This document shows positions 1-57,792 of a stretch of DNA of 57,792 bases, in pieces. The stretch is from NCBI GenBank assembly GCA_944326515.1, contig CALVEI010000005.1:1-57792 (forward strand). The letters are read 5' to 3'. The notes below the pieces were generated by a model. The model worked only from the letters and a program-made list of their open reading frames with translations, had not been told where the DNA came from and ran no database searches. Numbering within the stretch: position 1 is the first letter of the stretch; each line of letters opens with the position of its first letter. The DNA comes from Candidatus Gastranaerophilales bacterium. GTDB lineage: Bacteria > Cyanobacteriota > Vampirovibrionia > Gastranaerophilales > Gastranaerophilaceae. The position numbers were made by a program, and so were the translations under genes.

Positions 1-572
1 CACAAAGATTGTATTGTTGATAAATTTCCGCCACACAATATACCCGAAGAAACACCTCCATAGTACACATTAGGCTTGTCTATAAATATCTCACGAGTCT
101 TTGTCGTAAGAGTATCAAAGAAAGATTTTTCATTATACAAAGACACATCACCGCCAAAATCGGAATAAGCCATAGGCGCATTGTACGTAATCAGACCAAC
201 TTTTTTGTACATCATTAACATTAGCGCTGTAATATCAGAGTAACCACAAAAGATTTTAGGGTTATTCAATATAGCATCATAATCAATCAAATCTAAGATT
301 CTTATCGCACCATAACCACCTCTTGCGGCAACAATTGCATTAATAGATTCATCTTTAAAAAAGTCATTTAAAGCCTTTGCTCTTACTTTGTCATCACCGC
401 AAAGATAATTTTTTCGAGTTAATGCGTTTTCAGACACAACAACCTTGTAGCCCTTTGATTCAAAATATTTTTTTGACTGTTGCAAACGATTTTCATCTTT
501 TATATCCCCCGAAACACAAAGGATTCCAATAGTAGCACCTTTTTTGAGTTTTTGAGGTTGTATCTTTACCAT
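1..572 (-). CDS. LD-carboxypeptidase, peptidase S66 family (partial, C-terminus outside window)
   Basis: The first about 190 codons were read from the minus strand; the 3' end lies beyond base 1. Family S66 enzymes (LdcA, MccF) cut the L,D bond of the murein tetrapeptide during peptidoglycan recycling, or detoxify microcin C. Visible motifs are AARGGYGA (residues 82-89) and GYSDIT (110-115), with Ser112 in the place of the S66 nucleophile; the catalytic Glu and His would be in the missing half. There is no signal peptide, so it should be cytosolic. The ATG at 572 has a GGAG about 13 nt upstream, which is rather far. It is divergent from dnaX. S66 membership is confident; LdcA versus MccF-like specificity cannot be decided. 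Confidence 0.85.
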   Translation of the reverse strand, partial: MVKIQPQKLKKGATIGILCVSGDIKDENRLQQSKKYFESKGYKVVVSENALTRKNYLCGDDKVRAKALNDFFKDESINAIVAARGGYGAIRILDLIDYDAILNNPKIFCGYSDITALMLMMYKKVGLITYNAPMAYSDFGGDVSLYNEKSFFDTLTTKTREIFIDKPNVYYGGVSSGILCGGNLSTIQSL

Positions 573-597
573 ATTTTTCTTTTTACTCCGTTTTTCG

Positions 598-609
598 TAT
601 AATTATAAT
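598..609 (+). promoter_or_regulatory. Two overlapping -10-like boxes before dnaX
   Basis: TATAAT occurs at 598-603 and again at 604-609, upstream of a GGAG Shine-Dalgarno at 625-628. No good -35 is seen, so this is a tentative dnaX promoter. Confidence 0.35.
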
Positions 610-635
610 ATATATTTCAGAGTTGGAGCAAAATT

Positions 636-2558
636 TTGACAAACAGATATCTTCCGTTATACAGAAAGTACAGACCACAATCGTTCAAAGACTTAATCGG
701 TCAAGAAAATATAGTTAAAGCATTAACTAATGCAATAAACCTCAACAAAATTTCTCACGCATATTTGTTATGCGGTCCAAGAGGTACCGGTAAAACAACA
801 ACGGCAAGAATTATCGCAAAATCACTAAACTGCGAAAAAGGCCCGACTCTTGAGCCCTGTGGAGAATGTCCAAGCTGTAAAGATATTACAAATTCAACTC
901 CAATAGACGTTATTGAAATAGATGCTGCGTCAAACAGAAAAGTTGAAGACGCAAGAAACATATTAGAAAAAATCCAGTTTGTACCGGTAAACGGAAGATT
1001 TAAAATTTACATCATAGACGAAGTTCACATGCTAACAACAGAAGCCTTTAACACTCTGTTAAAAACGCTGGAAGAACCGCCTGAAAACGTCATATTTATC
1101 CTTGCAACAACAGAACCGCACAAAGTTCTCGATACAATTATTTCAAGATGCCAACGTTTTGACTTTAGAAGAATCACAACAGAAGACATCGTTGCAAGAC
1201 TAAAATACATATCTGAACAAGAAAATATCAAAATAACAGAAGATGCACTCTTTACAATAGCAAGAAGCTCAGCTGGCGGTATGAGAGACTCTCTTGCTTT
1301 GCTTGATCAAATCAGTGTACTTGATGCAGATAAAGAAATAACATCTGATGATGTAAATGATATGCTTGGCAGGCTATCTTTTGAGACACTTTTTGATATC
1401 AGCAACGCAATAACAACATCTGATACACAAACAGCAATAACTCTACTTGATGGTGTCTATAACAAAGGTAACGAGCCTTTCCAAATAATAACAAACCTTA
1501 TACAGTACTACAGAAATCTGCTTGTTGTAAAAAACTGTACAGACAGAAAAATTGCAGCAGAACTAACACAACTTAGTGAAGCTCATATTCTTAAACTTAG
1601 AGAACAAGCAGAAAATGTAGAAGCAGAACAAATTCTTTATATAATAGAAAGATTATCTTTTTATTCAAAAGAGATTAAAGAAACAACAAACAGATACCTT
1701 TGGCTTGAATTATGCATAATTGAGCTTTCATCAAATGTTAAGTATTCATCATACTCACAACTTATAGAAAGAATAGAAAGACTTGAATCAGGAATAACAA
1801 CAAATGCAGAACCTAATAAAGCTCAAACATATCCTTCTGCGCCACCACCGTTACCACCTGCTTTTCAAACAGAAAAGAAACAAGTAATAGCACAACCAAA
1901 AGAATCTATGCCACAAAGCTTACCAAAAGCAGAGCCTGCACCTGTTATTGCAGAGGCAAAAGAATCAATACAGGTAGAGCACAGTGAACCTCAAGAGGTT
2001 CATCCTCCCGTTGTACAAAAAACTGAAGAGCCGGCTCCAACAGTTGCTCAAACTACAGGGAACTCTACAGATTTGGCAACAGCTTGGCAAGGAATCCTTC
2101 AAAATATAACAAGCATACCTTCACGTATGTTTTTCTACAACTTGTCACGCCCTGTTGAATTAAGCCCAGATGGAATAACAATCGCATTTATGAAAGATAT
2201 TTTTGTTAAACAAGCACAAGATACAAACAAAAATACACCTCTTAAAAATGCAGCAATGGCATACTTTGGAGTAAGTGACATAAATATACATATAAAGCTT
2301 GCGGATGAAAATGATTTGGCAAATGCAGCACCAAAACCATCAATAGAAAAGCTGGAAAGAAAACCTGCTGCCCAACCGCAAAAAACATATAATGAAAAAG
2401 CGGAAGAAGAAGAAAGTATTCAACTGATAAAAGAAACTCTTGGAACTCAAAACAGTACAGAAAAAACATCCTCCGAAGAAAAAAATCATATTCCAAGCAA
2501 TCTATCAGACCAATCAAAAATGGTAATGGAACTTTTTAACGGCAAATATATTGATTAA
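636..2558 (+). CDS. dnaX: DNA polymerase III subunit gamma/tau
   Basis: This is the clamp-loader ATPase of the replicative polymerase, which loads the beta clamp and tethers polymerase cores. The AAA+ domain has Walker A GPRGTGKT (47-54), zinc-binding Cys66, 75, 78 and 81, a Walker B region IIDEVH (126-131) and the SRC sensor/arginine-finger motif (170-172). A Pro/Glu/Ala-rich linker of about 380-470 is followed by a C-terminal tau-like domain. The length (640 aa) is close to E. coli tau (643). The start is TTG, chosen because GGAG (625-628) lies 7 nt upstream and the MTNRYLPLYRKYRPQSF N-terminus is typical. There is no intein, although some cyanobacterial DnaX proteins have one. A bidirectional terminator separates it from fabF. 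Confidence 0.97.
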   Translation: MTNRYLPLYRKYRPQSFKDLIGQENIVKALTNAINLNKISHAYLLCGPRGTGKTTTARIIAKSLNCEKGPTLEPCGECPSCKDITNSTPIDVIEIDAASNRKVEDARNILEKIQFVPVNGRFKIYIIDEVHMLTTEAFNTLLKTLEEPPENVIFILATTEPHKVLDTIISRCQRFDFRRITTEDIVARLKYISEQENIKITEDALFTIARSSAGGMRDSLALLDQISVLDADKEITSDDVNDMLGRLSFETLFDISNAITTSDTQTAITLLDGVYNKGNEPFQIITNLIQYYRNLLVVKNCTDRKIAAELTQLSEAHILKLREQAENVEAEQILYIIERLSFYSKEIKETTNRYLWLELCIIELSSNVKYSSYSQLIERIERLESGITTNAEPNKAQTYPSAPPPLPPAFQTEKKQVIAQPKESMPQSLPKAEPAPVIAEAKESIQVEHSEPQEVHPPVVQKTEEPAPTVAQTTGNSTDLATAWQGILQNITSIPSRMFFYNLSRPVELSPDGITIAFMKDIFVKQAQDTNKNTPLKNAAMAYFGVSDINIHIKLADENDLANAAPKPSIEKLERKPAAQPQKTYNEKAEEEESIQLIKETLGTQNSTEKTSSEEKNHIPSNLSDQSKMVMELFNGKYID

Positions 2559-2564
2559 CATAAA

Positions 2565-2596
2565 TAAAAAAGCCCTTTAATAAAAGGGCTTTTTTA
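2565..2596. terminator. Bidirectional intrinsic terminator between dnaX and fabF
   Basis: AGCCCTTT and AAAGGGCT pair around an AATA-type loop. The stem is flanked by an A-run on the left and a T-run on the right, so it can stop transcription from both convergent genes. Confidence 0.9.
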
Positions 2597-2618
2597 TTTG
2601 ATATTTATTTAATTTAAA

Positions 2619-3875
2619 CTAAGCTTCATACTTTTTGAAAAGTAATGATGCGTTGTGTCCGCCAAAACCGAATGAGTTAGACAAAGCATATGTAACTTCT
2701 GCTTTTTGTGGTTTGTGAGGAACATAGTTTAAGTTAGCAACAGCTTCATCTTGGTTATCCAAGTTAATTGTTGGAGGTATGATACCGTTATTAATTGCTT
2801 TAATACAAACAATTGATTCTGCAGCGCCAGTAGCACCCAACATATGGCCATGCATAGATTTTGTAGAGCTAACTTTCAAATCAGGGTTTGTTGATAAATC
2901 GCCAAATATTCTTGCAATTGCCTGAGATTCTGCAATATCACCAAGACCTGTACTTGTACCGTGAGCATTTACATAATTAACAACATTAGGCTCAACACCA
3001 GCATCTTTAACAGCAAGCTTCATAGCCATTGCAGCCCCAGAACCATCTGCAGCAGGAGCAACAATATCGTATGCATCAGCAGTTTGACCATAGCCAACGA
3101 TTTCTGCATAAATTTTTGCACCACGTTTTTTCGCATGTTCAAGTTCTTCAAGTACTAAGACAGCAGCACCTTCTGACATAATAAAGCCATCACGGTCTTT
3201 GTCATATGGTCTTGATGCTTTTTCAGGTTCATCATTGTGCTTAGACAAAGTTCTTGCACTTGTAAAAGCACCAATACCCAATTTTGTAATAACAGCTTCA
3301 GCACCACCAGCAACAATAACATCAGCGTCATCCCACTGGATAGAACGGAATGCATCACCTACTGAGTGAGCAGAAGTAGCACAAGCAGTAACAACAGCTT
3401 TGTTAACACCTTTTGCTCCGTGTTTGATAGAAATTCTACCTGCACCCATATCAGCAATAATCATAGGTACAGTGAAAGGTGAGCATTTTGTAGGGCCTTT
3501 TGCTGTGATAATATCGTGTTGTCTTTCGAAAGTATCAAAACCACCTGCAGCAGATCCAACAATAACACCGTATCTGTATGGGTCAACATTTTCACCTGCA
3601 ACAATACCGGAATCTGCAATAGCCTCATCAGCTGCAACCATAGCAAACTGATTATATCTGTCCATTCTTCTTGCCTCTTTGGGGTCAAGATATTCTTCAG
3701 GTTTAAAATTCTTTACTTCACCTGCTATATGCACGGTGTGACCTTCAAGCGAAATGTGTTCTATTGTAGAAATTCCGCTTTTACCTTCTAAAAGACTGTT
3801 CCAAAATTTATCGACTCCAACGCCAAACGGAGAAACAATCCCTAAACCTGTAACAACAACTCTTCTTTTACTCAT
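2619..3875 (-). CDS. fabF: beta-ketoacyl-ACP synthase II
   Basis: This condensing enzyme elongates acyl-ACP with malonyl-ACP in type II fatty-acid synthesis in the cytosol. The 418 aa match the family length. The catalytic triad is visible: Cys165 in TACATSAH, His305 in NAHGTSTG and His342 in KSMHGHMLGATGA, with Lys339 beside it. It is the last gene of the minus-strand fab cluster, 98 bp after acpP. A GC-rich stem-loop in that gap may lower its expression relative to acpP. Confidence 0.97.
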   Translation of the reverse strand: MSKRRVVVTGLGIVSPFGVGVDKFWNSLLEGKSGISTIEHISLEGHTVHIAGEVKNFKPEEYLDPKEARRMDRYNQFAMVAADEAIADSGIVAGENVDPYRYGVIVGSAAGGFDTFERQHDIITAKGPTKCSPFTVPMIIADMGAGRISIKHGAKGVNKAVVTACATSAHSVGDAFRSIQWDDADVIVAGGAEAVITKLGIGAFTSARTLSKHNDEPEKASRPYDKDRDGFIMSEGAAVLVLEELEHAKKRGAKIYAEIVGYGQTADAYDIVAPAADGSGAAMAMKLAVKDAGVEPNVVNYVNAHGTSTGLGDIAESQAIARIFGDLSTNPDLKVSSTKSMHGHMLGATGAAESIVCIKAINNGIIPPTINLDNQDEAVANLNYVPHKPQKAEVTYALSNSFGFGGHNASLLFKKYEA

Positions 3876-3929
3876 CTTCTAACCTTTTCTAATCTCGGAT
3901 TTAGTCATTTACCACTAAACGGTAAAAGT

Positions 3930-3955
3930 GCGGGGAGTATTTTCATGCTCCCCGC
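3930..3955 (-). promoter_or_regulatory. GC-rich stem-loop between acpP and fabF
   Basis: GCGGGGAG (3930-3937) pairs perfectly with CTCCCCGC (3948-3955) across a 10-nt loop. On the minus strand it is followed only by ACTTTTACC, so it is at best a leaky terminator. It could be a processing or 3'-end stabilising element that lets acpP be expressed above fabF. Confidence 0.65.
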
Positions 3956-3973
3956 AAAAACTATAGCCGTAAA

Positions 3974-4207
3974 CTATGAATGAGATTCAATGTAGTTTAC
4001 TGCGTCTTGAACTGTAGCAATTTTTTCAGCTTCTTCATCAGGAATTTCGCAACCGAATTCTTCTTCGAAAGCCATAACCAATTCAACTGTATCTAAAGAA
4101 TCAGCACCTAAATCAGCTGTAAAGCTAGCTTCAGGAGTAACTAAATTTTCATCAACACTTAATTGTTCAACTACTACTTTTTTAACTCTCTCAAGAACTG
4201 TACTCAT
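3974..4207 (-). CDS. acpP: acyl carrier protein
   Basis: A 77-residue acidic carrier protein that holds growing acyl chains on 4'-phosphopantetheine. The attachment serine is Ser37 in [10 protein letters not shown]. It serves FabD, FabH, FabF, FabG and PlsX, all encoded here, and also lipid A synthesis. It has its own candidate promoter upstream (TTGCAT, 16 nt, TATAAT) and a GAGG ribosome-binding site, and is followed by a stem-loop. This fits the need for ACP in large excess over the enzymes. Confidence 0.98.
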
Positions 4208-4252
4208 GTTTTTTCATCCTCATTTTAAATTAACTACGTATTTTCATTTTTT

Positions 4253-4280
4253 ATTATACTATTTCAAGATAAATATGCAA
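4253..4280 (-). promoter_or_regulatory. Candidate acpP promoter
   Basis: On the minus strand TTGCAT (4275-4280) and TATAAT (4253-4258) are separated by 16 nt in the 98-nt fabG-acpP gap. This gives a leader of about 40 nt with a GAGG site. Confidence 0.6.
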
Positions 4281-4305
4281 TTTTGTAAAGTCAATGTTTA
4301 CAGAA

Positions 4306-5037
4306 CTAAACCACTAACCCACCATCAACACCTATTACCTGACCTGTAATATAAGGTGCATCTTCAGCCAAAAATCTGACAGCTTTTGCAATATCTTCAG
4401 GTTGACCTAATCTCTTAAGTGGAATGTGTTCTGCGATTTTTTCAGTATCCAAATCTTTTGTCATATCAGTTTGAATAAAGCCAGGAGCAACTGCGTTAAC
4501 TCTAATGTTACGAGAGCCCAACTCTTTTGCCAAAGATTTAGTAAAACCGATTAAACCTGCTTTAGCAGCAGAATAATTTGCTTGACCAGCATTACCCATA
4601 ACGCCGACAATACTTGACATATTAATAATACAACCTGAACGTTGTTTAATCATTGTTTTAATAGCAGGGCTTGTCATATAAAATGCACTGCTGAGGTTTG
4701 TATTAATAACAGCTTCCCAATTTTCTGCACTCATACGCATAAACAAACCGTCACGTGTAATACCTGCATTGTTTACAAGAACATCAAGCTTACCAAAATC
4801 CGCCAAAACTTCTTCAACTGCTTTAGCGCAAGCTTCTTTATCAGCAACATCAAACTTGTATGCTTTAGCTTTAACGCCCAAGTCTGTTAATTCAGATACT
4901 GTTTTATTAGCAGCTTCTTCATTTCCTGCATAACTAACAGCAACGTCATAACCTGCTTTTGCTAATTCTATAGCACAAGCTTTACCGATTCCTCTTGACG
5001 CACCTGTAACAAGAGCTACTTTTTTATCTTCTGTCAT
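4306..5037 (-). CDS. fabG: 3-oxoacyl-ACP reductase
   Basis: An NADPH-dependent short-chain dehydrogenase for the first reduction step of the fatty-acid elongation cycle. The cofactor motif TGASRGIG is at 11-18, NNAG at 89-92, and the catalytic Ser142, Tyr155 and Lys159 lie in the SSIVGVMGNAGQANYSAAK region. The 243 aa match the family. An AAGGAG site precedes the ATG. It lies 11 nt after fabD and 98 nt before acpP. Confidence 0.97.
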   Translation of the reverse strand: MTEDKKVALVTGASRGIGKACAIELAKAGYDVAVSYAGNEEAANKTVSELTDLGVKAKAYKFDVADKEACAKAVEEVLADFGKLDVLVNNAGITRDGLFMRMSAENWEAVINTNLSSAFYMTSPAIKTMIKQRSGCIINMSSIVGVMGNAGQANYSAAKAGLIGFTKSLAKELGSRNIRVNAVAPGFIQTDMTKDLDTEKIAEHIPLKRLGQPEDIAKAVRFLAEDAPYITGQVIGVDGGLVV

Positions 5038-5048
5038 ATTAATTCTCC

Positions 5049-5996
5049 TTATTTAAGAGTAACTACTGCTTTTAAAGATTCTACAGTTGCATTCAAAGAA
5101 TCTTCATCATATACATTTAACACGTTAAGTGCAGGATTAATTTTCTTGCACAAACCTGCCAAAACTTTACCTGGACCAATTTCTACTATAGTATCAACAC
5201 CATCTGCTACCATTTTTTCTACAGTTTGTGTCCACATTACTGAAGAATAAATTTGTGCAGTCATTTTAGACTTAAATCTAATAGCTGATGTTGTAGGTTC
5301 AGCGTCAACATTAGTGAAAACAGGTATCTTAGCGTCTTTTATATCACAATCATCTAAAATTTCAGAAAATTTAACACTAGCTTCATTCATTAATGCAGAG
5401 TGGAAACCACCAGAAACAGGAAGAGGAATAACTCTCTTAGCGCCTGCTTCTTTTAAAGCATCATTAGCTTTTGCAACTGCATCAGCTTCACCAGTTATAA
5501 CAATTTGAGCAGGAGAATTGTAATTCGCTACAGACACTATGCCATCGATTCTGCTAATGATATCAACGATAGCATCTTTATCCATACCAATAACAGCAGT
5601 CATTGCACCTTTTGTAGCAACAGCAGCATTGTTCATCTCAGTTGCTCTTTTATCAATTAATCTCATTGCTGTAGCAAAGTCAACAACATCAGCGGCATAA
5701 TATGCACCGTATTCACCCAGTGAATGACCTGCAACATAATCAGGTTTAATATCTGTTTTTTCCTTCAATGCTTCTAAAGCAGCAATTGATGTAACAAGAA
5801 TAGCAGGCTGAGTATTAATTGTTTGTTTTAAATCTTCTTCAGGTCCTTCAAAACACATTTTTGAAATATTTCTGCCTAAAACTTCATCAGCCTTTTCAAA
5901 TATTTCTTTAGCCTTTGCAGATGTTTCATACAAAGATTTACCCATGCCTACGGACTGTGAGCCTTGTCCGGGGAATACGAATGCTACTTTTCCCAT
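5049..5996 (-). CDS. fabD: malonyl-CoA:ACP transacylase
   Basis: Transfers malonyl from CoA to ACP, supplying the extender unit for FabH and FabF. It has the N-terminal FPGQGSQ motif, the GHSLG nucleophile elbow with Ser92, Arg117 and His199 in GGFHS. The 315 aa are typical. The gap to fabH is 84 nt with no clear terminator, so it is probably cotranscribed. Confidence 0.97.
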   Translation of the reverse strand: MGKVAFVFPGQGSQSVGMGKSLYETSAKAKEIFEKADEVLGRNISKMCFEGPEEDLKQTINTQPAILVTSIAALEALKEKTDIKPDYVAGHSLGEYGAYYAADVVDFATAMRLIDKRATEMNNAAVATKGAMTAVIGMDKDAIVDIISRIDGIVSVANYNSPAQIVITGEADAVAKANDALKEAGAKRVIPLPVSGGFHSALMNEASVKFSEILDDCDIKDAKIPVFTNVDAEPTTSAIRFKSKMTAQIYSSVMWTQTVEKMVADGVDTIVEIGPGKVLAGLCKKINPALNVLNVYDEDSLNATVESLKAVVTLK

Positions 5997-6080
5997 CTTA
6001 TATCTCCTTAATAAATCTAATCAATTAATACGTACCGCCAATAATTAAAACGAACTATATGGACAATCTCGAATTAATAA

Positions 6081-7088
6081 TTATGCAATACCTTCTCTTA
6101 ACCTTACAATTACAGTACCCCAAGTTAAGCCTGCGCCAAAACCGCTCAATATAGCCTTGCAAGGTAATTTAATTTTGCCTTCTTCAATACCTTCTGCCAT
6201 AGCAAGAGGAATAGAAGCAGCAGATGTATTACCATATTTTTGGAGGTTAACAATAATTTTGTCATCGCTGTAATTCAATCTTGATGCCATTGCCTCAATG
6301 ATTCTGTAATTAGCTTGGTGAGGAATTAAATAATCTACATCATCAGGTGTTAATCCTGCTTTTTCAAGACAATTGCTGATAGATTCAGGCATTGTAGTTA
6401 CAACAAACTTGTAAACTTCTCTACCATTCATAACAATTTTTTGTTTTTGAGGTTCGCAAGGCTCAACAAGCGGACAATTTTCACCATTCATAGGCATTTT
6501 AATGAAATCGCCGTCTTTGCCGTTTGAATGCATATCCATAGCGATGATATCATCGACACCGTCAACTGATTCTTTAAGAACAAAAGCACCAGCACCATCA
6601 CCAAACAACACACAGCTTGTTCTATCATACCAATCAATAAACTTAGAATTAGCATCTGTCGCAACAAGCAAAATATTTTTATATATGCCTGAAGAAATAA
6701 ATGCTTTTGCAATATTCATAGCATAAATCATACCTGTACAAGCAGCTGTAATATCAAAAGCAGCTGCTTTATCAGCACCAATAGCAGCTTGAATTTCGCA
6801 AGCAGTAGACGGATATGGGTGAGCAGGTACAGAAGCAGCGGCAATAATCATATCGATATCTTTTGCATCCATTTTTGCTTTTTCAAGAGCATTTTTTGCA
6901 GCTTTGATACCTAATGTAACAGCATTTTCTTCGCCTGATACAACACGACGTTCCTTGATACCAGTTCTTGTTGTAATCCACTCATCGCTAGTATCAACTA
7001 ACTTTGTTAAATCATCATTTGTGATAACCGTATCCGGTACTCCATACCCCACGCCTGCAATCATTACAGGAATTAAATTTAATGACAT
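6081..7088 (-). CDS. fabH: beta-ketoacyl-ACP synthase III
   Basis: Starts fatty-acid synthesis by condensing acetyl-CoA (or another short acyl-CoA) with malonyl-ACP. The catalytic triad is Cys117 in TAACTGM, His257 in PHQAN and Asn287 in YGNTSAAS. The length of 335 aa is usual. It starts 5 nt after plsX ends, the common plsX-fabH pairing. Confidence 0.97.
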   Translation of the reverse strand: MSLNLIPVMIAGVGYGVPDTVITNDDLTKLVDTSDEWITTRTGIKERRVVSGEENAVTLGIKAAKNALEKAKMDAKDIDMIIAAASVPAHPYPSTACEIQAAIGADKAAAFDITAACTGMIYAMNIAKAFISSGIYKNILLVATDANSKFIDWYDRTSCVLFGDGAGAFVLKESVDGVDDIIAMDMHSNGKDGDFIKMPMNGENCPLVEPCEPQKQKIVMNGREVYKFVVTTMPESISNCLEKAGLTPDDVDYLIPHQANYRIIEAMASRLNYSDDKIIVNLQKYGNTSAASIPLAMAEGIEEGKIKLPCKAILSGFGAGLTWGTVIVRLREGIA

Positions 7089-7093
7089 AAAAT

Positions 7094-8146
7094 CTATCCT
7101 TCGTAAAACTCTGATATTTTCTTATTAACATCCGATTCAACGGCTTCTTTTGCAACTCTTACCGCATTCTTAATTGCATAAGCCATGCTTCTTCCGTGAG
7201 AAATAACAGTAATGCCTTTTACACCAAGAAGCAAAGCACCGCCAAACTCTTCATAATTAATTCTTTTAAAAATTCTTTTCATTGCAGATTTTGCAAGCAG
7301 ACCAATCACCATAGAAATAGGATCTCTTTTAAACTCTTGCATAATCATTTTAAACAACATAGAAGAAGCACCTTCTATACTTTTCAAAGCAACGTTGCCG
7401 ACAAAACCGTCACAAACAACAACATCACAATCGCCTAAAAAGATTTCTTTTCCTTCTACGTTACCAATAAAGTTCAAACCGTCTTTGTTTTCTTCTAATA
7501 ACTTGTAAGCAGCTTGAGCAAGCTCATTACCTTTACCTGCTTCTTCTCCAATATTCAAAACCCCAATTCTTGGAATTTCAACACCAAGAACATTCTTAGA
7601 AAAAGCAGACCCCATGATAGCAAATTGATACAACATCTCAGGAGTACAATTACTATTTGCACCAGAGTCAATCATAACAACCGGTTTTTTCATTGTAGGC
7701 AAAGTAGTTGCGATAGCAGGTCTTTCAATGCCAGGTAATCTACCCAAACCAAATAAACTTGAAGCCATTGCTGCACCGGTTGATCCAGCTGCAACTACTG
7801 CTTGAGAACTGCCAGTAGCAACTGCTTTAACAGCCAAAACGATAGAAGAATCTTTCTTCTTTCTGATTGCCTGTCCAGGGGCTTCACCCATTTCTATAAC
7901 TTCAGACGCAGGTGTAATTTTAACGTCTAATTTGTCAACATCTACCCTAATTCTGCCTTTGGGAGAATTAATGTTGTTAGTTCTAATGCCATCTTGTTTG
8001 ACATCATTGATGACTCTTTTTATCTCATCATCTTTTCCGACGAGCTCTATTGCAACATTGTAATCAGATGCAGCCCACAACGCGCCTTTTACTATCTCAT
8101 CTGGTGCATTGTCGCCACCCATTGCATCAATAGCTATCCTAGTCAT
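7094..8146 (-). CDS. plsX: phosphate acyltransferase PlsX
   Basis: Converts acyl-ACP to acyl-phosphate, the donor for PlsY in phospholipid synthesis; it is a peripheral membrane enzyme. The N-terminus MTRIAIDAMGGDNAP is diagnostic and 350 aa is normal. A GGGAGAAG site precedes the ATG. It lies behind a strong terminator that ends yceD-rpmF, so it needs either readthrough or a promoter in the short gap, where I see no clear one. Confidence 0.96.
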   Translation of the reverse strand: MTRIAIDAMGGDNAPDEIVKGALWAASDYNVAIELVGKDDEIKRVINDVKQDGIRTNNINSPKGRIRVDVDKLDVKITPASEVIEMGEAPGQAIRKKKDSSIVLAVKAVATGSSQAVVAAGSTGAAMASSLFGLGRLPGIERPAIATTLPTMKKPVVMIDSGANSNCTPEMLYQFAIMGSAFSKNVLGVEIPRIGVLNIGEEAGKGNELAQAAYKLLEENKDGLNFIGNVEGKEIFLGDCDVVVCDGFVGNVALKSIEGASSMLFKMIMQEFKRDPISMVIGLLAKSAMKRIFKRINYEEFGGALLLGVKGITVISHGRSMAYAIKNAVRVAKEAVESDVNKKISEFYEG

Positions 8147-8190
8147 ACTAAAACTCTTCTCCCTACAAACTTTTCCATACTTTTTTTAAA

Positions 8191-8222
8191 AAAACCGCCG
8201 CCAAAATTAAACGGCGGTTTTT
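8191..8222 (-). terminator. Intrinsic terminator after rpmF
   Basis: ACCGCCG pairs with CGGCGGT, extended by flanking A/T pairs, and on the minus strand is followed by a long T-run. It separates yceD-rpmF from plsX-fab inside what is often a single operon. Confidence 0.88.
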
Positions 8223-8228
8223 AGAAAA

Positions 8229-8597
8229 CTATTCTTCAGAAGATTTTTCTTCTTCTTTAACTTCTTCAGCCGGAGTTTCTGCACTAGCTTCTTCAACTAC
8301 TACAGTTTCTTCAGCATTTACTTCTTCAGCTACTTCTGCTTTTTTAGTTTTTTTAGCAGGCGCTTTTTTAGCTTTTGCTGCTTTTTTAGGAGCTTCTGCA
8401 TTAGCTTCTTCAACAAAGCCTTCCGCTTTTCTTGAAACAACTTTGCCTTTATACTGCCCGCAAGCTGTACAAACAGTATGAGTCAAAACTAATTCGCCAC
8501 AATTTGGGCAAGTAGTAGTTTCAGGAACTGTTGCTTTCCAGTTTGATCTTCTGTGTCCTTGTGCTGATGCACCTGTTCTTTTCTTTGGTACTGCCAT
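8229..8597 (-). CDS. rpmF: 50S ribosomal protein L32 with an unusual C-terminal extension
   Basis: Residues 1-60 are a standard L32: MAVPKKRTGASAQGHRRSNW, then a zinc site of Cys30, Cys33, Cys43 and Cys46. Usual L32 is about 57-60 aa; this one has 122. The extra half is low complexity: Ala/Lys-rich to about residue 88, then strongly acidic Glu/Ala/Val to the end. A site in GAAGGAAAA precedes the start. It follows yceD by 2 nt, the conserved pairing. The extension looks disordered; its function is unknown. Confidence 0.95.
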   Translation of the reverse strand: MAVPKKRTGASAQGHRRSNWKATVPETTTCPNCGELVLTHTVCTACGQYKGKVVSRKAEGFVEEANAEAPKKAAKAKKAPAKKTKKAEVAEEVNAEETVVVEEASAETPAEEVKEEEKSSEE

Positions 8598-8599
8598 TT

Positions 8600-9109
8600 T
8601 TATTTTCCTTCTTTTTTTATCTTTAAATTCTTAAATACATCCAAACGGGGGTCTGAAATTTCTTTTTTTATGTACTTTTCCATTTCAGGGCTTCCATTAC
8701 AATTTATATCACAAACAGACGGATTTGGAATGTTTAATGTTACAGATTGATAAATTAAATCTTCAACATCAATGCCATCTTCTCCATGAAGTTCGGTGAT
8801 AAAATCGCCGTCTTTAAGTTCAATTTCTTGTCCAGAATGTGCACCCTTAGCGGATTTTGCACTCCCTAGAATATAAGTTTCGTCCACATCAACTTCAATT
8901 TTTTTTAAAAAATTTTTTAAACATCTGTCACAAATCAGCTTAACATTTGCAACAATTTGTCCCTTTACTTGAATATAAGATCCAAATGCACTAAAAATCA
9001 ATTCAGCCTTAACTACGCCATCTGTAGAAAGGTCTTTTATCTCATTTTCAAAGTTAATTTTTAGTGAATGGTCTTTTGCGTTTTTTATATCATCGATAGA
9101 AATATTCAT
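8600..9109 (-). CDS. yceD: DUF177/YceD family protein
   Basis: A conserved partner of rpmF, linked in other organisms to 23S rRNA processing or ribosome assembly. Family signs are the CDRC pair near residues 79-82, a later pair in CDINC, and the C-terminal DPRLDVFKNLK signature. It has 169 aa. The ATG has no Shine-Dalgarno and lies only 9 nt after the -10 box of an excellent promoter, so the mRNA leader should be about 3 nt. Confidence 0.9.
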   Translation of the reverse strand: MNISIDDIKNAKDHSLKINFENEIKDLSTDGVVKAELIFSAFGSYIQVKGQIVANVKLICDRCLKNFLKKIEVDVDETYILGSAKSAKGAHSGQEIELKDGDFITELHGEDGIDVEDLIYQSVTLNIPNPSVCDINCNGSPEMEKYIKKEISDPRLDVFKNLKIKKEGK

Positions 9110-9118
9110 AGTTTTCTT

Positions 9119-9147
9119 ATTTTATTTTAGACAAAAAAAGTTGTCAA
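9119..9147 (-). promoter_or_regulatory. Strong promoter of yceD-rpmF
   Basis: On the minus strand there is a perfect -35 TTGACA (9142-9147), a 17-nt spacer and a -10 TAAAAT (9119-9124). The expected start site is about 9112, three nt before the yceD ATG. Confidence 0.85.
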
Positions 9148-9167
9148 AATTTTTATAATACACCTAA

Positions 9168-9980
9168 TTATTTTTTTGATTTTTTAAAATTTGTACTAGC
9201 TGCAGGCATCCAACGAGATTTTAGATAGTTCAGATGTCCTTTTCTTCTTAGTTCCCCGAGAGCCAAATTAACTTCAGTTTTCAAAGACGCACTCTGTTGT
9301 TCTTTTCTGAAGGCTATCGCATAAGCATCTTGAGAATAACGCTGAGGCAGTATCATAAATTCAGGATGATCCATAACAAAACCGGCCAATATTGTGTCAT
9401 CAGAAGTCATTGCCTGAGCCTTTCTGTTTAAAAAAGCTTTAAACCCTTCTTCATAAGAACGATACCCCTGCAATATAACTTCAGGAGCAAAATATCTTAT
9501 ATTTTTTTCGCCCGTAGTACCAAGAATTACAATAACTCTTCGACCGTTCAGATCCCCAACTGTTTTAATATCAGTTCCTTTTCTTATCATTATAGCTTGG
9601 CCAGTATAGTAATATGGTAACGAAAAATCTACAACTTCCATTCTTTTAGGGTTTATAGACATAGTTGCTATAACCATATCTACTTCGCCAGAATTTAATT
9701 TAGAAATTCTATTTGAAGCATTTACCTCAACAAAACGAACAAGCTTCTCATTCCCTAAAATTCTTTTGGCTAAAAGATGTGCAATATCAATATCATAACC
9801 TTGCAGTTTTCCGTCTTGAACAAACCCGAAAGGCTTTGAATCAAATTTAACACCTACAACAATTTCACCTCTGTTTTTTATGACAGAAAGCAAATCCTTA
9901 TCATCTTTTTCTTTTTTAGTACAACCTGTTACCAAAATAACAGAAAACAATAGAAAAAATATAAGTATTTTTTTTATCAT
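9168..9980 (-). CDS. Family 3 solute-binding lipoprotein (amino-acid type)
   Basis: A periplasmic binding protein of the SBP_bac_3 fold (polar amino acids, or a sensor-like role). The start at 9980 was chosen over an upstream in-frame codon at 10025 because it has GAGGAA 7 nt before it and gives a proper signal peptide ending in lipobox VTGC (Cys20). Typical family stretches follow: RGEIVVGVKFDSKPFGF, the DIDIA and EVDMVIATMSINPKR regions and VDFSLPYYYTGQ. It is 270 aa. No permease or ATPase gene lies nearby. It begins 10 nt after spmB, so it is probably in that operon. The ligand is unknown. Confidence 0.88.
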   Translation of the reverse strand: MIKKILIFFLLFSVILVTGCTKKEKDDKDLLSVIKNRGEIVVGVKFDSKPFGFVQDGKLQGYDIDIAHLLAKRILGNEKLVRFVEVNASNRISKLNSGEVDMVIATMSINPKRMEVVDFSLPYYYTGQAIMIRKGTDIKTVGDLNGRRVIVILGTTGEKNIRYFAPEVILQGYRSYEEGFKAFLNRKAQAMTSDDTILAGFVMDHPEFMILPQRYSQDAYAIAFRKEQQSASLKTEVNLALGELRRKGHLNYLKSRWMPAASTNFKKSKK

Positions 9981-9990
9981 AATTATTCCT

Positions 9991-10527
9991 CTACAAGAAA
10001 AGCCACCTAGCGACAGCCACAGCAACTACTATACCGATTATATCAGCAAAAATTCCCGCGCATAGAGCATGACGAAATTTCTTTATCCCAACAGAACCAA
10101 AATAAACAGCTAAAACATAAAAAGTTGTTTCAGAACTTCCTACCATAATCGCAGCCAATTTAGCAGTATAAGAATCAGGACCATATGTTGTTGCAATATC
10201 GGAAAACATCCCTAAAAGAGCACTACCTGATAACGAACGAACAATCATAACCGGCAATATATCAACAGGAATTTTTAACCACTCTAACAGCCCGGCAAAT
10301 AAACTCCCTGCTATTTCAAAAGCTCCTGAAGCTCTAAGCATAGATACAGCAACTATGATAGCAACAAGGTACGGAACTATATCAACTGATACTTTTATGC
10401 CATCCTTTGCACCATCAATAAATGCTTCATATATAGGGATTTTTTTGAGCAAGCCCCAAGTTAAAACGACAAGAACAATGACAGGAATAAGCCAAACAGA
10501 AATTACATCAACAATTGTTTTAATCAT
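9991..10527 (-). CDS. spmB: SpmB-like nucleoside-recognition (Gate) domain membrane protein
   Basis: A 178-aa integral membrane protein with about five hydrophobic segments and the Gate-domain RSLSGSALLGMFSD and GSSETTFYV motifs. Named for spore maturation in Bacillus, but the SpmA/SpmB pair is widespread in non-spore-formers, where its substrate is unknown. It overlaps spmA by 8 nt, with GAGG just upstream, so it is translationally coupled. Confidence 0.88.
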   Translation of the reverse strand: MIKTIVDVISVWLIPVIVLVVLTWGLLKKIPIYEAFIDGAKDGIKVSVDIVPYLVAIIVAVSMLRASGAFEIAGSLFAGLLEWLKIPVDILPVMIVRSLSGSALLGMFSDIATTYGPDSYTAKLAAIMVGSSETTFYVLAVYFGSVGIKKFRHALCAGIFADIIGIVVAVAVARWLFL

Positions 10528-11134
10528 CCTGCACCTCTGTTTCTGTATTTAATTTTTGTGCAGGAGTAATTTTTTCCAAAAGTTTAACTCCAACAATAGC
10601 TGACAAAAACGCAATTGTTGTAACTATTAAAGTAGGGAAAATTATTTCCGTAGGATTTTTAGAACCACTAGCTATCAACACAGCTAAAACTGTTGTTGGA
10701 ACTATCTGCCATCCTGCAGTATTCATTGCTAACAGTGTGCACATATCATTGGAGGCAGAGTTTTTATCAATATTGTGTTTTTGCAATTCTTTCATTGCTT
10801 TTATACCTATGGGCGTAGCTGCATTAGCAAGTCCAAAAGCATTAGCTGTAAAATTCATTGCAATATCACCTATTGCAGGACTATCTTTAGGCAAATCGGG
10901 AAAAAGTTTTTTAGCTATCGGCGTAAGCAGAAGAGCTATTTTAGAAACTAAGCCTGATTTTTCAGCAATTTTCATAATACCCAACCAAAAAGCCATTATA
11001 CCGGCAAGGTAAATAGCAATTTCAACAGACTTCTGCGCACCACGCATTATGGCATTTACAAGAGAATCCATTCTACCTGTATAAGCTGCCGAGGCTATAG
11101 AAATAAGTATTATAAAAAACCATATATAGTTCAT
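10520..11134 (-). CDS. spmA: SpmA-like nucleoside-recognition (Gate) domain membrane protein
   Basis: A 204-aa membrane protein, the usual partner of SpmB. The conserved MNFTANAFGLANAATPIG and NTAGWQIVPTT regions support the call. The ATG has no clear ribosome-binding site; the bases before it read TGTGAAAAT, 6 nt, ATG, a weak relative of the pattern seen at lptC. It begins 58 nt after the TolC gene. No other sporulation gene is present, so a sporulation role should not be assumed. Confidence 0.87.
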   Translation of the reverse strand: MNYIWFFIILISIASAAYTGRMDSLVNAIMRGAQKSVEIAIYLAGIMAFWLGIMKIAEKSGLVSKIALLLTPIAKKLFPDLPKDSPAIGDIAMNFTANAFGLANAATPIGIKAMKELQKHNIDKNSASNDMCTLLAMNTAGWQIVPTTVLAVLIASGSKNPTEIIFPTLIVTTIAFLSAIVGVKLLEKITPAQKLNTETEVQDD

Positions 11135-11192
11135 GACTTAATTTTCACAAATTTACCTAAAAAAGGCAAATTTATAGCAAAATCATAACAAT

Positions 11193-12896
11193 CTATAAAG
11201 TAACATCACTAGCAGTAAGAGGAGCGCCAATTACACGCTCAAGATTCGCTGCTGAAATATGGTACTGCATAAGAGTATTATAATACTGCAATTTCGCATT
11301 CATATATGTAATCTGTGCATCTTTCAGCTCAATAGCATCGCCAAGACCAACCTTATATCTGCCTGCAGCAAGCTCATATCTTTCCTGTGCAACATCCATT
11401 GAAGCTCTTGAAACAGGAATGGATTGCTGAGCATTTTTAAGTTGAATATAAGCTTGTTTTACGTCTAAATAAACTTTTTGACGTTGTACTTCGTAATCAG
11501 CCTGATCTTTTTTATAAGTTAATTTGGCCTCATCCATTTGCTCTTTAACAAGCAACAAATTCAAATTAGTATAAGACAACTGAGCACCAATTTGATACCC
11601 ATAATCAGTATCAGGTGTTTTTCCGCCTCGAGTATAAGAGCCAAAGCCTTTCAGGTCAGGTAAAAATGCAACTTTAGAAGCTTTTACAAGTAATTTAGAA
11701 CCTTCCATTTTCTTTTTAGCTGCCGCTAAAGCAGGGCTCTGATCATAAGCCATCTTTAAAGCTTCATCAAAAGTTATATCATATCTTTTTTTATCAAGTC
11801 TGTCTTTTATATCAAACTTAGCAAATTCAGGCACCCCCATCGCATTTGTCAGCTGAGCAAAGCCTGTATCCACAGCATTTTTAGCCTGAATTAGCGTTAA
11901 TTTTGTATTATCTAAATTATAAGCAGCAGTAGAAACATCAATTTTAGCTTTACTACCAATATTATAATATGCTTGTGCCTGTTCAAGGTGTATTTGATAT
12001 TGCAATACAGAATCTTCATATACCTCAACCTGCTGTTGCAAATACAAGAGGTTATAATAATAATTTTTAACCATATACACAATATCATTAATACTTGCTT
12101 GCAAGGTTTCACGAGATGCTTCATAAGTTTTTTTAGCAACACCAGCTTGAGCACCTGTCTTACCAAAGTCATACAAAAGCATATTTACACCGACATTTGG
12201 CATATTCCAAGAATTATACTCTTGCATTGGAAATCTGAAATTTGTTACCAACATGTCATTTTTTGAATAAGAAAGCCCTGCTGTTAAAGTAGGAAAGTAA
12301 TTTGACCAAGCCTGAGCAATTTTATTCTTATAAATATCCTTGCTTATTAATTGAGAAAGAATTGTAGGGTTGTTCTGTAAAGCAATTTTTACACAATCAT
12401 CTACAGAAATAATACGATTAGCAGAAACAGCTCCTTCTATATCAGGTCTTGCTGCTGTAAAAGCATCGCCCTCTTGTAATTCTACAGCTTTTTCCAAGTC
12501 CTTGTTTTGCGTATCAATTTCTGGTTCTGTTTGATTTTTAGCTTTTGAAGCCTTTGGGCGAGAAAAATGTTTATGCTTAACTTTGGTTTCTTTTTTCTCT
12601 TTTTGAGCAGCTTTTTTTTCTTTTTTATCTTTGCTATCGTCAACTATCAATCTAACAGAATACTGAGACTTATCAGTTTTTGCTGTAACTTTTTGCTCGT
12701 CATATTTTTCTTTTTTAGGCTTTTTAACCACTACTTTTTTCTCTTGTTGTTCAACAACATCCTTTTGTTGAACCTTCGGAGGTTCATTTTTCTTTTTGAA
12801 GAAATTCCAATCAAACGCAGCTGCTTTGTCACAAGAAACAAAGCTAAAAGCAGATATTACCAATGATATTATTAATAATTTATGTGTTCTTTTCAT
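11193..12896 (-). CDS. TolC-family outer-membrane efflux protein
   Basis: The outer-membrane channel of a tripartite pump, 567 aa. An N-terminal signal sequence ends near residues 20-27, where both a possible lipobox (FVSC, Cys22) and a signal peptidase I site (AAA-F) are seen, so lipidation is uncertain. Residues about 35-135 form a Lys/Glu-rich low-complexity stretch unusual for the family. Two OEP repeats follow, starting at VDDCVKIALQNNPTIL and FDEALKMAYDQSPALA, with long amphipathic helices. GGGGAAGAG precedes the ATG. It starts 26 nt after the pump gene. Confidence 0.93.
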   Translation of the reverse strand: MKRTHKLLIISLVISAFSFVSCDKAAAFDWNFFKKKNEPPKVQQKDVVEQQEKKVVVKKPKKEKYDEQKVTAKTDKSQYSVRLIVDDSKDKKEKKAAQKEKKETKVKHKHFSRPKASKAKNQTEPEIDTQNKDLEKAVELQEGDAFTAARPDIEGAVSANRIISVDDCVKIALQNNPTILSQLISKDIYKNKIAQAWSNYFPTLTAGLSYSKNDMLVTNFRFPMQEYNSWNMPNVGVNMLLYDFGKTGAQAGVAKKTYEASRETLQASINDIVYMVKNYYYNLLYLQQQVEVYEDSVLQYQIHLEQAQAYYNIGSKAKIDVSTAAYNLDNTKLTLIQAKNAVDTGFAQLTNAMGVPEFAKFDIKDRLDKKRYDITFDEALKMAYDQSPALAAAKKKMEGSKLLVKASKVAFLPDLKGFGSYTRGGKTPDTDYGYQIGAQLSYTNLNLLLVKEQMDEAKLTYKKDQADYEVQRQKVYLDVKQAYIQLKNAQQSIPVSRASMDVAQERYELAAGRYKVGLGDAIELKDAQITYMNAKLQYYNTLMQYHISAANLERVIGAPLTASDVTL

Positions 12897-12922
12897 CTCT
12901 TCCCCAATAATTTATTATGGTT

Positions 12923-15900
12923 TTATTCTTCTTTTTTGTCCACTTTTTTGTTCATTACAATATCAACCAAATGTTGAATGATTACATAGAAAGCAGGAGT
13001 CATGATTGTACCTAAAGTACCGGCTGCCATCATACCGCCAAATACTGTAGAACCAACAGAAATTCTCGAAGATGCACCAGCACCATGAGCAAGAATCAAC
13101 GGCAACATACCTACAACGAAAGCAACTACTGTCATCATAATCGCTCTAAATCTTATTTGAGAAGCTTCAACAGCAGCTTCTTCTATAGACTTTCCGTCAG
13201 TCTCGTGTAATTCTTTAGCAAATTCTACAATCAAAATTGCTTGTTTAGCGGCCAAACCAATAAGCATAATCATACCTACCTGAGAATACAAGTCAAATGC
13301 TTGTCCCATTATCAACTGGAATATCAAGGCACCTGCTGCAGCCAAAGGACAAATCAGCAATACAGCAAACGGTATTGACCAACTTTCATATAAAGCAACC
13401 AAGAACAAATATACAAATATCAAAGCCAACGCAATAATAGTTGTTGTTTGTCCACCTGATTCAATTTCTTGTTTTGATGTACCGGACCATTCATACCCCA
13501 TATCTTTAGGCAACGTATTTATAGCAACATCTTGCATAGCCTTCATAGCTTCACCAGAACTCCTTCCTGAAGCTGGTTGACCAGAAATTTGAACGTTTCT
13601 ATATTGGTTATATCTTGTTATAGAACCGGCCCCAACTGTCTGTCTCAAAGATACAACAGTTGTTATAGGCACCATTTTACCAGATTTATTTTTAACATAT
13701 ATACCAGTCAAATCATTAGCATTTCTTCTGTATTTTTGTTCTGCTTGCATTTGAACCCTAAATACACGACCCAACTTATTAAAGTCGTTTACATAATACG
13801 TACCAAGAGTTGAAGACAATGTAGAATACAACTCTTGCAAGTCTATACCTTGAGCCATAGCTTTTGCATAATCAATATCGACAATATACTGCAGCATATT
13901 TGCCTGATACTGAGTATATACGTTTGTCAAATTTTTATTAGCATTCGCAGCAGCCAAAAGTTTGTTTGCCCATTGTTCCATCTCTTGAGGTGTATATTCC
14001 CCTTTTGATAACATTTGGAACTCGAAACCACCAACCATACTCATACCGGAAATAGCAGGCGGAGAGAACACACCTATTTGAGCAGTTCTTATTGATGAGA
14101 ACTCTTTCCTGATTCTTCCAAGAATTGCATTCAAAGACAAATCAGTCTCTTTACCTTGTACAAATCTTATGGCTTTTTGAAAAATATTAAATTCACGTTT
14201 ATCCCACTCGTCAAGACGAATAACCATAAACGCTTGGTTAGAAGGTCCCATACCAACAAAGACAATAACACCTTCTATACCTTCTATTTTCTTTAGTTTT
14301 TCTTCCATTTCGTGAGTAACATCAGTTGTTCTGGCAAGAGATGCACCAGCAGGAAGATTTATTTGTGTCATTAAAACAGCTTGGTCTTCATCCGGAATAA
14401 AACCTGTTGGTATCATCTTAAAAAGCACAAGCATCAACACAACAATACCTACATAAGTAATAAGAGTAAGTTTTTTGTTGTACACAAACTTTTTAACATA
14501 GTGAATATAAAGATCAGTAAGTTTTTGGAAATAAACATTAAATTCCATAAATATCCACTTAATAGCAGCAGACATTTTATTTGACGGCTTTCTATTGGGA
14601 TCTTCAGGTCTCAAAATAATAGAACATAAAGCAGGAGACAAGGTCAAGGCACAAACAGCAGACAAAGCAATTGAAATTGCAATACAAACGGCAAACTGCT
14701 TATACATCAAACCAGATAAGCCAGGCATAAACGAAACAGGAACAAATACAGCCATAAGTACCAATGCCATTGATACCAATGCCCCACCAATTTCCTTCAT
14801 TGTTATTTGAGTAGCCTCAACAGGAGTCATTCCGTTTTCAAGGTGCCTTTTAACGTTTTCGATAACAACAATAGCATCGTCTACTACCGTCGCAACTGCA
14901 AGAACCATAGCAAACAACGTCAGAAGGTTAATAGACATATCAAACACCGGTAATGCAGCAAAAGTACCAATCAAAGAAACCGGAATTGCTATCAACGGAA
15001 CAAGAGTTGCTCTCGGATCACCCAAGAATACAAATATGATAGCAACAACGATAATAGATGTTTCTATAATTGTTTTAACTACTTCTTTCATTGACTCACG
15101 AATAAACTGAGTATCATCGTGAACCATTGACAATTTCATACCATCAGGAATTGTCTTTTCCAATTCCGCCATTTTCTTTTTAACTTCATTTACGATTTCA
15201 ATGGAGTTGGCACCTGGAATTTGGATAACCTGCATCAAAGCTGCAGGGTTACCATCAACTCTACCATTTCTTGAGTAAGTTTCAGAACCTAATTCTACTC
15301 TTGCAATATCTTTGATTTTTATACTAGAACCATCAATATTAGAACGAACAATTATATTTTCAAACTCTTCAGGTTCAAGTAATCGACCTTTAGTTCTCAA
15401 CGTAATTTGAAACTTCTGTTTATCAGGACCTGGTTCTTGCCCCAATGCACCAGCAGAAACTTGAACATTTTGAGTGTTTATAGCTTGCTGAACCTCAGAC
15501 ACTGAAACATTTAAGTTAGCCATTTTTTCGGTATCAAGCCATATTCTCATAGAATAATTACCTGCACCATAAACACCAACTTCACCAACACCAGGCAAAC
15601 GAGCTATTTCGTCTTTAATAAAGATTGATGCATAGTTTGTTACTTCCAATTGAGAATATCTTCCATCGGTAGAAGCTAAGTTCAAAATCGCAACACCTGC
15701 GCCTGATACCTGTTGTTTTGCAGTAACACCCAACCTTTTTACGTCTTCAGGTAGCTTTGGCTGAATTTGTTGAATTCTGTTTTGGACGTTTACAAGGTCA
15801 ATATTTCTGTCAGAACCTACTTTAAAATAAATTTGGAGTTGATATGATTCATCAGAACTTGTTGACACCATATACAACATATCTTCTACACCGTTGATTT

Positions 15901-16141
15901 GAGACTCCAAAATAGATGCAACCGAAGACTCAACAACGTCAGCACTCGCCCCTGGATATGAAGCAGTAACTTGAATCTGAGGAGGCGTAATATTTGGATA
16001 CTTTTCCAACTTTAGCCCCATCATCGCAATTATACCAACCAAAGTTATAAAAAGAGAAATAACTATCGCAAACCTCGGCTTACGAATAAAAAAGTATAAT
16101 TCCTCTTTGTTATTTTTTTGAGGTTCTTTATTATCCAACAT
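12923..16141 (-). CDS. RND efflux pump, HAE1 (AcrB-like) inner-membrane transporter
   Basis: A proton-driven exporter of hydrophobic or amphiphilic compounds, 1072 aa, close to AcrB. The first membrane helix is about residues 23-42, then a large periplasmic loop with AcrB-like [18 protein letters not shown] (48 on). The proton-relay pair Asp421-Asp422 lies in [17 protein letters not shown] of helix 4. A second half with a similar loop and six helices follows. It lies 2 nt after the adaptor gene. Substrate range cannot be read from sequence. Confidence 0.96.
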
Positions 16142-16143
16142 AA

Positions 16144-17319
16144 TTAGTTTTCTTTCTCTTCACTAGCTGTTTTTACTGAATCAGAAGGTTCTTCATAAGA
16201 AACGACAGAACCGGGTCTAAGTCTTTGGAATCCTGATTTGATAACCATTTGACCAGGTTTTAAACCTTCTGTAACTATCCAATTATCTCCAAGTTGTTTG
16301 TCTATTTTGATAAATGTTTGCTGAGCCTGCTTATTTTCATCTACAGTCCACACATAAGTACCTTGAGTACTATCAGAAACAGCAACTTGAGGAACTAATA
16401 CAACCTTCACTGGAGCTTTTGCCGTTGCTGTTACATTAACAAAATCACCAGGAACCAACAAATTATCTTTATTTTGGAATGTAGCTCTCAAAGAAATAGT
16501 ACCCGCTGTTTGGTCAACTTCGTTATTCATAAACTCAAGTTTACCTTGTTCTTTATACAAAGACCCGTCAGACAATCTTATTTGAACATTCATCCCAACA
16601 TCTTTTTTATCTTTATTTTCAAGTCTGTTTTTTCTATAGGTAATATAGTCTTCACTTTTTATAGTGAAATAAACATAAATAGGACTTGTACTTACAATTC
16701 TTGCCAAAGTACCAGATTGAGAATTAACCAAGTTGCCTTCTGTTATAAGAATTTTACCAACTCTACCATCAACCGGCGAAGTAATTTTGGTATAACTCAA
16801 GTTTAACTTTGCTGCTGCCAAATTAGCTTTATTAACATCTTTTGTTGCACGATATTGATCTCTTGTTGCAAGAGCATTATCATAATATGACTTACTTACA
16901 AAATCATTTTTAACAAGTTCTTTTGCTCTTTTTAATTCTTTCTCTGCATTTATCAATGCTGCTTCTGATTGTCTTACAGCAGCTTCTGCTTGTTGCACTG
17001 CAATTTGATATTCATTAGGCTGAATAAGAAAAAGGGTCTGTCCTTTTTTTACAAATGCACCCTCTTGAAAATATCTTTTTTGGAGCCAACCATTGATTCT
17101 GGCAACTACGTCAACAGAATATTTAGCTTCAATACGCCCTACAGATTCTGTTTTAGGATAAAAATCGCCCTCAGACGAATAAGCTACCTCAACAGGGGTT
17201 GGGCGTTTCTGCATTTCTGCAGCAATTTTTGCTGTAATAATACTAGCCATTTTATTAAAAACTATAGGGAGAACAATAATTGCAATAACAATTATCCCTA
17301 TTAATTTTTTCCTATCCAT
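16144..17319 (-). CDS. RND efflux periplasmic adaptor (membrane-fusion protein)
   Basis: Links pump and TolC channel. An N-terminal membrane anchor (about 4-22), a barrel-sandwich/lipoyl region ([20 protein letters not shown] and [16 protein letters not shown]), an alpha-helical hairpin and a beta-barrel domain are visible. An in-frame codon at 17337 would lengthen it by six residues, but the AAGAGGAT lying inside that extension is the ribosome-binding site for the ATG at 17319, so I use the latter (391 aa). First gene of the efflux operon, behind a promoter covered by a palindrome. Confidence 0.95.
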
Positions 17320-17356
17320 ATATAATCCTCTTCCCATTATAATTACATTTTTACAA

Positions 17357-17371
17357 TTGTTATGATAACAA
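17357..17371. promoter_or_regulatory. 15-bp palindrome, candidate operator of the efflux operon
   Basis: TTGTTAT-G-ATAACAA is a perfect palindrome with one central base. It covers the -10 box (17362-17367) of the candidate efflux promoter, the classic position for a repressor. No regulator gene is adjacent. Confidence 0.6.
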
Positions 17372-17390
17372 CAATTCTCTATAATGGCAA
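17362..17390 (-). promoter_or_regulatory. Candidate promoter of the RND efflux operon
   Basis: On the minus strand -35 TTGCCA (17385-17390), a 17-nt spacer and -10 TATCAT (17362-17367). A second TATAAT lies at 17336-17341 without a good -35. Confidence 0.6.
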
Positions 17391-17430
17391 GAGGATTACA
17401 ATAGTATAATCAGTGTATTTTTAAGGCTAA

Positions 17431-17940
17431 TTATTTATCCCAAAGAGCATCAGTAAACTTCCAATTATTTTGCATCAAGTCCATTGCATCATCTTGAGGC
17501 TCAACCTTATCAGAATCTTGATTACCCATATCTTCTTTTTTAGCAAAAGTTAAAAGAAACTTGAAGATATCTTTACCTTCAGTGTTAGGTTCTTTTTTAG
17601 GTCCATTTACATCAGCAGTAAAATCACATTTTGTAGAAGTACAGCTTACAGTTAACTCCATACCATCTCTTGTTAAACCGGTTGAATCGTCAATTTTAAG
17701 CTGTTCCTCAATATATTTCTGAGCATCAGAACCCCACTTATATGGCGGTCCATTTTTAACAATGGCCTGATCAACAGCCTCATTAAATGTAAAGTAAGCT
17801 TTTTGTGCACCTCTTTCAAAAGTTGTTCTTTGTGAAAACCTCTTTAAATTTGGAATTGTAAGCATCGCAATAACACCAATAATCAACATTACAAGCGCTA
17901 ACTCTGCAAACGTAAATGCTTTTCTATTCAATAAAGACAT
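17431..17940 (-). CDS. Prepilin-like protein (type IV pilin/pseudopilin N-terminus)
   Basis: A class III prepilin N-terminus, KAFTFAELALVMLIIGVIAM: cleavage expected after Ala8 (Gly is usual), Phe as the new first residue, and Glu at +5. One hydrophobic helix is followed by a 130-residue soluble domain with two cysteines (near 100 and 105) and an acidic C-terminus. The family uses a membrane prepilin peptidase and assembles into pili or type II secretion fibres; which one is unknown, as no assembly gene is nearby. AAAGGTC precedes the ATG. It lies 11 nt after the thioredoxin-like gene. Confidence 0.82.
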   Translation of the reverse strand: MSLLNRKAFTFAELALVMLIIGVIAMLTIPNLKRFSQRTTFERGAQKAYFTFNEAVDQAIVKNGPPYKWGSDAQKYIEEQLKIDDSTGLTRDGMELTVSCTSTKCDFTADVNGPKKEPNTEGKDIFKFLLTFAKKEDMGNQDSDKVEPQDDAMDLMQNNWKFTDALWDK

Positions 17941-17951
17941 ATTAGACCTTT

Positions 17952-18428
17952 CTATCCCTTACAAGACTCACCTTGTTTAACAAGATTTCTAAAATTCAGA
18001 TATCTCTGTAATTCTGTATTTAATATTTCCACTGACTCTAGAAAAGGCCCATCGATATGGACTCTGTTGTCATACTTAGGATCAATTATATATACAGTAG
18101 GAAACGCAGAGATTTTATACTCTTTTACAACTTTTTCATTTTCAGGAGACTCGGCATTAACAAGGACAACATTTACCTTATCTTTATTAATATTTCTCAC
18201 TTTATCCAATTTTGGCATAAATCTCTTGCAATATGTACACCAATCAACATAAAAAACAGCCAAAACAGGTTTGTCTTCTTTTGATACCTGTTCCATAGTC
18301 AGGCCTAAGTCATAATCCGAAGGTTTCATATTAGCTTTGGGCAAAATTGCCATACAACTTGTTATTGAAATACCAACAAGTAAAACAATAGCAAGTACAA
18401 TTAACGAAATTCTTAACTTCTTGTTCAA
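17952..18428 (-). CDS. Thioredoxin-like lipoprotein or membrane-anchored thiol protein
   Basis: A 158-aa protein with an N-terminal hydrophobic segment ending in ITSC (Cys25, possible lipobox), then a thioredoxin fold with active site WCTYC (Cys64 and Cys67) and the cis-proline region SAFPTVYI. It should act outside the cytoplasmic membrane as a thiol oxidoreductase. The start is TTG with AAAGGAG 7 nt upstream; this site lies inside the end of glgC, and the TTG overlaps the glgC stop (TTGA). It may help fold the two-Cys pilin-like protein encoded next; that is inference. Confidence 0.85.
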   Translation of the reverse strand: MNKKLRISLIVLAIVLLVGISITSCMAILPKANMKPSDYDLGLTMEQVSKEDKPVLAVFYVDWCTYCKRFMPKLDKVRNINKDKVNVVLVNAESPENEKVVKEYKISAFPTVYIIDPKYDNRVHIDGPFLESVEILNTELQRYLNFRNLVKQGESCKG

Positions 18429-19660
18429 ATTTGTGCTCCTTTTGGTACTACGGTTACTCCACCTTCTGACACGTAAAAACCTCGCGCCTCATCTTGTTCT
18501 CTATCAAATCCGATGTTTGTATAAGGTGGAATATCTACATTCTTATCTATTATAGCCTTTTTAATGTGAGAATGTCTGCCTATGTTAACATTCTCCATTA
18601 TTATAGAATCTTCTACACTTGAAAAACTATTAATTCTAACCTTTGGTGAAAGAATACATCTTGAAAGAGTACCGCCTGAAATAATACACCCTTCAGATAC
18701 CAAAGAGTTTGTTGCCATACCACGTCTTTCAAGCTCCTCCCAAATAAACTTAGCAGGAGGATAATTGTAATTATATGTTCTTACAGGCCACTCTTTTGTG
18801 TATAGATTAAATTCAGGGTCATACGCAAGCAAGTCCATATTAGCCTGCCAATAAGCATCCATGGTTCCTACATCACGCCAATATCCCCTTTCTGATTCTT
18901 CCATACCAGGAAAAGTATTTTGCGCAAAATCATAAACAAAAATCCTATCCCCTTGCTTTAACATTTTAGGTATAACATCTTTACCAAAATCGTGATTAGA
19001 ATTTTCAATAACAGCATCTGCTTGTAATTCATCTATTAACTTTTCTCTATTAAAGAAATAATTCCCCATAGAAGCAAGACATTTTGTTTCATCTCCAGGG
19101 ATATGTTTAGGTTTAGTTTTTGGCTTTTCTATAAAATTAGTAAGACGCCAATTTTCATCAACCTCCATAATACCGTACTCTCCAGCTTCCTCTATAGGAA
19201 TTGGTATAGCAGAAATTGTTAAATCAGAATTATTCTTTTTGTGAAAATCAAGCATTTGCTCAACATTCATTTTATAAATATGGTCGCCGCCAAAAACAGC
19301 AACAAATTTACTGTCTTCTGCCAATATATGGTGAATATTTTGGAATACAGCATCGGCTGTTCCTTTATACCAGTGGCTATCTATACGCATCTGCGCAGGG
19401 ACTAAATCTACATACTGGTTGATAATAGGAGACAACGGCCAAGTTTTTAAAATATGCTTATTAAGAGAATCTGACTTGTACTGTGTCAAAATTTTTAATT
19501 TGTAAAAGCCTGAATTAATAAAATTATTTATAACAAAATCAATGATACGATAACGACCGCCAAAAGGAACTGCAGGCTTTGCTCGATCTCTGGTAAGAGG
19601 GAAAAGTCTTTTTCCTTCACCACCTGCTAGAATCATTACTAAAGTATCATCAACCGGCAT
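18425..19660 (-). CDS. glgC: glucose-1-phosphate adenylyltransferase
   Basis: Makes ADP-glucose, the committed step of bacterial glycogen synthesis. The nucleotide motif GGEGKRL (13-19), FGGDHIYKM, the sugar-phosphate region FIEKPK, YWRDVGTMDAYW and a C-terminal left-handed beta-helix are present. It is 411 aa. GGGAG precedes the ATG. No other glycogen gene follows; instead it is coupled to a thioredoxin-like gene. Confidence 0.95.
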   Translation of the reverse strand: MPVDDTLVMILAGGEGKRLFPLTRDRAKPAVPFGGRYRIIDFVINNFINSGFYKLKILTQYKSDSLNKHILKTWPLSPIINQYVDLVPAQMRIDSHWYKGTADAVFQNIHHILAEDSKFVAVFGGDHIYKMNVEQMLDFHKKNNSDLTISAIPIPIEEAGEYGIMEVDENWRLTNFIEKPKTKPKHIPGDETKCLASMGNYFFNREKLIDELQADAVIENSNHDFGKDVIPKMLKQGDRIFVYDFAQNTFPGMEESERGYWRDVGTMDAYWQANMDLLAYDPEFNLYTKEWPVRTYNYNYPPAKFIWEELERRGMATNSLVSEGCIISGGTLSRCILSPKVRINSFSSVEDSIIMENVNIGRHSHIKKAIIDKNVDIPPYTNIGFDREQDEARGFYVSEGGVTVVPKGAQI

Positions 19661-19678
19661 GAAACACTCCCATCTACA

Positions 19679-19694
19679 TTGTTACCCATAACAA
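19679..19694. repeat. Inverted repeat in the glgC-leuC divergent region
   Basis: TTGTTA-CCCA-TAACAA lies 19-34 nt before the glgC start. It has the same half-site as the efflux palindrome but a 4-nt instead of 3-nt centre. The divergent region (19661-19786) otherwise holds only AT-rich sequence. Confidence 0.4.
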
Positions 19695-19786
19695 AATGAT
19701 AGCACATTATTACAAAAAATGGATAACATAAATATTTTTATTTATAATAAAATCATTCAAAATTTATGATAAAGAGGATATTAAAT

Positions 19787-21055
19787 ATGACAAGACCAAT
19801 GACAATTGCAGAAAAAATACTAGCAGCACACGCAGGGTTAAAAGAAGTTACTCCAGGTCAACTCATCAGTGCCAAGCTTGATATTACACTTGCAAACGAC
19901 ATAACAGGTCCTGTTGCGATAAAAGAATTTAGAAAAATCGGAGTAGATAAAGTTTTTGATAAAGATAGAGTTGTATTTGTTCCTGATCACTTTGTTCCAA
20001 ACAAAGATATAAAATCAGCACAACAAGCAAAAATGGTAAGAGAGTTTTCTCATGAGCAAAATTTAAAAAACTACTTTGAAGTAGGAAGAATGGGGATAGA
20101 ACACGCTCTTTTGCCCGAAAAAGGTATTGTAACAGCTGGTGACTTAATAATAGGCGCAGACTCACATACTTGCACATACGGTGCACTCGGAGCTTTTTCT
20201 ACAGGAGTTGGGTCTACAGACCTTGCTTGTGCAATGGCATCAGGAGAAACTTGGTTTAAAGTACCACCAACAATAAAGGTTGAATTTAACGGAAAATTAA
20301 ACAAATGGGTGAGTGCTAAAGATCTTATTTTACATTTGATTGGGGATATTGGTGTTGATGGCGCATTGTACAAAGTGCTTGAAATCGGAGGTTCTACAAT
20401 AGAATCAATGGATATGGACGGTCGTCTTACTATATGCAATATGGCAATAGAAGCAGGAGCAAAAGCAGGTATAATAATTCCTGATGAAATAACAAGAGAA
20501 TATTTAAAAGGAAGAAGCATCAGAGAACCTTTATTCTATACAAGTGATAAAGATGCTCAATACGAAAAAGTTCTCGTCTATGATGTATCTGAAATTGAGC
20601 CAACAGTAGCCTTTCCTCACTTGCCAGAAAACACAAAACCTATCTCTCAAGTAAAAGATATAAAAATACATCAAGCAGTTATTGGAAGTTGTACAAACGG
20701 AAGACTTGCCGATTTGAAAGTTACTGCAGAAATTTTAAAAGGCAGAAAAGTTCATCCGGAAGTAAGATTGATAGTATTCCCAGGAACGCAAGACATATAT
20801 CTTGAAGCGATGAAACTTGGTTATATTCAAACAATAATTGAAGCAGAAGGAGCAGTTTCGACACCTACTTGTGGACCTTGTCTTGGAGGTTATGCAGGTA
20901 TTCTTGCTGAAGGTGAAAGATGTATATCAACAACAAACAGAAACTTTGTTGGAAGAATGGGTCACGTTGACAGTGAAGTTTATCTTTCATCACCTGCAGT
21001 TGCAGCAGCTAGTGCTGTTTTAGGCAAAATAGCATCGCCTGCAGAACTTAAATAA
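19787..21055 (+). CDS. leuC: 3-isopropylmalate dehydratase large subunit / homoaconitase-family (LeuC type)
   Basis: A [4Fe-4S] hydro-lyase subunit, probably isomerising isopropylmalate for leucine synthesis. The [19 protein letters not shown] stretch is diagnostic. Cluster ligands are Cys302 in GSCTNGR and Cys362/Cys365 in TCGPCLGG. The 423 aa fit the shorter, archaeal-type LeuC/HacA group, so the exact substrate is uncertain. An upstream in-frame ATG at 19766 was rejected because AAAGAGGAT sits 7 nt before 19787. The small subunit (leuD) is not adjacent. Confidence 0.9.
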
Positions 21056-21090
21056 CAATAAAACATTTGTATTCAATAATTATTATAAAA

Positions 21091-21120
21091 ACAAAAGCTC
21101 CTCAGAAGAGGAGCTTTTGT
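21091..21120. terminator. Bidirectional terminator between leuC and the autotransporter
   Basis: A perfect 13-bp stem, ACAAAAGCTCCTC with GAGGAGCTTTTGT, closes an AGAA loop. A- and T-rich ends serve both convergent genes. Confidence 0.9.
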
Positions 21121-21135
21121 TATAGGGTTAATTTA

Positions 21136-24100
21136 CTACTTACCAACCTTGATTTGCAAACCGCCTGAGAAACCTATACCTGTTCTTCCACCATTTCTGA
21201 TTGTGAACTGAATAAATCCATTAAAGCGATCTTTAAAGGTTTTAGAAACACCCAAACCATATTCAAAGTATGAATGTCTCATTCTTACATAGCCAAGATC
21301 AATATTACCAGCTCTGCCATCTACACCACCCATAATATTGTAAACCATTTGAGCGGTTGCATAGATGTTAAATGTTTTCTTTTGCCATATCAAGTTAAAT
21401 CCAGGAGCAACGTTAATACCATTGAGCATACCTGAACTCATACTCAATACACCAAAGTCAGAGCCCCAATTTTGAGAGCCGAATGCATTATATGCAGCCA
21501 TTAATGTTGGTTGGAAAATGAAATCAGCAGGCAAGTGAATATTGTACGCTGTTTTAGAAGCAACACCAGCAAACCAATTGCCTGTATTGTCACTACCTGA
21601 ACCAAATTCACCACTCATTGACATATCATTAGCATAGCCTCCACCATAAGCTAATAATGAAGTAATGAAGTTACCTTTATATGCAGTACCCATTAAGCCC
21701 AATTGAGCTCCGTTTTGATACATACTAACACCTCTAAAGTGTTGGTGTGCACCATTATAACCAACATAAGCAGTAGGAACTAAATTCCATCCGTTTTTAA
21801 GTTTGATAAGCGGGAAGTCAGCACCAATTAAAGAACCGTATGCATTGTTGCCTACGCTCAAACCTCTTGTCATTGAAAGACGTTCAAAGTTACCATAAGC
21901 TTTATACCAGAGGCTTCCACCTTTTAAATCATATTGATAAGGTGCAAACTGTGGTTGAGCAGAAGCATATTTGTTTGCTGTCTTTTGGTCATCCATCAAT
22001 TGTCTTGTTATGACATCCATATGGTCGAATAACATATTGTTAACAACCAATTGATTTTGCCAAGATGCAATTGTTGCAACCTGACCTCTATATTGTTGAG
22101 GGTTGAGATAAACAAGAGAACCAGTTAAATTAGGTCCGCCTGCTGAACCGTTAGTTAGGTAATAACGACCCATTGCAGTATTTGCATAAAATGCCGTTGG
22201 ATCATAGTATGGTTGATCTTGAGGATTTCTTTGTTGAATCAATCTGTCAGCATCTAAACTAAATGTTCTGTCAGCAGGTGATGTAACAAAGTTAATACCT
22301 GTAATCAACAATGGAGAGTTTTTATCATTGATAAAGCTATCAACAATAATTGTGTCCATCTTATTGCTATGAGGATCATAGTCAAATGCAACAGGTAATT
22401 TGCCATCTTTTAGGTTTTCACCCAATATCAAATCACCTGCAACATCAATTGTATTGGCGTAATTACCAATCAAACTTAATGACGAATTACCGTCAATATT
22501 CCAATTACCGCCAATAGTTGTATTACCAGCAATTGAGGTAATTGTATTATTTACATCAAGGTTTCCTCCAATATTTGTATTTTTACCTAACAAGTATAAA
22601 CCTGACTGAGTTCCATCTTGTGCATTTGCAATAACATTGCCATCAAATTGAGTTTGATTAGCAATAATGCTCAAATTAGCACTTGCAGAATTAGAACCGA
22701 CAGTCAAATTACCTGTTTGTCTTAAATCGTCACCTTTTTTGAAAATAACTTTGTCTTTATTAGTAAAATTCAAAGTTCCTTCTTTAACATTTACTTCCCC
22801 TGTCATATCAATAGCAGAAGAAATATTTGTTGCAGCAAGTCCTTCTTTATAGATAGAACCACCGCCAACGATTGTTGGGTTATAGTTAACAACGGCATTA
22901 TCATTAATGAAATTCAAAATTGCAGTGTCTTCCATTGTCAAAGTTGAATCATCTTTGATAAATGCGTTATCGCCATAAGAAAGCATTGTGTCTCTCTTAA
23001 GCAAGATATCACCGTTAACACCTGTATAATTACTAAAACCAATATCAATAATACCGTTTTCTTTTCTTTCAAATACAGCTGTGCCGTTTGGTGTTTCAAA
23101 AATAGTTCCGTTTGAAAGAATCAAACCACCATTATTGATATTGATTTGTTTTAAAGAGTCAACATCAACAGTACCATCTGCTTTTAAGATATTGTTGTAA
23201 TACAAGTTGTTTTGGTTAATTAACTCATCAATATCAACAAGCTCAACGCCATCTTGAGTAAAGATTTTATCTTCTACAAAAACTCGACCGTGTGGAGTTG
23301 AAACACCAGCATTTGCTGTTTTATCAAAGTTTGTAACTGTTATATCAGAACCCAACAAAGAACCTTTTTCAAGGTATAAATCACCTGATGTTTCTTTAAT
23401 AATTTTGTTAGGATCATTGTCATCAACATCTATAAAACCGGTAATTTCATTTTTAATACCACCAAAGAAAGTAGATCCAGACTTAACAGTTACACGACCT
23501 GCAGCTTGAACAAAGTTACCTTTAAAACCTGATTGGTCACCATATATATTAATATTCGGAGAGCCTGTTTCTCTGTCATCTTTCATAACAGCTATAGAAC
23601 CATCGCCTGTTACGATTGTATGCCAATCAAGATTTTGAGAAACAAGACCCAAATAACCATCTTTTTCAACATCTATTTCACTGCCTTTTTGGGCAACAGA
23701 ACCTGTACCAAAAGCAAGCTCAGCCCCGTTTGAAACTGATACTTCAGCATCAGAAGCTAAACCAGAACCTGTTCTTAAAGTAATTACAGCATCTTTATCA
23801 TCATCGCCAACACCGTTACCAACAATATTTTGAACACCATGCAATATTGCATTTTCTAAAATACCATTAGTAAAGACAAAGCCTTCTGTAGTTTTATCAC
23901 CAATGTATAAAATATTACCATCTACAAACTTGGCGTTATCTCGACCATCCAAATTCAACACAGGAGTTTTTAAATCTCCTGCTGACAAGTACTGATTTCC
24001 TGATAATTCAACGTCTTTGCCTTCAGCAAGTTTTGCATCTTGTTTGAACAACAATTTACCATGTTCAATCAAGTTTTTTTCAACTCCACCAAAGAAAATT

Positions 24101-27100
24101 GAATCTTTTTCCGCAACAACTGTACCGCCTGTTTGATGATAAGAACCTTCAAACGCTGAGTTATTACTTGTTCTTTTGATTGTTGTTGTACCTTGAGAAA
24201 TATTTACATTACCTTGTCCTTCTATACTACCGGAAATAGTTACTTTGGAATTGTTATCAAATTTTTCAGGATTAACTGTTGTATCATCAGCAATAGTACC
24301 GATGTTCAGATTAGCACCTGCAGCAATTTTAGTTGTAGAACCTTCTACAAGTTCAGCACCGTCTTTTAAGTTCAACGTACCATTTTTTATTTCACTATTT
24401 TTAAAGAATTTACCAAAAACATTAGTAATAAGTTTCTCATCAGCACCCAAAGAAATATTTTCTTGTTTGAAAGTTCCGTTAAAGTTTTCGAATAAATCGT
24501 TTTCTCCAACATTTACAAGGTTTAAAGAACCTTCACCAGAGTGAAGAACCAAACCTTGCCCTTCTATTGCAAAAGTAACATCAGTGTTTTTATTGTTACC
24601 TTCTTCAGAAAATAACTCCAATGTTGCAGCATCTGAATTTATAGTAATTTTATTATCTTTTAAGTTATTAGTATTGGTAAAATCACCGATTCTAATAGTA
24701 CCCGTACCATCTATAATATTTTGCCCTGCTAACGTTACAGCATTGTCAACAGAATCACCTGCTGTTACATCAACAATACCAGCAGAAATTGTATTCTTAC
24801 CGCCAAAGAAAGAATTGCCTGCTTTAACAGTAGTTGTACCGGAACCTGTTTGATTATAACTACCTGTATAACCATGCTGTTTAGCTGATATCGTCACATT
24901 ACCTGTTGATGCATTATTAATATTTCCGCCTTCAACAGTATTTTTAATACTAATGTTTAAAACAAAAGCTGTATCCTTGATATTTAAATCACCGCCATTT
25001 AAGACAATTTTTGTTGTATCGGTTTCACCAATAATCGCATCACCAATAATCGCATCATTTATATTAAAAGATGAACCTGCATCTATTTGGTTTTGTCCTA
25101 AAATTTCAGCACCGTTACCAAAGTCAACAGAGCTGTTTTGAGTAATCAGGTTTTGTCCGTTAAAGAATTTACCGCCTTCAAATTTAGTTTTTCTGTTGCT
25201 TTGAAGATAATTACCGACAAAACCACTGTTATCAGACGTAAACACTAATATTTTAGAATAATCAGCATCAGTAGTATTGGATTTTCTGTCGACATATATC
25301 TTACCGTCACCGCTTAAATCCATTTCGAATTTTCCGCCGGATGTATAAGTATACCCGCTTCCGTCATGGCCTAATTTATACATAGTATCAGCGTCTATTG
25401 TTAAATCAGAGCCTTTGTTTATGGTTAATGTGGAACCGTCGGCAGCAACTGAACCGTCTTCCATTGTTATATGTGCAATTTTGCCTTGTTCACCGCCTAA
25501 TTCATAATGAGCAGTACCCGCAAAACCAGCTTTTTCTGCTAATTTCAAATTAGAATTACTTATCGTTATAGGTGCGTCAGTTGTACCATTATCAAAAATG
25601 GTTTCTGTCATTCTTACATTCGTAAGAACAAAACTGCCACCATCAACGGCTACTTTGTTTCCATCAGTAATTGTATAGCCTTTATCACCATTACCGATAG
25701 TCAATTTAACATCTTCACCTGTAATTTCTATGTCAGAAGAAAGTTTCGCACCGTCTCTGAAGATGAAATTACCATCCATAATGTCGTTGTTGCCACCAAA
25801 GAATGTCCCACCAGTTACTTCAGTAGTACCGTTATTTTGGATAAAATCGCCAACATACTTTGACATATCTCCATTAACAACAAGATATGTATCCTCGCCG
25901 ATGACCTTTATTGTGCCGGTTCCGATTACTGTTCCTTCTATGTGAGATTCTTTACCGTTAGAAGTAGGAACACCATACTGGTCAACAGTATCCGACAAAC
26001 CATTGTTAGAAATATTAATAGTTGTTTTGTCTAAATTAAGTTCTTTTCCGCTTTCAAGAACAATCTGTCCTTTATCATAAATATTAACAGTTGTATTAGT
26101 CAGCTTGCTGTTGCCACCAAAGAACTTGCCTCCTGTAACATTAGCAGCATCGACATCAGCTCCAATACCCTGTTGTCCAATGTTGATTGTTCCTGCTGTC
26201 ATATTAAAGTTGCCATCAAAACCTGATTGGTCACCAGAAATACCAAGAGAATTACCATTCATTGTGATAGTTGCTGAAGAATTATCACCTGTAATATTTC
26301 CATTAGTTAAATTCAGATTTTGGTTAATGTTAACATCACCGCCTGTAATATTTAAATTTGCACCTTGAGCAATAGAGCTGCCGCCTTCAATAGTAACACT
26401 ACCATCTGAGATATTTGAAGTTCCCTTAAAAGTAGCACCTGTTGCAGTTAATGTGCCTCCTGTCATTTTTTCAAGTCCATCTAACACAGCGTTATTTAAA
26501 GCAATACTACCAGCAGAAAGTGTTGTTTTGTCACCATAAAAAGTAACACCACTGCCGATATTAACACTACCGCCATTAATTATATTTGTTGCACTCGCAT
26601 TATTTGACGTATTAATATTGACTATACCGCCGGAAATTGTATTAGTACCTGCCAGTGTAGAACCGTTCTCTAAAGTAACGACAGTATTTTCTCCTGAAAT
26701 ATTGTTTGTACCTGACAAAGTAGCATTATTTTTTACAGTAACTTTACCACCGGAAATATTATTATTTCCGCTAAAAGATTTAGTTTCTACAGTACCGTCA
26801 CCGATTGTTAAGAAACCGCTAACTTGCTCATAAGTTCCATTAAATACGGAATTGTCACCTGTTAACAGCAAATCAGCATTACTGTCTAAAACAATTTTAC
26901 CCGTACCTGTCACATTTCCTGTTAGGTTAGTATCATTATTAATAGAGATAGTTGTGTCAGTCCCACTAAGAGCAATTTTAGAGCCGTCTATTGCATTTGC
27001 CGCAGCAACAACCAACTGTCCACCTTTGATTTGATGAGTATTATTGCCACCAAAGAATGTACCACCAGTTACTTCAGTAGTACCGTTATTTTGGATAAAA

Positions 27101-29226
27101 TCGCCAACATACTTTGACATATCTCCATTAACAACAAGATATGTATCCTCGCCGATGACCTTTATTGTGCCGGTTCCGATTACTGTTCCTTCTATGTGAG
27201 ATTCTTTACCGTTAGAAGTAGGAACACCATACTGGTCAACAGTATCCGACAAACCATTGTTAGAAATATTAATAGTTGTTTTGTCTAAATTAAGTTCTTT
27301 TCCGCTTTCAAGAACAATCTGTCCTTTATCATAAATATTAACAGTTGTATTAGTCAGCTTGCTGTTGCCACCAAAGAACTTGCCTCCTGTAACATTAGCA
27401 GCATCGACATCAGCTCCAATACCCTGTTGTCCAATGTTGATTGTTCCTGCTGTCATATTAAAGTTGCCATCAAAACCTGATTGGTCACCAGAAATACCAA
27501 GAGAATTACCATTCATTGTGATAGTTGCTGAAGAATTATCACCTGTAATATTTCCATTAGTTAAATTCAGATTTTGGTTAATGTTAACATCACCGCCTGT
27601 AATATTTAAATTTGCACCTTGAGCAATAGAGCTGCCGCCTTCAATAGTAACACTACCATCTGAGATATTTGAAGTTCCCTTAAAAGTAGCACCTGTTGCA
27701 GTTAATGTGCCTCCTGTCATTTTTTCAAGTCCATCTAACACAGCGTTATTTAAAGCAATACTACCAGCAGAAAGTGTTGTTTTGTCACCATAAAAAGTAA
27801 CACCACTGCCGATATTAACACTACCGCCATTAATTATATTTGTTGCACTCGCATTATTTGACGTATTAATATTGACTATACCGCCGGAAATTGTATTAGT
27901 ACCTGCCAGTGTAGAACCGTTCTCTAAAGTAACGACAGTATTTTCTCCTGAAATATTGTTTGTACCTGACAAAGTAGCATTATTTTTTACAGTAACTTTA
28001 CCACCGGAAATATTATTATTTCCGCTAAAAGATTTAGTTTCTACAGTACCGTCACCTATCACCAAATTACCTGATGACTGAGAATAAGTACCGTTAAAAA
28101 TACTCTGATCATTCAACAAAGTCAACGTAACATCGTTATTATCTAAAGTAATATTTCCGTTTCCGCTTATATTTCCGTTCATTGTAGTATCAGCATCAAC
28201 ATTAATATTAGCGTCATTGTTGATTGCAATTTTAGAGCCGTCTATTGCATTTGCCGCAGCAAGAACCAATTCTCCACCATTAATTTGATGAATATTGCTA
28301 CCGCCAAAGAAAGTACCGTTAACTACTGTTGAACCTGCAGTTTGAGTATAAGAGCCTTCATAATTAGCGTTTTGAGAACCGGCCTCTAATGTCAAATTTC
28401 CGCTATTTACTATAGTCGCATTTTCTGACCCTGCTATACCACTACCAATACTAACAGTACCACTGGTGTTCAAAGCAGCATCGCCATCTAAATATATATC
28501 ATTTGCACCATTCTTATCAGTGTTCCCTGAAAAAGTAGCATCACCTATATTAATAGAACCAGCTCCTGAATAGATAGCCCCACCTATACCACCAGTTACA
28601 CGATTACCAGAGAATATAGAGTTTACGTTACTCAAATCAATAACAGGAGTCCCACCGGGTCTTGTTTGTAGATTTAGTATCGCCCCACCGTCACCAACTG
28701 CTGTGTTATTTTCAAAACGAACAGTTGCACCGTCCTTAAAAGAAATATTGCCATCAAAGTTAACAATAGCTCCACCGCCAAAAAAGTGATTAACAGAGTC
28801 AACTGCACTTGTGGAAGTGTTACCAATAAAAGAAGTATTTCCATTAAACTTAACCGTGCCTTCATTGTAAATGGCACCACCACGATTGGCTGTATTCTTT
28901 TCAAAAGTCGAATTGCCAATAACATTAACTGTTTGACTTATGTTATAAGCCCCGTTGTAGATACCACCACCGGCGTCAACAGCCTGATTTCCAGTATATG
29001 ATTGAGATTCTCCATTTAAGTTAACATTTTTGCCGCTATAATAATTACTAACAGCCCCTTGTTTACCACCGGTAATACCAGTCATCTCACCTACAGTATA
29101 ATCTGTAGTTTCTGTATTTGGTCTGACTAAAATCTGCCCGCTCGTATCAGAAAAAGCTGCACCACCCGACATTGCACACAGAAGCAAAAAAGACGCCACC
29201 ATTCGCTTTGTTTTGGTTTTACTCAT
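21136..29226 (-). CDS. Giant autotransporter (type Va) with repetitive passenger
   Basis: A 2696-residue surface protein. A signal peptide (1-26, MSKTKTKRMVASFLLLCAMS, cut near AAFS) leads into an Asn/Gly/Thr/Ser-rich passenger predicted to be a beta-helix. It ends in an autotransporter beta-barrel of about residues 2436-2696 (starts SLWYKAYGNF, ends GLQIKVGK). The passenger repeats a motif of about G.Y.Q..G...V..G..FFGG.N.I at least eight times. Residues about 391-728 recur almost identically at 809-1146. The last residue is Lys, whereas many such barrels end in an aromatic. An AGGAG site lies 7 nt upstream of the ATG. No passenger enzyme domain is seen; adhesion is a guess. Confidence 0.92.
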   Translation of the reverse strand: MSKTKTKRMVASFLLLCAMSGGAAFSDTSGQILVRPNTETTDYTVGEMTGITGGKQGAVSNYYSGKNVNLNGESQSYTGNQAVDAGGGIYNGAYNISQTVNVIGNSTFEKNTANRGGAIYNEGTVKFNGNTSFIGNTSTSAVDSVNHFFGGGAIVNFDGNISFKDGATVRFENNTAVGDGGAILNLQTRPGGTPVIDLSNVNSIFSGNRVTGGIGGAIYSGAGSINIGDATFSGNTDKNGANDIYLDGDAALNTSGTVSIGSGIAGSENATIVNSGNLTLEAGSQNANYEGSYTQTAGSTVVNGTFFGGSNIHQINGGELVLAAANAIDGSKIAINNDANINVDADTTMNGNISGNGNITLDNNDVTLTLLNDQSIFNGTYSQSSGNLVIGDGTVETKSFSGNNNISGGKVTVKNNATLSGTNNISGENTVVTLENGSTLAGTNTISGGIVNINTSNNASATNIINGGSVNIGSGVTFYGDKTTLSAGSIALNNAVLDGLEKMTGGTLTATGATFKGTSNISDGSVTIEGGSSIAQGANLNITGGDVNINQNLNLTNGNITGDNSSATITMNGNSLGISGDQSGFDGNFNMTAGTINIGQQGIGADVDAANVTGGKFFGGNSKLTNTTVNIYDKGQIVLESGKELNLDKTTINISNNGLSDTVDQYGVPTSNGKESHIEGTVIGTGTIKVIGEDTYLVVNGDMSKYVGDFIQNNGTTEVTGGTFFGGNNTHQIKGGQLVVAAANAIDGSKIALSGTDTTISINNDTNLTGNVTGTGKIVLDSNADLLLTGDNSVFNGTYEQVSGFLTIGDGTVETKSFSGNNNISGGKVTVKNNATLSGTNNISGENTVVTLENGSTLAGTNTISGGIVNINTSNNASATNIINGGSVNIGSGVTFYGDKTTLSAGSIALNNAVLDGLEKMTGGTLTATGATFKGTSNISDGSVTIEGGSSIAQGANLNITGGDVNINQNLNLTNGNITGDNSSATITMNGNSLGISGDQSGFDGNFNMTAGTINIGQQGIGADVDAANVTGGKFFGGNSKLTNTTVNIYDKGQIVLESGKELNLDKTTINISNNGLSDTVDQYGVPTSNGKESHIEGTVIGTGTIKVIGEDTYLVVNGDMSKYVGDFIQNNGTTEVTGGTFFGGNNDIMDGNFIFRDGAKLSSDIEITGEDVKLTIGNGDKGYTITDGNKVAVDGGSFVLTNVRMTETIFDNGTTDAPITISNSNLKLAEKAGFAGTAHYELGGEQGKIAHITMEDGSVAADGSTLTINKGSDLTIDADTMYKLGHDGSGYTYTSGGKFEMDLSGDGKIYVDRKSNTTDADYSKILVFTSDNSGFVGNYLQSNRKTKFEGGKFFNGQNLITQNSSVDFGNGAEILGQNQIDAGSSFNINDAIIGDAIIGETDTTKIVLNGGDLNIKDTAFVLNISIKNTVEGGNINNASTGNVTISAKQHGYTGSYNQTGSGTTTVKAGNSFFGGKNTISAGIVDVTAGDSVDNAVTLAGQNIIDGTGTIRIGDFTNTNNLKDNKITINSDAATLELFSEEGNNKNTDVTFAIEGQGLVLHSGEGSLNLVNVGENDLFENFNGTFKQENISLGADEKLITNVFGKFFKNSEIKNGTLNLKDGAELVEGSTTKIAAGANLNIGTIADDTTVNPEKFDNNSKVTISGSIEGQGNVNISQGTTTIKRTSNNSAFEGSYHQTGGTVVAEKDSIFFGGVEKNLIEHGKLLFKQDAKLAEGKDVELSGNQYLSAGDLKTPVLNLDGRDNAKFVDGNILYIGDKTTEGFVFTNGILENAILHGVQNIVGNGVGDDDKDAVITLRTGSGLASDAEVSVSNGAELAFGTGSVAQKGSEIDVEKDGYLGLVSQNLDWHTIVTGDGSIAVMKDDRETGSPNINIYGDQSGFKGNFVQAAGRVTVKSGSTFFGGIKNEITGFIDVDDNDPNKIIKETSGDLYLEKGSLLGSDITVTNFDKTANAGVSTPHGRVFVEDKIFTQDGVELVDIDELINQNNLYYNNILKADGTVDVDSLKQININNGGLILSNGTIFETPNGTAVFERKENGIIDIGFSNYTGVNGDILLKRDTMLSYGDNAFIKDDSTLTMEDTAILNFINDNAVVNYNPTIVGGGSIYKEGLAATNISSAIDMTGEVNVKEGTLNFTNKDKVIFKKGDDLRQTGNLTVGSNSASANLSIIANQTQFDGNVIANAQDGTQSGLYLLGKNTNIGGNLDVNNTITSIAGNTTIGGNWNIDGNSSLSLIGNYANTIDVAGDLILGENLKDGKLPVAFDYDPHSNKMDTIIVDSFINDKNSPLLITGINFVTSPADRTFSLDADRLIQQRNPQDQPYYDPTAFYANTAMGRYYLTNGSAGGPNLTGSLVYLNPQQYRGQVATIASWQNQLVVNNMLFDHMDVITRQLMDDQKTANKYASAQPQFAPYQYDLKGGSLWYKAYGNFERLSMTRGLSVGNNAYGSLIGADFPLIKLKNGWNLVPTAYVGYNGAHQHFRGVSMYQNGAQLGLMGTAYKGNFITSLLAYGGGYANDMSMSGEFGSGSDNTGNWFAGVASKTAYNIHLPADFIFQPTLMAAYNAFGSQNWGSDFGVLSMSSGMLNGINVAPGFNLIWQKKTFNIYATAQMVYNIMGGVDGRAGNIDLGYVRMRHSYFEYGLGVSKTFKDRFNGFIQFTIRNGGRTGIGFSGGLQIKVGK
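25026..25055. repeat. 15-bp perfect tandem repeat inside the autotransporter
   Basis: CACCAATAATCGCAT occurs twice head to tail, encoding a doubled DAIIG segment. It keeps the reading frame and looks like a small slippage event. Confidence 0.85.
25790..26802. repeat. Large direct repeat, copy 2 (autotransporter residues about 809-1146)
   Basis: About 1013 bp matching 27044-28056 at an offset of exactly 1254 bp. I saw one difference, near the edge (25807 C versus 27061 A), on reading the aligned lines; a full alignment was not run. Confidence 0.93.
27044..28056. repeat. Large direct repeat, copy 1 (autotransporter residues about 391-728)
   Basis: Matches 25790-26802. The segments that precede each copy in the coding direction (28057 to about 28300 and 26803-27043) are clearly related but diverged, apart from a short identical stretch around 28227-28260 / 26973-27006. 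Confidence 0.93.
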
Positions 29227-29299
29227 TCATACTCTCCTTATGTCCATGTAAAAATATTCCTTAGTTACACAAAAAATCTTAATTCCATTTAGTACCTAA

Positions 29300-29305
29300 A
29301 TTATA
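29300..29305 (-). promoter_or_regulatory. Candidate -10 box for the autotransporter
   Basis: A minus-strand TATAAT about 74 nt before the ATG; the -35 region is weak. The 218-nt gap 29227-29444 holds no gene. Confidence 0.4.
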
Positions 29306-29425
29306 ACTCTAAGAAAAATTTTTAGAAATAGATTATACATACTAAATGTTTAACGCTTAATAAAAATTAACCGCACCTAAATATTTTGTCTGACAAGGGT
29401 ATAAGCAAAATTTCAAAAGCAATAA

Positions 29426-29440
29426 ACAACTATCAGTTGT
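29426..29440 (-). terminator. Weak stem-loop after the 241-aa gene
   Basis: ACAACT and AGTTGT pair around a 3-nt loop just after the stop codon at 29445. The following minus-strand bases are only moderately T-rich. Confidence 0.35.
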
Positions 29441-29444
29441 CAAA

Positions 29445-30170
29445 TTATATATTTGCGCCGCCGTCTTTTTTCATTTTTTCTAGAGCTTTTTTCGCACCAG
29501 AACTTTCTTTTGCAAGATTTATTACAAAATCAGCAGCCTCAGAATCACGTGCAATGGCCTCTTTTAGAGCCAATATTTCTTCTATGCTCATTTCTTTAAC
29601 ATCTTCGTCTGACATTTCCTCAAGATTATCTTTAAACAACTCTTGAGCTTTCATATCATAACCAGGCAAATTCTTTTTAAACCCATACCACATATGGAAT
29701 TGATGCAGCATAAAATATATATTTATGTCCAAGTCTCTTAGAACAAACATTTCTCTTGTTTCAAAAGAAAATTTTAACTTTTTTTCAACAAGCAAACCTA
29801 TCATAAAATTCAAATAAAATGCTTTTCTTCCTTTTAATGGTGTTATAAAGCCTTCTTCTTCTTTTATTTTTGCAAGAATTTTATCGGCGTTTTTCATTTT
29901 ATAAACAGGAGTACCCTGTTCTTTTACAAAATCAAGGAGCTTGTCAGGATTTGTTAAACAAGATTTTACGATATTTTTTAATTCCGCATCCATAGTCTCA
30001 AGAATTTTTTCTGTTTCTGTTGTCAAAGTTAAAGTTTCAGATGCGTTAATATGAGTTTTAGATGTAGAATTTGTATATGTACGAGGTTTAAGCTTTTCCA
30101 TCGTCTGGGCAAGCTTTTGTTTTCTTCGTTCAAGAATATAATTTACTATTTTATTGATAAATTTAGCCAT
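29445..30170 (-). CDS. Hypothetical protein, 241 aa
   Basis: I do not recognise a family. It is soluble, Lys/Glu-rich and largely helical by eye, with no signal peptide. The N-terminus is basic (about 1-30); a Ser/Thr-rich linker follows (31-50); the C-terminal third is Glu/Lys/Met-rich. It begins 18 nt after the second chromate-transporter gene. It has no Shine-Dalgarno, and its ATG is preceded by TGTTAAAAT plus 6 nt, identical in layout to lptC. This suggests its own leaderless transcript. Confidence 0.75.
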   Translation of the reverse strand: MAKFINKIVNYILERRKQKLAQTMEKLKPRTYTNSTSKTHINASETLTLTTETEKILETMDAELKNIVKSCLTNPDKLLDFVKEQGTPVYKMKNADKILAKIKEEEGFITPLKGRKAFYLNFMIGLLVEKKLKFSFETREMFVLRDLDINIYFMLHQFHMWYGFKKNLPGYDMKAQELFKDNLEEMSDEDVKEMSIEEILALKEAIARDSEAADFVINLAKESSGAKKALEKMKKDGGANI

Positions 30171-30176
30171 AATTTT

Positions 30177-30185
30177 ATTTTAACA
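30177..30185 (-). promoter_or_regulatory. Extended -10 box, candidate leaderless promoter
   Basis: On the minus strand TGTTAAAAT (TGn plus TAAAAT) is followed by AAAATT and then the ATG at 30170. The -10 to start distance predicts transcription from the A of ATG. Confidence 0.5.
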
Positions 30186-30188
30186 TTT

Positions 30189-30755
30189 TTAGATTTTTAT
30201 AAAAAGCCCCAAAATTATTGCCAAGACAATCAAAATTACCAGATTCTTTTTAATTTTAAAACCTATTGCAATAAAGATGACCAGCAAAACTAATGCTTTC
30301 AAAGAAATTATGTCAAAAAATTTGTGAGAAACTTTAAATTTATCAAAGTGAAAAAATACAGTACTCATTATTTTAAAACCAGCTACCGCAATCAATGCAA
30401 CAGCCGCAGGTCGAAGACCGTACACTATATGAGTAATATAGCGATTCTCTTTATTGTTTTTTAAAAATTTTGATAAAGAACAAATTATTATTACAGAAGG
30501 AATCATAAAAGCAACAGTCGTAAGCGCAGCACCCCAAACGCCACTTACTTTAATTCCAACAAAGGTTGCCATATTTATTCCAAGTGGACCTGGGGTTAAA
30601 TTCGATACAGCTATCATCTGAGTTATTTCAGAAACATTAAACCACTTGTATTTTTCAACGAGATAATACAAAAACGGAACAACAGTGTATCCACCACCGA
30701 TTGCAACTGCGCCTATTTTCATATATTCCCAAGCAAGAATTAATGTATTATACAT
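30189..30755 (-). CDS. chrA: Chromate transporter-like half protein (CHR domain), second of a pair
   Basis: A 188-aa membrane protein with one CHR domain: the G.GGYTVVPFL and NLTPGPLGINMATFVG motifs. CHR proteins export chromate with sulfate-related specificity in known cases; in anaerobes the real substrate is unclear. An in-frame codon at 30797 was rejected because AAGGAGG lies 6 nt before the ATG at 30755. It overlaps the preceding CHR gene by 8 nt; such short CHR proteins work as pairs. Confidence 0.88.
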   Translation of the reverse strand: MYNTLILAWEYMKIGAVAIGGGYTVVPFLYYLVEKYKWFNVSEITQMIAVSNLTPGPLGINMATFVGIKVSGVWGAALTTVAFMIPSVIIICSLSKFLKNNKENRYITHIVYGLRPAAVALIAVAGFKIMSTVFFHFDKFKVSHKFFDIISLKALVLLVIFIAIGFKIKKNLVILIVLAIILGLFIKI

Positions 30756-31350
30756 CTTCGCCTCCTTGCTTTTTTTCATCCAATACACAAGACGCACAAG
30801 GTGTTTTTTCTTTAGGGAACAAGAAATGTCTTATCAAACCAAGCATGCCCGATGAAATTACAATAATAAAAGGTGATACATTTAAAATTGCACAACTTAA
30901 TGCCAACACAAATATAAAAGCCGAAAATTTATCAAATACAGAAAATCCCCATAACTCAATTATTGTCATAAATATCAAAACACAAACCGCAATATCTAGC
31001 ATTGAGAAAATATTTTGAACAATCGGATAATGAGTTATAGCAGATAAAAAAGAAAAAATTATAACAATACTCAAAAAAGCAGGTAAACAAACCCCACTAA
31101 CAGCTGCTATTGCGCCTAATGTTCCTCTTGCTTTATACCCAGTAAACATTGAAACATTGCCTGCAACCAACCCCGGAAAACATTGACTTAAAGCATAAAA
31201 ATCAGTCAACTCTTCCATTGTACAAATTTTTTCTTTATCAACCATCTCACTTTTTAAAAAAGGTAAAATCGCATAACCTCCGCCAAACAGAAGCAATCCT
31301 ATTTTAAAAAAAATCCAGAATAATTTTAATAAACCTATTTTATTATTCAT
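30748..31350 (-). CDS. chrA: Chromate transporter-like half protein (CHR domain), first of a pair
   Basis: A 200-aa membrane protein with the CHR signature LLLFGGGYAILPFL and ALSQCFPGLVAGNVSMFTGYKARG. The C-terminal tail carries a CASC motif (two Cys) absent from its partner. It overlaps the lpxB stop by 8 nt and has only a weak Shine-Dalgarno, so translational coupling to lpxB is likely. Confidence 0.88.
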   Translation of the reverse strand: MNNKIGLLKLFWIFFKIGLLLFGGGYAILPFLKSEMVDKEKICTMEELTDFYALSQCFPGLVAGNVSMFTGYKARGTLGAIAAVSGVCLPAFLSIVIIFSFLSAITHYPIVQNIFSMLDIAVCVLIFMTIIELWGFSVFDKFSAFIFVLALSCAILNVSPFIIVISSGMLGLIRHFLFPKEKTPCASCVLDEKKQGGEDV

Positions 31351-32479
31351 CTTTTAACTCATTAGCTATAATATTAGCAACTTCCTTTGCAGCTTCATGT
31401 TTAGATAATATAGCTTTTACCTTAGACAAATCATCTATCATATTTTGTCTGTAATCGTCGTCTTGCAATATTTTTAAAATAGCATCAGAAATAACTTTAG
31501 GATTAGAATCTGCTTGTAACAATTCAGGAACAATATCCTTGTCCATAATTATATTAGGCAAACAAACTCTATCTATACAACGTACTATTCTATAAACAAA
31601 ATAAGCAAACCAAGGCCCTTTATAGCTTATAATCATTGGAGTGTTATACAAAGCCGCCTCAAGAGCAACAGTCCCTGATGCAAGCATCAACGCATCAGAT
31701 ACACTCAAAAGTTCATAATTTGCATTTTTAACAACTTTAATGTCAGTTTCACCAAGATACTTTTTAAAGACTTTGTCTTTTAAACTATCCGCTTGAGCTA
31801 TCACAAACTGAACATCTTTATTTTTCTCTTTAATAATTTTTGCAGACTCAAGAAAAGTCTTCATTAGATACTGCAGCTCAAACACCCTGCTGCCAGGGAA
31901 TATTGAAACGAGTTTTTTATTTTTATCCAAACCATATTTTGCAAAAACTTCATCTTTGTTTGCAGGTTTAGGCATTTGCGTAATCAAAGGATGTCCGACA
32001 AATTGAGCGTCTATGCCTTCTTTTTCATACATTTCCTTTTCAAAAGGAAAAATGGTCATCACTTTTGCAATATTCTTTTTAACGGTTTTAATCCTCCACT
32101 TACGAGAAGCCCAAATTTGAGGAGGAATATAATAGAATACTTTTATCCCCGCTTTTTTTAAAAACTTTGAAATATTTAAGTTAAACCCGCCATAATCAAT
32201 AAGCAAAACCAAATCAGGTTTATACTCATTTTTTAAATAATCAACAACCCTTTTACCAAGAGTCAAATGGTCAAACAAAATTTTAGGAGTTAACCCCATA
32301 GCAGACATATGTGCTTGCGAATGATCAACAAAAAGCTTTACACCAAGCTTTCTTAGATTTTCTCCGCCAATTGCTTCTATTTCAACGTCTTTATTTTGTG
32401 CAAGTAAATTTTGCACAACAAGGGATGCATGCTTATCGCCTGACAGTTCGCCTGTTATAATAAATATTTTTTTAGTCAT
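31343..32479 (-). CDS. lpxB: lipid-A-disaccharide synthase
   Basis: Condenses UDP-2,3-diacylglucosamine with lipid X to form the lipid A disaccharide at the inner face of the cytoplasmic membrane (GT19 family). The N-terminus IFIITGELSGDKHAS, GGENLRKLGVKLF, the FPGSR motif and a C-terminal ASGTVALEAAL are characteristic. It has 378 aa. It follows lpxI by 11 nt, so two consecutive lipid A steps are coupled. Confidence 0.96.
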   Translation of the reverse strand: MTKKIFIITGELSGDKHASLVVQNLLAQNKDVEIEAIGGENLRKLGVKLFVDHSQAHMSAMGLTPKILFDHLTLGKRVVDYLKNEYKPDLVLLIDYGGFNLNISKFLKKAGIKVFYYIPPQIWASRKWRIKTVKKNIAKVMTIFPFEKEMYEKEGIDAQFVGHPLITQMPKPANKDEVFAKYGLDKNKKLVSIFPGSRVFELQYLMKTFLESAKIIKEKNKDVQFVIAQADSLKDKVFKKYLGETDIKVVKNANYELLSVSDALMLASGTVALEAALYNTPMIISYKGPWFAYFVYRIVRCIDRVCLPNIIMDKDIVPELLQADSNPKVISDAILKILQDDDYRQNMIDDLSKVKAILSKHEAAKEVANIIANELKDE

Positions 32480-32490
32480 AAGCTCTTCGC

Positions 32491-33306
32491 CTATATTGCC
32501 ATAACAATGATGCCTTTTTTATCGGCAAATTCAATAACCTTTTTCTGGTCAACTATAATTGTTTCATTAGCTTCAATTGCAAGAATTTTTGCACCGAATC
32601 TATCCATTGTTTTCAAAGTATTTAAACCTATTGCTGGTATGTCAAAACGTTTATCTTGAGTAGGTTTGCTAACCTTAACAACAGTAATACCTTTACCGCC
32701 GAGTTTGCATCCTCTTTCGATACACTTATCAGTACCTTCGATAGCTTCTACAGCCATAATCATTTTATTTTTGATAACTACAGATTGACCTACATCAAGT
32801 TTACCCATTTCCTTAGCAAGCCAATATCCATACTCAACATCAAGAGCCTGTTCTTCATCAGGTTCATGTGCACCAAGAACCCCTGGAGGCGCCATAAGAT
32901 TTTTAATAAAAATAGTTTGATCCAAAACTCTTATGCCCATTTGTTCAAGCTGATCAACGATAATCAACATAACTGCGTCATCATTCAAACGTTGAGCTTC
33001 TTTCATAAGACGCAAAGCTTCCATATCAAGTTTTGGACGTCTAAGCAACAAACCTTTGTGAACTTTACCGATAAAAGTTACTTGAGTAATTTTTTCATCC
33101 TGCAAAGTTTTTTTGATTTTTAAAACTTCACCGGGACCAAAATTATAAACCTTTGTACAGAACTTTTTAAGTCTGTTTCTATTATCAGAAGATAAGGAAA
33201 TAGCTACAACATCAAACCCGTTTTTCTGTGCAGATTCTGCCATTGCAACAGGTAATTCACCGTCGCCTGCAATAAGACACTGCTTTTTATCAAGTACGAT
33301 AGACAA
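32491..33306 (-). CDS. lpxI: UDP-2,3-diacylglucosamine pyrophosphatase LpxI
   Basis: Produces lipid X for LpxB; LpxI is the functional substitute for LpxH in several groups. The N-terminal IAGDGELPVAMAE, FIGKVHKG, LGAHEPD and the C-terminal RFDIPAIGLNTL stretches identify the family. It has 271 aa. The start is TTG (33306), supported by AGGAG 6 nt upstream. Divergent from xerC. Confidence 0.94.
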   Translation of the reverse strand: MSIVLDKKQCLIAGDGELPVAMAESAQKNGFDVVAISLSSDNRNRLKKFCTKVYNFGPGEVLKIKKTLQDEKITQVTFIGKVHKGLLLRRPKLDMEALRLMKEAQRLNDDAVMLIIVDQLEQMGIRVLDQTIFIKNLMAPPGVLGAHEPDEEQALDVEYGYWLAKEMGKLDVGQSVVIKNKMIMAVEAIEGTDKCIERGCKLGGKGITVVKVSKPTQDKRFDIPAIGLNTLKTMDRFGAKILAIEANETIIVDQKKVIEFADKKGIIVMAI

Positions 33307-33360
33307 TTTCCTCTCCTTTTTTTATCCTATACCAGAGTCACGATACAAAAGACCCGTATG

Positions 33361-33391
33361 ATTATAATACAATAAGAACTTTTTTTTTCAA
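33361..33391 (-). promoter_or_regulatory. Candidate lpxI promoter with overlapping -10 boxes on both strands
   Basis: Minus-strand TATAAT (33361-33366) with TTGAAA 19 nt upstream. On the plus strand TATAAT also reads at 33363-33368, so the site could also drive xerC. Confidence 0.4.
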
Positions 33392-33417
33392 ATTCTTTAA
33401 TTTTATTAAATAAATTG

Positions 33418-33423
33418 TATAAT
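33418..33423 (+). promoter_or_regulatory. -10 box 6 nt before xerC start, candidate leaderless promoter
   Basis: TATAAT, then CATACT, then the ATG at 33430. No Shine-Dalgarno and only a weak -35. Confidence 0.45.
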
Positions 33424-33429
33424 CATACT

Positions 33430-34344
33430 ATGGGACTAAGTGAGATTACAAAAAGATATTTAAAAGATTTTTTAATCTATCTGGAAGTGGAAAAAAACTT
33501 TTCCAAACACACTATCCGTGCATATCAATCAGATATTTTAAGCTTTCTTCTTTGGTTAGATAACACACCAATAGAAGAAACCAACCATACAAAATTAAAA
33601 GATTATCTTGTCTTTATACAACGATTTAATTACTCAAAAACAACCCTGTCTAGAAAAATTGCAGCAATAAGAACATTCTATAGATTTTTGTACAGAGAAA
33701 AAATCATAGAAACAAACCCTGCAAACAGTGTGCATGCACCAAAAAGAAATAAAAGCTTGCCTAAATTTTTAACAGGGCAAGAAATTGAGCAAATTTTAAA
33801 TAATATAAAAATCGATACCCCGGCAGGTTACAGAAACAGAGTGATTTTAGAACTGCTTTACGCTACTGGTATGCGTGTATCAGAATTAAGCAACTTAAAT
33901 TTTGGCAACCTTAACCTAGCAGAAAATGAAATAACAGTAATGGGAAAAGGGGCTAAAGAAAGAATTGTACTTGTTTCATCAAGAGCAAAAGACTTTTTAG
34001 AAAAATATCTAAAAACCGTACGTTTTATGATACCTGAAGAAGGAACAAAAATAGAAGAAAACGAAAATAGCCCGATATTCATAAACAAAACAGGTTTTAG
34101 ACTTCAGCCGCAAAGCATTAGAACAGCAATAAACGATATAGTAAAAAAAATAGAACTGCCTAAAAAAGTAACGCCTCACGTATTCAGACACAGCTTTGCA
34201 ACAAAGCTTTTGGAAAACGGAGCAGACCTTAGAGTTGTACAAGAGCTTTTGGGGCACGCATCTATATCTAACACACAAATTTATACACACGTATCGACAG
34301 AAAGACTTAAAGCGGTGTATGATAGTACTCACCCACGGGCATAA
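33430..34344 (+). CDS. xerC: Tyrosine recombinase, XerC/XerD-like
   Basis: A site-specific recombinase, probably for resolving chromosome dimers. It has an N-terminal SAM-like core-binding domain (about 1-95) and a catalytic domain with Arg149 (TGMRVSEL), a Lys in GKGAKER, His250 and Arg253 (HVFRHSFA), His276 (LLGHAS) and Tyr285 (IYTHVS). The 304-aa length fits Xer, not phage integrases. A 15-nt upstream in-frame ATG (33415) is possible, but neither start has a Shine-Dalgarno. XerC versus XerD cannot be told here. Confidence 0.88.
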   Translation: MGLSEITKRYLKDFLIYLEVEKNFSKHTIRAYQSDILSFLLWLDNTPIEETNHTKLKDYLVFIQRFNYSKTTLSRKIAAIRTFYRFLYREKIIETNPANSVHAPKRNKSLPKFLTGQEIEQILNNIKIDTPAGYRNRVILELLYATGMRVSELSNLNFGNLNLAENEITVMGKGAKERIVLVSSRAKDFLEKYLKTVRFMIPEEGTKIEENENSPIFINKTGFRLQPQSIRTAINDIVKKIELPKKVTPHVFRHSFATKLLENGADLRVVQELLGHASISNTQIYTHVSTERLKAVYDSTHPRA

Positions 34345-34367
34345 ATATTTTAAGAGGAGATTTAGGA

Positions 34368-35411
34368 ATGTATGATTTTATAACAATAGGTAGCGCAACA
34401 ATAGATTCCTTTGTAGAATCTGATGCAGCTAATGTAGTTTCTGTAAGCACTAAAGAACACAGCATAGATTTTATGTCCTATCCATACGGTGCAAAAGTTG
34501 AAGTAGAAAGCTACAAAACAGCCGTAGGCGGAGGTGGACTTAACGCCGCAGCAAACTTTGCACACCTTGGAGCTAAAACAGCTGCTATTTTTAAAATAGG
34601 TGAAGATTTTCAAGGTAAAAACATCTTAGAAAAAGTCGAAGAATCCGGTGTAGATACAACTTGCGTAATAAAAAGCAAAACAGAAAATTCCGGCTCCTCT
34701 GTAATCCTTTTAAGTTTTGAAGGCAACAGAACCGTTCTTGCTTACAGAGGTGCCAACGGAACAATAAAAGAAGATGAAATCGATTACAAAGCCATAAAAA
34801 ATTCAAAATGGCTTTATATTGCTCCCCTTAACGGTGAATCAGGTGCGGTTTTAGATAAAATTGCCCACTTTGCAGAAGAACACAATACAAATGTTGCAAT
34901 AAATCCCGGAAGTTCAAGTTTGAAAAAAGGGTTAAAATACTTTGAAAAAATCCTTGCAACTGCAGAAGTTGTAGTAATGAATAAAGAAGAAGCTTCACTG
35001 GTAACAAAAATCGATGTCAGACCAGATACAAAAACAGAGTGTTTTTCAGAAGAAACAATCCACCCCGATATAAAAACAATGCTTGATAAGCTAAAATCAA
35101 CAGATGCAAGAGTTGTAATCATTACGGACGGAAAACATGGTGTATATGCTTTTGACGGAACAAAATACTACAGATGTCCTGAATTCCCAGCAAAAGTTGT
35201 AAGCACTCTTGGTGCAGGTGATGCATTATCTTCTACATTTACAGCAGCACTTGAATATACAAATTGGAATATTGAAAAATCTCTCATGTTAGCATCCGTA
35301 AACGCAGCATCTGTTGTTTCCAATTTTGGTGCGCAAGAAGGATTTCTAACATTTGAACAAATGGAACAAAGACTAAAACAAACTCCGGCTTTCAGAGTAG
35401 AAATTGTTTAA
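34368..35411 (+). CDS. PfkB-family carbohydrate/nucleoside kinase
   Basis: A ribokinase-fold ATP-dependent kinase, 347 aa. The GGGGLNAAANFAHLG motif (54-68), a phosphate/ATP region VVIITDGKHG, and the anion-hole GAGD with catalytic Asp285 are clear. Substrate (ribose, adenosine, fructose or other) is unknown. AGGAG precedes the ATG. The stop overlaps that of the convergent small gene by 4 nt with no terminator between, so the two transcripts should overlap. Confidence 0.9.
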   Translation: MYDFITIGSATIDSFVESDAANVVSVSTKEHSIDFMSYPYGAKVEVESYKTAVGGGGLNAAANFAHLGAKTAAIFKIGEDFQGKNILEKVEESGVDTTCVIKSKTENSGSSVILLSFEGNRTVLAYRGANGTIKEDEIDYKAIKNSKWLYIAPLNGESGAVLDKIAHFAEEHNTNVAINPGSSSLKKGLKYFEKILATAEVVVMNKEEASLVTKIDVRPDTKTECFSEETIHPDIKTMLDKLKSTDARVVIITDGKHGVYAFDGTKYYRCPEFPAKVVSTLGAGDALSSTFTAALEYTNWNIEKSLMLASVNAASVVSNFGAQEGFLTFEQMEQRLKQTPAFRVEIV

Positions 35412-35764
35412 GCATAAAGTTCTGTAGATGCAGGTTGTGGATTATTATCAGAACCTGTATCTACAAAATCAATAAACTTGTCTGCATTATCTTGCCATTT
35501 ATCAACATCATATTTATGAGGCTTAGAAGAATATCTATCTAACCATTGCTCAAATTTTGCCATCAAATTATTCCAAATCCTTTTAATAGTAGACGGTTTT
35601 GGCATTTTTGCAGCTCCGAGCATCCTATGTTCCATTAAAAGTTTAGGCTGTTCTTCTGTTTTTTGATTCTGTTCATAATTTTGAACTTCAGCCTTGTCAA
35701 CACGAGTTGAATCGGGTTTAACTGTATAATAACTATTTACATAAACAGGAGAAATTGTTGTCAT
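35408..35764 (-). CDS. Hypothetical protein, 118 aa
   Basis: No family recognised. It is soluble, Gln/Asn/Lys-rich, with a Trp-containing central segment (WNNLMAKFEQWLDRY) and Pro/Ser/Asp-rich tail. It lies downstream of lptA behind a long AT-rich hairpin that ends right at its ribosome-binding site. Convergent overlap with the PfkB kinase. Confidence 0.65.
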   Translation of the reverse strand: MTTISPVYVNSYYTVKPDSTRVDKAEVQNYEQNQKTEEQPKLLMEHRMLGAAKMPKPSTIKRIWNNLMAKFEQWLDRYSSKPHKYDVDKWQDNADKFIDFVDTGSDNNPQPASTELYA

Positions 35765-35774
35765 AAATAAAACC

Positions 35775-35817
35775 TTACCTAAACTTCACTTATATATATA
35801 AAGTAAAGTTTAGGTAA
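35775..35817 (-). promoter_or_regulatory. Long AT-rich hairpin between lptA and the 118-aa gene
   Basis: TTACCTAAACTT-C-ACTT (35775-35791) pairs with its complement (35801-35817) with one mismatch, around a 9-nt TA loop. Read on the minus strand it is followed by GGTTTTATTT and the ATG; it may end lptC-lptA transcripts and/or hide the downstream ribosome-binding site. Confidence 0.7.
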
Positions 35818-35844
35818 AAAATTGCTTTCTTTTATAACAAACTG

Positions 35845-36816
35845 TTAAATATCATTTTGTTTGTTTTGAATATTTCTTATAACAGTTTTTACGTTTCCTT
35901 CTGCAAAGAAATTTTTAGGATTAATATACATTTTTATTCTATCAGCTTCTATAGAACGCATTTGTTCAACAATAGTAGAACGACCTATAAATATAATTTC
36001 ATTAGGTTTATTTGTTTTTGGATCAGGATAAACAGTTGCTTTAGGACCTTTAGCATCATAATCTTTGTATATTACATGAACCTTGCCTGATGCTTGAATA
36101 ACATTTGTAGCTTTGTAATACTCTTGACGATCTGACCAAACATTTATACGGGTACCGTCCATATCAACATCGCTATGAGCATTTCCTAAACCATATGCAA
36201 CTTCTTTAACAGCATCATAAATAAACTTGTCTGCAGTAATAACGCTATCTTTCTGTTTCAAACGCCCGTGACCTGTTAACGTAATTTTTTGCAAATCACC
36301 TGATTGGTTCAAATTAGCAACAGCTGAATCAGAAAATGTCTCAACATCTTTATAATATATAATTACACCACCGTGAGCAGTAAGAGTTTTAGTCTTAGTA
36401 TCATAAGATTGTGCATCCGCTGTAATTATAACAGTGGGTTTCATTCCATCTTTTGGTGTAACTGTTGTTTGTGTATTGCCTTCTGCTTTTATTGTTTTGT
36501 TAAGCAAAGACATCTTTAAGATATTAGCTTTTATCTCATTTGTTTTATCCTGTTTAACTTGAACAACATAAGGCTTGTCATACATAACCGCATCAGTCAA
36601 CTGCTTTGATTTTGGATCAATAAAAACCTCTGCTCTTGGAGATTTTGCATTTATATCATCCATTTTTACTCTAACATTGCCTTCAAATTTGGCTTTATTT
36701 TCTTCCATCTTAAAAGTTTGTCTGTCTGACTCTATAGACAAATCAGCAGCTAACGCAATACCTGTAAGAGCTATTAAAACACCTGATAATATAAATACTT
36801 TTTTAAATTTTTCCAT
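35845..36816 (-). CDS. lptA: LPS transport periplasmic protein LptA/OstA-like
   Basis: Forms the periplasmic bridge that carries LPS to the outer membrane. A signal peptide ends near ALAA (about residue 23), followed by repeated OstA-type strands such as KAKFEGNVRVK, ADAQSYDTKTKTLTAHGGV and NFFAEGNVK. At 323 aa it is about twice the E. coli LptA, with two OstA-like halves. The ATG at 36816 has AAGGGGA upstream; a TTG directly before it is a poorer start. It overlaps lptC by 14 nt. Confidence 0.88.
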   Translation of the reverse strand: MEKFKKVFILSGVLIALTGIALAADLSIESDRQTFKMEENKAKFEGNVRVKMDDINAKSPRAEVFIDPKSKQLTDAVMYDKPYVVQVKQDKTNEIKANILKMSLLNKTIKAEGNTQTTVTPKDGMKPTVIITADAQSYDTKTKTLTAHGGVIIYYKDVETFSDSAVANLNQSGDLQKITLTGHGRLKQKDSVITADKFIYDAVKEVAYGLGNAHSDVDMDGTRINVWSDRQEYYKATNVIQASGKVHVIYKDYDAKGPKATVYPDPKTNKPNEIIFIGRSTIVEQMRSIEADRIKMYINPKNFFAEGNVKTVIRNIQNKQNDI

Positions 36817-37384
36817 CAAAATTCCCCTTGCTGTACAGTTCGGTTCTAGAACGACCTTTTATTTTTACTTCTGTCATTTGATTACTCAAAGCAGCTTCAT
36901 TACTATAAGTTTTTATTTCGCCGCTTTTTCTTATTACAACATTACCCTGTGCGGTAATATCCTTATCACTGCCTTGCCAAACAAAACGATCAGCTCTAAC
37001 ATCTGTTCCATCTTTATAAATAAAATATGAATCATCGTAAAGAACGACTTTTTTCTTTTCTTCACTGTACGTTCCCATAGAAGATTCCATACTGAGAACA
37101 ACTTCACCTTTATCATAAAAATTGCCTATTACATTGTACAATATAACAACCTTGTTTTGATTGTCATAGTACCCCTTTTCAGCATATAATTCCCAATATT
37201 TTTTATCTTCTTTTGTTTCGGTAATTATCAAATTCTTGACGTTAACTTCCTGCTTTTCTCCTGCATTTTGTAACGCCTCTTTTTTAAAGTTTCTTGTAAT
37301 AACACCTGCGGCAATGAATGCCCAAGCACAACCTATAACTACCGTAAGTAAAATTACTATATATGCTATCTTTCGTTTAGACAT
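36803..37384 (-). CDS. lptC: LPS export protein LptC
   Basis: A single-span inner-membrane protein (helix about 7-28) with a periplasmic beta-jellyroll that passes LPS from LptB2FG to LptA. It has 193 aa. The LYAEKGYYDNQNKVVILYNVIGNF and GTDVRADRFVWQGSDKDITAQGNVVI stretches are LptC-like. The ATG has no Shine-Dalgarno and is preceded by TGTTAAAAT plus 6 nt. Confidence 0.88.
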   Translation of the reverse strand: MSKRKIAYIVILLTVVIGCAWAFIAAGVITRNFKKEALQNAGEKQEVNVKNLIITETKEDKKYWELYAEKGYYDNQNKVVILYNVIGNFYDKGEVVLSMESSMGTYSEEKKKVVLYDDSYFIYKDGTDVRADRFVWQGSDKDITAQGNVVIRKSGEIKTYSNEAALSNQMTEVKIKGRSRTELYSKGNFDGKI

Positions 37385-37390
37385 GCAAAT

Positions 37391-37399
37391 ATTTTAACA
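37391..37399 (-). promoter_or_regulatory. Extended -10 box, candidate leaderless promoter of lptC
   Basis: Minus-strand TGTTAAAAT (37391-37399), then ATTTGC, then the ATG at 37384. Confidence 0.5.
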
Positions 37400-37526
37400 C
37401 GAATCAAAAAACAAAATTACCGTTGTAACAAAATATTTCAATAAAAAAATTTTTTCACCAAAAATAACAAATTTTTTTATTTACTGATTTAATAATTATT
37501 ACTAGCAGAAATTTTTGGAATAACAA

Positions 37527-38978
37527 ATGATTAAATTATTTTCACACATCTCTTTTAGAGGTATTCCTCAAAAAGAATCAGACAAAAACACAGAAAAAGT
37601 CAAAACAACAACCACACCTAATACGCTTGAAAGAACACCATCAATAGATACATTTGTTCCAACTGTTGAAACTGCATCTGCAGCAAGAGCTAAAAAAGCA
37701 AACGCATTAACACAGGCTCAAACGCTCAGAGACTACGAACTTGTAAAAAAAGAAGGATTATTTAATGATGAACTACTTTTTCTTTTACAACCAAAAACAA
37801 CAGCAAGCGGTTCAAAAACATTCACACCAAATCAAACAAAAATAATAAATCTTGCAGCAAAGAAAATTTCTTTTTATAAGGGTATTGCAAAAAGACTTGA
37901 AACATCGGGTACAGAATCCATTGATAGAGTAATAAAAGATATAAAAACTGTCTTTGGTGGAGAAAAAAATTACGGAAAATATCTCAAAGCAAGAAGTAAA
38001 AACGGTAAACCAACATCGAAAGAAGCCGTTTCTATATACAACAAAATAACAAAAGAATTTCTAGACAAAAAAATAAATGGTGAGGTTATGAACATTTTTG
38101 CAAAACGTTTATACCAAAAGCCATATAAACTATTGGATAAAACAGAAAAAGAACTCGTAAAACTTTCTATAATGGATGGAGATGTAAAACTTGATTCAAG
38201 AGACTACAAAGTTCTCGAAAAAGTCTTAGGTACTTCTAAAAAAGACTACGAAGAAGCCGTAGACTGGATAAAAGACTTAATAGGCTTAAGAATGATTATT
38301 CCGGAAGATGCGGATATGAACAAGGCTGCAGAATACCTAACAAAAGCAATTTTATCAGGAAAGCTTAACGTAACAAGAGTTAGCAACTACCACTCAAAAC
38401 ACATTTACCCATACATAAGCCAAGATACCGTAAAATTATGGAAACAATCAGTCCCAGGTATTGAGCTTGTACAATCAAATGCGATAAGAAAGAAAAACGG
38501 TTACACAACAACCCAAATGAATATATTGCATGAAATAAAAGACAAAAACGGAAAGGTAAGACCTGTTTGGGTAGAATTGCAAATAAGAAGTGAGCAACTA
38601 AATAAAATAGGCCAAATTGAGCACTTAATATACGATATTTTGGCTAATAAAAACATAGGTAAAAATATTCCTGAGCTGGAAAAATATTACGAAACAATTG
38701 GTATCAAAAAAGCAGTAAAAGAAGTTTTTGGTAATCCTACAAAAGAAAATGCTTACGTTGACTACGAAAGAGCAATGTATTCTTGGATCAGACACAATGA
38801 AAATCCAAAATCAAAAGCAATACTTTCTTACGACAAACCAATTCTTACAGAATTTGGACTGGGTGAATACGAACATCTTTTGAGCTTTGAATCACTAGAC
38901 AGAATTGACGAAACAGCCACACTTTTAAAAGCAAAATACGGAAAACCCACACACACTGGCACGAAAGAAAAAAAATAA
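37527..38978 (+). CDS. Divergent RelA/SpoT-fold nucleotidyltransferase
   Basis: A 483-aa protein. Residues 1-60 are a Thr/Lys/Ser-rich leader; 60-150 are helical. From about 150 to 370 the order of motifs follows the RelA/SpoT synthetase domain: KARSKNG...SIYNKI (154-174), DLIGLRMII (250-258; Asp250 and Arg255), KKNGYTTTQMN (322-332, matching the NGYqSlH loop but with Gln for His) and VELQIRS (349-355, Glu350), then HLIYDIL. No HD hydrolase or TGS/ACT domain is present. A long insert separates the first two motifs. It may make (p)ppGpp-type alarmones or pyrophosphorylate another target such as tRNA. Probably cotranscribed with the 138-aa gene 28 nt downstream. Confidence 0.72.
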   Translation: MIKLFSHISFRGIPQKESDKNTEKVKTTTTPNTLERTPSIDTFVPTVETASAARAKKANALTQAQTLRDYELVKKEGLFNDELLFLLQPKTTASGSKTFTPNQTKIINLAAKKISFYKGIAKRLETSGTESIDRVIKDIKTVFGGEKNYGKYLKARSKNGKPTSKEAVSIYNKITKEFLDKKINGEVMNIFAKRLYQKPYKLLDKTEKELVKLSIMDGDVKLDSRDYKVLEKVLGTSKKDYEEAVDWIKDLIGLRMIIPEDADMNKAAEYLTKAILSGKLNVTRVSNYHSKHIYPYISQDTVKLWKQSVPGIELVQSNAIRKKNGYTTTQMNILHEIKDKNGKVRPVWVELQIRSEQLNKIGQIEHLIYDILANKNIGKNIPELEKYYETIGIKKAVKEVFGNPTKENAYVDYERAMYSWIRHNENPKSKAILSYDKPILTEFGLGEYEHLLSFESLDRIDETATLLKAKYGKPTHTGTKEKK

Positions 38979-39006
38979 TAACAATAAATATCGGAGATAA
39001 ATAAAA

Positions 39007-39423
39007 ATGAACAAGTTAAATCTAACAACAACGACACAAAGAATATTAAGACATAGAATTCCTAATGCTACAGCACCAAGCTATTCACAAAAGATGGATG
39101 CAGCAATAAAGCAATTAAAAGATGCATTTGCTCAAGTGGTTGAAATAGGTAAATTTAAACCGATAAAAGCTGATATAACTGAACCATTAAAAGATTCAAC
39201 AATAAAAAAAGCTTCTATAATAATAGAACCGCTTGCAAATAAAAATGATTTTAGAACAAGAACTATTTCTTTTATTGCTTATTCACCAACAGAAGCAGGA
39301 AAAATACACGATGTAACAATAGCTAACGGAAATAAATTTGCAATAGAATCTGCGTTAAAAAACCCTCAACTAAAAACCGCATTCAAAGATTTTATTAAAA
39401 ATGCAGAAATAGCGCTTACATAA
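39007..39423 (+). CDS. Hypothetical small basic protein paired with the RelA/SpoT-like gene
   Basis: 138 aa, no family recognised. It is basic, with a Thr/Arg-rich N-terminus (1-25), then a helix-rich segment and a beta-rich middle. CGGAG precedes the ATG. The 28-nt spacing with no terminator implies one transcript with the preceding gene; an immunity or antitoxin role is conceivable but unproven. Convergent with hydE; only 5 nt separate the stops. Confidence 0.65.
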   Translation: MNKLNLTTTTQRILRHRIPNATAPSYSQKMDAAIKQLKDAFAQVVEIGKFKPIKADITEPLKDSTIKKASIIIEPLANKNDFRTRTISFIAYSPTEAGKIHDVTIANGNKFAIESALKNPQLKTAFKDFIKNAEIALT

Positions 39424-39428
39424 GAAAA

Positions 39429-40463
39429 TTATTTTTTCATTCTAAAACCAAAATCAACAGAAATTGTTCTGCCGATGGAAGAAAATTTCTCGGATAAAAA
39501 CTTTCTATAATCATCCGCTGATATATGTTCTCCCGATTTACCGGGATATATTATATATTTCTGTTTACACTCATCACCAGTTACATTAGGCATAACAACA
39601 TTTGCACCGCTTTGTAATGCCAAAATACGACCGTTTGATTGAATTGTCTCCATAGCTGTTGTTGCAGGAATATTTATATCGGGTAACAGAATCCTTGTTA
39701 TTGCCATAACTTTCAATGCAAGGTATAAATTGCCAATTTTGCTATCTTGCAAAGGAGTTTGAGGACAAGGAATAAAAGGTCCCAAACCTACCATATCCGC
39801 ATCAATATTTTTAAAAAACAAAATATCATCAGCCAATGATTCAATACTCTGATTTGGTAAACCAACAAGACAACCTGTGCCAGTTTCAAACCCCACTTCT
39901 TTCAGATTTTCAAGACACTTAACTCTATTTTCAAAACTCATATTAGGGTGCAAAGACTCATACAAATCCTTGTCCGTAGTTTCTATCCTGAGCAAATATC
40001 TGTCAGCACCTGCATCTTTGTATAATTTATATTCTTCAAAAGTTTTTTCCCCAAGACTCAAAGTAACAGCCAAATCCAATTTTTTGATTGCTTCTATAAT
40101 TTCACACATCTTATCTGCACTGAAAAAAGCATCTTCACCTGACTGTAAAACGACAGTCTTATAATCAAGATTTTTTGCAACATTTGCCAAGCGCAAGACT
40201 TCTTCAAAAGACATTCTGTATCGAGAAACTGATAAATTATCCTTTCTTAACCCGCAATAAAAACAATTGCATCTGCATATATTTGAAAATTCAATCAAAC
40301 CTCTTAGGTGAATTTCATTTCCAACATATTTTTGACGAACATTGTCTGCTGTTTTGAACAAAAATTCGTTTATCGAATCATCTTTCAATATTGAAATAAT
40401 TTCAGCCTTCGTCAAAGTATGAGTATTCTCTGATTCAGCAATTATTTCACTAAACTCAGTCAA
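39429..40463 (-). CDS. hydE: [FeFe]-hydrogenase maturation radical SAM enzyme HydE
   Basis: A radical SAM enzyme needed to build the H-cluster of [FeFe]-hydrogenase. The cluster motif CxxxCxxC is in CRCNCFYCGLR; GETGCLVGLPNQ-like and ANVVMPNVTGDECKQKY stretches support HydE over biotin synthase. I start at the TTG at 40463 because GGAGG lies 5 nt before it; an upstream TTG (40478) would add five residues. It is about 344 aa and overlaps mnmA by 8 nt. HydF, HydG and the hydrogenase lie elsewhere. Confidence 0.88.
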   Translation of the reverse strand: MTEFSEIIAESENTHTLTKAEIISILKDDSINEFLFKTADNVRQKYVGNEIHLRGLIEFSNICRCNCFYCGLRKDNLSVSRYRMSFEEVLRLANVAKNLDYKTVVLQSGEDAFFSADKMCEIIEAIKKLDLAVTLSLGEKTFEEYKLYKDAGADRYLLRIETTDKDLYESLHPNMSFENRVKCLENLKEVGFETGTGCLVGLPNQSIESLADDILFFKNIDADMVGLGPFIPCPQTPLQDSKIGNLYLALKVMAITRILLPDINIPATTAMETIQSNGRILALQSGANVVMPNVTGDECKQKYIIYPGKSGEHISADDYRKFLSEKFSSIGRTISVDFGFRMKK

Positions 40464-41517
40464 TCCACCCTCCGCCAATTAAGTGCTTGTCAAAAACATC
40501 GTAAAAAACAGCAGCCTGACCTGATGTAACGGATGTAATCGGCTCATCAAAAAATATTTCTGCACAGCTTCTATCTTCTGTTAAAACGACACGAGCTTTT
40601 TGTGCCTGCATGTTATATCTTATTTTAACTAAAGCGTCAAACTCTAAAGCTTCACAAGGATATTGAAACTTAACATCACTGATATGACAGGATTTTTCGT
40701 ACAAATCTTCTTTAGTTCCAACATAAACTATATTTTTTTCAGCATCTAGTTTTACAACATACAAAGGTTCCTCAAAAGCAATGCCAATACCTTTTCTTTG
40801 ACCGATTGTATATTGATAAAATCCATCGTGAACGCCCAATTTTCGGCCATCTTTTATATAGATAAAATCACCTTTTTTATGTCCAAGCTTTTCGGTTATA
40901 TATTTTTTTGTTGTCATCGGTTTTGTAATAAAACAAATGTCCTGACTTTCTTTTGATGATTTTGAAGGCAAATCATTATCAATTGCAATTTGTCTAATTT
41001 CTTCTTTTACATAATCACAAAGCGGAAACAAAATTCGGCTAAGATGTCTTTGATTAAGCTCAAAAAGATAATACTGCTGGTCTTTTTTTTCATCCTTTGC
41101 GGGATACATCTTCTTAATACCATTGTCATCAATAATCCGCGCATAATGACCAGAAGCAACATAGTCACACCCAAGTGTGTCTATAGCATAATCAAAAAGT
41201 CTTCCCCATTTTATTGTTCTGTTACAAAGTATACAAGGGTTAGGCGTTTTACCTTTGCGATAAGAATCTTCAAAATAATCAATTACATCTTTTTTAAATT
41301 CATTGCTCAAATCCAAAACATAAATAGGAATACCTATTTTTTGAGCAACAGCACGTGCATTTTTAACGATACAGTCAAACTTATCATCATTTACCATTTT
41401 TACAGTAACTGCACAAACATCATACCCTTGCTGTTTTAACAGATGACAAGTTACACTGCTGTCTAATCCGCCTGAAAGCGCTACCGCTACTTTTTTGTTC
41501 ATAACATGTGAATTCAT
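40456..41517 (-). CDS. mnmA: tRNA-specific 2-thiouridylase
   Basis: Thiolates the wobble uridine (s2U34) of tRNAs for Lys, Glu and Gln. The PP-loop SGGLDSS (15-21), catalytic Cys98 in NPCILCNR and Cys194 in QDICFI, and the GIGQRKG-like region (YTIGQRKGIGIAF) are present. It has 353 aa. No Shine-Dalgarno lies before the ATG at 41517; instead a TATAAT sits 6 nt upstream. A second in-frame ATG at 41502 is possible. Confidence 0.96.
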   Translation of the reverse strand: MNSHVMNKKVAVALSGGLDSSVTCHLLKQQGYDVCAVTVKMVNDDKFDCIVKNARAVAQKIGIPIYVLDLSNEFKKDVIDYFEDSYRKGKTPNPCILCNRTIKWGRLFDYAIDTLGCDYVASGHYARIIDDNGIKKMYPAKDEKKDQQYYLFELNQRHLSRILFPLCDYVKEEIRQIAIDNDLPSKSSKESQDICFITKPMTTKKYITEKLGHKKGDFIYIKDGRKLGVHDGFYQYTIGQRKGIGIAFEEPLYVVKLDAEKNIVYVGTKEDLYEKSCHISDVKFQYPCEALEFDALVKIRYNMQAQKARVVLTEDRSCAEIFFDEPITSVTSGQAAVFYDVFDKHLIGGGWID

Positions 41518-41523
41518 ATAATT

Positions 41524-41529
41524 ATTATA
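41524..41529 (-). promoter_or_regulatory. -10 box 6 nt before mnmA start, candidate leaderless promoter
   Basis: Minus-strand TATAAT, then AATTAT, then ATG. The -35 is poor. Confidence 0.5.
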
Positions 41530-41661
41530 GATTAAAACATCTTATATTGAAATTTAAAAATTTTTACCCTAAATGTTAAGAAACTTTCAATCACTACTTG
41601 ATATCATAGTATGTTTAAAGTAGTGTATAGTAAGAAACTAATCTTTGAAAGGAATATAAAA

Positions 41662-41853
41662 ATGGCAAAACAATGTGCAATATGCGGAAAAACAAAGCTA
41701 AAAGCAGCTAAAATTTCTTTTTCACATAAACAACATGTACACAGACAAGAAGTTAACTTGCAATCTGTAAAAGTTAACCAAAACGGTACTGTAAAAAGAA
41801 TTGACGTTTGCACTTCTTGCATCAGAGCAGGCAAAGTACAAAGAGCTGTATAA
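41662..41853 (+). CDS. rpmB: 50S ribosomal protein L28
   Basis: 63 aa, MAKQCAICGKTK start and a second CTSC pair (four cysteines for zinc). The frame is open further upstream, but AAAGGA sits 8 nt before the ATG at 41662 and the MAK N-terminus is standard. Followed by a strong terminator, so it is a single-gene unit. Confidence 0.96.
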   Translation: MAKQCAICGKTKLKAAKISFSHKQHVHRQEVNLQSVKVNQNGTVKRIDVCTSCIRAGKVQRAV

Positions 41854-41866
41854 GAGATTAAAGAAT

Positions 41867-41901
41867 AAAAAAAAGCCCTTAAATAAAAAGGGCTTTTTTT
41901 T
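41867..41901 (+). terminator. Intrinsic terminator after rpmB
   Basis: AGCCCTT pairs with AAGGGCT around an AAATAAA loop, followed by eight Ts. Similar to the terminator after dnaX. Confidence 0.92.
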
Positions 41902-41993
41902 GTTCACAAAAACAAAAGAAAAAAATAATTCATATGAGCGATAGCGCTCAAAAATTTAACAATTAATATTAAAATATTCACTATTTCGTCAAT

Positions 41994-42022
41994 TTGTAAT
42001 TTAAAACCGATAGTGATATATT
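41994..42022 (+). promoter_or_regulatory. Promoter of the ATP synthase operon
   Basis: TTGTAA (41994-41999), a 17-nt spacer ending in TGA, and TATATT (42017-42022), that is, an extended -10. The leader of about 28 nt carries AAAGAGG. Confidence 0.65.
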
Positions 42023-42056
42023 ACAGAAGGATATGAAATAAAAAGAGGTAGGTACG

Positions 42057-42746
42057 GTGTCAGAAGGTCATTTAATTGCACATTTTGGTCAATTTGCTTT
42101 TAACGTAGATACCATCATTACAATGTGGATTACGATGGGGATATTAATAGCGTTTTCTTTTCTGGCAACAAGAAAGCTTTCAATAATACCTACTAAACTT
42201 CAGGCAATGGCAGAAGGAATAATGGGCGCGTTTGTCGGATTGACAGAATCAATGATCGGCAAAAACGGACGCAAACATATACCGCTTTTGGCAACACTGT
42301 TTCTTTTCATATTAACAGCAAACCTCATTGGTCAATTGCCTTGGAGATTGTATCACCTTAAAACAGGCGAACTGGCTTCACCAACCAATGATATAAATAT
42401 GACCGCCGCAATGGCAATAATGGTTTTAATTTATTATGTATACCAAGGAGTAAGAGCAAAAGGTTTGAAATACTTCTTACACGAGTTTAGCGCAGTTGGT
42501 ATCATAATGGCACTAATCGAACTGTTAGAAATGGTTGTAAGACCTTTCTCACTGGCTCTCCGTCTTTTTGCCAACATATTGGCAGGAGAACTTTTGATTG
42601 TAACATTTGTCGGACTTTGCGCATATTTGCTACCGTTACCTTTTATGTTATTTGAGGTATTTGTAGCATTTGTACAAGCTTTGGTATTTATGCTTCTTTC
42701 AACAGCGTACATTGCAATGGCAGCTCAGGAAGAAGAACATTCATAG
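42057..42746 (+). CDS. atpB: ATP synthase F0 subunit a
   Basis: The stator channel subunit, 229 aa, with five or six membrane helices. The essential arginine is Arg169 in SLALRLFANILAGE. The GELASPTNDINMT stretch (104-116) closely matches cyanobacterial and plastid a subunits. GTG start with AGAGG upstream. First gene of a seven-gene operon. Confidence 0.96.
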   Translation: MSEGHLIAHFGQFAFNVDTIITMWITMGILIAFSFLATRKLSIIPTKLQAMAEGIMGAFVGLTESMIGKNGRKHIPLLATLFLFILTANLIGQLPWRLYHLKTGELASPTNDINMTAAMAIMVLIYYVYQGVRAKGLKYFLHEFSAVGIIMALIELLEMVVRPFSLALRLFANILAGELLIVTFVGLCAYLLPLPFMLFEVFVAFVQALVFMLLSTAYIAMAAQEEEHS

Positions 42747-42785
42747 TAGTAATAAGTAAATACGGATAATAAAAAGGAGAAAATT

Positions 42786-43031
42786 ATGGCAGTAGAACAA
42801 GTAGCAGTTGAAGTTGCATCAATGGCTAAATTGGGTGCAGGTATTGCAATAGGTTTTGGCGCAATCGGTGCCGGAATTGGTTTGGGTATTGCAACAAAAG
42901 GTTTATTAGATGCTATATCAAGACAACCAGAAATTGCAGGTAAAGCATTAATTTACTTCATCATTGGTGCTGGTCTTGCAGAAGCTTGTGCTATCTATGC
43001 ATTATTCATCGCATTACAATTACTCGGATAA
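42786..43031 (+). CDS. atpE: ATP synthase F0 subunit c
   Basis: The rotor-ring subunit, 81 aa, two membrane helices joined by the polar loop SRQPE. The ion-binding carboxylate is Glu66 in GLAEACAIY. The glutamine usual in sodium-binding rings is replaced by Leu33 and the residue after Glu66 is Ala, so protons are the likely coupling ion. AAAAGGAG precedes the ATG. Two stem-loops follow it. Confidence 0.96.
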   Translation: MAVEQVAVEVASMAKLGAGIAIGFGAIGAGIGLGIATKGLLDAISRQPEIAGKALIYFIIGAGLAEACAIYALFIALQLLG

Positions 43032-43069
43032 GAATTTACACAGCAAACCCTAACGTAAAATTGTTCGAG

Positions 43070-43103
43070 AAAAATTTGCGATAAGGAACGTGAGCAAATT
43101 TTT
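43070..43103 (+). promoter_or_regulatory. Stem-loop 1 in the atpE-atpF' gap
   Basis: AAAAATTTGC (43070-43079) pairs with GCAAATTTTT (43094-43103) over a 14-nt loop; it resembles a weak terminator. Confidence 0.65.
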
Positions 43104-43126
43104 TGAGTGACACATTGAAAAGGTAA

Positions 43127-43161
43127 GTCTTTGAGCTTCGAAGGCTCGAAGCGAAAAAGAC
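43127..43161 (+). promoter_or_regulatory. Stem-loop 2 in the atpE-atpF' gap
   Basis: GCTTCGA and TCGAAGC pair around AGGC, with an outer GTCTTT/AAAGAC stem. There is no T-run, so it suits RNA processing or a 3'-end barrier rather than termination. The 173-nt gap holds no gene. Confidence 0.65.
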
Positions 43162-43204
43162 GACACTAGATTAAAAACTTAGGTATCTGTTAAAGGACAA
43201 ATTA

Positions 43205-43681
43205 ATGGAAATTAACGCAACTATATTGATATCAGCACTAAGCTTTCTTGTTTTCATTTTTATAATGAACAAGATTTTGTACAGACCTGTGCTTGAAATC
43301 ATGGAAAAAAGACAAAATTATATTGATTCAAATAAAAATGAAGCTTTGAACAGCCAGAAAAAAGCTGAAGCCTTGATACAAGATAAAAACCAAAAAATAT
43401 CTGAAGCTCAAAAGCAATCAAGGGATATAGTTGCGTCTAAGGCAGATGTGTTAAAAGAAGAAAAAACTAAAGTATTAAACGATACAAAAACAAATGTAGC
43501 CAAATACTTTAGCGAACAAAAACAAAATCTTGCTCACCAAAAAGAAGAAACAACATCAAACATGAGGTTTGATGTTGCGGATGTAGCCAATCGTCTGACT
43601 ACAAAATTAATGGGGGAAGGAGTTGCTTTCAACCCGTTAACAGAGCAAGAAGTTGATGAGGTAATTAGAAAAAATGTTTGA
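43205..43681 (+). CDS. atpF': ATP synthase F0 subunit b' (second b-type subunit)
   Basis: 158 aa: one N-terminal membrane helix (about 5-23) and a long charged coiled coil forming half of the peripheral stalk. A separate b' gene before b is found in Cyanobacteria, plastids and some Alphaproteobacteria. Overlaps the b gene by 8 nt. Confidence 0.88.
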   Translation: MEINATILISALSFLVFIFIMNKILYRPVLEIMEKRQNYIDSNKNEALNSQKKAEALIQDKNQKISEAQKQSRDIVASKADVLKEEKTKVLNDTKTNVAKYFSEQKQNLAHQKEETTSNMRFDVADVANRLTTKLMGEGVAFNPLTEQEVDEVIRKNV

Positions 43682-44177
43682 TTTCAGTTTTGCAAATATA
43701 TTGCACTCTAACATAATCAACTTTGCAATTATGATTGCATTTTTTGCATTCCTTGCATACAAACTCGAGATTATGACAAAAATCGAAGACTTGAGAGCTT
43801 CTGTGCAAAAAAAAGTAGAAGACTCTGACCAGCTTAAAAAAGATGCTGAAGCAGATTTGCAAAAAGTAAGTGAATCTCTTGGCAATGTTGAAGAAGAGAT
43901 AAATGCAATCATTGAAAAAGCTGAAGAAACAGCAAAGTCTTTTGAACAAAAAACAAGAGAAGAATTAGATAAGTCAGTTGAACAACTTAAACAAAATGCA
44001 GAAAAGCAACTGGCTTCAGAACAAAATCAAGTACAAAGTGAAGTTATAAAAAGCTTTTCAAATTCTTCGATTGAAATTGCTCAAAAACAAATTAAGTCTG
44101 CTCTGGAAAATGATAAACAATTACACAGAAAGTATATAGAAGACTTTATTAACAGTATAGATAAGATTGATGTATAG
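43674..44177 (+). CDS. atpF: ATP synthase F0 subunit b
   Basis: 167 aa: N-terminal membrane helix (about 13-30), then a Glu/Lys/Gln-rich coiled coil. With b' it makes a heterodimeric stalk. Translation is probably coupled to b' through the overlap. Confidence 0.9.
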   Translation: MFDFSFANILHSNIINFAIMIAFFAFLAYKLEIMTKIEDLRASVQKKVEDSDQLKKDAEADLQKVSESLGNVEEEINAIIEKAEETAKSFEQKTREELDKSVEQLKQNAEKQLASEQNQVQSEVIKSFSNSSIEIAQKQIKSALENDKQLHRKYIEDFINSIDKIDV

Positions 44178-44191
44178 ATAACGGATATAGT

Positions 44192-44749
44192 ATGGCATTA
44201 AAAACAAAAATAGATAATAAATTATTACCACTGGCTAAAAGATATTCAGATGCAATTATTTCTGTAGCCAAAGACAGAGGCGAGGTAGATGAGGTTTTTA
44301 CAGATTTAACTACAGTGTCAGAATCACTTGACATGGTTAAACAAATGAAAGATTTTCTAACACATCCTGTAATTCCTTTTGCAGAAAAAAAAGATATGAT
44401 TAAATCTGTATTTCAAGGAAGAGTTAAAGACTCAACATTAAGTCTTTTGTTTATTCTTCTTGAAAAAAACAGAATAAATTTGCTTGATACACTCAAATAT
44501 TGCTACGAAGAATCAATGGACGAAGCAAAAGGCGTCGTCAAAGTAGGTGTTGTGTCAGCTGTTGAAATAGACGGAGACTTAAAACAAAGCCTCAAAGAAA
44601 GACTTGAAAACAAATTGCACAAAGCAGTTAAATTTGTTTTTGATATAAACCCTGATGTAATCGCAGGATTGATACTAAAAATCCAAGATAAAACAATTGA
44701 TGGCTCTATGGCTGCAAAAATCGAAGGGTTCAAAAAAATATTAAGGTAA
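44192..44749 (+). CDS. atpH: ATP synthase F1 subunit delta (OSCP)
   Basis: 185 aa; connects F1 to the peripheral stalk. N-terminal helical bundle with [10 protein letters not shown] and a C-terminal [19 protein letters not shown]...[12 protein letters not shown] stretch typical of OSCP/delta. 14 nt after atpF. Confidence 0.94.
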
Positions 44750-44777
44750 GCAAGTAAGAACAATAAAGGAAAGTAAG

Positions 44778-46295
44778 ATGGCAACAATAAGACCGGAAGA
44801 AATTACTTCTATAATTAAAGCCAAAATTGAAAATTACTCCACTGAGATGGAGATTTCCAATATCGGTTCTGTTTTAGAAGTCGGCGACGGTATTGCCCGT
44901 GTGTACGGATTGCGTAATGCAATGTCTAACGAGCTTGTTGAATTTGAAGACGGCAAAGGTACACTAGGTATTACTCTGAACCTTGAAGAAGACAACGTTG
45001 GTGTTGTTATTCTTGGTGAATATCAACACATCAAAGAAGGTATGACTGTTAAAACAACAGGAAGAATCGCTTCTGTTCCTGTTGGTGACGGCCTTATCGG
45101 AAGAATTGTAAACCCGACAGGACAACCTGTTGACGGTAAAGGTGAAATTCACTACGAAAAAACAAGACCTGTAGAAAGAGTAGCTCCTGGTATTGTTTCA
45201 AGAAAATCAGTACACCAACCTTTACAAACAGGTTTAACGGCTATTGACGCATTAACTCCAATTGGTAGAGGTCAACGTGAGCTTATTATCGGTGACAGAC
45301 AGACTGGTAAAACAGCTATTGCAATAGACACAATCATTAACCAAAAAGGTCAAAACGTAATTTGTGTATACGTTGCAATAGGTCAAAAAACATCTACTGT
45401 TGCTCAGTTAGCTAAAAAGCTCGAAGACTTCGGCGCAATGGATTACACAATAATCGTTTCTGCAACAGCTGATGAATCTGCTCCGCTGCAATTTATTGCA
45501 CCGTTTGCTGGTGTTGCTATTGCAGAAGAATTTATGGAACAAGGCAAAGATGTCTTGATTGTATACGATGACCTTACAAAACACGCTCAAGCTTACCGTG
45601 CAATGAGTTTGTTGCTTAGAAGACCACCAGGACGTGAAGCTTACCCAGGCGACGTATTCTACTTACACTCAAGACTTCTTGAAAGAGCTTGTAAATTGAA
45701 CGATAAACTTGGTGGTGGTTCTATCACTGCATTACCAATTATCGAAACACAAGCAGGCGACGTTTCAGCTTATATTCCGACAAACGTAATTTCTATTACT
45801 GACGGACAAATATTCCTAGAAACAGGTCTGTTTAACTCAGGTATAAGACCGGCTATCAACGCAGGTATTTCTGTATCACGTGTAGGTGGTGCTGCTCAAA
45901 CTAAAGCGACAAAACAAGTCGGCGGTAAATTAAGACTTGACCTCGCTCAGTTCAGAGAATTAGAAGCATTTGCTCAGTTTGCTTCTGACCTTGATAAAGC
46001 TACACAAGACCAACTTTTAAGAGGTCAAAAACTTACAGAAGTATTGAAACAACCTCAATACTCTCCTTTAAGCGTAGCTAAACAAGTAAGTATCTTGTAT
46101 GCAGCAAACGAAGGAATGCTTGATGATATAGACAACACAAAAATTCAAAGATTCAAAAAAGAATGGTTTGAATATTTCGATGCAAATATGTCATCACTCG
46201 CTGATAAACTCAATGCAGGTAATGCACTATCAGACGAAGACAAAACAGAACTCAAGAAAAGTCTTGAAACATTTAAAAGTTCATTATTTTCATAA
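44778..46295 (+). CDS. atpA: ATP synthase F1 subunit alpha
   Basis: 505 aa, non-catalytic nucleotide-binding subunit. Walker A GDRQTGKT (172-179) and the arginine-finger region [10 protein letters not shown] are present. Codon use looks more conserved here than in neighbours, as expected for a highly expressed gene. A 13-bp stem-loop follows it. Confidence 0.98.
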
Positions 46296-46299
46296 GTTA

Positions 46300-46328
46300 T
46301 ATGCTTCAGGGCTAAGCCCTGAAGCATA
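46300..46328 (+). promoter_or_regulatory. Perfect 13-bp stem-loop between atpA and atpG
   Basis: TATGCTTCAGGGC pairs exactly with GCCCTGAAGCATA over a 3-nt loop, starting 5 nt after the atpA stop. No T-run follows, so it is not a simple terminator. Confidence 0.75.
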
Positions 46329-46355
46329 ATAAAATTCAGGTAAAAAGGTAATACA

Positions 46356-47294
46356 ATGCCAAATTTATTAGATATTAAAGCAAGAATAAACAGTATTAAA
46401 AACACACAAAAAATTACTAAAGCAATGAAAATGGTTGCGGCGGCAAAAGTGAAAAAATCGCAGGTAAAGGTAGTTTCAGCAAGGCCATTTTCAAAAGCTC
46501 TGGGAGAAGCATTTGCAAAAGTTCTGTCTTCTGTTGAAGGCTACAGTTCTGCGGGTTTAAAAATAGACAGAGCAATTGATAACTATCCGGCATTAATGGA
46601 AAAAAGAGACATTAAAACAGCTGGTATTCTTGTTGTAACATCTAACAGAGGTTTAGCAGGTGCATATAACGCAAACGTTATAAGATTTACGCTGAAAAAA
46701 ATTGAAGAATACAAAGAAAAAGGTATAGATGTAAAACTATTTATCGTAGGCTTAAAAGGAACAAGCTCATTAAAAAGAAGAGCAGAAAGCTTAGGTTTTG
46801 AAATAGTTAATACATACAACAAAATTTCACAAGAGCCTAACTCATCAAATGCACTTGTCATTGCGGAAGATATGGCTCAATCATTCGTTAACGGGGATAT
46901 CGACAGCATAGAAATAGTGACAACTCGTTTTAAGAATATGATGTCATACAAGGTAGAAGACTGGAAAATTCTTCCTGTTGACGATGTACAAAAAGCACTT
47001 GGAGATACAAAAACAGAGTCAGCAAAAATAGATCCTCTAATGGATTTTGAACCAAATGCTGACAGCATTTTGCAAAAAATTGTACCTATGTTTATTACAA
47101 ATATTATTTACCAAGCATTGTTAGAAGCAGTTGCCAGTGAATTAGCTGCAAGAATGACAGCAATGTCAGCAGCAACAAACAACGCTGCAGAAATGATTAG
47201 AATTCTTTCAATTGATTATAACAAAGCTCGTCAGGCTGCAATTACAAATGAAATATTAGAAGTTGTTTCAGGCGCAGACGCGCTTAAAAAATAA
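46356..47294 (+). CDS. atpG: ATP synthase F1 subunit gamma
   Basis: 312 aa central rotor shaft. N-terminal IKARINSIKNTQKITKAMKMVAAAK and C-terminal ELAARMTAMSAATNNA are diagnostic. The long regulatory insertion of photosynthetic cyanobacterial gamma seems absent or much shorter. Beta and epsilon are not downstream, so they must be elsewhere, as in Cyanobacteria. Confidence 0.96.
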   Translation: MPNLLDIKARINSIKNTQKITKAMKMVAAAKVKKSQVKVVSARPFSKALGEAFAKVLSSVEGYSSAGLKIDRAIDNYPALMEKRDIKTAGILVVTSNRGLAGAYNANVIRFTLKKIEEYKEKGIDVKLFIVGLKGTSSLKRRAESLGFEIVNTYNKISQEPNSSNALVIAEDMAQSFVNGDIDSIEIVTTRFKNMMSYKVEDWKILPVDDVQKALGDTKTESAKIDPLMDFEPNADSILQKIVPMFITNIIYQALLEAVASELAARMTAMSAATNNAAEMIRILSIDYNKARQAAITNEILEVVSGADALKK

Positions 47295-47363
47295 TCTTTG
47301 ACCATATGTGATTATTGATATAAAATTACACTAGGTAATAGTATTTAGCGGAAATGGAATAAA

Positions 47364-48209
47364 ATGGGATACAAAATTTTAAGCAAAAAAGAATTATGCA
47401 CAAATCAGTATGAATTGACAATTCATGCACCATATATTACAAAAAATGCTCAAGCTGGTCAGTTTATCATATTAAGAGTTTCTGAAGATGGAGAAAGAGT
47501 TCCTCTTACTATTGCAGACTATGACAGAGAAACAGGTGCGTTAACAATTGTATTTATGGCAGTTGGCTACACTACAAAACAACTTGCAACACTGGAAGTT
47601 GGTGACGAGCTTGTTGATATTGTAGGCCCATTAGGTCAACCTACTCATATAGAAAAATATGGTACTGTTGTTTGCTTAGCCGGCGGATACGGTGCTGCTC
47701 CTTGCTACTTGATTGCAAAAGCTTTTAAAGAAGCTGGCAACAAAGTTTATATGATTATGGGTGCAAGAACAAAAGAATTAATTTTCTGGCAAGATAAAAT
47801 GAAAGATGCTTGTACAGAATTATTTATAACAACTGATGATGGTTCATTAGGTACCAAAGGTTTCGTGACAGGCGTTATGGAAAACATAATGAACGAAGAA
47901 AAAGTTGATTATGCTATTGCAGTTGGTCCTATGCCAATGATGAGAGCAGTTGCAGAACTAACTCGGGACAAAGGAATTAAAACTGAAGCAAGCATGAACC
48001 CTATCATGGTTGATGGTACAGGAATGTGTGGTGCTTGTCGTGTTACAGTTGGCGGCGAAGTTAAATTTGCATGCGTAGACGGCCCTGACTTTGACGCACA
48101 CAAAATTGATTTTGACGAAGTTATAAACCGTACAAAAATTTATAAAGATTACGAAAAGAAACGCAGTGAAAACTGCAACTTATTTAAACAAGCAGAAGCA
48201 CTAAAATAG
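47364..48209 (+). CDS. NfnA-like FAD/NAD(P)-binding, [2Fe-2S] oxidoreductase subunit
   Basis: 281 aa of the sulfide/dihydroorotate dehydrogenase-like flavoprotein family, including the small subunit of NADH-dependent ferredoxin:NADP+ oxidoreductase (NfnA). An FAD region (RVPLTIADYDRETG), an NAD region (VCLAGGYGAAPCYLIAKAF) and C-terminal cluster cysteines in GTGMCGACRVTVGGEVKFACVDG are visible. The large partner (NfnB/GltD-like) is not in the window, so NfnA, SudB or PyrK-like roles remain open. Electron bifurcation would fit the hydrogenase maturase nearby. Confidence 0.85.
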   Translation: MGYKILSKKELCTNQYELTIHAPYITKNAQAGQFIILRVSEDGERVPLTIADYDRETGALTIVFMAVGYTTKQLATLEVGDELVDIVGPLGQPTHIEKYGTVVCLAGGYGAAPCYLIAKAFKEAGNKVYMIMGARTKELIFWQDKMKDACTELFITTDDGSLGTKGFVTGVMENIMNEEKVDYAIAVGPMPMMRAVAELTRDKGIKTEASMNPIMVDGTGMCGACRVTVGGEVKFACVDGPDFDAHKIDFDEVINRTKIYKDYEKKRSENCNLFKQAEALK

Positions 48210-48224
48210 ATATGGAGATATAAT

Positions 48225-48401
48225 ATGGCTTTAATTCCAATTTGTCCTTTGATGAGCGCAGGTAATAATATAGAAATAGTTTGTGCACAAGAAAAATGCG
48301 CTTGGTATTTAAAAAACTATAAAACTTGCTCGGTATATCTTCTCGCTCACAATGCGGCGTTAGATATTAAGCAAAAGCAAACTCAAATGACAAAAAAATA
48401 A
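48225..48401 (+). CDS. Small four-cysteine protein, 58 aa
   Basis: Read from ATG at 48225 with GGAGAT upstream, 15 nt after the nfnA-like gene. Cysteines are at 7, 20, 25 and 35; the core ICPLM...IVCAQEKCAWYL...TCSVYLLA looks like a metal- or cluster-binding fold. Function unknown; it probably shares the transcript of the redox gene before it. Confidence 0.78.
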   Translation: MALIPICPLMSAGNNIEIVCAQEKCAWYLKNYKTCSVYLLAHNAALDIKQKQTQMTKK

Positions 48402-48406
48402 TTAAA

Positions 48407-48434
48407 AAAACAGAGTTTTTAGCTCTGTTTTTCT
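48407..48434. terminator. Bidirectional terminator between the 58-aa gene and the 388-aa gene
   Basis: AAAACAGAG pairs with CTCTGTTTT, with A- and T-runs outside. Its right arm is part of the last codons of the minus-strand gene. Confidence 0.8.
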
Positions 48435-49585
48435 TTTGGATTCTTTAAAATTTTATCAAGAAGTGCAATATCTTGTTCTGTAAGTTGTCCTTTTTGTGCT
48501 TTTGCAACAATTGACTTCAAGCTATTATAGTTTTCTTTTGCCATTATACTGACTTTTTCTTCATCAGTCGCATTATCTCTATATTTAGCAATCAAATCAT
48601 TAATTTCTTTAGCCAGCTTACCGTTTAGCTTTCCATTATCAGTTGTATTTTTATCGTCAATAGCATCATATGGTATTTGAGGGAAAGCCTCTATCTTTTT
48701 AAGTAATGCCATATCGTCTGCAGTGTAATCCTCTGCGTCTTTTGACGGCTTATAAATTTCGTTCAATTTATCTTTGTTATATTTGCTTATAGCATTACTG
48801 TTTGCTTCATCATTATATTTATTGTATAAAGTTTCAGCTGCGCTAGCAGTTGCTTGAGCCTCTGCCTTTGCTTTTTGTTCTTGTTGAACTTTTTGTGTTT
48901 CGGCCATCCATTGATTAAATTGTTGTTGTTTATTTTGCATATATTGATTTTGAGCAGCAACTAAGTCATTAAAATTAAACGCACCAGTATTAGCATTTTG
49001 CGTACCATAATTAGCAGCAGCTGTCTGATTGCCGTATGCAGCAGACATCATTGTGCTTAAACCTGAAAAACCTTGTACTCCTGATGACCACAATCGAACA
49101 TTCCAGTCGTTCATACTACCGCTGTTATATTGCCAGCCGCCACCTAAAAAGCCAAAGCCAAATCCAGATAAAGCAGCCAATCCACCAAGAATTCCGGTGC
49201 CGATTGTACCAACTTTGCCCCAAAAGCTGTTCTTTTTACGATTAGTTTCATATTGTTGCATTCTTTGAGCACGTTGTTGTTTTTCAAAGGCTTCTGCACG
49301 AGCTTCTTCTTGCTCAACTGTTTTCTTTTGATTATACCAATCTCCAACATTAGTAGCATTTTCAGTATTTTTTTCAAAAAGAGATTTTCTTACTGCATCA
49401 AATTCAGCTGTTGTTAAATCACCAGCATCAAGAGAAACGACTTCTCTCTTATCAGCAGAATCGATATTTCCATTTTTATTTTCATCAATATATTTAACAG
49501 ATGTTGTTTTACCATTAACTGTTTTTGTTAACAACCATCCATTGTCAATTATGCTGACTTGTACGTTGCTGTTTCCGGCACTCAT
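48419..49585 (-). CDS. Hypothetical protein with an EF-hand-like loop and Gly-rich segment, 388 aa
   Basis: No family recognised. Residues 34-45, DENKNGNIDSAD, match the 12-residue EF-hand loop pattern. Residues 85-120 are Glu/Gln/Arg-rich (coiled coil), 122-155 form a Gly/Phe-rich hydrophobic segment that could span a membrane, and 200-260 are Gln/Ala-rich. Two C-terminal copies of a motif of the form T..D.ALL.KI...P (near 303-316 and 368-382) are seen. GAGG lies about 12 nt before the ATG, with TATAAT upstream. No signal peptide. Confidence 0.8.
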   Translation of the reverse strand: MSAGNSNVQVSIIDNGWLLTKTVNGKTTSVKYIDENKNGNIDSADKREVVSLDAGDLTTAEFDAVRKSLFEKNTENATNVGDWYNQKKTVEQEEARAEAFEKQQRAQRMQQYETNRKKNSFWGKVGTIGTGILGGLAALSGFGFGFLGGGWQYNSGSMNDWNVRLWSSGVQGFSGLSTMMSAAYGNQTAAANYGTQNANTGAFNFNDLVAAQNQYMQNKQQQFNQWMAETQKVQQEQKAKAEAQATASAAETLYNKYNDEANSNAISKYNKDKLNEIYKPSKDAEDYTADDMALLKKIEAFPQIPYDAIDDKNTTDNGKLNGKLAKEINDLIAKYRDNATDEEKVSIMAKENYNSLKSIVAKAQKGQLTEQDIALLDKILKNPKEKQS

Positions 49586-49688
49586 TTCTCTTTTTATCCT
49601 CAGAATTATACTCTCTATATCTATATAAAGTATATACTCTTTAGATAATTGCTTTTTGATAGAGATTATATTAACTTTTGTTAACTTG

Positions 49689-51377
49689 CTAGCCTTTAAG
49701 AGGTAATTTAATTATTACACTGAATGTATTTTCTTTAGTCGACAGCAACTCTATTGAGCCATTCATAGCAAGCACTAATCCCTTCACTATAAAAAGACCT
49801 AGACCAGTGCCTCTTGTCGTTCGAGTTGTTTTATCGTCAATTCTTATGAATTTACCAAATAACTTATTCAACTTATCATGAGGGATATAATCGTATGAAT
49901 TTGTTATCTTAACAACAGCATTATTTTTTTCTTGAGAAACATTTATATAAATAGGAGTATCTTCATAAGAATATTTGTATGCATTTTCTATTAGGTTTAT
50001 AAAGACCTGTTCCAATCTATCATTATCAGCTAACACATCAGGAAAATCCTGAGATATATCAACAAGGACTTCTCTTTGCGCTTTATGTTTTGTTGATAAA
50101 ATAGCATCATTTATAGTATCAGCAAGATTAACACTATCTATAATTAGATTTAATTTAGCGCCTTCAATATCAGGAATAACCAACAAATCTTCTACCATCC
50201 TGCTTAAGCGTTCAGTTTGATTTTTAATTATCTTTAATGATTTTTGAATAGTTTCATTATCAAGCTCTATATCTTGACGCATCAATCTAGAAGTGTATCC
50301 TTTGATACTAGTCAAAGGTGTTCTAAATTCATGACTTACCGTATCAATTAAATTTGAACGAAACTCATCAAGTTTTTTTAGCTCCTTATTGGAATGTTTG
50401 AGTTTTCTGTATGTGTTATTAATTTCATCAGCCATATTATTAAACTCATTGGCTAAAAATATTGTTTCATAAGGAGTAAAAACATTAGATAATAACCTGA
50501 TTTTTCTATTGTAGTTCCCCTTGGATAAAGCAATAATACCTTTAAATAACTGTCTAATGTTTATATACAAATAAGAAGTATAAATACCAACGACAAAGAT
50601 AATAAAAAACGCAGATATACATAATGCCAAAATAATTTTATACCTTGCCTTATTTATTGTAGTTTTAGTGATATGGTGCGTTGTATTTACAATTATTGTC
50701 AAATCAGGATCTGACAATTTTAAATATGCCAACGGCTGATTTTTCACCTTTCCATACAAAGTCGGCGTATCAAGAATCAATTTTTTAGGTAAAGCATATG
50801 TTAATCTCTGGTAATCTTTTTCATTGTAATTATGTGCAGCTAGAAGAGTCTTATCTTTATTTAATATATATATTTGTCTGTCATCTTTTTTGTAGATATT
50901 AAAAATCTGATCTTTAAATGTTTGAATATCAACAGTAGCAAGAACAGCTTCTGTATCATTAATCTTCTTTAATATTTCTATCTCATTTTTTTCTTTATTG
51001 AAAATAGAATATTCCTGCCAGGTTATGTACTTTGACTTATCATCCTTAGTTATTATCGAAAGATCAGAAATTAATTTGGAAGACTCATATAAATCATTAA
51101 GATATTCTTTTTTAGCTCGTCTATTATTTATGTGCTTTAAAGCCAAAACAATTTGATTAAGTTCATCTTCACCGGAACGAGAAAAAGTTTCTATATTAGA
51201 GGCAATAGATTCCGATATACTTAATGCAGAATACTGCAACTCATTTCTTACAGCATGTTGGTTAATATTATTAACAATAATTGCACTCACTATGGTCGGA
51301 GTAATAACAGCAAGCAGCAAAACAAGTATAATTTGTTCAACAATCTTTAATCTTTTTATTTCTCGGATTTTTTTCAT
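49689..51377 (-). CDS. Sensor histidine kinase
   Basis: About 562 aa. Two membrane helices (about 12-36 and 246-268) frame a 200-residue periplasmic domain with Cache-like features; a HAMP-like linker, then H-box SHEFRTPLTSIKGY with His349, and an HATPase domain with NAYKYSYEDTPI (N box) and RGTGLGLFIVKGL (G2 box). An upstream GTG (51395) was rejected because GGAAG lies just before the ATG at 51377. It starts 1 nt after the response-regulator stop. Signal unknown. Confidence 0.93.
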   Translation of the reverse strand: MKKIREIKRLKIVEQIILVLLLAVITPTIVSAIIVNNINQHAVRNELQYSALSISESIASNIETFSRSGEDELNQIVLALKHINNRRAKKEYLNDLYESSKLISDLSIITKDDKSKYITWQEYSIFNKEKNEIEILKKINDTEAVLATVDIQTFKDQIFNIYKKDDRQIYILNKDKTLLAAHNYNEKDYQRLTYALPKKLILDTPTLYGKVKNQPLAYLKLSDPDLTIIVNTTHHITKTTINKARYKIILALCISAFFIIFVVGIYTSYLYINIRQLFKGIIALSKGNYNRKIRLLSNVFTPYETIFLANEFNNMADEINNTYRKLKHSNKELKKLDEFRSNLIDTVSHEFRTPLTSIKGYTSRLMRQDIELDNETIQKSLKIIKNQTERLSRMVEDLLVIPDIEGAKLNLIIDSVNLADTINDAILSTKHKAQREVLVDISQDFPDVLADNDRLEQVFINLIENAYKYSYEDTPIYINVSQEKNNAVVKITNSYDYIPHDKLNKLFGKFIRIDDKTTRTTRGTGLGLFIVKGLVLAMNGSIELLSTKENTFSVIIKLPLKG

Positions 51378-51378
51378 T

Positions 51379-52095
51379 CTATTCTTCCGTTGCACTTATA
51401 GGAGTAAGTTTGTAGCCAACGTTGGTAACTGTATGCAAATATTTTGGATTTTTAGTATCTTGTTCAATTTTTTGACGCAAGCCGCCAACATGGACTCTAA
51501 CCATCCTGACATCTTCATCAGAATCGTACCCCCAAACTTCATCCAATAATACAGCCAAAGAAACAGAATCATTAAAATGCTGCATTAGACAATACAATAT
51601 TTCAAATTCTGTTGGAGTAAGTTTTATTTTTTTTCCATTAACAGAAGTTTCTAAAGACTCAGGGAATAATTCAATATCGCCCATTTTCAAAATTTCTTGT
51701 TTAAAAGAAGAATCTGTTTGAGTATTATCAGTATTTCTTCTTAATAAAGCTTTTACTCTTAATAAAACTTCTTGAATATCAAAAGGTTTTACTAAATAAT
51801 CATCAGCACCACAGTCAAAACCTTGCGTTTTATCACCAATTGTACCCTTTGCAGTAAGCAAAAGAACAGGAACATCCGGTTTAACTTTTCTTAAGTTTTT
51901 ACAAACATCAAATCCGTTCATTTTAGGCATCATTACATCTAAAAGAACTAAATCATAATTATTTGTAACCGCTTTGTTTAAACCATCCATACCATCACAG
52001 GCTGTATCAATAAGATAACCGCTATGAGCAAGGTCAAATTCTAAAAGTTCTCTTATTTCATCATCGTCATCTACAACAAGTAATCTTTTTGGCAT
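51379..52095 (-). CDS. OmpR/PhoB-family response regulator
   Basis: 238 aa: receiver domain with phospho-acceptor Asp53 (LLDVMMPKMNG), Thr81 and Lys103, then a winged-helix DNA-binding domain (TPTEFEILYCLM, VRMVRVHVGGLRQKIE). GGGGTGAG precedes the ATG. Cotranscribed with the kinase behind it. Targets cannot be read from the window. Confidence 0.95.
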   Translation of the reverse strand: MPKRLLVVDDDDEIRELLEFDLAHSGYLIDTACDGMDGLNKAVTNNYDLVLLDVMMPKMNGFDVCKNLRKVKPDVPVLLLTAKGTIGDKTQGFDCGADDYLVKPFDIQEVLLRVKALLRRNTDNTQTDSSFKQEILKMGDIELFPESLETSVNGKKIKLTPTEFEILYCLMQHFNDSVSLAVLLDEVWGYDSDEDVRMVRVHVGGLRQKIEQDTKNPKYLHTVTNVGYKLTPISATEE

Positions 52096-52170
52096 AATCT
52101 CACCCCTTTATAAGAGCAATTTTCTCACATTGCAGTGCGATGTACAACGGATTGTTAACATCTTTAAACT

Positions 52171-52671
52171 TTATTTAAGAATATATCCCTTTGCTTGGAT
52201 ATTACCATTTTTGTAATGCAAAATATAATACTTCGGGTTTGAATCATCAATATATGCTTCCATACTAGCTTGATGTTTTCTTTCTGTCTGATCCAAAGGA
52301 CGTTTTCTAGGTCGATTTTTATATTTTTTTGCCAATTTTTCCTGTTCTCGAACTCTTTTTCTTTCTTCTTCTTCAGAAGTCATCTTTTCAACAAGCGAAG
52401 ATACAGGAATGGATGCCTTAATTTCATTTGATTCAACAAAATAAAGCATCTTTCTGTTTGGTGCCAATATTATCTGATAATGACCTGGGGGCAATTTGTT
52501 TCCCTCATAATCTTCCAAAACATATGGCATATTGAGTATAGGATAATTAGTTGAAGGATAACCGTACTTTATATACCCTTTATCTTCATCTAATAGTCCA
52601 GATTTATACCTTGGATAAGGCAATATATCTTCGGGATTATTTAGTGCCAAAAAATGACAATCAACAACCAT
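52171..52671 (-). CDS. Hypothetical protein, 166 aa
   Basis: No family recognised. The N-terminal half is Tyr/Pro-rich with beta-like segments (YEGNKLPPGHYQIILAPNRKMLYFV); residues 95-135 are a highly charged Glu/Arg/Lys stretch; the end is again beta-like. AAGG precedes the ATG. It lies 17 nt after the membrane protein gene and 75 nt before the response regulator. Confidence 0.75.
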   Translation of the reverse strand: MVVDCHFLALNNPEDILPYPRYKSGLLDEDKGYIKYGYPSTNYPILNMPYVLEDYEGNKLPPGHYQIILAPNRKMLYFVESNEIKASIPVSSLVEKMTSEEEERKRVREQEKLAKKYKNRPRKRPLDQTERKHQASMEAYIDDSNPKYYILHYKNGNIQAKGYILK

Positions 52672-52688
52672 TACAGAACCTTATATTT

Positions 52689-53156
52689 TTACTGCGCACC
52701 CTTTTTAACAATTAAGCAAAAAGTAATAAGAAGAGATACAACAAACAATACAGTATTCATTTTGGAAGTAACTGGAACAACACAATTTGCCATAACAGGA
52801 ATACAAGCAGACAATGTTGCAACAATATAGCTGTTTCTAAGGCCATTAATATTTTTTTGCTCTATATCCAACATTCTTTTTTTCACAAATATAAACCTAA
52901 AAGCAATTAAGCACAATAAGACTAGAATAAATATAAATGTTTCTAATTTTGGAGAATTATTAAATATCAAATATAGTTGCGAATAATTTTGGGTCAACAA
53001 TGGTTCATCCATGAACGATAAAGCTGATTTACAAGAAAACACCAGAATAACAGTTGATAAAATCACCAAAAGACTATTTGATACAAAAAATGCCAAACGT
53101 CCCATTGTCCCCCATAAAACAAAAGGATTGTTATTTCTATTATAATTATCTTTCAT
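52689..53156 (-). CDS. Four-helix membrane protein, 155 aa (possibly DUF805-like)
   Basis: Four hydrophobic segments (about 20-42, 70-92, 107-127 and 132-150). The opening GRLAFFVSN and the VKKRMLDI element after helix 2 resemble DUF805 proteins, but the match is weak. GGAGG precedes the ATG; the gene starts 3 nt after ftsQ, so it is in the murC-ftsQ operon. Confidence 0.75.
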   Translation of the reverse strand: MKDNYNRNNNPFVLWGTMGRLAFFVSNSLLVILSTVILVFSCKSALSFMDEPLLTQNYSQLYLIFNNSPKLETFIFILVLLCLIAFRFIFVKKRMLDIEQKNINGLRNSYIVATLSACIPVMANCVVPVTSKMNTVLFVVSLLITFCLIVKKGAQ

Positions 53157-53159
53157 TTG

Positions 53160-54026
53160 TTATTCCTCCAATTTTATATACTGAGTATCTTCCCATCTTA
53201 AATCAATGTACTTAATTTTTTTCTCTAAAGTTTTCAACTTAGGCAAGATAGCCGATATATTACGAATTCTAGACAAAGCCATATAATTCAATTCACCAAG
53301 TCTAACATTAACCTCAGGAATTTTTATATAAATATCTTTTGGATTTCTCATATCTATATATTCAACTTTTTGACCAGAAAACTGCTCCATAGCCTGAACA
53401 ATAGTTTCAATTTTCTTAATTTTTGCTTCGTCCCAATTGCGATAATCATCACCTTTAGTTCCATACGTTAAAACAAGTATAGTATCATTCGTATTCTTTA
53501 AAGGGAGATATTCACGCCCAATTAACTTTCCTCCTTCTGCAAAAAAAGCAATCGGGGCAACATCTGGGGCAGGAGAAATACTCAATATCGGACGTCTTTC
53601 AACAATTATTATTCCTAACCTAGCAGGAAACCATAATCTTTTAATGTACACTTTTTTTACAGGTGGAAGTTTCTCTATCTCTTTTTCAATTTTACTTGTA
53701 TCAAACAGATAAATAGGTCGTTGTGGTACAGGATACTGTCTCAATACTGAAATTATTCGATAAGTCGGTGTAATATTATTCCCTATAATCGAAAGAGTAT
53801 TATTACTCGCAGAACTAAAAATATTTTTATTTAAATACCACTGTGGTAATTTATAAACCTTATATGCTGCAAATACAAGTAAACAAACCATAACAAAACG
53901 CAAAAATGCACGCAAACGTTTAAGCCCCATTTGACTGCGCCTTACATTTCTTTGCATTTGGTTTATTTTAACCCTGCGTTCTATATTTAGGTTTTCACCT
54001 ATGTTATATTGATTGTCGTTTTCCAT
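53160..54026 (-). CDS. ftsQ: Cell division protein FtsQ/DivIB
   Basis: 288 aa bitopic divisome protein: cytoplasmic basic N-terminus, one membrane helix (about 40-58), a POTRA-like domain (about 80-150, with IEKEIEKLPPVKKVYIKRLWFPARLGIIIVERRP split over its end) and a C-terminal beta domain. It starts 5 nt after ddl, without a clear ribosome-binding site. FtsA and FtsZ do not follow as they often do. Confidence 0.87.
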   Translation of the reverse strand: MENDNQYNIGENLNIERRVKINQMQRNVRRSQMGLKRLRAFLRFVMVCLLVFAAYKVYKLPQWYLNKNIFSSASNNTLSIIGNNITPTYRIISVLRQYPVPQRPIYLFDTSKIEKEIEKLPPVKKVYIKRLWFPARLGIIIVERRPILSISPAPDVAPIAFFAEGGKLIGREYLPLKNTNDTILVLTYGTKGDDYRNWDEAKIKKIETIVQAMEQFSGQKVEYIDMRNPKDIYIKIPEVNVRLGELNYMALSRIRNISAILPKLKTLEKKIKYIDLRWEDTQYIKLEE

Positions 54027-54031
54027 TCAGT

Positions 54032-54982
54032 TTATTTATTTAGCCCTGCCCCATTTAAAATAATTTGAACAAGTGTGTCGTAATCAATACCCATAGCCTT
54101 TGACTGAGCTGGTAAATCGCTTAAATCGGTCATCCCTGGGCTGGTATTAATTTCAAGTACATAAGGAACATCCTCGGTAACAAGAAAATCGACTCTGCTA
54201 ACACCTCTGCAATCACAAGCATTAAAAGAATCAATAGCCACTTGTTTAACTTTTTTTGTCATTTCTTCTGACAATTCTGCAGGTAGAATAAACTCTGTCA
54301 TACCTGCTGTATATTTTGCCTCGTAGTCATACCACTCCGTTTTAGTTCTAAACTCTAAAATTTCAGTGGCGAATTTGTCATCACCGTTTTCTAAAACTCC
54401 AACGGTAACACTTTTACCTTGAAGATATTCTTCAACCATAACATCTTGCCCACATTCAAGAGCTTTCTTAAAACACTCTTCCATCTCTTGCGGATTATTA
54501 ACTTTGTACATCCCAATGCTTGAACCTTCTGATACAGGTTTTAACATAAACGGGTATTTAAGCTCTTTTATTTTATCTTTGTAATCTTCGTCTTTGCGGA
54601 CAAGTACGGATTTAATCAAAGGAATACCGGCCTCTTTCAATATATTTTTTGTGTATTCCTTGTTCATGCAAACAGAACTTGCCATAACACCACAGCCTGT
54701 ATATGGTATCCCCATTACCTCTAACATCCCTTGAATACAGCCATCTTCGCCATATCTTCCATGCATAGCGTTATAAACAACTTCTATACCTTTATCTTGT
54801 AATGTTTTTGCGATATTTTTATCTACTTCTATCAGCTCAACATTTTTGTAACCAAGATTTTTCAACGCATTAAAAACATTCTTGCCTGAGCGTCTTGAAA
54901 CTTCAGCTTCGCTTGAAGGACCGCCCATAAGAACTGCTATTTTTGTATTAATATCTATTTTTTGTTCAACATTGTATCCCAT
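54032..54982 (-). CDS. ddl: D-alanine--D-alanine ligase
   Basis: 316-aa ATP-grasp enzyme that makes the D-Ala-D-Ala end of the murein pentapeptide. MGGPSSEAEVSRRSG, EGSSIGMYKV and EINTSPGMTDLS are the family's binding loops. It overlaps murB by 28 nt; GAGGAAGAAG before the ATG supports this start. Confidence 0.96.
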   Translation of the reverse strand: MGYNVEQKIDINTKIAVLMGGPSSEAEVSRRSGKNVFNALKNLGYKNVELIEVDKNIAKTLQDKGIEVVYNAMHGRYGEDGCIQGMLEVMGIPYTGCGVMASSVCMNKEYTKNILKEAGIPLIKSVLVRKDEDYKDKIKELKYPFMLKPVSEGSSIGMYKVNNPQEMEECFKKALECGQDVMVEEYLQGKSVTVGVLENGDDKFATEILEFRTKTEWYDYEAKYTAGMTEFILPAELSEEMTKKVKQVAIDSFNACDCRGVSRVDFLVTEDVPYVLEINTSPGMTDLSDLPAQSKAMGIDYDTLVQIILNGAGLNK

Positions 54983-55863
54983 AATTTTTCTTCTTCCTCA
55001 CTCTTTAACCCAATATATTTAACTTCGGGAACAAGCTCTATGGTATATTTTTCTTTTACCATATTATACATTTTATTTATAAGAAGTGAAACATCTTTAG
55101 ATGTAGCATTTTCCACATTCACAATAAAATTAGCATGACCGAGCCAAACTTGAGCGCCGCCTTCTTTCAAACCTTTCACACCTGCTTTTTCTAGCAACCT
55201 GCCGGCAGAATCGTTTGGCGGGTTTCTAAAAATACTTCCCACATTAGGCATAACAAGACTTGGTTGCTTATCTTTTCTAAACTCAAGATTTCTTTGCATT
55301 ACAGCAGTAATTTCTTCCTTCGGTAAAGGCCTGAGTTCAAATTTTGCATCAAGCAAAACATAATTTTTCTCTTGTAAAACAGAACTTCTGTACCCAAACT
55401 TTAACTCGTCCTTGTTCAAATCCAAAACTTTTTTAGAATCCATATCAAAAACACGACAAGCCTTAAATGTATCAGAAAGAGCCTGCGAATGAGCAGAAGC
55501 ATTCATATAAACAGCACCGCCAACAGAACCGGGGAAACCTATCATAAACTCAAAACCGCTTAAGCCTTTTTCTTCTGCTGCTTTAGACAGCATTGGAACT
55601 TTAACCCCACATTGAGCAGTAACAATATTATTATCAAACTCAAAATTATTAAGTTTTGATGTTAATATGACGTCCTGCTCTACACCTTTAGAAGAAATAA
55701 GAACATTTGAACAACAACCCAAAACTATTGGATTTTTCAAAGTTTCTAAAAGTTCACACAGATCTTCTACAGTAGTAGGAAAAAATGCACGTTGTGCCAA
55801 ACCACCAATTTTAAAAGTTGTATGATTTTTTAATTCATAATTTTCAATATAATCACAAACCAT
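54955..55863 (-). CDS. murB: UDP-N-acetylenolpyruvoylglucosamine reductase
   Basis: 302-aa FAD enzyme producing UDP-MurNAc. CCSNVLIS, the FAD loop GFPGSVGGAVYMNASAH, the catalytic-serine motif GSIFRNP and the C-terminal VPEVKYIG (Glu) identify the short (type II) form. 2 nt after murC. Confidence 0.96.
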   Translation of the reverse strand: MVCDYIENYELKNHTTFKIGGLAQRAFFPTTVEDLCELLETLKNPIVLGCCSNVLISSKGVEQDVILTSKLNNFEFDNNIVTAQCGVKVPMLSKAAEEKGLSGFEFMIGFPGSVGGAVYMNASAHSQALSDTFKACRVFDMDSKKVLDLNKDELKFGYRSSVLQEKNYVLLDAKFELRPLPKEEITAVMQRNLEFRKDKQPSLVMPNVGSIFRNPPNDSAGRLLEKAGVKGLKEGGAQVWLGHANFIVNVENATSKDVSLLINKMYNMVKEKYTIELVPEVKYIGLKSEEEEKLWDTMLNKK

Positions 55864-55865
55864 AA

Positions 55866-57302
55866 TTAAATACCTGCTGTTGTATCTTCGTGTAACTTAA
55901 GTAATTCGCCACCTATTCTTGTAACATCGCCTGCACCAAGAGTAATAACCATATCACCAGATTTCAATAACGGCAAAATCTTGCGTGCTGCATTTTCCAT
56001 ACTTCCTCCGACATAGGTGACATCTTTGTTTTCAAAGCATTGTGCAAATGCTTTAGAATTAACACCTTCAATTGGATCTTCAGATGCTGAATAAACATCA
56101 ACAACAATGAGCTTATCAACAGAATCAAAACTCTTTAAGAAGTCATTCCATAAACCTTTGAGACGAGTATATCTATGTGGCTGGAATATCGCAACAAGTC
56201 GATTTTTTTCACAAAGTTTTGCACTATCCAAAGTTGTCTTAATTTCGGTTGGGTGATGAGCATAATCGTCAAAAATTCTTATTGCATCAAACTCAGCGAC
56301 CTTTTGGAATCTTCTACCCATACCTGTAAATGTTTCAAAGTGTGGTCTGACTTTTTCTAAATCAACACCTTCTTGATGCAAAGCAGAAATAACAGCAATA
56401 GTGTTGTAAATATTATGTTTGCCAGGAATGCTCAACTTTATCGAAACAATCTTTGTTGATTTATAATACACATCAAACTCAGACCCCAACTCGGTAAAAC
56501 GAATATTTTTTGCAGTGTAATCAACATCCCAACTGTCTATACCAAAAGTTAAGAAATTAATATCACTATTCGCAGCAATAAGCTTTTTAATACCATTGCA
56601 ATCTTTATTTACTATGACTTTTCCGCCTTCTACCATATTATCTAAATGAACCCGAAAAGTTTTAAGCAAATCATCAAAACCATTTTTATAAAAATCTACG
56701 TGATCAACTTCAAGGTTATTAATAACGCTTACATTTGTATGATATTTAACAATTGTTCCGTCTGATTCGTCTAATTCTGCAACAAAGAATTTTCCACAAG
56801 ATGATTTAGCATTTGTATCAAGATCAGGAATAATTCCGCCCACACAATAAGACGGATCATACCCGGCTTTTTCTAGAACGTAAGAGCACAAACCGCTAGT
56901 TGTAGTCTTGCCGTGAGTTCCTGAAAACCCTATAAACTGCTGAATCTCATTTTCTTTTTTTCCAAGGCCTTCTGATATCATTTTTAAAACATCAGAACGG
57001 TGTAAAACATCAAGCCCAAGTTCTCTTGCTCTAACCTTTTCAGGGTTATCCTCTCTTATAGCTGTTGATGCAACAATAACCATATCAGGTTCAATATATT
57101 TCGCATCGTGACCTATATAAACTTTTGCACCTAATGCTTCGACTTTTTTTGTATATTTGCTCTCTTTAATATCAGAACCAGAAACTTGACAGCCAAGTTC
57201 AAGCAAATATTTGGCTAACCCGCTCATTCCTATACCACCTATAGCAATAAAATGGAATTTTTGCGGAAATTTTTGTGTAAACTGTTGACAATTGCTATCC
57301 AT
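55866..57302 (-). CDS. murC: UDP-N-acetylmuramate--L-alanine ligase
   Basis: 478-aa Mur ligase adding L-Ala to UDP-MurNAc. N-terminal GGIGMSGLAKYLLELG, P-loop GTHGKTTT (128-135), and DDYAHHPTEI are characteristic. AAGGG precedes the ATG. First gene of the minus-strand operon murC-murB-ddl-ftsQ and beyond. The 236-nt gap upstream (57303-57538) is AT-rich and holds no gene I can support. Confidence 0.97.
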   Translation of the reverse strand: MDSNCQQFTQKFPQKFHFIAIGGIGMSGLAKYLLELGCQVSGSDIKESKYTKKVEALGAKVYIGHDAKYIEPDMVIVASTAIREDNPEKVRARELGLDVLHRSDVLKMISEGLGKKENEIQQFIGFSGTHGKTTTSGLCSYVLEKAGYDPSYCVGGIIPDLDTNAKSSCGKFFVAELDESDGTIVKYHTNVSVINNLEVDHVDFYKNGFDDLLKTFRVHLDNMVEGGKVIVNKDCNGIKKLIAANSDINFLTFGIDSWDVDYTAKNIRFTELGSEFDVYYKSTKIVSIKLSIPGKHNIYNTIAVISALHQEGVDLEKVRPHFETFTGMGRRFQKVAEFDAIRIFDDYAHHPTEIKTTLDSAKLCEKNRLVAIFQPHRYTRLKGLWNDFLKSFDSVDKLIVVDVYSASEDPIEGVNSKAFAQCFENKDVTYVGGSMENAARKILPLLKSGDMVITLGAGDVTRIGGELLKLHEDTTAGI

Positions 57303-57538
57303 TTATATACCCTTAATTCTCTATGTCTTAATTTTAGTACAAAAACATCTTTCAATAAACGGAAAAATAAATTTCTTCTTTTAATTTTATTATCATTAAA
57401 AAATTGTTACAAATCTGTAAAAGCACAGCCATAAAGAAATATAAGACCAAACAAATAGATTTACAGACACAGCGATGTTTAAAATTCAAAAAATTGGGAA
57501 CTATAAAAATAGGTTATAGGTTTGAGGTTTTTACTGTA

Positions 57539-57792
57539 ATGACTAATCAAAATATAAAAAAACACGGATATAAAACATTATGTGCTTGTGCAATAGCTAC
57601 AATGTTGACATTTAATATACCTGTACAAGCTCACGATAATGAAGTACCTTTACCTAAATCAGAAGATAAAGCATATACACTAACAAAAGTAGATGCCCCT
57701 GGCGAAAACGTAATAACAAAATACGAATGGTCAGAAACAGAAAACAAACTTGTCCCTGTATATTATCGTGTTGACTTAAGTAAAACAGAATA
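57539..57792 (+). CDS. Secreted protein N-terminus (partial)
   Basis: 84 codons to the window end. A Sec signal peptide (about 1-31, cut after PVQA) is followed by a polar Glu/Lys/Thr/Tyr-rich region. GAGG lies about 11 nt before the ATG. It may be the start of a large surface or autotransporter protein; the visible part does not decide. Confidence 0.72.
   Translation, partial: MTNQNIKKHGYKTLCACAIATMLTFNIPVQAHDNEVPLPKSEDKAYTLTKVDAPGENVITKYEWSETENKLVPVYYRVDLSKTE

Follow-up and report, generated by a model that had tools for sequence, protein, structure and literature searches.

Sequence evidence for leaderless transcription of lptC and a minority of other genes in a family of Gastranaerophilales

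In one family of the Gastranaerophilales, gut bacteria that are related to Cyanobacteria and known mostly from metagenome-assembled genomes (MAGs), lptC and a minority of other genes very probably undergo sigma-70 leaderless transcription, beside ordinary genes that start with a Shine-Dalgarno (SD) sequence. This reading is built on what the genomes display: a -10 box directly before the start codon, an excess of such boxes at position -12, their -35 and TG companions, conservation among orthologues, and the presence or absence of a leader beside an unchanged box. The stretch of DNA analysed, hereafter the window, is 57,792 nucleotides long and belongs to a genus of 23 genomes (G000–G022); the named relatives of its lptC locus are mostly Candidatus Gastranaerophilales MAGs. 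The features of this locus are the following:

36803–37384, minus strand: lptC, 193 amino acids, with the mRNA +1 predicted at its ATG (37384)
37385–37390, minus strand: spacer ATTTGC between box and start, 6 nt, without SD
37391–37399, minus strand: extended -10 box TGTTAAAAT of lptC, with the hexamer TAAAAT at 37396–37391
37385–37526, no strand assigned: divergent intergenic region of 142 bp, with the lptC promoter

The preliminary description had given the layout as TGTTAAAAT-ATTTGC-ATG on the minus strand, 37399–37382, and both the letters and the coordinates are exact; the string occurs a single time in the genome. In its reading frame, no start codon earlier than the ATG at 37384 is available, since a TAA lies directly upstream, and the product is LptC according to TIGR04409 (47.3 bits, cut-off 38) and PF06835. 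A scan of positions -20 to -5 for the 4-mers AAGG, AGGA, GGAG, GAGG and AGGT found none of them. The neighbouring gene starts at 37527 on the plus strand, so that lptC is the first gene of its transcription unit, and because the neighbour is divergent and 142 bp off, the lptC promoter most likely lies inside the gap. In this neighbour (37527–38978, 483 amino acids, otherwise unnamed), a domain of the RelA_SpoT type was recognised (PF04607, E 2.8e-7, which passes the Pfam cut-off). At a distance of 17 nt from the box, the sequence TAATTT was judged by eye not to be a good -35. TGTTAAAAT would be the extended -10 element of a sigma-70 promoter, with the start point on, or a few nucleotides from, the A of the lptC ATG. 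A spacer of 6 nt would place initiation, and hence the 5' end, on this A, and spacers of 7–9 nt would leave a leader of at most about 1–3 nt. The lptC mRNA would then be essentially without leader, and its translation would start at the 5'-terminal AUG.

There is a small chance that an extra promoter further upstream also makes a leadered lptC mRNA, which would give two isoforms and is compatible with leaderless transcription. A candidate place for it is near TGAAATATTTTGTTACA (37440–37424, minus strand), which is conserved in most loci of the genus, leaderless or leadered. However, the distance from TGAAATATTTTGTTACA to the lptC -10 varies across these loci, so that it is not a fixed -35, no SD stands before the lptC ATG to serve a leadered isoform, and the motif may belong to the divergent gene. 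It is possibly a regulator site or a part of the divergent promoter.

A genome-wide scan for -10-like hexamers at -12, which had been proposed as a check on leaderless transcription, gave a peak in genes without SD and none in genes with SD. It covered 857 kb of the 2226-kb genome, in which 766 genes were called with our own simple hexamer-score caller, and TAnnnT was counted at each offset. Because the caller takes the 5'-most starts, these counts miss any leaderless gene whose frame has a start codon further upstream, as is the case for the xerD-like gene of the window. TAnnnT was found at -12 in 44 of the 340 genes without SD, against a mean of 15.1 and a maximum of 24 at the other offsets (p 3e-10). 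When only those with an ATG and room for a promoter were taken, it was found in 28 of 129 (mean elsewhere 7.3). Genes with SD had no peak (7 of 426 at -12, mean elsewhere 15.6), and neither had operon-internal genes without SD (4 of 112, mean 3.1). The excess over background comes to about 29 of the 766 called genes, and to 13 of 149 in G044, a genome of the same family. In-frame stop codons (TAA or TAG at -12) were considered as an artefact and rejected, as hexamers of the form TA[CT]..T, which cannot be stops, peak too (in the pool of four genera, 31/340 at -12, compared with 10.1 at the remaining in-frame offsets). A gene-caller artefact was ruled out by the same pipeline, which gave no peak in 200 kb of E. 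coli K-12 (2/82 genes without SD, 0/53 with promoter room), nor in two genomes from the same class, G030 and G040.

The hexamer could also be an AT-rich translational signal of the S1 type or another non-SD type, on an mRNA with a normal leader, a type of signal that has been debated in Bacteroidetes and Cyanobacteria, and this is considered very unlikely here. In its favour, the genome has a GC content of only 33%, and the AT bias upstream of non-SD genes has been interpreted as a leaderless signal, an S1 signal or both in the portion of PMC5397173 used here. Against it, the peak occupies a single base (37 counts, with 13 at the offset before and 6 at the one after, in the promoter-type set without SD) and is lacking in the operon-internal genes, and the consensus is that of TATAAT, the inner part of the matches reading TA(A/T)AAT. 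Moreover, TTG is found exactly at -35 in 12 of 64 pooled matches and in 0–3 at every other scanned offset, which corresponds to a spacer of 17 nt, and a TG stands at -15 in 19 of these 64 matches against 20 of 276 non-matches (p 5e-6); both elements are independent of the criteria by which the -12 matches were selected. The base at -1 was T in 75% of 53 matches with ATG, compared with 58% of all 213 genes of the set.

Leaderless starts would thus form the smaller of two classes. An SD-like 4-mer was detected in 426 of the 766 genes, with a peak of SD-like sequence at -12/-11, and the 3' end of 16S rRNA reads CACCTCCTTTC in two genomes of the family, G134 and G126; together these exclude a lineage that has abandoned SD in the manner of Bacteroidetes. 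Judged from these sequences, the SD system is intact in the lineage and serves the majority class. In the window's genus, 16S matches were obtained in 2 of the 23 genomes and neither reached the 3' end, and a pattern search in seven genomes of the family did not find this end either. Its absence from the genomes of the genus is probably a gap of MAG assembly that hides the anti-SD.

The lptC layout was followed in 51 loci, namely 22 of the genus and the best-scoring 29 of 51 other matching genomes of the family. TG.TA...T was found 6–9 nt before the ATG in 44 of them. Within the genus, the spacer was 6 nt in 14 loci and 7 nt in one, and a leader of 60–72 nt was present in seven; in the best 29 of 51 from other genera it was 7 nt in 22, 8 nt in four and 9 nt in three, the spacers of 8–9 nt (7/29) counting against strict leaderlessness. 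Relative to Met1 of the window, the ATG was found at 0, -15, -18, -27 or -30 nt with the box moving in step, and hence it was concluded that its position is tied to the start codon rather than to the coding sequence. At most other positions upstream, information and identity are much lower than in the box. That TAAAAT arose by chance in AT-rich DNA and that another site in the 142-bp gap drives lptC is therefore hardly credible, even with TAnnnT occupying about 4% of the positions before genes without SD, as the motif was kept in the 44 loci while most of its surroundings eroded. These observations, with the -12 scan and the -35 and TG signals, lend good support to two earlier proposals, that lptC would be leaderless and that two start classes would coexist.

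The -12 peak in genes without SD was also observed in other genomes of the family, namely G044 (17/83, mean 4.1), G114 (8/46, mean 1.7) and, more weakly, G108 (9/66, mean 3.3). In six genomes from other families of the class, the count at -12 was nominally raised in G047 (4/29) and G049 (8/68) and not raised in G024 (3/68), G117 (2/60), G030 (0/34) and G040 (3/62); G024, G030 and G040 represent three other families, and no clear peak was seen there at the size sampled. A minority of genes that come first in their transcription units would accordingly share the layout across one Gastranaerophilales family. Reciprocal-best orthologue pairs within the family comprised six in which both members were of the leaderless type, 8 and 11 in which only one was, and 145 in which neither was (odds ratio 9.9, p 7e-4). 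As 19 of the 25 pairs with at least one leaderless-type member were not both leaderless, the state is conserved above expectation yet turns over.

It had also been claimed that the same layout recurs at four other genes of the window. With an exact 6-nt spacer, an ATG and no SD, three were found and a fourth was not:

41518–41532, minus strand: ATCTATAAT-AATTAT before the ATG at 41517 of mnmA, second leaderless candidate after lptC
40456–41517, minus strand: mnmA, tRNA 2-thiouridine(34) synthase (NF001138, 375 bits, cut-off 284)
33415–33429, plus strand: TTGTATAAT-CATACT before the ATG at 33430 of a XerC/D-type gene, third candidate
33430–34344, plus strand: XerD/XerC-type tyrosine recombinase (TIGR02225, 331.3 bits, cut-off 329.6)
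30171–30185, minus strand: TGTTAAAAT-AAAATT before the ATG at 30170 of a 241-amino-acid unnamed protein, fourth and weaker candidate

The gene at 30170 was rejected as a conserved leaderless gene, since the exact box is present in only 2 of 23 loci of the genus (G000 and G018); its orthologues in other members have TTTAAT-like or SD-type starts. Further TAnnnT matches in the window are weaker, those at 17931 (a TTG start), 35764 and 52671 overlapping SD-like sequence and that at 41623 preceding a GTG. Most neighbours had been said to possess good ribosome-binding sites, and an SD-like 4-mer was found in 30 of the 51 genes called in the window. By far the largest open reading frame of the window is a single open frame of 2696 amino acids (21136–29226, minus strand). 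A speciality of the leaderless class in envelope and tRNA-modification genes, which had been suggested, is not supported. The 12 annotated genes of the 28 strictest candidates, picked by hand and without background comparison or enrichment test, are mixed: LptC, MnmA, SmpB, HPPK, HolA, RimI, a histidine kinase, a SulP-type transporter, a GtrA-domain protein, an MnmC2-like methyltransferase (under the NCBIfam cut-off and over the Pfam one) and two without usable name.

Two of the window's candidates were compared across relatives. In the genus, TATAAT lies 6–8 nt before the xerD ATG in all 21 loci, a leaderless layout, and in the 29 best-scoring loci of other genera the last TATAAT lies 23–67 nt before the start (29/29), a leadered one. 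The same TATAAT is thus present in both groups, and the distribution of the leader is opposite to that of lptC. Upstream of xerD in the other genera (L191–L219), a nearly invariant TTGTATAAT is followed by a partly conserved A-rich leader with a CAATAA-like stretch. Of 22 mnmA loci in the genus, 14 have TATAAT exactly 6 nt before the ATG; the remaining eight have no TATAAT within 40 nt, and the preceding gene reaches the start where this was read. The lack of a box where the preceding gene abuts agrees with the idea, taken from part of PMC3160421, that a gene is leaderless only if it is operon-proximal.

The seven leadered lptC loci of the genus (G021, G012, G004, G005, G011, G007 and G009) retain TGTTAAAAT unchanged at 60–72 nt from the ATG, which is preceded by a GA-rich stretch, with AAGGA in four of the seven. 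Since these sister species carry a leader, lptC does not depend on being leaderless. In a two-gene tree of the 40 genomes that have both genes (midpoint-rooted, no support values read, G021 absent), six of the seven form one clade nested among leaderless species, and the simplest reading is that the leader was gained in this clade. Five of the seven leaders (L025, L026, L027, L029 and L033) contain an ATG exactly 7 nt downstream of the -10, and it opens a mini-ORF of 5, 5, 5, 6 or 12 codons; it is missing from the leaders of G021 and G011 (L024 and L028). Each of the seven leaders folds into a hairpin, and when they are aligned, the outer helix has changes on both sides at all five pairs; 82.9% of its cells pair, against 28.6–45.7% in slid controls, and its covariation score is 0.79 against 0.36 for shuffles, while the number of pair types is not above that of shuffles (103/500). 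Coming from seven related sequences, this covariation is suggestive and not proof. A tentative and rather doubtful scenario would be that leaderless lptC is ancestral and that the seven sister species gained a leader of 60–72 nt downstream of the unchanged promoter; in five of them the old start would now open a mini-ORF, before a hairpin and a weak-to-fair SD, and control could have passed to the leaderless mini-ORF and the hairpin. If true, leadered lptC would be a natural experiment on the origin of 5' leaders and leader peptides in a gene of LPS export.

By sequence evidence, leaderless transcription is extended here to Gastranaerophilales. With a fixed promoter and a leader present or absent, the lptC and xerD orthologues make leader evolution and the annotation of starts and promoters testable in one clade, and automated annotation that looks for a ribosome-binding site may put gene starts of this family in the wrong place. 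No report of leaderless genes was found in the open full-text literature searched for Melainabacteria, Vampirovibrio or Gastranaerophilales. Leaderless genes are a known kind, judging from the sections of PMC3160421 consulted, and Gastranaerophilales are probably a new lineage for them. According to those sections, TANNNT about 12 bp upstream marks bacterial leaderless genes (Zheng et al. 2011); in genomes of low GC content the signal resembles TATAAT, several of these have a TG peak, and SD genes are mixed in. The signal described here is alike in all these respects: TANNNT at about 12 bp, TATAAT-like, with TG and mixed with SD genes. The excess, about 4–9% of called genes, is below the rates for Deinococcus-Thermus and Actinobacteria in the same sections, where many Cyanobacteria are described with neither signal; in contrast, the TA signal and a strong SD class occur side by side in four genera of one Gastranaerophilales family. 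In excerpts of PMC5397173 and PMC9581028, Cyanobacteria are discussed as a group whose signal is weak or unknown, or which may have leaderless signals. In Epsilonproteobacteria, as far as the excerpt of PMC3847290 goes, gnTAnaAT-N5-9-ATG is found in some species and a ribosome-binding site in the orthologues of others, some genes are experimentally leaderless, and conversion to and from the leaderless state was proposed. The example region there has a -10 in one lineage and a ribosome-binding site in another, whereas here one and the same -10 persists, with or without a leader after it. In mycobacteria, leaderless mRNAs are conserved between species, and short leaderless ORFs occur upstream of annotated genes (PMC4633059, in part). 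That system belongs to another phylum, is more frequent and was shown experimentally, whereas the upstream mini-ORF proposed here, in five of seven leadered species, is predicted from the sequence.

Follow-up and report, generated by a model that had tools for sequence, protein, structure and literature searches.

A divergent RelA/SpoT-type synthetase and its linked small protein in Gastranaerophilales, probably a growth inhibitor and its neutraliser

The window analysed here, a stretch of 57,792 nucleotides from a Candidatus Gastranaerophilales bacterium, contains two adjacent genes, called A and B below. The first resembles an alarmone synthetase, and the second was thought to match nothing recognised. 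The locus raises the question of whether the two genes form a functional pair and, if so, what the small protein does for the synthetase. The features of the locus are as follows.

37527..38978, + strand: ORF A, a divergent RelA/SpoT-type synthetase with one catalytic domain, 483 aa (Pfam, fold match, conservation in the genus)
37527..37667, + strand: Thr/Lys-rich disordered leader of A, residues 1–47, containing ISFRG and LERTPSIDTF (pLDDT below 50; related motifs in relatives)
37674..37952, + strand: helical region of A ahead of the catalytic domain, residues 50–142 (helices H50–76, H81–86 and H101–142 in the model)
37992..38054, + strand: ATP-binding motif of A, R156...K165...S169...K173..K176 (alignment of 43 relatives, FaRel2 residues)
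38055..38273, + strand: helical 73-residue insert of A between the ATP motif and the metal Asp, residues 177–249 (model)
38274..38291, + strand: Asp250 (metal-binding) and Arg255 of A (invariant in 43 aligned relatives)
38496..38516, + strand: syn3 acceptor-site loop of A, N324-GYTTTQ-330 (Gln replaces the His of RelA; Tyr326 is kept)
38574..38582, + strand: Glu350-Leu-Gln352 of A (Glu350 and Gln352 each in at least 90% of relatives)
38979..39006, + strand: A–B spacer, 28 nt, with GGAG at 38993–38996 before the ATG of B (no + strand terminator-like site)
39007..39423, + strand: ORF B, the partner, 138 aa (after A in 22 of 22 loci of the genus and across genera)

Both frames were found where the original prediction had placed them, 28 nt apart with no terminator-like site on the + strand between them. 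Protein A scores above the cut-off of Pfam RelA_SpoT (PF04607; 31.2 bits against 27, E = 2.8e-7, residues 230–367), as the original prediction expected. This is the only Pfam domain above cut-off: HD, TGS and ACT domains are all absent, in agreement with the claim that A has no hydrolase or regulatory domain. A search of the PDB with A as a single sequence gave no match; the matches came with a profile of 43 relatives, which found YwaC, RelP, YjbM and Rel with a best E of 1.1e-9.

The structure of A was predicted using AlphaFold (mean pLDDT 82) and has the synthetase fold that had been supposed. Foldseek places alarmone synthetases first with a probability of 1.00, though with an E value of only about 1e-3, and VIA gives SaEAS (Z 11.0 over 192 residues), CapRel (Z 10.8), RelP (Z 10.4) and Tas1 (Z 7.7). 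The residues invariant or nearly so in the 43 relatives are R156, K165, K173, D250, G253, R255, Y288, Y296, G325, Y326, E350 and Q352, of which K165, D250, R255 and Y326 are fully invariant and R156 and K173 occur in at least 90%. Residues of A, including S169, match R64, K66, S70, K74, D90, R95, Y128, E145 and Q147 of FaRel2, whose ATP motif is R64-x-K66-x3-S70-x3-K74-x2-R77 (PMC11782079). The spacing within motifs is the same in the two proteins, allowing for seven extra residues in the ATP motif of A (R156–K165), which are not present in relatives such as L016. Between motifs the two differ: 73 residues separate K176 from D250, as against 12 in FaRel2. In the model, helices at 167–196, 205–216, 224–233 and 238–247 make up this insert, whose length varies among the 43 relatives. 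Asp250, Glu350, the motif order, the Gln of NGYTTTQ (324–330) and the long insert are thus all as first described. By its Pfam score, predicted fold and ATP, metal and acceptor-Tyr residues, A is a member of the RelA/SpoT superfamily, and a degenerate enzyme is ruled out by the intact catalytic residues and low dN/dS. It is not the housekeeping enzyme, because a canonical Rel with the loop SNMYRSLH is encoded in the same genome.

The leader of A had been called unusual; its residues 1–47 are predicted to be disordered. The LERTPxxDT motif within it is shared by window-type A proteins of the genus; a leader motif approximating NLxPLxxDTVSFxA/G ends the disordered N-terminus of partnerless A proteins with a His loop (L119–L149 and others, for example L141 and L128), and the leader motif is almost absent from the other proteins of these loci. 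A second N-terminal motif, [STPN]F[GKRQ][GAK], is seen as ISFRG in A (37548–37562 of the window) and as NFKG in many B proteins. Its frequency is 8.4% among N-terminal stretches of 60 aa and 1.8% among internal stretches, part of the excess coming from lptC orthologues, and it is possibly a lineage-wide sorting signal.

Protein B is predicted, with fair confidence, to consist of a helix, four strands and two helices, following 17 disordered N-terminal residues (pLDDT 83.7). It has no match in Pfam, NCBIfam or PADLOC and no credible solved relative in the PDB. In fold searches the best results were a VIA Z of 6.8 (Pur-alpha) and a Foldseek E of 0.11, both within the range of chance. Comparison with the known antitoxin types (pZFD, Tis1-like, hydrolase) gave no sequence or family match and no confident fold match; matches at chance level argue neither for nor against a Tis1-like or other fold. 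Neither the databases (Pfam, NCBIfam, PADLOC, PHROGs and PDB) nor the literature searched yielded a described module with B as partner, which bears out the original impression that the pair matches no recognised module. B was also described as basic. Its pI of 9.9 agrees with this; as a distinguishing trait it fails, since A is basic too (pI 9.5).

The two genes are linked almost without exception. Of the 23 genomes of the genus, 22 have an intact window-type A, the remaining genome being 80% complete, and B directly follows A in all 22. A profile search of contigs, using an alignment narrower than the diverse set of 43 relatives, found 27 A loci: 26 have B right behind A, and one stops at a contig edge. 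Among 117 genomes of the order, A occurs in 76 and B in 53. For the A-domain genes of Gastranaerophilales with Gln or Asn in the acceptor-site loop, a B gene lies behind on the same strand at 70 of 72 decidable loci, and the linkage holds for A proteins from 307 to more than 3300 residues long. B keeps its place behind the end of the reading frame also when that frame, of about 1200 to 3330 residues, has the A domain in its interior, as in proteins of 2000–3300 aa, and it therefore accompanies the A protein rather than a C-terminus. The co-occurrence in relatives foreseen by the original prediction thus holds, down to about 20% identity. No B was seen outside Gastranaerophilales in 194 genomes of the phylum; the B matches listed from these all belong to the family of the window, and the sample of the order adds two genomes from another family.

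A second A–B pair is present in the window's own genome (L101:1977-3442, contig 1), of the Asn-loop class and encoding 337 and 126 aa. A weak B-like match elsewhere (G034:C2:84684-85046, E = 1.9e-4) has no A domain near it and is possibly an orphan partner.

Within the genus the locus is syntenic, set between lptC/lptA and a radical-SAM gene plus mnmA: the pair is inherited vertically rather than being mobile. Mean tree distances are 1.21 for A and 1.68 for B, compared to 0.33 for lptC and 0.26 for lptA, so that A and B diverge some 4–6 times faster than their neighbours. The distances of A and B correlate with each other (r = 0.81), and this is maintained when the lptC/lptA signal is removed (partial r = 0.84, permutation p = 0.0005). 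In close pairs dN/dS is 0.03–0.12 for A and B alike, and both are under purifying selection. It is clear that throughout the order A and B are passed on together and coevolve, and linkage and coevolution together rule out that they are chance neighbours. A mobile toxin–antitoxin module is likewise ruled out, by the synteny in the genus and because searches of phage records, plasmids and viral contigs turned up no relative of A. At two loci, L092 and L093, the flanks are 82–84% identical to the window while A is only 37–42% and B about 20% identical. This gap implies that A and B changed together, by divergence or by replacement, and suggests replacement in place or a joint acceleration.

Residue 330 of A is Gln where RelA has His. 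The loop is thus TxQ, and the SxH guanosine loop of small alarmone synthetases that make (p)ppGpp is absent. At this site SxH goes with guanosine recognition and GxN with (p)ppApp synthetases (PMC12226406), and TxQ and AxQ, the Gln loops seen here, are neither. Swapping the syn motifs left the specificity of Apk2 unaltered (PMC12226406), and the identity of the acceptor therefore cannot be proved from the loop alone. A relation between loop and partner was first read off the loci, after which 31 loci without a recognised B and nine with one were fetched. All nine with B have Gln at the loop position. Of the 31, 24 have a His loop, none of them with B, and seven have Gln or Asn; six of these seven proved to have a correctly placed partner, which had escaped the first profile or received a weak score from it. 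In the combined set, in which counts are of loci that include close relatives and are not independent events, Gln/Asn loops occur with B at 70 loci and without it at two (L026 and L151), with one undecided; His loops occur with B at none and without it at 31. The set also holds one degenerate Val copy, which has no B. The partnerless His-loop genes (31 of 31) keep nearly all the same catalytic residues. In a tree made with the loop columns left out, His, Asn and Gln form separate clades, with three changes of loop and four of partner status. The association is strong but at the level of clades: it falls on few branches, from one or a few events, which are too few independent contrasts for a statistical test. 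With the catalytic residues retained in every class, the most economical interpretation is that the Gln/Asn enzymes would use another acceptor, would be harmful to the host, and hence keep B as a neutraliser. One locus (L064:1209-3187) has two tandem copies of A without a partner, and in one copy several catalytic residues are gone.

Alongside the fold, the conservation of the catalytic residues, the obligate linkage, the coevolution and the purifying selection that the analysis established, we propose, with a probability of about 0.58, that A is a toxSAS-like non-guanosine pyrophosphokinase, toxic if unchecked, and that B is its dedicated neutraliser. As a catalytically competent RelA/SpoT-fold enzyme, A would use ATP to pyrophosphorylate the 3'-OH of an acceptor, which is probably not GTP or GDP and would most likely be an adenosine nucleotide (ATP/ADP) or tRNA, the latter at its 3' adenosine. 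Unchecked, this activity would be expected to arrest growth. B, translated just after A, would act as an immunity or antitoxin protein that binds and neutralises it. In the genus of the window the pair stands alone on the chromosome and is passed on vertically; elsewhere in the order the A domain lies within very large multi-domain proteins, which may be exported, followed by B, as in effector–immunity loci. What speaks against a neutraliser is that no antitoxin or immunity fold already known was matched with confidence by B.

A pair that is near-universal, syntenic and strongly constrained within a genus is unusual for a mobile toxin–antitoxin system, and could also be expected of a regulated housekeeping enzyme, in which a signal would induce A to make an alarmone, with B as an activating or sensing subunit. 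This is the main rival and draws further on the low dN/dS, the intact catalytic residues of A and its absence from phages and plasmids; we nevertheless think it unlikely. An enzyme of this kind sits poorly with a divergence 4–6 times that of lptC/lptA, with its patchy occurrence in the family (76 genomes for A and 53 for B among the 117 of the order), with the grafting of the A domain into giant variable proteins that retain B, and with the canonical Rel already in the genome.

The giant relatives bring in a further rival. Several loci (L055, L058 and L102–L109) encode very large multi-domain proteins, in frames of up to about 4366 aa and with exchangeable modules, in which the A domain is central or C-terminal; one carries a GNAT acetyltransferase domain, and the giant A proteins all fall in the Gln group. 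The N-terminal module of some giants recurs in large proteins without an A domain, as is expected of exchangeable effector parts; this concerns the giants and not the A of the window. These features, and the existence of exported alarmone synthetases (PMC12691689), favour a protein A that is secreted against other cells, with B as a chaperone for its secretion, or as a chaperone that doubles as immunity protein. The A of the window, however, has neither a hydrophobic Sec signal in its sequence nor a known trafficking domain in Pfam, and no secretion locus adjoins the pair. The contractile sheath family was found in three of the 23 genomes of the genus, over cut-off in only two of these, and not in the genome of the window; contractile injection is rejected as a delivery route, the sheath being absent from most of the genus. 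The position of B behind giants, even those with a central A domain, fits immunity as well as it fits a chaperone, and we consider the reading of an exported A with B as its chaperone rather improbable. The window itself also contains a 2696-aa ORF (21136–29226, − strand) whose only match, to the Chlamydia PMP repeat, falls short of the threshold (18 against 20.6 bits), and which is likely to be a giant surface protein.

A CapRel-like abortive infection pair, in which B would sense a phage product and release A, gains from the closeness of A to CapRel (Z 10.8) and from the role of tRNA-modifying toxSAS in phage defence (PMC11559606), but is very improbable for a locus that has no PADLOC match, no defence genes around it and a fixed place in the genus rather than in a variable island.

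Returning to the reading of A as a toxic synthetase held in check by B, both toxSAS and effector alarmone synthetases are known to have small adjacent neutralisers (PMC11782079, PMC12691689). The toxSAS systems (FaRel2/ATfaRel2 and CapRel, the latter tied for best structural match to A) share with A–B a single synthetase domain, the same ATP and metal residues and a small adjacent partner. They differ in that B is unlike their antitoxins in all searches, and that the A–B locus has the enzyme gene first, a large helical insert, the TxQ loop and a fixed, vertically inherited position, the toxicity of A being presumed. Apk1/Tas1–Tis1 and MuF-Apk2/IapK resemble A–B in having an effector-type synthetase domain, sometimes within a large protein, and then a small gene. 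A–B has no PAAR or MuF, however, and its loop is TxQ/AxQ or RxN where theirs is GxN; Tas1 matches A less well in structure (Z 7.7), and B has no sequence link that we could find to Tis1 or IapK. EAS proteins give the best structural match (SaEAS, Z 11.0) and share a predicted activity outside normal stringent control, but SaEAS carries a Sec signal and lacks a partner gene, and A shows the reverse. The text of the EAS paper (PMC12691689) does not mention Cyanobacteria or Melainabacteria.

RelP and RelQ share the fold and core motifs of A, which is more than twice as long. They keep SxH and are not known to have a partner gene. The nearest precedent is that of the RelA/SpoT toxin domains of polymorphic toxins, which are known with immunity genes (PMC3482391, PMC12691689).

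The pairing of a divergent synthetase with B has no earlier description for this lineage, and is probably that of a growth inhibitor and its neutraliser. More speculatively, and we regard this as unlikely, Gln-loop A proteins could be pyrophosphokinases with an acceptor new to alarmone synthetases, recurring as the active domain in a system of giant multi-domain effectors specific to Gastranaerophilales, with the pair in the window a domesticated form that stands alone and B, its guard, a new immunity fold.

Work on alarmone synthetases that are toxic or exported is topical, and what determines their choice of acceptor is an unsolved question. A natural contrast is at hand in this superfamily, between a His clade without partners and Gln and Asn clades that nearly always have them, on essentially the same catalytic residues. 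Comparison of the clades would test whether the loop sets the acceptor and so the need for a neutraliser. The literature searched holds no link between alarmones and the non-photosynthetic gut relatives of cyanobacteria, for which the A–B pair is a candidate system of growth control or conflict.
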